From a virus: a DNA stretch of 20,487 bases. A program made the translations under genes and the position numbers. A model generated the notes under the pieces. It was not told the DNA's origin. It was given only the letters and a program-made list of their open reading frames with translations, and did not search any database. The stretch lies in IMG/VR virus record IMGVR_UViG_3300034101_000837, positions 1 to 20,487 of that record. The stretch is one strand, 5' to 3'. Shown in pieces: positions 1 to 20,487 of the stretch; within the stretch, counting starts at the first letter, position 1; each line of letters begins with the position of its first letter.

Positions 1-2
1 CC

Positions 3-269
3 TCATTCGCTCCTCCGAGTGGTTCGTTCACGCCTTACGAGGATCTGACCGAAGCGCAAGTCTTGGGCTGGTGCTTCGCGAATGGCGTCGATAAGACGGC
101 GATTGAGGCGAACGTCTCGTTGCAAATCGAGAACCAGATCAACCCGCCGATCATCGCTCCGCCGCTGCCGTGGTTGCCGCCGGTGATGATCGTCCCGCCG
201 ATGTTGCCGCAGGTGGAGCCGGTTTTGGTTGCGGAGGAGGCTGCTGTCGTTGAAGCTCCGGTCGCCTAA
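3..269 (+). CDS. Virion-associated protein, 5' truncated, DUF7936-like with proline-rich tail
   Basis: The frame is open from the window edge to TAA at 267-269, so the N-terminus is missing. The visible part contains TPYEDLTEAQVLGW, then a helix ending NQINPPI, then a hydrophobic proline-rich stretch (PPLPWLPPV and PPMLP). The motif order 'TPY-DLTE-QVLGW ... I---Q--P' resembles a small domain of unknown function (DUF7936 type) that I recall from phage virion or fibre genes; this is recognition from memory. It sits just upstream of small lysis-type genes. A TTG at 63 would give only 68 residues and would cut the conserved motif, so I treat the gene as continuing off the left edge. Function unknown. 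Confidence 0.72.
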   Translation, partial: SFAPPSGSFTPYEDLTEAQVLGWCFANGVDKTAIEANVSLQIENQINPPIIAPPLPWLPPVMIVPPMLPQVEPVLVAEEAAVVEAPVA

Positions 270-270
270 T

Positions 271-423
271 ATGGAAATTACGCTCAAGCTCAACGAACAA
301 GAAGCCAACAACATCATTCAGCTTTTGGACATTGCTGTGAAAGCTGGCGGTCTCGCCAATGCTGCCGTCGCTTTGCCAATTGTTGAAAAGATCAAGCAAG
401 CTGCTCAACCTAAATCCGAGTAA
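271..423 (+). CDS. Small conserved phage protein, 50 aa
   Basis: ATG at 271 lies one base after the stop of the upstream gene. The product starts MEITLKLNEQEANNIIQLLD and continues with KAGGLANAAVALPIVEKIK. It is a short, helical, soluble-looking protein with no membrane segment. Similar proteins (NEQEAN-I--LLD-AVKAGGL) occur in many tailed phages near virion or lysis genes, with no assigned role that I know of. The reading frame continues upstream to 229, but that extension lies inside the preceding gene and is arginine-rich, so I reject it. The stop overlaps the start of the next gene (TAATG). Function unknown; the gene itself is well supported by packing and family resemblance. Confidence 0.75.
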   Translation: MEITLKLNEQEANNIIQLLDIAVKAGGLANAAVALPIVEKIKQAAQPKSE

Positions 424-593
424 TGCAAACCGATACCAACAGCAACAGTGGGGTTGGAATCTCTCTGGCTACCGCTGCCGCTGCTGGTGCGGTTTCTTTA
501 CTTCCGCAGCTAACACAGTGGTTCCAGCTTGGAGCCGCTGTGTTGGCTTTCATTGCTGCTGCTATCGGACTCTACAAAGCCATCAAGAAATGA
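423..593 (+). CDS. Holin-like small membrane protein
   Basis: ATG at 423 overlaps the preceding TAA by one base and the ORF ends at TGA 591-593, giving 56 residues. A short polar N-terminus (MQTDTNSNS) is followed by an Ala/Gly-rich hydrophobic stretch at about residues 11-28 and a second hydrophobic helix at about 38-55 (QLGAAVLAFIAAAIGLYKAI), ending in lysines. Size, one or two membrane spans and a basic tail fit small phage holins, which permeabilise the inner membrane at lysis. It sits directly before another small membrane protein and a lipoprotein, supporting a lysis cassette. The holin role is inferred from topology and context; the family is too divergent to name. Confidence 0.6.
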   Translation: MQTDTNSNSGVGISLATAAAAGAVSLLPQLTQWFQLGAAVLAFIAAAIGLYKAIKK

Positions 594-775
594 AGAATAC
601 CAAGACTACGATCGCCGGTATCGGTGCCATTCTCGTCGCCGTTGGCGGTGCGCTGAAGGCTCTCTTTGACGGCGATGCGACCACTAATCTCGACGTTGCT
701 GCGACGATTGCCGCAATTACCGCTGGGATCGGTTTGATCGCCGCAAAGGATGCGGACAAAAAGAAGCCCGAGTGA
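590..775 (+). CDS. Second holin-like small membrane protein
   Basis: ATG at 590 overlaps the stop of the preceding gene by 4 bases (ATGA), giving 61 residues. After a short basic start (MKNTKTT) comes a hydrophobic segment (IAGIGAILVAVGGALKALF, about 8-26), a polar turn (DGDATTNLD), a second hydrophobic segment (VAATIAAITAGIGLIAA, about 36-52) and a charged tail (KDADKKKPE). A two-helix hairpin with a charged C-terminus matches class II-type holins or antiholins. Adjacent holin-like pairs are common in phages, where one partner times lysis. Which of the two is holin and which antiholin cannot be told. An upstream extension of this frame to 359 runs through two other genes and is rejected. Confidence 0.6.
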   Translation: MKNTKTTIAGIGAILVAVGGALKALFDGDATTNLDVAATIAAITAGIGLIAAKDADKKKPE

Positions 776-915
776 ACGTCATCGAGCAGATCATCACCGC
801 TTTGCTAAAGTGGCTGACTGGTCTGGCTAAAACACCACCAACCGCCGAAGATGCAAAACCAGACAAAGAGCTTAAGCAAAAGCTTCTGGATCGCATTGAT
901 CGCGCTGGTAAGTAG
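772..915 (+). CDS. Small amphipathic protein of lysis-like cassette, 47 aa
   Basis: GTG at 772 overlaps the upstream stop by 4 bases (GTGA) and the frame runs to TAG at 913-915. The product begins with a hydrophobic or amphipathic helix (VNVIEQIITALLKWLTGLAK), then a Pro/Thr linker, then a charged helix (DKELKQKLLDRIDRAGK). It overlaps the following lipoprotein gene out of frame by 65 bases. That arrangement recalls Rz/Rz1 (inner-membrane spanin with a nested lipoprotein spanin), but this protein is very short for an i-spanin and its helix is only weakly hydrophobic. Evidence is tight coupling and clean codons; no homology recognised. Function unknown, possibly envelope-associated. Confidence 0.5.
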   Translation: MNVIEQIITALLKWLTGLAKTPPTAEDAKPDKELKQKLLDRIDRAGK

Positions 916-1081
916 CTGCGGCTGTGGGACTCGCGTTGTCTACGTCCCCCATGGTGAGCCGGTGAGGCTCGCTGAGGACGTTAAGGCTAAGGTTTGGGTC
1001 AAAGGTGCTGACGGTGTTTCTGTGCGCTCTACGGGTCGCATAACGCTGTCAGAAGGTTGGTACGCATTGCCGAAGGAATAG
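851..1081 (+). CDS. Small phage lipoprotein, possibly o-spanin-like
   Basis: ATG at 851 gives 76 residues. A basic N-region (KSLSKS) is followed by a hydrophobic core (FWIALIALV) and a lipobox VSSC with Cys at about residue 23, so signal peptidase II processing and lipid anchoring are predicted. The mature part contains VVYVPHGEPVRLAEDVKAKV and ends SEGWYALPKE, a compact beta-type domain resembling small lipoproteins I recall from other phages. The start lies inside the preceding 47-aa gene in another frame, as in nested spanin pairs. A true o-spanin is usually proline-rich, which this is not. Lipoprotein status is well supported; the lysis role is inferred from neighbours. Confidence 0.75.
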   Translation: MQNQTKSLSKSFWIALIALVSSCGCGTRVVYVPHGEPVRLAEDVKAKVWVKGADGVSVRSTGRITLSEGWYALPKE

Positions 1082-1082
1082 T

Positions 1083-1583
1083 ATGTCGCAACAAGTCATC
1101 AACGTTGGGTCAACCGCAAACGACAACAACGGAGATACGCTCCGTGGGTCGTGGATCAAAGCCAATTCGAACTTTGATGAGATCTATGCCGCGCTGCCGC
1201 TAGCCGCTCCATCAACGTGGGTTCCTACGCTGATTGATTCCGGTGGTGGTAGAACGTTTAACTTCACCGTCAACACGGCTCGACGAACGGCTGTCGGTTT
1301 TGTTGAGACATTTACTGTTGATCTGACCATCAACTCAGTGAGTGGTTCTGCGACCGGAAACCTGCGGTTGGGTCTTCCTGATGCTGCGACCTACGACGCT
1401 GCTGTGTCCATCTGGTTGGACAATGCGACGACTCAAGCCAAGACTTCTGTGATTGGTAAGGTTGTCGGTGGTACTTCCTACTGTGAGTTGAGCCATTACG
1501 AGACTGGTGACATCACAAGTCTTGCAAGCCAACTCCAAGCCACTTCCCGAATCTTGGTCTCCGGTGTCTACTTTAAAGCGTGA
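1083..1583 (+). CDS. Tail-fibre-type virion protein with NVGSTANDNNGDTLR N-terminal motif
   Basis: ATG at 1083 follows an AAGGA-type ribosome binding site (aaggaatag). The N-terminus VINVGSTANDNNGDTLRGSW then IKANSNFDEIY is a recurrent phage structural motif (GT--NDGTGDTLR-A--K-N-NF-E-Y) seen at the start of fibre, neck or baseplate proteins, where it probably mediates attachment to the particle. The remaining ~120 residues are Thr/Ser/Gly-rich and beta-prone, with no enzymatic motif. It bridges the lysis-like genes and the head-tail connector genes. Likely a fibre, collar or decoration component; the exact position on the virion cannot be told. Its stop overlaps the next gene's GTG by 4 bases. 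Confidence 0.7.
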   Translation: MSQQVINVGSTANDNNGDTLRGSWIKANSNFDEIYAALPLAAPSTWVPTLIDSGGGRTFNFTVNTARRTAVGFVETFTVDLTINSVSGSATGNLRLGLPDAATYDAAVSIWLDNATTQAKTSVIGKVVGGTSYCELSHYETGDITSLASQLQATSRILVSGVYFKA

Positions 1584-2035
1584 ACCTGATTGCAACCAGT
1601 CTCCAGTTGGGGATGACGGTCCTTCAAGGAGCGATGGGAAATCCATCGTTTCTCTGGCAGGGAGTGCTGGTGCGTTGCCTTCCTGCTGCGATTACTGATG
1701 CAAACTCGGTCATTGCCGGTGGTTTCCAAGATAACGTTCAAGCGCGGATCTTGGTTAAGTTCAGCGACTGGCGGTTGGCTGACTCGACTCTTGTAACCGT
1801 TGACGCTTCGGTCTGGTCTTGTGACGTTGGTTTCACCGCTGACCGTCTCTTGCAAGAGTCTGGAAGCTTGCTGCTGCAAGAAAACACTGACCGCTTGCTT
1901 CTTACTTTCGGGAAAATGATTCCGGTTGTGGGTCGTCTTGTGACCTACGATGGAAGACAAATGCGGATCATGTCGGCTAAGAGAGACGGCTCCGGTGCTT
2001 ACTACGCTCTTGAGCTTGGAGCTAAAACCAAATGA
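1580..2035 (+). CDS. Putative head-closure / head-tail connector protein
   Basis: GTG at 1580 overlaps the upstream TGA (GTGA). The 151-residue product is hydrophobic-rich but soluble. It contains a Leu/Gln repeat (LLQESGSLLLQENTDRLLL, about residues 89-107) and a C-terminal beta stretch (GRLVTYDGRQMRIMSAKRD) that resembles the end of phage head-tail joining proteins. It is followed by a neck candidate, a tail-terminator candidate and the tail tube, the usual order of siphovirus connector genes. The LLQE repeat is also seen in other phage structural proteins. The function is assigned mainly from position, so the call is tentative. Confidence 0.5.
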   Translation: MNLIATSLQLGMTVLQGAMGNPSFLWQGVLVRCLPAAITDANSVIAGGFQDNVQARILVKFSDWRLADSTLVTVDASVWSCDVGFTADRLLQESGSLLLQENTDRLLLTFGKMIPVVGRLVTYDGRQMRIMSAKRDGSGAYYALELGAKTK

Positions 2036-2817
2036 CTCCACTTATTGTTGTTGATGTCAGCCGGTTTTCTGAAGCTTGGAAGCAATATCTTCGGCTTACC
2101 AGCCGCGCATTGCCAGAAGTCATCAATGCTCGCACGTTCTACATGATGTTGCGGATGTATTGCTTGCTTCCGCCAAAGTCCCCCCAATCAGCAAGAAACA
2201 AAGTATTGGATTATTTGGACAGGTATGTTCTAAAGCTCCGCAAAAAAAGCAGAAAAAGCGGCAAATATCTTGGAAGAAACAGAGCTTTGCGAGTGGTACA
2301 CTTGATTGCTCAAGCAAGAAACGCAAAAGAAGGAAAAGAGGGATTGTATGGTCCTACGATGCGTAAAGCTGCTGGCAAGCTTCGTCGTCGCGCTGCTGGT
2401 TCAGTTGGTTACCTCAAATCTGCGGTGACAAAAGCGATCAAGAAACTGTCTCCGTCGTTTCAGCAATTTGGTGGAACAAGACGATTTGCAAAAGGTTCTG
2501 CTGGTGTTCGTGCTGTGGCTGGAAATCAAGCTTTGATTAATCTGGCAAATGAGTATGGATTGCCGCAGGAAAACGTTTCAATGCATCGCGGGTCTTCCGC
2601 TTATGCTTATTGGGCAAAAGCTGGATTCAATCCATACACTCATGTTAGATTGAATATTGGCGTTGCAGATAACCAGACTGGCCGTGTAAACGCGATCTAC
2701 GCGAAAGCAATGCAACAAGCCTATAACGACGAAGCCCGTGAGCTTGAAGACCATATCCGCGCAAAGCTTCAAGAAGCCGCTGTGCCTCTTGAGAAATATG
2801 GAGTTACTGTTCAATGA
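2032..2817 (+). CDS. Putative neck / minor virion protein
   Basis: ATG at 2032 overlaps the previous stop by 4 bases; 261 residues. The N-terminal ~60 residues are helical with FYMMLRMYCLLPPKSP. A strongly basic region follows (KLRKKSRKSGKYLGRNR, about 69-85), then more Lys/Arg-rich helices, and an acidic C-terminal helix (DEARELEDHIRAKLQEAA). Basic helical proteins between head-closure and tail-terminator genes are often HK97 gp10-like neck or tail-completion proteins, but this one is longer and no signature is certain. A+T content is visibly higher at 2180-2350 than in neighbouring genes. Structural role inferred from position; a DNA- or scaffold-binding role is possible. Confidence 0.5.
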   Translation: MTPLIVVDVSRFSEAWKQYLRLTSRALPEVINARTFYMMLRMYCLLPPKSPQSARNKVLDYLDRYVLKLRKKSRKSGKYLGRNRALRVVHLIAQARNAKEGKEGLYGPTMRKAAGKLRRRAAGSVGYLKSAVTKAIKKLSPSFQQFGGTRRFAKGSAGVRAVAGNQALINLANEYGLPQENVSMHRGSSAYAYWAKAGFNPYTHVRLNIGVADNQTGRVNAIYAKAMQQAYNDEARELEDHIRAKLQEAAVPLEKYGVTVQ

Positions 2818-3296
2818 ATGGCGTTGCTCTCAGAACTGAACGCGCTTTAGTCGATTGGCTATCTGCTCAAGACTGGTCTGCGTCTCCGCTTGGAACCCCA
2901 ACCTGTTTGACGAGCTACGGTCATGGAGCGTTTGCAGATCCAGACTTGGAAGACCAAATGCCGGACTTCCCGCGCATCGTTGTGCGCTCATCGACTGCGG
3001 TTCCGGTTCATCCTATTGACCGGACTTGTGAAGTGGATGTAACCGCTACGCTTCAGCTTTCCGCTGACGATACTCCCGAGTACAACGTTCTTGCGACCGT
3101 TGCAGCGTTTGAAGACATCCTGCAACCGCTATTCGTTGACGACAACATTTCAGAATTGAACGTTGGAGATTCCGATCCGTCTGGCGGATTTACCGCATTC
3201 TTTGCTACCCCAACAGACTTTGGAGTGAATGACACTAGCGAAAGAGCTAGAACTTTCTCGCGTTCAATGCGAATCTTTGCAGCAGCAAACTCATAA
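2814..3296 (+). CDS. Putative tail terminator (tail completion) protein
   Basis: ATG at 2814 overlaps the upstream stop by 4 bases; 160 residues. The N-terminus is a helix (TERALVDWLSAQDW), followed by a mid-section with FPRIVVRSST, and alternating beta strands (CEVDVTATLQLSAD) and a helix (VAAFEDILQPLF). This alpha-beta layout, with an early helix, a 'P-I-V' strand and a D-E-V strand, matches tail-terminator or completion proteins that cap the tail tube and join it to the head. It lies immediately before the tail-tube candidate, as expected. No catalytic motif. Confidence rests on fold-like pattern plus gene order. Confidence 0.55.
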   Translation: MNGVALRTERALVDWLSAQDWSASPLGTPTCLTSYGHGAFADPDLEDQMPDFPRIVVRSSTAVPVHPIDRTCEVDVTATLQLSADDTPEYNVLATVAAFEDILQPLFVDDNISELNVGDSDPSGGFTAFFATPTDFGVNDTSERARTFSRSMRIFAAANS

Positions 3297-3308
3297 CACA
3301 ACAACAAC

Positions 3309-3776
3309 ATGGCACTTTCAAAAGGTCTAGCACTAGTCTACGGAGCAAAGGGAACGATTCAGCTTTATACGGTTGGAGTCTCAAATGCTCTTACTGCGCT
3401 AACGAGCGGAACAATTACTACAATTGAGAGCTACGACGCGACCCACGAAGCAGACGTTGAGCAGATCAAGAACTCTGCCGGTGAGGTTGTCGCTCAAGTC
3501 TCGGCTAACGAGCGGATTTCGCTGAATGTTACTTTCATTCCAAGTGCTGCTGATTTCACTCAAGCCAAGCTTGCTGCCGGTCTTCCCAAAGTGAATGGTT
3601 ATGCAGCTATTGCTGGAAGCGATGGCGTGGCCGTTGGTGGTGTTTCCATTGATGGTGATTACGTTTATTCCGGTGGTGGAAGCGTCAAATTCACAAGCAG
3701 CGGAAAAGCTATGGTTACCATCACTGTGACCAAGTATCCGTCTCTTGCTGGTACTGCCGCTGTCTTCACGTTGTAA
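3309..3776 (+). CDS. Major tail tube protein candidate
   Basis: ATG at 3309 is preceded by an A/C-rich leader (aacacaacaacaac) with no Shine-Dalgarno sequence. The 155-residue product is rich in Gly, Ala, Ser, Thr and Val, with alternating strands. The segment TIESYDATHEADVEQIKNSA followed by GEVVAQV and ERISLNVTFIPSA resembles tail-tube subunits, which polymerise into hexameric rings along the tape measure. Its position between terminator and chaperone/tape-measure genes supports this. It has its own non-overlapping leader, unlike the coupled genes before it, which fits a highly expressed protein. The call is family-level. Confidence 0.62.
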   Translation: MALSKGLALVYGAKGTIQLYTVGVSNALTALTSGTITTIESYDATHEADVEQIKNSAGEVVAQVSANERISLNVTFIPSAADFTQAKLAAGLPKVNGYAAIAGSDGVAVGGVSIDGDYVYSGGGSVKFTSSGKAMVTITVTKYPSLAGTAAVFTL

Positions 3777-3778
3777 TT

Positions 3779-4330
3779 GTGGCAGATCTTGCAAAGATAC
3801 TCGCAGAGACCGGACCTCAAGCACCAATTGTGCTTGGGGTTCGACTCGTTCCATACACAGTGGGCCATGCAATAGTGCTGCAACGGTTGGGTTCCCCATT
3901 TGTCATGGGTGGCGAGATTCAACCAGAAAACTTGGTGGAGGCTGTGACCGTTTGCTCACAGTCTCCACTTGAGTCCATTCGATCCATCAAGTCTCGTTGG
4001 AGCGGGTTGATGCTGTGGCTGTGGGGTAAGCGCATTGAGCGGATGAATGTTCTTGCCGAATGCGACAAGTTTCAGCTTTGGCTTAAAGAACAGTCAACCG
4101 CTCCCGAAGTGCTGATGGAAAGCGGTAGCAAGTCAAAGCGTCCGGCAATGCCATGGCCCGAACGGGTTCTTGTTGGATGTCTCAATATTGGGATTGCTCC
4201 TGACGATGCGATCCAGATGCCTCTTGGTGATGCAGAAAGGCTCATTCTAGCGCACGCAGAGATGATGGGTCACGTTCAGTTGTGGGACGATCAAAGCGAA
4301 GCAATCTGGCAGAGCCAACAATCCAATTGA
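3779..4330 (+). CDS. Putative tail assembly chaperone
   Basis: GTG at 3779 lies 2 bases after the tail-tube stop; 183 residues. The product is alpha-helical, with PYTVGHAIVLQRLGSPFVMG near the N-terminus and a C-terminal region ending MGHVQLWDDQSEAIWQSQQ. A helical protein between tail tube and tape measure is normally the tail assembly chaperone that coats the tape measure before tube polymerisation. In lambda-type phages this gene has a programmed-frameshift extension. Here the gene stops one base before the tape-measure ATG and I see no overlapping extension frame or convincing slippery site. Role inferred from location and helical character. Confidence 0.5.
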   Translation: MADLAKILAETGPQAPIVLGVRLVPYTVGHAIVLQRLGSPFVMGGEIQPENLVEAVTVCSQSPLESIRSIKSRWSGLMLWLWGKRIERMNVLAECDKFQLWLKEQSTAPEVLMESGSKSKRPAMPWPERVLVGCLNIGIAPDDAIQMPLGDAERLILAHAEMMGHVQLWDDQSEAIWQSQQSN

Positions 4331-4331
4331 T

Positions 4332-5402
4332 ATGGGAATACTTTCGATGCTGTTCAAGATTGGCGTTGATGCCACCAAGTTTGAGATGGATCTCAAACGG
4401 GTTCAAAGTCTTGGCGAGAAGTTTGGTAATAGCTTCAAATCAGCGGTTACGAGCAAACTTGGGCAAGCATTGACAGTTGGAGCCGTTGTCGGTTTTGCCA
4501 AAAGCGTAATGGATGCGGCTGATAGGATCAAAGACTTGTCAGATCAGTTAAACATTACGACAAACGATGTCCAGCGATTGCAGATTTTGTCTGGCGAAAC
4601 AGGGATCAAGTTTGAGCAGTTTGCGTCCATTCTTGAGAAGACGGCAGAGGCAAGAATTAAAGCAACAAGCGGAGATGAAGCTCAGATTCAAAGCATGAAA
4701 GCTCTTGGTGTTTCGATGTCTGATCTTACAAATGATCAGATTTCAAACATTCAATTGAGCATCAAGCTTGCAAGTGCCTACAAAGACTCTGGTCAGTCTG
4801 CTCAAGCAACAACAGCAATAACTGATTTATACGGAACAAAACTAAGGGCTGCTGCTGCTGCGTTGGCTGATTATGAAAGCACAGCAAACAGAGACTTTAT
4901 CTCTGAAAAGACGATAGCAGACCTCTCAAAGAGCAATGACTTGTTAGATGAGCAGTATCGCAGATTGAAAGCAATAAGCTCACCCACAATTGCTGCTGGA
5001 TTGAAGGTAACCGCTGACGCTTTGGAAAACCTGTTGTCTGGAGTAAATTCCAATGCGTTGGATCAATACGCAGCAGTTGCGTCTGGACAGGTGAATCCAA
5101 CAAAAGGAACGTTTATGCAATCGGCATTAGCGTTTAGCAAAAGCTCTTTAGCATCAAAGTTTGCAAACACGCTTAACGATACAACAAACAATCCGCCTCC
5201 GATTTCAGAGCCTAAATTTGAGCGTGTTAAGGGGGACAAATTCTCTTTTGGCGGACCTCAAGACTCTCTTTCTCGCATTGGTGGATTCACTGGCTTTCAA
5301 TCGTCTCAAGACACTGCAATCAGAAATGCAATTGAGCAGACGCTTCAGTTGAAGCTAATCGTTAAGAACACGGACAAGACTGCCAACAACACGCGAGACT
5401 GA
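4332..5402 (+). CDS. Short tail tape-measure protein candidate
   Basis: ATG at 4332 lies one base after the previous stop (TGATATG); 356 residues. The N-terminus reads FKIGVDATKFEMDLKRVQSL, the typical tape-measure opening (a short strand with a 'D-s-F---l' helix), then a hydrophobic helix (ALTVGAVVGFAKSVMDAADR) and a long helical region (DLSDQLNITTNDVQRLQILS). The middle is rich in Ala, Ser, Gln and Lys, as expected for an extended helical rod. Typical siphovirus tape measures are two to four times longer. If length sets tail length at about 1.5 angstrom per residue, the tail would be roughly 50 nm. No peptidase or lysozyme domain is visible. Confidence 0.68.
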   Translation: MGILSMLFKIGVDATKFEMDLKRVQSLGEKFGNSFKSAVTSKLGQALTVGAVVGFAKSVMDAADRIKDLSDQLNITTNDVQRLQILSGETGIKFEQFASILEKTAEARIKATSGDEAQIQSMKALGVSMSDLTNDQISNIQLSIKLASAYKDSGQSAQATTAITDLYGTKLRAAAAALADYESTANRDFISEKTIADLSKSNDLLDEQYRRLKAISSPTIAAGLKVTADALENLLSGVNSNALDQYAAVASGQVNPTKGTFMQSALAFSKSSLASKFANTLNDTTNNPPPISEPKFERVKGDKFSFGGPQDSLSRIGGFTGFQSSQDTAIRNAIEQTLQLKLIVKNTDKTANNTRD

Positions 5403-5403
5403 T

Positions 5404-6231
5404 ATGGCAACGATCAAAACGAGCGACATAGATCTTTCTGCGGTATCATCTGGATACATTGAGATATCCCGCGAGTACAACAACGGAGATGGCACTGGTC
5501 GTTTCATTACCTACAAGTATCGCGGGAGCAAAGACGCTTTGCGGCTTGCGTCTGTTAATTGGGTTGCTGCTGGTGGCAAATATCAAATCACTGAAGACGG
5601 TCCTTATTCGACTGCAACTGTAACGTTTTCAGGGGTTAACTTTAACCCTAACAGCCCAACCGCTCAGGGTCCATTAGACGAAGACGATCCGGCTCAGCGG
5701 TATGAGTTCCGCACAGAATACGTTGATGCATCGTTGTTTGAGCTTCCCGCCGTCCGCGCTGAAGCCAAAAAGAATCTTGATACTGAGTTGTACTTTGCAG
5801 CAGTGAAGCAAGCTGGAGACGATCCAAAGAACAACAAGTTGCCGCTGCTTGAAACTCAATTCCCGCTGGCTCACAAGTTGGTCAGGAGATTGGCTAGAGG
5901 TCAAAGCAGCTTCCAGACTTCCAGAGTGTCCCTAACTCGGATCTCTACTTACTCGGCTCGCAACGGTCTTCCTGCCACTCCTCCGATCATCTCGGCAATC
6001 TACGATTCAATCACGCTCGCAAACCGGAATGGCTTTCCGCAAGTTGTGCGTAACGTGATGCCGCAAGCACCGCTGGACCCGTTGCTGACTCCAGATGAAA
6101 CCGCTTGGGCTTGGTTGAAAACCAACGATTCAACCAGCTTGATGATTAAGACCAACCAAGTCGAAAGAAACGAGACTTGGACCTTTGCAGCGTGGGATCT
6201 TTTCGCGTATCCATACAACCCAGCATTCTAA
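5404..6231 (+). CDS. Putative distal tail / tail-tip protein
   Basis: ATG at 5404 lies one base after the tape-measure stop (TGATATGG); 275 residues. The first ~95 residues are beta-rich (YIEISREYNNGDGTGRFITY, then KYQITEDGPYSTATVTFSGV). The middle is helical (RAEAKKNLDTELYFAAVKQA), and a Trp-rich C-terminus (WAWLKTNDS, TWTFAAWDLFAYPYNP) ends the protein. Position directly after the tape measure suggests a distal-tail or tail-tip component. I do not recognise a named family and see no enzyme motif. An alternative is a baseplate-associated adaptor for the large protein at 7211. Confidence 0.5.
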   Translation: MATIKTSDIDLSAVSSGYIEISREYNNGDGTGRFITYKYRGSKDALRLASVNWVAAGGKYQITEDGPYSTATVTFSGVNFNPNSPTAQGPLDEDDPAQRYEFRTEYVDASLFELPAVRAEAKKNLDTELYFAAVKQAGDDPKNNKLPLLETQFPLAHKLVRRLARGQSSFQTSRVSLTRISTYSARNGLPATPPIISAIYDSITLANRNGFPQVVRNVMPQAPLDPLLTPDETAWAWLKTNDSTSLMIKTNQVERNETWTFAAWDLFAYPYNPAF

Positions 6232-6243
6232 CACTTACACACT

Positions 6244-6618
6244 ATGGCAGACGAAATTCAGATGACGGCTCGCTTGTACGCTTCCAAAAACGGTGCGTAT
6301 CTTCCGAGTGTTACCTACACCAAGAGCGCAACGATGGTTGGAGTCGATATGGGTTCTCAGACCCAATTGATCGGAACCAGTTCGTCTGAGACGCTTGATG
6401 TTCCTGTCGATGTATCGACTCCTTACAAGCTGTTGATCTCCAATCTGGATACCACAAACTACGTTGAACTTTCGTTTACGAGCGGTTTTGCTGCTGGTGC
6501 TGGAACAATGCGGCTCCCTGCTGGTGAGACGATGTTGATTCCGTACATCAACACAAATCTCTACCTGATTGCTAACACCTCCTCTGTTACAATTCAAGCG
6601 ACCTTCTGCGAGATCTAA
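6244..6618 (+). CDS. Beta-rich virion accessory protein, copy 1 of a tandem pair
   Basis: ATG at 6244 follows a leader without a Shine-Dalgarno site (aacacttacacact). The 124-residue product opens MADEIQMTARLYASKNGA and contains MGSQTQLIG, PYKLLISNLDTTNYVEL and PAGETMLIP, ending TFCEI. Alternating hydrophobic strands with 'NLD--NYV' and 'PAGE' turns suggest a small all-beta particle protein, as in decoration or tail accessory subunits. The next gene is about 45% identical by hand alignment, so the two arose by tandem duplication. No catalytic residues. Structural role inferred from position between tail-tip and fibre genes. Confidence 0.6.
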   Translation: MADEIQMTARLYASKNGAYLPSVTYTKSATMVGVDMGSQTQLIGTSSSETLDVPVDVSTPYKLLISNLDTTNYVELSFTSGFAAGAGTMRLPAGETMLIPYINTNLYLIANTSSVTIQATFCEI

Positions 6619-6629
6619 CCGTTTGACCT

Positions 6630-6995
6630 ATGGCAAACGAAATTGAAATGTCAGCGCGGTTGTATGCGGCCAAGAATGGCGCATCAATCAATTCCCAAAC
6701 GTTTACCGCTACGGCAAACATGACCGGAACCGACATGGGTCAAAACACCCAAGACATCGGTTCTGGTTCTGACGAATTGCTTGAGATTGCTGCGGATCTT
6801 TCGCTTCCGTACAAAGTGTTGATCAAGAACATGGACCTTCAAAATGCGGTCTATGTTGGTGTTTCGATTCCATACCAGTTCCAGATTCCTGCTGGTGAGT
6901 TCATGTTGATTCCGCGAGTGGATGCTAATCTGTATCTGCGAGCAGTTATCAGCGGATCTGTGGTTAAGGTGTTCGCTCAATACTGTGAGATCTAA
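6630..6995 (+). CDS. Beta-rich virion accessory protein, copy 2 of a tandem pair
   Basis: ATG at 6630 lies 11 bases after copy 1; 121 residues. It keeps the framework of copy 1: MANEIEMSARLYAAKNGA, TDMGQNTQDIG, LPYKVLIKNMDLQNAVYV, PAGEFMLIP, NLYL and the final CEI. A three-residue deletion falls in the loop after 'YVG', and most substitutions lie between framework segments. Such pairs may form hetero-oligomers or bind different partners. Its stop TAA overlaps the ATG of the next gene by one base. Function unknown beyond a probable structural role. Confidence 0.6.
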   Translation: MANEIEMSARLYAAKNGASINSQTFTATANMTGTDMGQNTQDIGSGSDELLEIAADLSLPYKVLIKNMDLQNAVYVGVSIPYQFQIPAGEFMLIPRVDANLYLRAVISGSVVKVFAQYCEI

Positions 6996-7207
6996 TGGCT
7001 GTAACGCTTCCATCTAAGGTTGCAGAGCGTGGTATGAAAGCCGATCACGCTCGCGCTATCAATCAACTGATTGACGCAGTTCGCAAGATCCAGTTGGTTG
7101 CTGGACCGGATCAAGCGATTGAGCAGACTCCGAACGGGACAACCATCAAGATCAAACAACCGCCAGCCACAATCGTTGGTGGTACTCCTGACGACTTCTT
7201 TTATTGA
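6995..7207 (+). CDS. Small virion-associated protein, 70 aa
   Basis: ATG at 6995 overlaps the upstream TAA by one base. An N-terminal helix (ADHARAINQLIDAVRKIQL) leads into PDQAIEQTPNGTTIKIKQPP, and the protein ends GGTPDDFFY with an aromatic tip. Short proteins with 'H-RAIN-LIDAV' and 'PNGT-I' are frequent beside phage tail or fibre genes, and the same helix-plus-beta-tail is seen as a linker segment in larger fibre proteins. It may be an adaptor or trimerising element for the large protein that follows 3 bases downstream. No precise function known. Confidence 0.55.
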   Translation: MAVTLPSKVAERGMKADHARAINQLIDAVRKIQLVAGPDQAIEQTPNGTTIKIKQPPATIVGGTPDDFFY

Positions 7208-7210
7208 TGT

Positions 7211-9907
7211 ATGCCCGTCGCTACAGACAAGCGTCAGCGGATGTTCAATGCGCGGAACTTGAACGATCTGTACGCACGGTTCGACAATAAGTGTGCAAGA
7301 GCGTTAGACGGCAAGACCCCGTTTGTTGTTGGTCTCAGTTCCAAGATACCTTTTGGCGTTCAATACGACTATTGTATTGATCCAGCCACAAGCTTCTATG
7401 TCACTGGAAGCACTCCAACACAAACGCAGATTGCGATTGAGCTTTCAAAGCTTGAGAGCAAGTACTTAGACGTTAGCGGGGGTCAGGTTTACGTTGATCA
7501 CTACGTCACTTCTTTCAACTCTTCATATTGCAACGTTGGCTCAATTCAAAAGTCTTTTGAGCTACACAAGCGCAATGTTGATGGTATTGATTACGATGTC
7601 CATTTAGGTTGGGACGATTGGGATTCTGGTTTTGATTCTTACGTTAGATCTTACTTTTCTTCAGTTGGATCTGCGCCTTCACTGCCTCCCGGCAGAATTC
7701 ACAACCACAAAACCGCAGTTGCCGAGATACGGATTGAAGGTCTTTTGACTTTCAAAATTCTTAACAGTTACAAGCGGTTTGATTGCTGGAGGGTTCACAA
7801 TTGCGGAAGCAAAGACATGAGGGTCTTGCTCCAATTGCCAGACGGTTCAGCGGAGACCAAGACAGTTCCTGCAATGGGCTGTAGATCGTTCAGGAGACGC
7901 GCTGACGGGACTTGGGCGACAACGTGGAGGGATGGCACTGCTTGCACCTATTTCTTCCCATACTTTACCGGAGACGTTCCATACTTTGCTGGTGGTCCAC
8001 CAATGTATGGACAACCGGACTCTCTGGCGGTTTGCATGGAGAGGTCAGCCAAAGCCAACAACATTGCAAACCCGTTTTTGTTGCTGCAATGGATGCGAGC
8101 AATGGGCGCATGGGTTGACGCTCGTTTTGCTTATGACATCCGCGCACTGTATCCAGAATACTCAGACCCAACGGATGCAAACACTGCCATTGGTGATGCA
8201 ATCTTCACTTGGGGACGCGCTAGAGTTCAGATTTACAGCAGCCTTTCCGGTGTCGTCTTTGAGGATTACATCACTGTATTCACCGGAGTTACCGACTTCA
8301 TGCCGAAGCTCCAACGCATAGGCATCAACGCTGAGGTTTCTGGTGATGTCTTGGTGATGAGTAGCAAGAGACCGAATGCGATTGTCAGAATCTATCCGAT
8401 TGACTGCAACGTATTCTTTGGCTCAACCGATCCATACTGGCAGATCAATCCTACTACAACTTACATCTCAATCGCGTATCCATCCTACTACTACACACAA
8501 AACGTAGCAACACCCAACACGGCAACTCAATGGCAATCCGGTAACGTCCCAACATGGATGGAAACAATGCGGACGCTTCGTAGACGAGTTGCTGTGGAAG
8601 AGGGTTTCCTTAACAGCTTTGACGATGAAGTGGATATCTCTGAAGAGAAAGTTGGGATCGTCAGATTAAGCTCAATTGGATTAACAGTAACATCATCAAC
8701 CGCAGTTGGCATTGAGGCATTTGACGCCAACGCTTTAAGCGAGATTCCCAACTACGAACGCAGCGCAAACGTAATAGAATTGCGAACTGAGTTAAGGCCA
8801 AAAGGATTCTCACCGGCAATTGGTTATTCTAACAACAAATACATATCGGCAACTAAAACATACATTATAGCACAGCCGAGCAATTATGGCGGAATGTATG
8901 GATATGTGTTTCCACAGATAAGCACTTCAATCGGTGGTGGAGCATCGTATCCTGCTGTCAATTGTGCTTACATTGCTTCTGGTGGTCCGTGGGCCTTTTC
9001 AAGCAGCGTTTACGACTACAATCTTGAGCGGGTTTTTACAACAGATCCGCTGACTCCAGCTACAACCAATGTTTTTGGTTCTGATTTCTGGATCAACAAA
9101 TGGGGAGGAAAAGGTGGCGTTGATGCGTCTGTCAGAGTTCTGGGGAGACCCAACAAGACGATTCAAGATAACGGTGTAGCTGACGATGTATTCAAAGACC
9201 AAAACAATGCCGCAATGGCTTGTTTGGCTCCGTGGTATACTCAAGTTTCTGTAACCACTACAGAGCAAGCTTACATCGCGGACATCAGATGGGCTTCATC
9301 CACTTATTTTGATCTCCCGTATTCTAGCACTGCAAACGCTCTGAATTACGATGGAATTGGACCGTTATACCACAAGATTCCAAAGTCAGCGTTTCTGTGG
9401 AATCTGTTGGAGGCTCACGTTTCTGGATGGAATCGGTCTGTTCCGTTAGCTCACGGTGAAGTCTGGTGTCCAATTTACAGCTTTGATGCTGGCGGTGTAT
9501 TGGTTCCCGATACGCTTGGGGATTTGATTCCTAAGGATACAACGGTCACTTGCTTGGACACAATGTGGGGACCGTCTTTCTTTATTACACAAAGCCAATA
9601 CGACTCTTTGATTGCTAATGGAATACAAGCGAAAGAGCTGTATGACGTTAGCTTGTCTCAATACTATTGGATAGTTACACAAATGGATCTGGCAACTTAC
9701 AGCAGATCAAAGGGGTTCACCTCTTTCAATTTCGACTGCTCAAATCAGGTCATTGATGCGTCTGGGGGCATCTTGACTCCTGCAACCGCTTGGGAGCCAA
9801 TGCGGTCGTATGGCTTCGGTGAGACGACCCAATCTGCCAATTTTGAGGACGTTACCGGAGACCCATTCTATCGGTTCATTCGGTACGTTGATCTTGATGT
9901 CGCTTGA
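7211..9907 (+). CDS. Large tail-tip or receptor-binding virion protein candidate, 898 aa
   Basis: ATG at 7211 lies just after the preceding stop. This is the largest gene in the window and closes the structural module. The first ~40 residues are basic and helical (DKRQRMFNARNLNDLYARFD), a plausible particle-attachment end. The rest is rich in Tyr, Trp, Asn, Ser and Gly with beta character throughout, including YISIAYPSYYYTQ, a Gly-rich stretch ISTSIGGGASYP and a Trp-containing FWINKWGGKGG. There are no collagen repeats, peptidase motifs or obvious lyase signatures. Unusually many cysteines are scattered through the chain. Size, composition and position suggest a tail-tip, fibre or host-recognition protein. 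I do not recognise the family. Confidence 0.6.
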   Translation: MPVATDKRQRMFNARNLNDLYARFDNKCARALDGKTPFVVGLSSKIPFGVQYDYCIDPATSFYVTGSTPTQTQIAIELSKLESKYLDVSGGQVYVDHYVTSFNSSYCNVGSIQKSFELHKRNVDGIDYDVHLGWDDWDSGFDSYVRSYFSSVGSAPSLPPGRIHNHKTAVAEIRIEGLLTFKILNSYKRFDCWRVHNCGSKDMRVLLQLPDGSAETKTVPAMGCRSFRRRADGTWATTWRDGTACTYFFPYFTGDVPYFAGGPPMYGQPDSLAVCMERSAKANNIANPFLLLQWMRAMGAWVDARFAYDIRALYPEYSDPTDANTAIGDAIFTWGRARVQIYSSLSGVVFEDYITVFTGVTDFMPKLQRIGINAEVSGDVLVMSSKRPNAIVRIYPIDCNVFFGSTDPYWQINPTTTYISIAYPSYYYTQNVATPNTATQWQSGNVPTWMETMRTLRRRVAVEEGFLNSFDDEVDISEEKVGIVRLSSIGLTVTSSTAVGIEAFDANALSEIPNYERSANVIELRTELRPKGFSPAIGYSNNKYISATKTYIIAQPSNYGGMYGYVFPQISTSIGGGASYPAVNCAYIASGGPWAFSSSVYDYNLERVFTTDPLTPATTNVFGSDFWINKWGGKGGVDASVRVLGRPNKTIQDNGVADDVFKDQNNAAMACLAPWYTQVSVTTTEQAYIADIRWASSTYFDLPYSSTANALNYDGIGPLYHKIPKSAFLWNLLEAHVSGWNRSVPLAHGEVWCPIYSFDAGGVLVPDTLGDLIPKDTTVTCLDTMWGPSFFITQSQYDSLIANGIQAKELYDVSLSQYYWIVTQMDLATYSRSKGFTSFNFDCSNQVIDASGGILTPATAWEPMRSYGFGETTQSANFEDVTGDPFYRFIRYVDLDVA

Positions 9908-9911
9908 CAGA

Positions 9912-9927
9912 AACCCACCGTTGGGTT
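9912..9927 (+). terminator. Small hairpin after structural module
   Basis: AACCCA (9912-9917) pairs with TGGGTT (9922-9927) around a CCGT loop, 4 bases after the stop of the 898-aa gene. It marks the boundary between structural and recombination modules, so it may act as a weak terminator or RNA-processing site. The downstream sequence (ATTGGTCTCC) is not a T-run, so it is not a textbook intrinsic terminator. Confidence 0.3.
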
Positions 9928-9943
9928 ATTGGTCTCCCCGACG

Positions 9944-10153
9944 ATGAAATGTCCGCACTGCAACCGCATATTTGCCGCAAGCCTACGCGATCTCGCGAAG
10001 GAGTTGGGTGGGGTCAAATCATCTGCAAAGGCCGAAGCTTCGCGCACCAATGGAAAGCGCGGAGGTAGGCCAAAGAAGACCAATGAGCAAAGAACTAATA
10101 CCTCAGACGAAACAGTCCGCGCTCGCGATAATGGCGAGCAAATTCAGCGTTGA
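9944..10153 (+). CDS. Small basic CxxC protein with GRP motif
   Basis: ATG at 9944 gives 69 residues. It starts MKCPHCNRIF, a single CxxC knuckle, continues with a helix (SLRDLAKELGG) and a basic stretch GKRGGRPKKTNEQR resembling an AT-hook (GRP core). The C-terminal third is polar and probably disordered, and it overlaps the bet gene by 71 bases in another frame. A TTG at 9929 would add five residues. One CxxC could bind zinc as a dimer. Likely a small nucleic-acid-binding protein placed first in the recombination operon; the specific role is unknown. Confidence 0.55.
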   Translation: MKCPHCNRIFAASLRDLAKELGGVKSSAKAEASRTNGKRGGRPKKTNEQRTNTSDETVRARDNGEQIQR

Positions 10154-10745
10154 ACCGGCTCGTTTGCTGGAGACGCTGAAGGCTACGTTGATGCCCAAAG
10201 CAACGAACGAAGAGCTTTTGAGCTTCGTCGTTACAGCTAACCAGTACGGACTCAATCCGTTCACGCGAGAGATCTACGCTTTCCCTGCTCGCAACGGAGG
10301 CATCCAGCCCGTTGTCAGCGTTGATGGGTGGATACGCATGATGAACAATCACGCGAGCTTCGACGGCATCCAGTTCACGACCGAAGACAAAGACGGAAAG
10401 CCGTTCAGCGTAACCGCTACGATTCACTTGAAAGACCGGACCCATCCGGTGGAAGTGACTGAGTACTTCAGCGAGTGCAGTCGAAACACCGAACCGTGGA
10501 AGGTCAACCCTCGCCGGATGTTGCGACACAAAGCGTTGATCCAATGCGCTCGGGTAGCGTTTGGGTTCAGCGGCATCACTGACGAAGAGGAGGCAATCCC
10601 GCAAGCTTCGGTCAACGTGACTCCTTCGCGTCCAATTTTCCGCAGCAAGCTGGAGCCGAAGGTTGAACCCGAGTCTGAACCGGCTCCGTCAGTGGTTGTC
10701 CAGCCCACCGAGCTAACTCTTAACGAAGGGAAATCCAATGAGTGA
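10083..10745 (+). CDS. bet: Red-beta / RecT-superfamily single-strand annealing protein (Bet)
   Basis: ATG at 10083 gives 220 residues; the frame opens upstream, but that part overlaps the CxxC gene and looks non-native. The core matches lambda Bet closely: ANQYGLNPFTREIYAFPAR (about 52-70), VVSVDGWIRMMNNHASFDG (77-95), THPVEVTEYFSEC (120-132) and NPRRMLRHKALIQCARVAFG (142-161). Bet coats single-stranded DNA and anneals complementary strands during recombination and concatemer formation. The C-terminal ~50 residues are a Pro/Glu/Ser-rich tail (PKVEPESEPAPS), probably flexible. It overlaps the next gene, a nuclease, by 8 bases, giving a Red-like exonuclease/annealase pair in one operon. An internal ATG at 10131 is a less likely start. 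Confidence 0.92.
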   Translation: MSKELIPQTKQSALAIMASKFSVEPARLLETLKATLMPKATNEELLSFVVTANQYGLNPFTREIYAFPARNGGIQPVVSVDGWIRMMNNHASFDGIQFTTEDKDGKPFSVTATIHLKDRTHPVEVTEYFSECSRNTEPWKVNPRRMLRHKALIQCARVAFGFSGITDEEEAIPQASVNVTPSRPIFRSKLEPKVEPESEPAPSVVVQPTELTLNEGKSNE

Positions 10746-11844
10746 CGAACGCAGTGGATTGCCGTCAGCGTCCGCAGCGAGCCGCTACGCTGCTTGTCTC
10801 GGAAGTTGGGATCTGGAGCGTCAAGTTGCGGAGGTTGAATCAACCGGAGATGCTGCGATTGGGAACCGCATCCACGCTGCACTTGCGCTGGAGCCGGTAA
10901 CCAACCTCACCACCGATGAGACTTGGATCATTGACCGTTGCAGGGAGCAGGAACTTGAATTGGTCAAACAGACCTTTGGTGAGCTTGAGACCAACTGCTT
11001 CCGAGAGAAACGGCTTTGGTCGCTGACTCAAGATGGAGAGCGACTCTGGAGCGGAAAACCTGATGTCATCTACACCGCCAACGATGAAGGAATGCTCTAC
11101 GGGTTGATCATCGACTACAAGAGCGGTCGTGGAGCCGTAGAGAGCGCAGCGGAGAACCTCCAGTTGCGCTGTCTGGTTGCGCTGCTGGATGAGTCTTGGG
11201 GATTCACGCTTGATCGGGTTACGGTTGCAATCATCCAGCCTTTAGCGGGACCTCCGAGTGTGTCGGTCTACGAGTCGTCAGACATTCATTCAGCCATCAT
11301 GGAAGCAAATGGACTGATGAAAGAGATTCAGAAAGTTGGTCAACCGCGCACTCCGTCAGAGTCCGCTTGCAAGTACTGCAAAGGAAAACCCTATTGCTCC
11401 GAAGCGCGGGAGTTGGCCGTTGCTCCTCCGCTGACCAATGCACCGGAAGGCATAACTCCAGACGCTATTGCTGCGACGTTGACCAACCAGACGCTTGCAG
11501 CATTTCTTGATCGTGCAGCACAAGCGGAGGCTGTCATCGAAGCTTGTCGCGCAGAAGCTCGACGGAGATTGAGCGAAGGGGACGCAATCGAAGGTTGGAC
11601 GCTCAAAGAAGGATCGGTGCGCGAGTCTATTACGGATTCCGAAAAGGTTGCGTCTCGGTTCTTGGAACTCGGGACTTACGAACAGTTGAGTCCCGCAATC
11701 ACGCTGAACAAAACGAAGCTCAAAGATGCTCTGAAGGTTGCGACTGGAACCAAAGGTCGCGACTTGGAATCAAAGCTGGATCAACTGCTTGCTGGCTGCA
11801 CTGAAAGCAAGACCTCACAACCCACACTTACGAAGATCAAATGA
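10738..11844 (+). CDS. PD-(D/E)XK exonuclease, DUF2800/Cas4-like, probable Fe-S protein
   Basis: ATG at 10738; 368 residues. The N-terminus SAASRYAACLGSW supplies Cys20, followed by GNRIHAAL (His46), GKPDVIY (Asp109), the catalytic core LIIDYKSG (Asp126-x-Lys128) and a QLR motif (142-144). Three more cysteines follow in CKYCKGKPYC (211, 214, 220). One N-terminal and three C-terminal cysteines around a PD-(D/E)XK core is the Cas4/AddB arrangement that holds a 4Fe-4S cluster. The C-terminal ~130 residues are helical (AAQAEAVIEACRAEARRRL) and end basic. As partner of Bet, it probably resects double-strand ends to expose single strands, in place of lambda Exo. Confidence 0.85.
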   Translation: MSDERSGLPSASAASRYAACLGSWDLERQVAEVESTGDAAIGNRIHAALALEPVTNLTTDETWIIDRCREQELELVKQTFGELETNCFREKRLWSLTQDGERLWSGKPDVIYTANDEGMLYGLIIDYKSGRGAVESAAENLQLRCLVALLDESWGFTLDRVTVAIIQPLAGPPSVSVYESSDIHSAIMEANGLMKEIQKVGQPRTPSESACKYCKGKPYCSEARELAVAPPLTNAPEGITPDAIAATLTNQTLAAFLDRAAQAEAVIEACRAEARRRLSEGDAIEGWTLKEGSVRESITDSEKVASRFLELGTYEQLSPAITLNKTKLKDALKVATGTKGRDLESKLDQLLAGCTESKTSQPTLTKIK

Positions 11845-12275
11845 ATCAAACTCACCCAATGGAATTGGTCCGCGAGTTCATGCGGACGTATCAGCAATGC
11901 ATCCCAGAGCGTCCGTTTATGCCCGATCCGGTGACGCAAAATTTGCGGTATCGACTGATTGACGAAGAGGCCCAAGAACTCGCTGAAGCAACCGACAAGA
12001 CCGAGTATCTCGACGCAATCGGAGATCTCTTGTATGTCGTCTACGGAGCCGCGCTTGCTGCTGGATTCTCCCCGCATCAAGTGGACGCCGCTTTCACCGA
12101 GATTCACCGCTCCAATATGTCAAAGGTCTGGACTGACGATGAGATTCATTCCATCCCCGCTGACTGCCGTTCGCACCGAGTTGGGGACAACCGACACATT
12201 GTGCGTAGGAATGACGGCAAGATTGTGAAGAGTCCGTCTTACTCACCGGCTCGACTGGAGGGCTATACCCGATGA
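11841..12275 (+). CDS. MazG/HisE-like nucleotide pyrophosphohydrolase
   Basis: ATG at 11841 overlaps the nuclease stop by 4 bases; 144 residues. The all-alpha NTP pyrophosphatase signature is present: RYRLIDEEAQELAEA (Glu42, Glu43, Glu46), DAIGDLLYVVYG (Asp58, Asp62) and EIHRSNMSK (Glu87, Asn92, Lys95). These acidic residues bind Mg2+ and the triphosphate. The C-terminal ~40 residues (VGDNRHIVRRNDGKIVKSP) form a short extension common in phage homologues. It would hydrolyse NTPs or dNTPs to monophosphates plus pyrophosphate, shaping the nucleotide pool or blunting stress signalling during infection. Substrate cannot be predicted. Confidence 0.8.
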   Translation: MNQTHPMELVREFMRTYQQCIPERPFMPDPVTQNLRYRLIDEEAQELAEATDKTEYLDAIGDLLYVVYGAALAAGFSPHQVDAAFTEIHRSNMSKVWTDDEIHSIPADCRSHRVGDNRHIVRRNDGKIVKSPSYSPARLEGYTR

Positions 12276-12601
12276 GACATCTATGGTCCCGAGGATTCGG
12301 ACGACTCCACTCAGACGCTGAGGTCATTACCACCGACGACGGCAAGAGGTTCCTGCTCGCTATCGTTGAGTTTGAGAAACGAACTCTTGCGAACGGAAAA
12401 CCGTACGCACAGCGGGTCACGTTCAGATCGTTTGATCCTGAAGACATGGATTGCGTGAGGATGCTCACTGAGGGGGCGCATATCATGTTTGACGGTGATT
12501 GCGATGCGCTCGCTGAAAAGAGCGCGACGGGCTGGTGGTACGCAAATCCGCGCATCACCGGACGAATCCATGAGATCATCCCGCCCCACGATGAATCTTG
12601 A
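12272..12601 (+). CDS. OB-fold SSB-like protein lacking an acidic tip
   Basis: ATG at 12272 overlaps the upstream stop by 4 bases; 109 residues. The pattern follows single-stranded DNA binding protein: GRLHSDAEVITTDDGKRFLL (strand 1, turn, strand 2), a central QRVTFRSF, a helix (DPEDMDCVRMLTEG), then HIMFDGDCDA and a last strand YANPRITGRIHEI. Placement between a nuclease/Bet operon and rusA fits a recombination or replication SSB. The protein ends PPHDES and lacks the D-D-I-P-F tip that recruits partners in bacterial SSB. Fold assignment is by eye, so moderate confidence. It overlaps rusA by 11 bases. Confidence 0.55.
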   Translation: MRHLWSRGFGRLHSDAEVITTDDGKRFLLAIVEFEKRTLANGKPYAQRVTFRSFDPEDMDCVRMLTEGAHIMFDGDCDALAEKSATGWWYANPRITGRIHEIIPPHDES

Positions 12602-13013
12602 TTTCCATGTCAGCGGAATCCCAAAGGCTCAACCGCGAGTCAAAGCGTTTGTGCGCGGTGGTCATGCGGGAGTCTACACTCCAGATTCAGCAGAGTCTTG
12701 GAAGCAAGCGGTGCGTCAGGAATCCATCGCAAACGCTCCAGAATCGCTTATAACGGGTCCGATTAGGTTGCAGCTAGACTTCTTCCTTCCGAGACCCAAA
12801 GCGCATCTGGATCGTCATGGAGTCCCGAAGGCACAAAGTCCAGTCTGGCATTGCAAAAAGCCGGATCTAGACAACCTCATCAAAGCGGTTACCGATGCGA
12901 TAACCGACACTCAACGAGTCTGGCTTGATGACAGCCAGATTTACCAGATTACAGCGGTGAAAACCTACGCTCTCCAGCAGTCTGGGTGCAGCGTGAGGAT
13001 CAACGCTGAGTAA
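12591..13013 (+). CDS. rusA: RusA-family Holliday junction resolvase
   Basis: ATG at 12591 gives 140 residues; the frame extends back to 12489, but that part overlaps the SSB-like gene. It starts LDFHVSGIPKAQPRVKAF, the usual RusA opening. The conserved KKPDLDNLIKAVTDAI (about 89-104) supplies catalytic aspartates, and WLDDSQIYQI (111-120) the third acidic site. RusA dimers cut Holliday junctions symmetrically, resolving branched intermediates made by Bet-mediated annealing and replication. It closes the recombination module and is followed by the longest noncoding interval in the window. Confidence 0.9.
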   Translation: MNLDFHVSGIPKAQPRVKAFVRGGHAGVYTPDSAESWKQAVRQESIANAPESLITGPIRLQLDFFLPRPKAHLDRHGVPKAQSPVWHCKKPDLDNLIKAVTDAITDTQRVWLDDSQIYQITAVKTYALQQSGCSVRINAE

Positions 13014-13019
13014 GCTTCA

Positions 13020-13091
13020 GAAAATGCGGCATGGTGCGTAGGGAGATCCTGCGACGGGTTAGGTTTCATCCCATAGAAACACCGCATTTTC
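13020..13091 (+). ncRNA. Candidate three-way-junction structured RNA element
   Basis: In the 212-base interval after rusA, GAAAATGCGG (13020-13029) is perfectly complementary to CCGCATTTTC (13082-13091). Inside lie two hairpins: CGTAGG/CCTGCG (13037-13042 with 13048-13053, one G-U pair, loop GAGAT) and GTTTC/GAAAC (13063-13067 with 13076-13080, loop ATCCCATA). Together they make a three-way junction. GTTAGGTT (13058-13065) is also complementary to AACCTAAC (13161-13168), which would disrupt the second hairpin, so two exclusive folds are possible. It lacks the CUGANGA and GAAA core of a hammerhead in the right places. Could be a cis-regulator, a small RNA or a processing site. Confidence 0.4.
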
Positions 13092-13139
13092 CTAAGGTTT
13101 TCGCTGGTTTTTGACCCTCTTGAAGAAAGTTGAAAAAAA

Positions 13140-13229
13140 ATGCAATCTCCTGTTGACGGTAACCTAACGATGGGTTTAGGGTATCTCCATCGACGGCAAT
13201 CAAGCCGAAGAAAAACGGAAAGAATATGA
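13140..13229 (+). CDS. Possible 29-aa leader ORF
   Basis: ATG at 13140 follows a run of eight A residues. The product starts MQSPVDGNLTMGLGYLHRRQ and becomes basic at its end. Its TGA overlaps the ATG of the next gene by 4 bases (ATGA), the same coupling used throughout this genome. No homology is recognised, and the noncoding interval contains alternating TTAGG/CCTAA complementary segments that the ORF would cross. It could be a translated leader or chance. Confidence 0.2.
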   Translation: MQSPVDGNLTMGLGYLHRRQSSRRKTERI

Positions 13230-13426
13230 CGAACGAAAACATCATCTCCGCTGCTCCTGAACTGCTCTCGGCTCTCAAGTCTTTGACTTTGGAAATCGAG
13301 AGCATCCTGTCGCACGAAGCCGGAAAGACTCGCGACCAGTTGATGGAACGTCTGCACATGGATTACGACGGAAAGCTCCGCGCTGCACGGTTCGCGATCT
13401 CGAAAGCCAACGGCAGAACAAACTAA
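13226..13426 (+). CDS. Small conserved phage protein, 66 aa
   Basis: ATG at 13226 is preceded by a purine-rich stretch (ggaaagaat) that may serve as ribosome binding site. The protein starts with a helix ISAAPELLSALKSLTLEIES and ends DGKLRAARFAISKANGR. This matches a widespread small phage family (APELLEAL ... A-AAI-KA-G) found in early or accessory gene clusters, with no known function. It is helical and probably soluble. First gene after the structured interval, so its expression may be controlled by that element. Confidence 0.7.
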   Translation: MTNENIISAAPELLSALKSLTLEIESILSHEAGKTRDQLMERLHMDYDGKLRAARFAISKANGRTN

Positions 13427-13440
13427 GAATCTCAAGAGGG

Positions 13441-13490
13441 GCGCGACTCTCCAACGCGCAACAAACCATAACTCATACCATTAAATACCA
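13441..13490 (+). promoter_or_regulatory. Leader repeat L1: hairpin plus A/C-rich unstructured leader
   Basis: GCGCG (13441-13445) pairs with CGCGC (13455-13459) around actctccaa. The hairpin is followed by an A/C-rich leader (accattaaataccatg) with no Shine-Dalgarno site that runs into the ATG at 13490. A diverged copy precedes the next gene, with one compensating base-pair change in the stem (C-G here, A-T there). Together they suggest a conserved RNA hairpin 26-30 bases before the start codon. Confidence 0.45.
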
Positions 13491-13693
13491 TGACTTTTCC
13501 AAAGCTCATCAAGACCGTTGAGACCGCGCATCCAGCACGATTCTTGTCTGGATTGCGAATCTACAAGACCCAATTTATTGACGTTGGAGACCGCATCGTT
13601 GCTGTTGAGTTTTTGCACTTGAACTCGGGACAACTTCACAAAGTTAGGCAACGCGAACTTCGCGAGGAAGACCGCGAGCTTCTAGCCAACTGA
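13490..13693 (+). CDS. Hypothetical protein, 67 aa
   Basis: ATG at 13490 after leader L1. The product begins MTFPKLIKTVETAHPARFLS, has a strand-rich centre (FIDVGDRIVAVEFLHLNSG) and ends with a strongly charged helix (RQRELREEDRELLAN). A beta core with 'D-IVAVEF' and a charged tail suggests a small folded domain, but no family is recognised. It is not coupled to its neighbours, having its own hairpin leader, which suggests separately tuned translation. Function unknown. Confidence 0.6.
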   Translation: MTFPKLIKTVETAHPARFLSGLRIYKTQFIDVGDRIVAVEFLHLNSGQLHKVRQRELREEDRELLAN

Positions 13694-13707
13694 ATTACCA
13701 CCGTGGG

Positions 13708-13755
13708 GAGCGCATACGGCCAACGCTCAAAACCATCAACACCCATCAAATACCA
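13708..13755 (+). promoter_or_regulatory. Leader repeat L2: hairpin plus A/C-rich unstructured leader
   Basis: GAGCG (13708-13712) pairs with CGCTC (13724-13728) around catacggccaa. The sequence then continues with an A/C-rich leader (cacccatcaaataccatg) to the ATG at 13755. It aligns with L1: both have GGGG before the stem, CCAA before the 3' arm, AACCAT after it and AAATACCATG at the start codon. No Shine-Dalgarno site is present. Confidence 0.45.
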
Positions 13756-13949
13756 TGAAGTACCATTGCAGAAATAAGGACAACAAAGTCCTAAGCATTC
13801 ACCGATCAATTGAGGAGGCATTACGAGCAAGAGAAGTCTGGAACCATACAATCGAACTGATTGGAATCACCGACGAGACCGGACGGCTTTTAGAAGCCAC
13901 CGAGATCATCCAATCCAAAGCTGCCGTTTGGCTGAAAGGTCTCCGATGA
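13755..13949 (+). CDS. Hypothetical protein, 64 aa
   Basis: ATG at 13755 after leader L2. The product starts MKYHCRNKDNKVLSIHRSIE, then a helix (EEALRAREVWNHTIELIG) and a beta turn with TDETGRLLEATEII, ending SKAAVWLKGLR. The alternation of strand, helix and strand suggests a small alpha-beta domain. No known family is recognised and no metal-binding pattern is clear (one Cys, two His). Its TGA overlaps the ATG of the lysozyme-like gene by 4 bases, so the two are probably translated together. Confidence 0.58.
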   Translation: MKYHCRNKDNKVLSIHRSIEEALRAREVWNHTIELIGITDETGRLLEATEIIQSKAAVWLKGLR

Positions 13950-14272
13950 ATCTTGGACCTTTGATTGCGGCTCTAATCACCGTGGAGTCCAACGGACGGG
14001 ACAATGCGATTGGCGACGGTGGAGCCGCTATCGGTGCGCTCCAGATCCACAAAGCGGTTGTGGTGGACGTTAACCGAATCGCTGGAACCCACTACACCCA
14101 CCAGCAGATGACCAACCGGATCGCGGCTCGTAAGGTCTGCGAGATCTACCTCAACCGATACGCTGCCGGTAAGACCAACGAAGAAGCCGCTCGTATTTGG
14201 AACGGTGGACCAACTGGTCACAAGAAGACGGCAACTGTCAGCTATTGGAACAAAGTCAAAAAGCACCTATGA
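13946..14272 (+). CDS. Lysozyme-like / lytic transglycosylase domain protein
   Basis: ATG at 13946 overlaps the previous stop by 4 bases; 108 residues. The sequence ALITVESNGRDNAIGDGG then AAIGALQIHKAVVVDVN is the signature of the lysozyme-like superfamily used by transglycosylases: catalytic Glu in VESNG, then the G-LQI segment. The C-terminal part has RKVCEIYLNRYA and ARIWNGGP, matching the rest of the small domain. It would cleave peptidoglycan glycan strands. There is no signal peptide, so export would need a holin, or it may act from the virion. Unusually, it sits among early-type small genes 13 kb from the holin-like genes. Endolysin is the likeliest role. Confidence 0.78.
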   Translation: MNLGPLIAALITVESNGRDNAIGDGGAAIGALQIHKAVVVDVNRIAGTHYTHQQMTNRIAARKVCEIYLNRYAAGKTNEEAARIWNGGPTGHKKTATVSYWNKVKKHL

Positions 14273-14406
14273 ACAAGTCAGTCATTGTCTCAGAAGAAAC
14301 TCACAAACTGCTCAAAGAATACTGCCAAATCGAAGGTATCAAAACCCAACATCTAGCGGATCGAATTATCCGCGAGTGGTTGGAGAAGAAGAAGGAATCG
14401 AAATGA
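14269..14406 (+). CDS. Small ribbon-helix-helix-like protein, 45 aa
   Basis: ATG at 14269 overlaps the transglycosylase stop by 4 bases. The sequence NKSVIVSEETHKLLKEYCQI then HLADRIIREWLEKKK has the plan of a ribbon-helix-helix DNA-binding domain: a short strand (SVIVSEE), helix A (THKLLKEYCQ), and helix B (TQHLADRIIREWLEKK). Such proteins bind DNA as dimers, often repressing their own operon. It may regulate nearby genes or be an orphan antitoxin-like protein; no toxin partner is visible. Its last codons lie in a 13-base sequence repeated at the next gene junction. Confidence 0.6.
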   Translation: MNKSVIVSEETHKLLKEYCQIEGIKTQHLADRIIREWLEKKKESK

Positions 14407-14603
14407 CCACACTGCACGAAACTGAGGAAACATATCGTATCACCCTTAGAGGGTTTCTGTCCCTCTATCTACCAAAAGCAAAAATGATGGAGGTCTACAA
14501 CGCCATCGAGCTGTCATGCCGCAGGAACAATTGGGGAATAGCAATCAACGAAGAGAACACATTGGACTTTGTGGAAATGCAACGAGTGGAGGAATCGAAA
14601 TGA
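14403..14603 (+). CDS. Hypothetical protein, 66 aa
   Basis: ATG at 14403 overlaps the preceding stop by 4 bases and follows a good ribosome binding site (aaggaatcgaa). The product MTTLHETEETYRITLRGFLS continues with YLPKAKMMEVYNAIELSCRR and NNWGIAINEENTLDFVEM. The alternation of strand, helix and strand suggests a small alpha-beta fold. No family recognised. It ends EESK, as the upstream protein ends KESK, because the two genes share the junction sequence GGAATCGAAATGA. Function unknown. Confidence 0.55.
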   Translation: MTTLHETEETYRITLRGFLSLYLPKAKMMEVYNAIELSCRRNNWGIAINEENTLDFVEMQRVEESK

Positions 14604-14902
14604 GCGACACCCCAATATCAGACTCGACTCCTCACAACGTGGCAGAACTCGGTATGCTGTGCAGGAGGTTGGAACGCGGACTCAACGAAGCCAACGCAAT
14701 CATCCGGCAGCAGCAATTGTTGGATGAGGAGAACCTGCGGTTAAAAGACCGCATCAAGCGGCTGGAGGAGGCGTTGAAAGAAACAGTTAGCTGGATAGTG
14801 GATCTAGCTAACAGCGGAGACGCTGGATTCTTGGATGCTGACATTATGCCTGAAGTAATTCAAGCGAGAGCAGCACTTCAAGCCAAGGAGGCCAAGCCGT
14901 GA
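14600..14902 (+). CDS. Coiled-coil protein of the TPxxD/LER family, copy A
   Basis: ATG at 14600 overlaps the previous stop and follows ggaggaatcgaa, a strong ribosome binding site. The 100-residue product starts MSDTPISDSTPHN, then a long coiled coil: CRRLERGLNEANAIIRQQQL, LLDEENLRLKDRIKRLEEAL. The C-terminal region (SGDAGFLDADIMPEVIQARA) is amphipathic. Two other genes here (14899 and 19725) share the plan TP-x-x-D, then R-LER-L-x-x-N or Q, then a coiled coil. Such proteins are frequent in phage early regions and their function is not known to me. Confidence 0.6.
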   Translation: MSDTPISDSTPHNVAELGMLCRRLERGLNEANAIIRQQQLLDEENLRLKDRIKRLEEALKETVSWIVDLANSGDAGFLDADIMPEVIQARAALQAKEAKP

Positions 14903-15111
14903 ACCATCTTGTTAACGCCAACAAAAAGGTCAGCAAAACACCGCGCACAGACCGACAGCCGGTTGTCACCGTGGCGTTCCAGCACTTCGTGAAGGCTGGC
15001 TTCGCCCGTCAGTTGGAGCGGCAACTGGCTGGAGCGAACAAGCGAATCAAAGAACTCGAAGCCAAAGCGGATGAACTGAACGACCTCAAGAAATGGTTGG
15101 AGGGACGATGA
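14899..15111 (+). CDS. Coiled-coil protein of the TPxxD/LER family, copy B
   Basis: GTG at 14899 overlaps the preceding stop by 4 bases; 70 residues. After a short basic start comes KTPRTDRQP, then FARQLERQLAGANKRIKELE and a charged coiled coil (AKADELNDLKKWLEGR). This is the family form closest to the TPRTD ... FARQLERQL-AN-RI-LE pattern I know from many phages. It has no membrane segment or catalytic motif. Its end overlaps the next gene's ATG by 4 bases. Function unknown. Confidence 0.6.
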   Translation: MNHLVNANKKVSKTPRTDRQPVVTVAFQHFVKAGFARQLERQLAGANKRIKELEAKADELNDLKKWLEGR

Positions 15112-15332
15112 AACTACGACCGATCAAATGGGTGCTGTCACCCACCGACGACCACATGCTCTCGATGGAATGCACTGACATCGAAATCGTCGATGAAGGC
15201 GGCGGTGAGTACGTCGAGGTCAGTCAATCCGCTGATGGCCATGGCAAGATCAGCATCAACCCCGAGGAGTGGCCGATGATGCGTAAGGCCATAGACGACG
15301 CGATAAAACAATGCAGGGACCTAAAGCCATGA
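15108..15332 (+). CDS. Hypothetical acidic protein, 74 aa
   Basis: ATG at 15108 overlaps the upstream stop by 4 bases; the frame opens at 15093, but ATG 15108 matches the local coupling rule. Beta-type N-terminus (PIKWVLSPTDDHMLSMECTD), Gly/Glu turn (DEGGGEYVEVSQSADGHG), and a C-terminal helix with PEEWPMMRKAIDDAI. It is acidic overall. Small proteins with 'I-I-PEEWP-LR-AID-A' ends occur in phages without known role. Function unknown. Confidence 0.55.
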   Translation: MKLRPIKWVLSPTDDHMLSMECTDIEIVDEGGGEYVEVSQSADGHGKISINPEEWPMMRKAIDDAIKQCRDLKP

Positions 15333-15478
15333 GATCAGTTCAAGACATCATGCGAGAAGGGACCGGCATCAAAGTCCTAAGCCGTAAAGACGTTGGAGAG
15401 GCTGTGAGAGCAGCCAAAGCCAAAAAAACGGAGTTCACTAGCTTCTGGACTAGAAAGAGAGGCAAAGCAACCAAATGA
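15329..15478 (+). CDS. Small basic hypothetical protein, 49 aa
   Basis: ATG at 15329 overlaps the previous stop by 4 bases and the frame ends at TGA 15476-15478. The product starts MRSVQDIMREGTGIKVLSRK and continues with DVGEAVRAAKAKKTEFTSFW, ending in a Lys/Arg-rich stretch. It is strongly basic and helical, suggesting nucleic-acid contact. Support comes from two flanking 4-base overlaps; no homology is recognised. A run of seven A residues lies within it at about 15422-15428, but no shifted frame continues usefully. Confidence 0.45.
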   Translation: MRSVQDIMREGTGIKVLSRKDVGEAVRAAKAKKTEFTSFWTRKRGKATK

Positions 15479-15642
15479 GACAATCAACATACATACCACT
15501 TAGAGGACACATACCACAAGCAGTTGTATTTGAAGTACTAGAAGACATTAGCAAAAACAAAACATACAGACAGATCAAAGAAGATTACTCGGTCAGCTTA
15601 GGTTGGATACACAAAGTCAGACATAACAAGATTAGAAAATGA
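15475..15642 (+). CDS. Small HTH-like protein, 55 aa
   Basis: ATG at 15475 overlaps the upstream stop; TGA at 15640-15642 overlaps the next ATG. The product starts MRQSTYIPLRGHIPQAVVFE, then a helix (VLEDISKNKTYRQIKEDYSV) and SLGWIHKVRHNKIRK, which looks like a helix-turn-helix with the recognition helix at the C-terminus. The end resembles the next protein's end (Y-VS--W---R-NK-RK in both). Codons are noticeably A+T-rich (aca, ata, aaa) compared with neighbours, hinting at separate origin. Likely DNA-binding; target unknown. Confidence 0.5.
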   Translation: MRQSTYIPLRGHIPQAVVFEVLEDISKNKTYRQIKEDYSVSLGWIHKVRHNKIRK

Positions 15643-15914
15643 GCATACTTAGCAAAATCGGAATCACTAAAGAAGCAATCGCAAGACTGCTAGGAGTCCA
15701 CAAGACGGTTGCAATTGAGGAACCGCAGTGGAAGCCGCTTAGCAAGAAGACCAAGCGCGGTCGTGGACGACCCAAAGGCCAGAAGATCCCGCAATGGGTC
15801 GTTGATGCGGTAAGGAACTCTCACAAGAGCTTTACCGCTAAGGAACTATCAACCAAGTACGGCGTCTCTGACTATTGGGTCTGGGCTATACGCAACAACA
15901 AGTTCAGAAAGTAA
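15639..15914 (+). CDS. AT-hook plus helix-turn-helix DNA-binding protein
   Basis: ATG at 15639 overlaps the previous stop by 4 bases; 91 residues. The first part (SKIGITKEAIARLLGVHKTV) looks like a helix-turn-helix. A basic linker KKTKRGRGRPKGQK follows, with an AT-hook core RGRP at about residues 43-46. The C-terminal SFTAKELSTKYGVSDYWVWA then IRNNKFRK is a second helix-turn-helix. AT-hooks bind the minor groove of A+T-rich DNA, so this is probably a regulator or nucleoid-type protein. It ends an operon of coupled small genes; a 67-base gap follows. Confidence 0.6.
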   Translation: MSILSKIGITKEAIARLLGVHKTVAIEEPQWKPLSKKTKRGRGRPKGQKIPQWVVDAVRNSHKSFTAKELSTKYGVSDYWVWAIRNNKFRK

Positions 15915-15981
15915 CCAAATACAACGATAATCAACGCGAGTGTGTCTTGATTAAGTTCTAATTCCATGATTCTTCAACATT

Positions 15982-16731
15982 GTGAACATCACACAGCACC
16001 AACGTCGAATCATGGCGATTGGTTGCAGTCATGGGAACCGAGCCAATCAAGATGCACTCGCTGCGGTGCTTTTGTTTCGCGAGAGATTCAAGCCAGACGA
16101 AGTGATTCACCTCGGAGACGCATACGATCTTGCATCATTACGCAGTGGTTCACTCCGAGACCCTCAAGACTCGGACCAAGCCGATGATTACCTCGACGAT
16201 ATCCAAGAGGGAGCAAAGTTTCTGGATGAATTGAGGCCAACAGTCTTCACAATGGGAAACCATGATGAGCGAGCTAAGAAGTATCTCAATCATCATAACG
16301 CTGTTGTAAGAGGTTTTGCTGAAGCGGTGTGGGAGCGAATGCTAAAACCAATTGAGAAACACTGTCATACGTTTATCAAATACAACGATTGTCACGACAG
16401 ATCGTTTTACAAGTTGGGCGGATTTCGGTGGGGACATGGAGTCTTATTCGGTGAGAACTTCTTGCGTGATTCCGCTGAGACATTTGGTAACTGCGTTGTG
16501 GCTCATGCTCACAGAGCAGGTCAAGCGACTGGTCGCAACCAGTCAAATCCGGTTGGCTTTTGTGTTGGAACGCTTGCAGACATTCCTGCAATGGATTACG
16601 CGAGCAAACGACGATCAACCCTAGCTTGGTCCCACGGGATTGTTTTTGGGGAATACACCGAAACAAGCGCACAACTCTACTTGCACCAATGGCCGCAAAA
16701 CGAACAGAAATGGACTCTGCCGAGCTTTTAA
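15982..16731 (+). CDS. Calcineurin-like metallophosphoesterase with altered first motif
   Basis: GTG at 15982 gives 249 residues; it is preferred because residues before the alternative ATG at 16012 complete the first strand (RRIMAIG). Motifs in order: CSHGN (15-19), GDAYD (45-49), GNHDE (92-96), GHGVLFG (His152) and AHAHR (His175, His177). These match the metallophosphoesterase metal sites, but the first motif, normally D-x-H, reads C-S-H, so one metal-binding Asp is replaced by Cys. Such enzymes hydrolyse phosphomono- or diesters, including nucleotides and nucleic acid ends. No N- or C-terminal extra domain. Activity may be changed; substrate unknown. Confidence 0.82.
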   Translation: MNITQHQRRIMAIGCSHGNRANQDALAAVLLFRERFKPDEVIHLGDAYDLASLRSGSLRDPQDSDQADDYLDDIQEGAKFLDELRPTVFTMGNHDERAKKYLNHHNAVVRGFAEAVWERMLKPIEKHCHTFIKYNDCHDRSFYKLGGFRWGHGVLFGENFLRDSAETFGNCVVAHAHRAGQATGRNQSNPVGFCVGTLADIPAMDYASKRRSTLAWSHGIVFGEYTETSAQLYLHQWPQNEQKWTLPSF

Positions 16732-16949
16732 GACAGCTTCGGCTTGCCATAGCCAATCAACCCGAACCAGTCCCAGAAGGGTTTAAGACCTCCGCACAAT
16801 GGGCTGATGAGTGGAAGATTACCAATAACGCTGCGGGAATCGTACTCTGTAAATCAGTCAAAAACGGATTGATAGAGTCCAAAAAGTTTCGCGTAATGTC
16901 TGGATCTCGAGGTGTTTATCCCGTCGTGCATTACCGTCTGAAACAATGA
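16689..16949 (+). CDS. Winged-helix DNA-binding protein, 86 aa
   Basis: ATG at 16689 starts inside the phosphoesterase gene (43-base overlap); an in-frame ATG at 16710 is an alternative. After a helix (DSAELLRQLRLAIANQ) comes GFKTSAQWADEWKITNNAAG, with helix-turn-helix spacing, then a helix (IVLCKSVKNGLIESKKFRV) and a beta wing ending RGVYPVVHYRLKQ. The pattern 'T-A-WA--W-I---A---L---V--GL---K-FRV-SG-RGVYPV-HYRL' matches small phage winged-helix proteins seen near replication genes. Probable transcriptional or replication regulator; target unknown. Confidence 0.6.
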   Translation: MAAKRTEMDSAELLRQLRLAIANQPEPVPEGFKTSAQWADEWKITNNAAGIVLCKSVKNGLIESKKFRVMSGSRGVYPVVHYRLKQ

Positions 16950-17128
16950 AATACAGATCCAAGACAAATCAGAACCTCACCGTTGAGTACATCTCCGAAG
17001 CTCAACTGCGCATCGGTGAGACCAAGCGGCTGTGTGTCGTGTATGAGCGTGGAGGTTACTTCTACGTCCGACCGAAAGCCGAGTTCTACGACAAGTTTTC
17101 TCTGGACGAAGGTCCAAAGCCGAGTTAG
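16946..17128 (+). CDS. Small DUF1653-like protein, 60 aa
   Basis: ATG at 16946 overlaps the winged-helix stop by 4 bases. The product is beta-rich: NLTVEYISEAQLRIGE, then RLCVVYERGGYFYVRPKAEF and YDKFSLDEG. The 'VVYE--G-YFVRP-AEF--KF' segment resembles the end of DUF1653-type proteins (VVY ... WVRP-E-F). The match is short and uncertain. It is the last gene before the structured interval upstream of the replication module. Function unknown. Confidence 0.5.
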   Translation: MKYRSKTNQNLTVEYISEAQLRIGETKRLCVVYERGGYFYVRPKAEFYDKFSLDEGPKPS

Positions 17129-17203
17129 GAATAAGCAGTCAGCGCAAGCCGTAGGAAGCAAGCGTTGACACACCATACCTGAAGCCATGTTCAACCAACT
17201 TTT

Positions 17204-17267
17204 CCCCACCCTTTCCGTGACACGTCCCGTCGCTTCAGCGGGAGTTCCTACCACGGTCTGGGTGGGG
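17204..17267 (+). promoter_or_regulatory. Long stable hairpin before replication gene
   Basis: CCCCACCC (17204-17211) pairs with GGGTGGGG (17260-17267). After a symmetric 3x3 internal loop (TTT/TCT) the stem resumes as CCGTG (17215-17219) with CACGG (17252-17256). The apex holds a smaller hairpin, TCCCGT/GCGGGA (17225-17230 with 17238-17243, one G-U pair). The element ends 14 bases before the replication gene's ATG and is followed by TTTCTGTTTG. It could be a terminator with an unusually long loop, a translation-controlling leader or part of an origin. It accounts for most of the 153-base interval; TTGACA at 17165-17170 has no good -10 partner. Confidence 0.5.
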
Positions 17268-17281
17268 TTTCTGTTTGTTAC

Positions 17282-18058
17282 ATGAACGAAGACAAGAAAA
17301 CCCGTAAGGCTCCAGCGTTTCAATTATACACCGATGACTTCCTAGCTGGGACCATCGAAATGTCCCAAGAAGAAGTTGGTCAATTCATCCGACTTCTTTG
17401 CCACCAATGGAACCGCGGTTCAATTCCGGTTGAAACCGAAAAGCAACAGCGGTTAGCTGGCGGTTGCGTATCGGTTGACGTGTTGGCTAAGTTTGATTAC
17501 TGCGAAGATGGTTTGCTTAGAAACAAAAGGCTTGAGTCCGTTAGAACCGAAAAGGGCAAGTTTTTGCAGAGCCAATCGGCAAAAGGCAAGTTATCCGCGG
17601 AAAAACGCAGATTGGAGGCTCTGGAACGTCAAAGTCAATCCAACCAAAATTCAACCGCGGTTGCACCGGTGTTGCAACCGGATGATCAACCGGACACCCA
17701 ACCGGAATCCAACTCTCCATCTCCTACTCCTAATAAGAAAGATACAGCGTCTCCGAAGTCGCCGTGGGATGTTGGCTTCGGTGTTGAGTTGCCAAACAGC
17801 TTTCAGACAGAGAACTGTCTTCAAGCCGTCAAACTCTGGCTTCAGTACAAATCGGAGCGTAAAGAGGGATACAAGAAGACTGGACTCACAGCATCACTCA
17901 CTAAGTGGTCCAACGAGTTTTCCCCTGCCGAGTTCCCATCTGCTGTTGAGAACTCAATCGCTTCTGGTTGGAAAGGGATATTCCCAACCGGAAAGCAGCA
18001 TCAACAACCTCAAGCCAAATCCGTCAACCTCAGCCTTAACATTGAGGACTACCAATGA
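17282..18058 (+). CDS. DUF1376-type replisome organiser / helicase loader
   Basis: ATG at 17282; 258 residues. The N-terminal domain APAFQLYTDDFLAGTIEMSQ followed by EEVGQFIRLLCHQWNRGSI and DGLLRNKRLESVRTEK is the DUF1376 (YdaU-like) fold, a winged-helix DNA-binding domain of phage replication initiators. A disordered linker (about 118-156) rich in Gln, Pro and Ser separates it from a C-terminal domain (WLQYKSERKEGYKKTG ... NSIASGWKGIFP) that matches the part that contacts helicase. It overlaps dnaB by 4 bases. By analogy with lambda O/P or DnaD-like loaders it would bind the origin and load DnaB. The linker DNA holds a repeat array. Confidence 0.82.
   Translation: MNEDKKTRKAPAFQLYTDDFLAGTIEMSQEEVGQFIRLLCHQWNRGSIPVETEKQQRLAGGCVSVDVLAKFDYCEDGLLRNKRLESVRTEKGKFLQSQSAKGKLSAEKRRLEALERQSQSNQNSTAVAPVLQPDDQPDTQPESNSPSPTPNKKDTASPKSPWDVGFGVELPNSFQTENCLQAVKLWLQYKSERKEGYKKTGLTASLTKWSNEFSPAEFPSAVENSIASGWKGIFPTGKQHQQPQAKSVNLSLNIEDYQ
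17652..17710 (+). repeat. Iteron-like CAACCG repeats inside replication gene (candidate origin)
   Basis: Five ~12-base units run head to tail: CAACCGCGGTTG (17652), CACCGGTGTTG (17664), then CAACCGGATGAT (17675), CAACCGGACACC (17687) and CAACCGGAATCC (17699). The first unit is a perfect palindrome. Units at 17652 and 17675 lie in different codon frames, so the repeat is not explained by a protein-level Gln-Pro repeat alone. Inverted copies (CGGTTG) occur upstream at 17427, 17461 and 17472, and AACCGCGGTT recurs at 17411. A pyrimidine-rich then A+T-rich stretch follows (about 17710-17750). This layout resembles the lambda origin inside gene O. Confidence 0.5.
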
Positions 18059-19350
18059 ACGATCCGTTTTACGCTGTAGACGACGAATTTGCCGTCATTG
18101 GTTGTTGCCTCAACGGTGGGGTTGATACCTGCTCCGATGCGTTCGCTGAGATCCAGACTTCAGCGTTTCAGACCGAGACTCTGGCGATGACTTTCGACGT
18201 ATTGAAGTCACTGGTCGCTGAGTCCAAGCCGATTGCGCTTCCCGAAGTCATGCGGGAATGGAAGAAGGCATTCGCTTCAAATCCGGTCCCGTTTGAAGAC
18301 TGGAACAAAGCGATGGAAGCATCCCCGTCACCGGCAAGCTATCCGATGTTTGCCAAAGGTGTTCTTGAAGCCGCTCACCGTCGCCAGCTACGAATCGCTG
18401 GAGACCGTCTATTGAGGGAGTCCGCTGTCTCCACCCTCAGCGTCGATCAAATCGTCTCTAATGCCGAACAGGGGCTTGCCATTGATGCCTCCAAAGAGAC
18501 GCTTCAACCTGCAAAGTCTGTTGTTGGGCGATTCATCGACGCAACCCAAGAGAGATTTGAACGAAAGGGTCAACTCTCTGGCATCACTTCTGGCTTCTAT
18601 CGGCTCGATGAAATGACCGACGGGTTCCAGCTTGGAGAATTGGCGATTTTGGCCGCTCGTCCATCCATCGGTAAGACCGCAATGGCGATTGCCTTTGCTC
18701 AAGCGGCTTCCGTCATTGGTAAGGTTCCCACGCTGTTCGTCTCGCTTGAGATGTCTGACGAATCAATCGTCCGTCGTATGGTCTCAACTATCGGGTCAGT
18801 CCCGATGGGTGACATACGCACCGGCAACATGACCGAAGGTGGGATGAAGTCCATGAGTCACGCTTGCTCTCGGATCGCATCCAGTCCGCTCCATTTTGTG
18901 TCTGGTTCATCTGTAAGCAACATCGCAGCAATCACTGCAACCATCCGTCGAGCGGTTCGCAAGTGGGGAGTTAAGCTCGTTATAATCGACTACCTGCAAA
19001 AGATCCACGGTTCCAAGTCTGCCGAGAAACGTACATATGAGATCGCGGAGGTCAGTGGACGACTCAAGAGCATTGCAACCGAATGTAAGGTTGCTGTGGT
19101 CTCACTGGCGCAACTCAACAGAGAGAACGAGAAAGAGAAGGGCAGATCACCCAAACTGACTGATCTCGCAGACTCCGGACAGATAGAGCGTGACGCTGAC
19201 CTAGTGATGCTCCTTAACCGAGACCGCTCCCAGAAGTGCGGTGAAGCAATCATTGCCATCGCGAAGCAGCGTGACGGTGAATGTGGAGCCGTAAAGCTAT
19301 GGTACGACGGTCAGTATTGCCGCTTTGGCGAGATTGCCCCCGATACTTAA
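18055..19350 (+). CDS. dnaB: Replicative DNA helicase, DnaB family
   Basis: ATG at 18055 overlaps the loader gene by 4 bases; 431 residues, slightly shorter than the bacterial ~450-470. N-terminal helical domain (EFAVIGCCLNGG ...), linker, then the RecA-like core: TSGFYRLDEMTDGFQLGE, Walker A ARPSIGKTA (201-209), LFVSLEMSDE and Walker B VKLVIIDYLQ (Asp312). The H4-type AQLNRENEKEKGRSPKLTDL and the final RDADLVMLLNRD motifs are intact. It forms the hexameric ring that unwinds DNA at the fork. The phage thus supplies its own helicase and loader; no primase or polymerase is seen in the window. Confidence 0.93.
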   Translation: MNDPFYAVDDEFAVIGCCLNGGVDTCSDAFAEIQTSAFQTETLAMTFDVLKSLVAESKPIALPEVMREWKKAFASNPVPFEDWNKAMEASPSPASYPMFAKGVLEAAHRRQLRIAGDRLLRESAVSTLSVDQIVSNAEQGLAIDASKETLQPAKSVVGRFIDATQERFERKGQLSGITSGFYRLDEMTDGFQLGELAILAARPSIGKTAMAIAFAQAASVIGKVPTLFVSLEMSDESIVRRMVSTIGSVPMGDIRTGNMTEGGMKSMSHACSRIASSPLHFVSGSSVSNIAAITATIRRAVRKWGVKLVIIDYLQKIHGSKSAEKRTYEIAEVSGRLKSIATECKVAVVSLAQLNRENEKEKGRSPKLTDLADSGQIERDADLVMLLNRDRSQKCGEAIIAIAKQRDGECGAVKLWYDGQYCRFGEIAPDT

Positions 19351-19363
19351 TCCCAACGATAGG

Positions 19364-19392
19364 TTGACTGCCATAAACTATTCCTGTAAACT
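19364..19392 (+). promoter_or_regulatory. Sigma70-like promoter before SSB-tip gene
   Basis: TTGACT (19364-19369) and TAAACT (19387-19392) are separated by exactly 17 bases, matching the consensus at 5 of 6 and 4 of 6 positions. It lies in the 75-base gap after dnaB, 33 bases before the next ATG. This is the best promoter-like sequence I found in the window. A host whose primary sigma factor uses another consensus would not read it. Confidence 0.5.
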
Positions 19393-19425
19393 CACCAACG
19401 AAAGCAAGAAACACCCACAAACACC

Positions 19426-19710
19426 ATGCAAACCGGCAAGATTGACGTTACAAAGATCGACAAGACCTTTCTGTTCAAAGGCAAAGCTGGAACATATTTG
19501 GATATTGCACTCATCCCCAACAAGTCTGGCCGAGACCAATACGGTAACGATGGAATGATTGTGCAGTCTATTAGCAAAGCCGCACGACAAGAGGGTAAGA
19601 AGGGTCCGATTCTCGGTAATTACACTGATATGGAACGTAAGCCAGAACCTCAAGCTAAGCGTGTTACGGCTAACGATCCGCTTGGACCTGAAGATGACAT
19701 TCCCTTTTGA
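19426..19710 (+). CDS. Small protein with SSB-type C-terminal tip
   Basis: ATG at 19426 follows an A/C-rich leader (cacccacaaacacc) with no Shine-Dalgarno site. The 94-residue product reads DVTKIDKTFLFKGKAGTYLD, IALIPNKSGRDQYGNDGMIV and QSISKAARQEGKKGPILGN, then a basic linker and an acidic end, GPEDDIPF. The body matches a widespread uncharacterised phage family (K-GTYLDL-LIP ... YG-DYMI-Q--SKE-R--G-KGPILGN). The last residues copy the bacterial SSB tip (D-D-I-P-F) that recruits replication and repair proteins. Probably a replisome accessory or ssDNA-associated protein; OB-fold content cannot be confirmed by eye. Confidence 0.68.
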   Translation: MQTGKIDVTKIDKTFLFKGKAGTYLDIALIPNKSGRDQYGNDGMIVQSISKAARQEGKKGPILGNYTDMERKPEPQAKRVTANDPLGPEDDIPF

Positions 19711-19724
19711 TACCATTAACACCC

Positions 19725-19931
19725 ATGACTAACACAGAAAGCTTCTGGGAAGACCCAGATACAGACACTCCACGTTGTGACTTAGAGCAGAAGCGTATTG
19801 AAGGACAGTTCCCACCGCATCTAACAACACTCGCAATGTCATTCGCTCGACGCCTAGAGCGTGAGCTTAACGAACAGCGACGACGCATCTATGATCTAGA
19901 GGAAGAGCTAGAGCGTTTGACTCTAGAGTAA
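19725..19931 (+). CDS. Coiled-coil protein of the TPxxD/LER family, copy C
   Basis: ATG at 19725 follows taccattaacaccc, the A/C-rich leader type used elsewhere here; the frame opens earlier at 19707 but crosses the previous stop region. The 68-residue product begins MTNTESFWEDPDTDTPRCDL and ends with a coiled coil: FARRLERELNEQRRRIYDLE then EELERLTLE. It shares TP-x-x-D and FAR-LER-L with the genes at 14600 and 14899, 5 kb away. Unlike those it is not coupled to a neighbour. Function unknown. Confidence 0.6.
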   Translation: MTNTESFWEDPDTDTPRCDLEQKRIEGQFPPHLTTLAMSFARRLERELNEQRRRIYDLEEELERLTLE

Positions 19932-19932
19932 T

Positions 19933-20370
19933 ATGCATCACAAGCGCTATCTCCATAAGAAGATGGATGTTGATGGTATCAAGAAGGAGGACACGTTAGA
20001 CATACAAGCGCGTATAACTCTGCTCAATCAAGCTCCAGCCATTGTATCCACCGCAATCAAAGCTGGCTGGATCTCATATCCTGCCAACGCATACGTTGAT
20101 CCTGAAGAACAAGACCTGACCGAGTGGCTTAAGAAGTACGACTGCGAGAAGGCGTACAACCTAAGACAGAAGGGCATGACCTACCGTGAGATCGGCAAGC
20201 TGTTGTGCGTGGGTATTGGCAGGGTTACTGAGATACTAAGACGCGGCGAAGAAATAGCGGTGCAACGCAAGCTTGATGAGATAGGTGTTAAGCCTATTGA
20301 TCTGCCAAAGAAATCCACAGTGGAGAAACATACGACACTAACTAAGCAACGTAAGAACACTAAGCGATAA
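19933..20370 (+). CDS. Helix-turn-helix protein, 145 aa
   Basis: ATG at 19933 lies one base after the preceding stop; an internal ATG at 19963 is an alternative. The N-terminal half is helical (QARITLLNQAPAIVSTAIKA) with a Pro/Asp turn. KAYNLRQKGMTYREIGKLLC then VGIGRVTEILRRGEEIA is a clear helix-turn-helix (about 93-130) of the type in sigma region 4 or transposase/resolvase-like regulators. A basic, Lys/Thr-rich tail ends the protein. Codons shift toward cta, ata, cgt and aga compared with upstream genes. Likely a DNA-binding regulator; target unknown. Confidence 0.6.
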   Translation: MHHKRYLHKKMDVDGIKKEDTLDIQARITLLNQAPAIVSTAIKAGWISYPANAYVDPEEQDLTEWLKKYDCEKAYNLRQKGMTYREIGKLLCVGIGRVTEILRRGEEIAVQRKLDEIGVKPIDLPKKSTVEKHTTLTKQRKNTKR

Positions 20371-20373
20371 CGT

Positions 20374-20466
20374 ATGACACAGCGTATAGCACTACCTAAT
20401 ATTGCGTCTATCAGATGTGGTGTAACGACCTGTATCATTAACCTAGAAGGCTCCCGCTATCTATAG
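20374..20466 (+). CDS. Possible 30-aa ORF
   Basis: ATG at 20374, 3 bases after the previous stop, to TAG at 20464-20466. The product starts MTQRIALPNIASIRCGVTTC and has no recognised motif. It could be a real small gene or chance reading frame in the intergenic space. Confidence 0.2.
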   Translation: MTQRIALPNIASIRCGVTTCIINLEGSRYL

Positions 20467-20487
20467 ATACGCTGGTGATCGCGCGGG
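20453..20487. repeat. Palindrome and inverted repeat at the right edge
   Basis: TATCTATAGATA (20458-20469) is a perfect 12-base palindrome. It lies between CCCGC (20453-20457) and GCGGG (20483-20487), which are complementary, so a nested structure is possible. The window ends here, so I cannot tell whether it is an operator, a terminator or part of a longer repeat. Confidence 0.3.

Follow-up and report, generated by a model that had tools for sequence, protein, structure and literature searches.

Two iteron arrays inside a DUF1376-type initiator gene suggest a replication origin embedded in the gene of an uncultivated phage

We analysed a window of 20,487 bases, the whole stretch of a record from an uncultivated phage, in which recombination genes (for a Bet/RecT-like annealing protein, an exonuclease and RusA) are followed by a metallophosphoesterase gene, by a DUF1376-type gene and by the gene of a DnaB helicase (Table 1). 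The start of the helicase gene overlaps the stop of the DUF1376-type gene, an adjacency expected of an in-gene origin. A single weak relative was found in a bacterial MAG. At 11734-11775, in a gene region, a 19-bp unit is repeated in tandem, with about two copies present.

Table 1. Features of the initiator locus (window coordinates)
Feature	Position	Strand	Basis or remark
Conserved RNA hairpin upstream of initiator gene	17204..17267	+	fold z, covariation
Initiator gene, 258 aa: DUF1376 N-terminal domain, disordered linker, C-terminal domain with putative helicase-recruitment role	17282..18058	+	Pfam, PHROG, model
Predicted winged-helix DNA-binding domain, codons 12-82	17315..17527	+	AlphaFold2, structural matches
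Recognition-helix region, about codons 61-72	17462-17497	+	within predicted winged helix
Iteron array 1	17411..17477	+	CG-to-CG steps 10-13 bp; synonymous valley gene nt 136-165, p=0.001
Members of array 1	AACCGCGGTT 17411-17420, CGGTTG 17427, AACCG 17434, CGGTT 17450, CGGTTG 17461, CGGTTG 17472		
Iteron array 2	17652..17704	+	steps 9-12 bp; synonymous valley gene nt 367-396, p=0.001
Members of array 2	CAACCGCGGTTG 17652-17663, degenerate CACCGG 17664, CAACCG 17675, 17687, 17699		
Pyrimidine-rich then A+T-rich stretch, candidate unwinding region	17712..17746	+	stability bin
DnaB-type replicative helicase gene	18055..19350	+	Pfam DnaB_C E 7e-74

The protein of the DUF1376-type gene matched Pfam DUF1376 (PF07120) with an E value of 3.9e-6 and 27.6 bits, slightly below the cut-off of 30.1, which was passed by relatives of classes D, E and H (Table 2); near-identical relatives reached 30.2 together with neighbouring matches. 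DUF1376 was the sole Pfam family matched at E <= 0.01; neither Phage_rep_O (the N-terminal domain of lambda O) nor RepA_N gave a match. The PHROG matches were to a primosomal protein (phrog_9327, E 6.8e-15) and, over residues 88-243, to the O-like phrog_678 (E 3.6e-5), and the labels on relatives were those of primosomal or initiation proteins. The first-pass annotation had described a loader gene of the DUF1376 type; the family assignment stands, just under the cut-off, while the gene is more aptly described as that of an O-like initiator than as a loader.

The AlphaFold2 model of the class-A protein had a mean pLDDT of 70, with residues 21-90 forming a block at 80-89 and linker residues 123-156 lying below 50. 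Its secondary elements (H12-24, H29-45, H52-59, H65-68 and E78-80) provide helices and a wing that fit a winged helix. The structural matches of this model were weak (best Z of 5.1) and mostly to winged-helix domains; those of the class-B model were better (best Z of 7.4) and included a plasmid initiator, a Rep-DNA complex and DnaD, with a Z of 6.0 and 5.7 against the initiator structures 4pt7 and 5kbj, respectively, which reflects a common fold only. Foldseek gave no PDB match at E <= 0.001, and a sequence search of the PDB likewise returned nothing useful. The two predicted models support a DNA-binding fold, not family membership.

Exact CAACCG or CGGTTG was found nine times in the gene, at 17652, 17675, 17687, 17699 and 17985 on the plus strand and at 17427, 17461, 17472 and 17658 on the minus strand, the copy at 17985 standing alone, apart from both arrays. 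Array 1 overlaps the codons of the predicted winged helix and array 2 those of the linker, which the annotation had taken to be disordered and which the low pLDDT of the model suggests is so. The three inverted copies that it had listed (17427, 17461 and 17472) are exact matches and the palindrome AACCGCGGTT is indeed present at 17411 and 17653. Four of its five units of about 12 bases were recovered (17652, 17675, 17687 and 17699), whereas the fifth, at 17664, is one base off, with AACCG in the relatives (gene nt 383). Further AACCG/CGGTT cores were found at 17434, 17450 and 17545, the first two of which complete array 1; the division into two arrays, the helical-turn beat and the upstream hairpin also go beyond the earlier list. 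The CAACCG sites occupy all three codon frames (gene nt 146, 169, 180, 191, 371 and 394), and the earlier argument that copies in different frames favour selection at the DNA level agrees with both the codon shuffles and the synonymous constraint described below.

Since CAACCG also occurs elsewhere in the window, as had been pointed out, its clustering was compared with codon-preserving controls, made either by permuting synonymous codons within the gene or by drawing codons according to the usage of the window, 5,000 of each kind. The results showed that the nine copies in the DUF1376 gene exceed the means of 2.7 (permutation) and 2.0 (window usage), none of the 10,000 controls reaching nine, so that the proposed enrichment over such shuffles is borne out. 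AACCG was present 14 times against 5.5 and 3.8 expected (0/10,000), and AACCGCGGTT twice against 0.06 and 0.04, a count reached by 3 and 1 of 5,000 shuffles. The whole window held 39 copies of CAACCG versus 10 after dinucleotide shuffling, and the background excess is mild because the other genes jointly hold 19 versus 11.8 under codon shuffling. The DUF1376 gene was by far the strongest in the gene-by-gene comparison (9 versus 2.62), the best p values among the 18 other genes being 0.03-0.05, in a few, and the densest 300 bp of any hexamer within the window was that of CAACCG in this gene. With a statistic covering all hexamers and with size-matched controls, 27 of 34 class-A genes and 22 of 23 class-B genes were at the floor (p<=0.005), as compared with 0/60 helicases and 1/60 upstream ORFs; this unbiased test was weak in classes C (2/6 at the floor), D (3/21) and E (0/14), as well as in F, G and H. 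The repeats thus cluster within the initiator gene beyond coding expectation.

Comparison of the iteron codons with the other codons showed that reference-based synonymous diversity was lower in the iterons in 6 of the 6 classes tested, with 0.067 versus 0.277 in class A (p=3e-5), 0.063 versus 0.312 in class B and 0.026 versus 0.324 in class D. A scan blind to the words, which used only synonymous diversity in ten-codon windows with p values against shuffled positions, placed the two lowest windows at gene nt 136-165 and 367-396 in class A, 406-435 and 199-228 in class B, 106-135 and 367-396 in class C, and 172-204 and 349-381 in class D. These valleys lie over arrays 1 and 2 in four of the six classes tested (A, B, C and D; p from <0.001 to 0.025), class E being partly consistent and class G non-significant. 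Array 1, in winged-helix codons, was constrained as much as array 2, and the iterons are therefore conserved at the DNA level, as in-gene origins are.

Searches in which the initiator and helicase proteins served as queries recovered 150 loci with 108 distinct initiator genes, which were sorted into eight classes by word (F by protein), an assignment made after the words had been inspected (Table 2). Words other than CAACCG (ACGCGTG, CTCGCGAG, CATATGCC, GCGACCCCAAT and GGGTTAACCCA) occupy the same gene parts, in some cases beside helicases that are 99% identical. In all 34 class-A genes CAACCG occupies fixed positions, within gene nt 130-219 and 338-424, that are separated by about one helical turn, and this lattice is kept in L001 and L059 despite different linker proteins; the positions are thus conserved in relatives through both synonymous and amino-acid divergence of the linker, a check that the first-pass annotation had proposed. 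The ACGCGT steps of class B are 11 bp or multiples (gene nt 192, 203 and 214; 362, 373 and 395), those of class C are 10 (119, 129 and 139) and those of class D are mostly 12. Classes E and H, whose domains are 72-86% identical in sequence, may be one group. A class-C contig of 35.4 kb (G005, with loci L148 and L181) contains five copies of CTCGCGA, of which four form a cluster at 28384-28604.

Table 2. Word classes of the initiator genes
Class	Word	Genes	Relation
A	CAACCG	34	DUF1376
B	ACGCGTG	23	weakly resembles C and F
C	CTCGCGAG	6	weakly resembles B and F
D	CATATGCC / CCACCGCAT	21	DUF1376
E	GCGACCCCAAT	14	DUF1376
F	no clear iteron	3	weakly resembles B and C
G	GGGTTA	5	stands apart from other classes
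H	ATGGCCA	2	DUF1376

Each word type tracks one clade of N-terminal domains and not the helicase. N-terminal identity was 61% or more within classes and at most 63% between them, E-H excepted, and among locus pairs with helicases at least 95% identical, 245 differ in class and 126 share it. DNA identity to the window breaks at the initiator start codon and resumes either at 17751, past array 2 and its tract (L088 of class C and L089 of class G), or near 18010 (L083 and the B and F loci). Comparison of the class A, D and E consensus sequences showed an identity of 63-100% in the N-arm and the first two helices and of 27-36% in the strand, recognition-helix region and wing, as expected if the variable part sets specificity, although the overlapping iterons could also drive this divergence. 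The domain and the iterons are physically linked, so their association is by itself no proof of binding. The C-terminal part of the initiator (17751-18058 and homologues) exists in at least three sequence types, paired with different N-terminal classes. In classes B and C, the hairpin region and the initiator start are separated by several hundred bases that have no counterpart in class A (about 3620-4102 in L088; also upstream of the initiator in L145 and L130), and an additional small gene may move together with the module in these loci.

For the pyrimidine-rich and then A+T-rich stretch that the annotation had described after the second array, the 60-bp bin that begins 420 bases into the gene was the least stable of 45 in the class-A average, by a modest margin; the pyrimidine bias did not exceed codon shuffles in class A. 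A purine/pyrimidine tract was rejected as a universal feature: it was strong in B and present in C and G, but within the range of codon shuffles in A, D and E. GC skew, which had been suggested as a check, was uninformative, with no consistent extremum or clear switch at the initiator gene in the window and four longer contigs.

In-gene repeats were also sought in eight genes of cultured phages. Pseudomonas phage UFJF_PfDIW6, which encodes a 27.5% identical protein beside a DnaC gene, shares the two-array plan but uses another word, with CGTTGA at gene nt 183, 194 and 209 and again at 367, 375, 386 and 400 (0/400 shuffles), the second group being followed by a GAAGAGAAGAG tract. A weaker version of the plan is present in Vibrio phage VvAW1 (52% identity to the class-B domain), which carries the word of that class at both sites (7-mer maximum reached by 4/400 shuffles; 6-mers non-significant). 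Significant repeats were absent from the other six genes, five of them DUF1376-type (Paracoccus, two Pelagibacter, Acetobacter and Azospirillum phages) and the sixth from HK639, a class-B-domain relative, so that universality of in-gene repeats across DUF1376 was rejected.

We observed repeats in excess of codon-preserving expectation, synonymous constraint at both arrays and a word type that follows the N-terminal domain; the two arrays very probably constitute a phage replication origin embedded in its own initiator gene, and the candidate origin of the first-pass annotation is supported by both the codon-shuffle enrichment and the conserved spacing. The predicted N-terminal winged helix would bind the AACCG-core iterons, about one helical turn apart, in both arrays, and an initiator oligomer would form across them. 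This complex would melt the modestly weak DNA directly after array 2, near 17712-17746, and the C-terminal domain would recruit the DnaB helicase from the next gene.

Alternatively, the repeats could be operators through which the N-terminal domain represses or autoregulates its own operon while replication starts elsewhere; autoregulation is conceivable for a winged-helix protein whose gene contains its sites, and many of the fold matches are transcription regulators. However, both arrays lie within coding sequence, array 2 more than 350 bases past the start codon, and the helical-turn arrays next to a DnaB gene, the primosomal and initiation labels and the precedents for in-gene origins favour replication; we consider operators unlikely, and binding could in any case serve both roles. 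That the words merely reflect a Gln-Pro rich linker and biased codons is hardly credible: CAACCG in frame does encode Gln-Pro, and other window genes share a mild excess, but codon-preserving shuffles fail to reproduce the excess, the words fall in every codon frame, synonymous variation is suppressed at the iterons and the words are retained in L059, whose linker protein is a different one. A Gln-Pro protein repeat or codon bias is thus rejected by both the codon shuffles and the comparison of synonymous diversity.

The words might also be targets of another factor (a partition, packaging or recombination protein) that hitchhike with the N-terminal swap, in which case physical linkage would explain the co-inheritance and the swap boundaries at module edges would be accounted for. 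Yet the word can change while the rest of the phage, helicase included, stays nearly the same. Such a factor would therefore be expected to be encoded by the exchanged segment, and that segment is the initiator domain; in addition, a distant Vibrio phage whose N-terminal domain is related to that of class B retains the class-B words. We regard this explanation as very improbable and retain an origin read by the initiator as the more probable reading.

In-gene iteron origins are already known from lambda (PMC6022878), SPP1 (PMC6316719), RepA_N plasmids (PMC5703833) and P22 and phage L (PMC8022706). The likening to lambda gene O made in the annotation was apt, P22 genes 18 and 12, phage L gene 18 and RepA_N plasmids being closer. 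Lambda shares iterons inside the initiator gene, adjoining weak DNA and initiator types differing in origin specificity, but it has four 18-bp inverted-repeat iterons in one cluster and recruits the helicase of the host through P (PMC6022878), whereas the window has two arrays with steps of 9-13 bp, one of them covering the DNA-binding domain, a DUF1376 N-terminal family and a phage-encoded helicase. In the passages on P22 and phage L, gene 18 likewise carries in-gene repeats and precedes the DnaB-type gene 12, phage L has six imprecise 11-bp repeats (TGTCCAACGGA) and each related phage has its own iteron; the repeat sequence differs from that of the window, one repeat region is described and these passages do not mention DUF1376 (PMC8022706). 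In the RepA_N plasmids pSK41 and pSK1 and the chimeric pPR9, an N-terminal winged helix recognizes boxes that lie within the rep gene, the linker is encoded by the origin, the C-terminal domain mediates interaction and N-terminal swaps occur naturally (PMC5703833); these are plasmids with a primase-binding C-terminus (PMC5703833), and the window protein is without a RepA_N domain. SPP1 has origin repeats (oriL) inside initiator gene 38, which encodes gp38, and a DnaB-family helicase, gp40, but also a separate loader, gp39, and a second origin, oriR (PMC6316719), where a single dense cluster was found in the window.

In the openly accessible literature, where five papers mention DUF1376, titles and abstracts gave no origin role for DUF1376 or YdaU, and as far as this literature shows, the DUF1376 assignment, the second array over the DNA-binding domain and the exchangeable cassettes look new, natural N-terminal chimeras being known among RepA_N plasmids (PMC5703833). 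DUF1376 and several unrelated N-terminal domains could be interchangeable origin-specificity cassettes, in each of which the DNA encoding the reader is one of two arrays of its own sites, a proposal that might equally well hold or fail. Because the domain-encoding DNA itself would bear the binding sites, reader and target would swap together as one stretch, and phage recombination would exchange origin specificity in one step. If so, these phages provide many naturally matched pairs of initiator and iterons, combined with helicases that hardly vary. DUF1376, named only as unknown in Pfam, gains a likely, testable function, and the several initiator classes and candidate words on near-identical helicases form a natural panel for the study of origin reading and specificity switching.

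The upstream hairpin, of which the main origin claim is independent, ends 14 bases before the initiator start codon and folds better than 200 shuffles (z -4.1). It is kept in 32 distinct sequences, with 99.0% of cells paired and 8 of 19 pairs changed on both sides (0/500 shuffles), and had no match in Rfam or in a phage collection; it is possibly a control element of initiator expression. A short open frame of 32 codons (17187-17285) spans the hairpin and overlaps the initiator start. By eye, a one-base length difference between relatives shifts this frame but leaves the hairpin intact, and selection therefore seems to act on the RNA.
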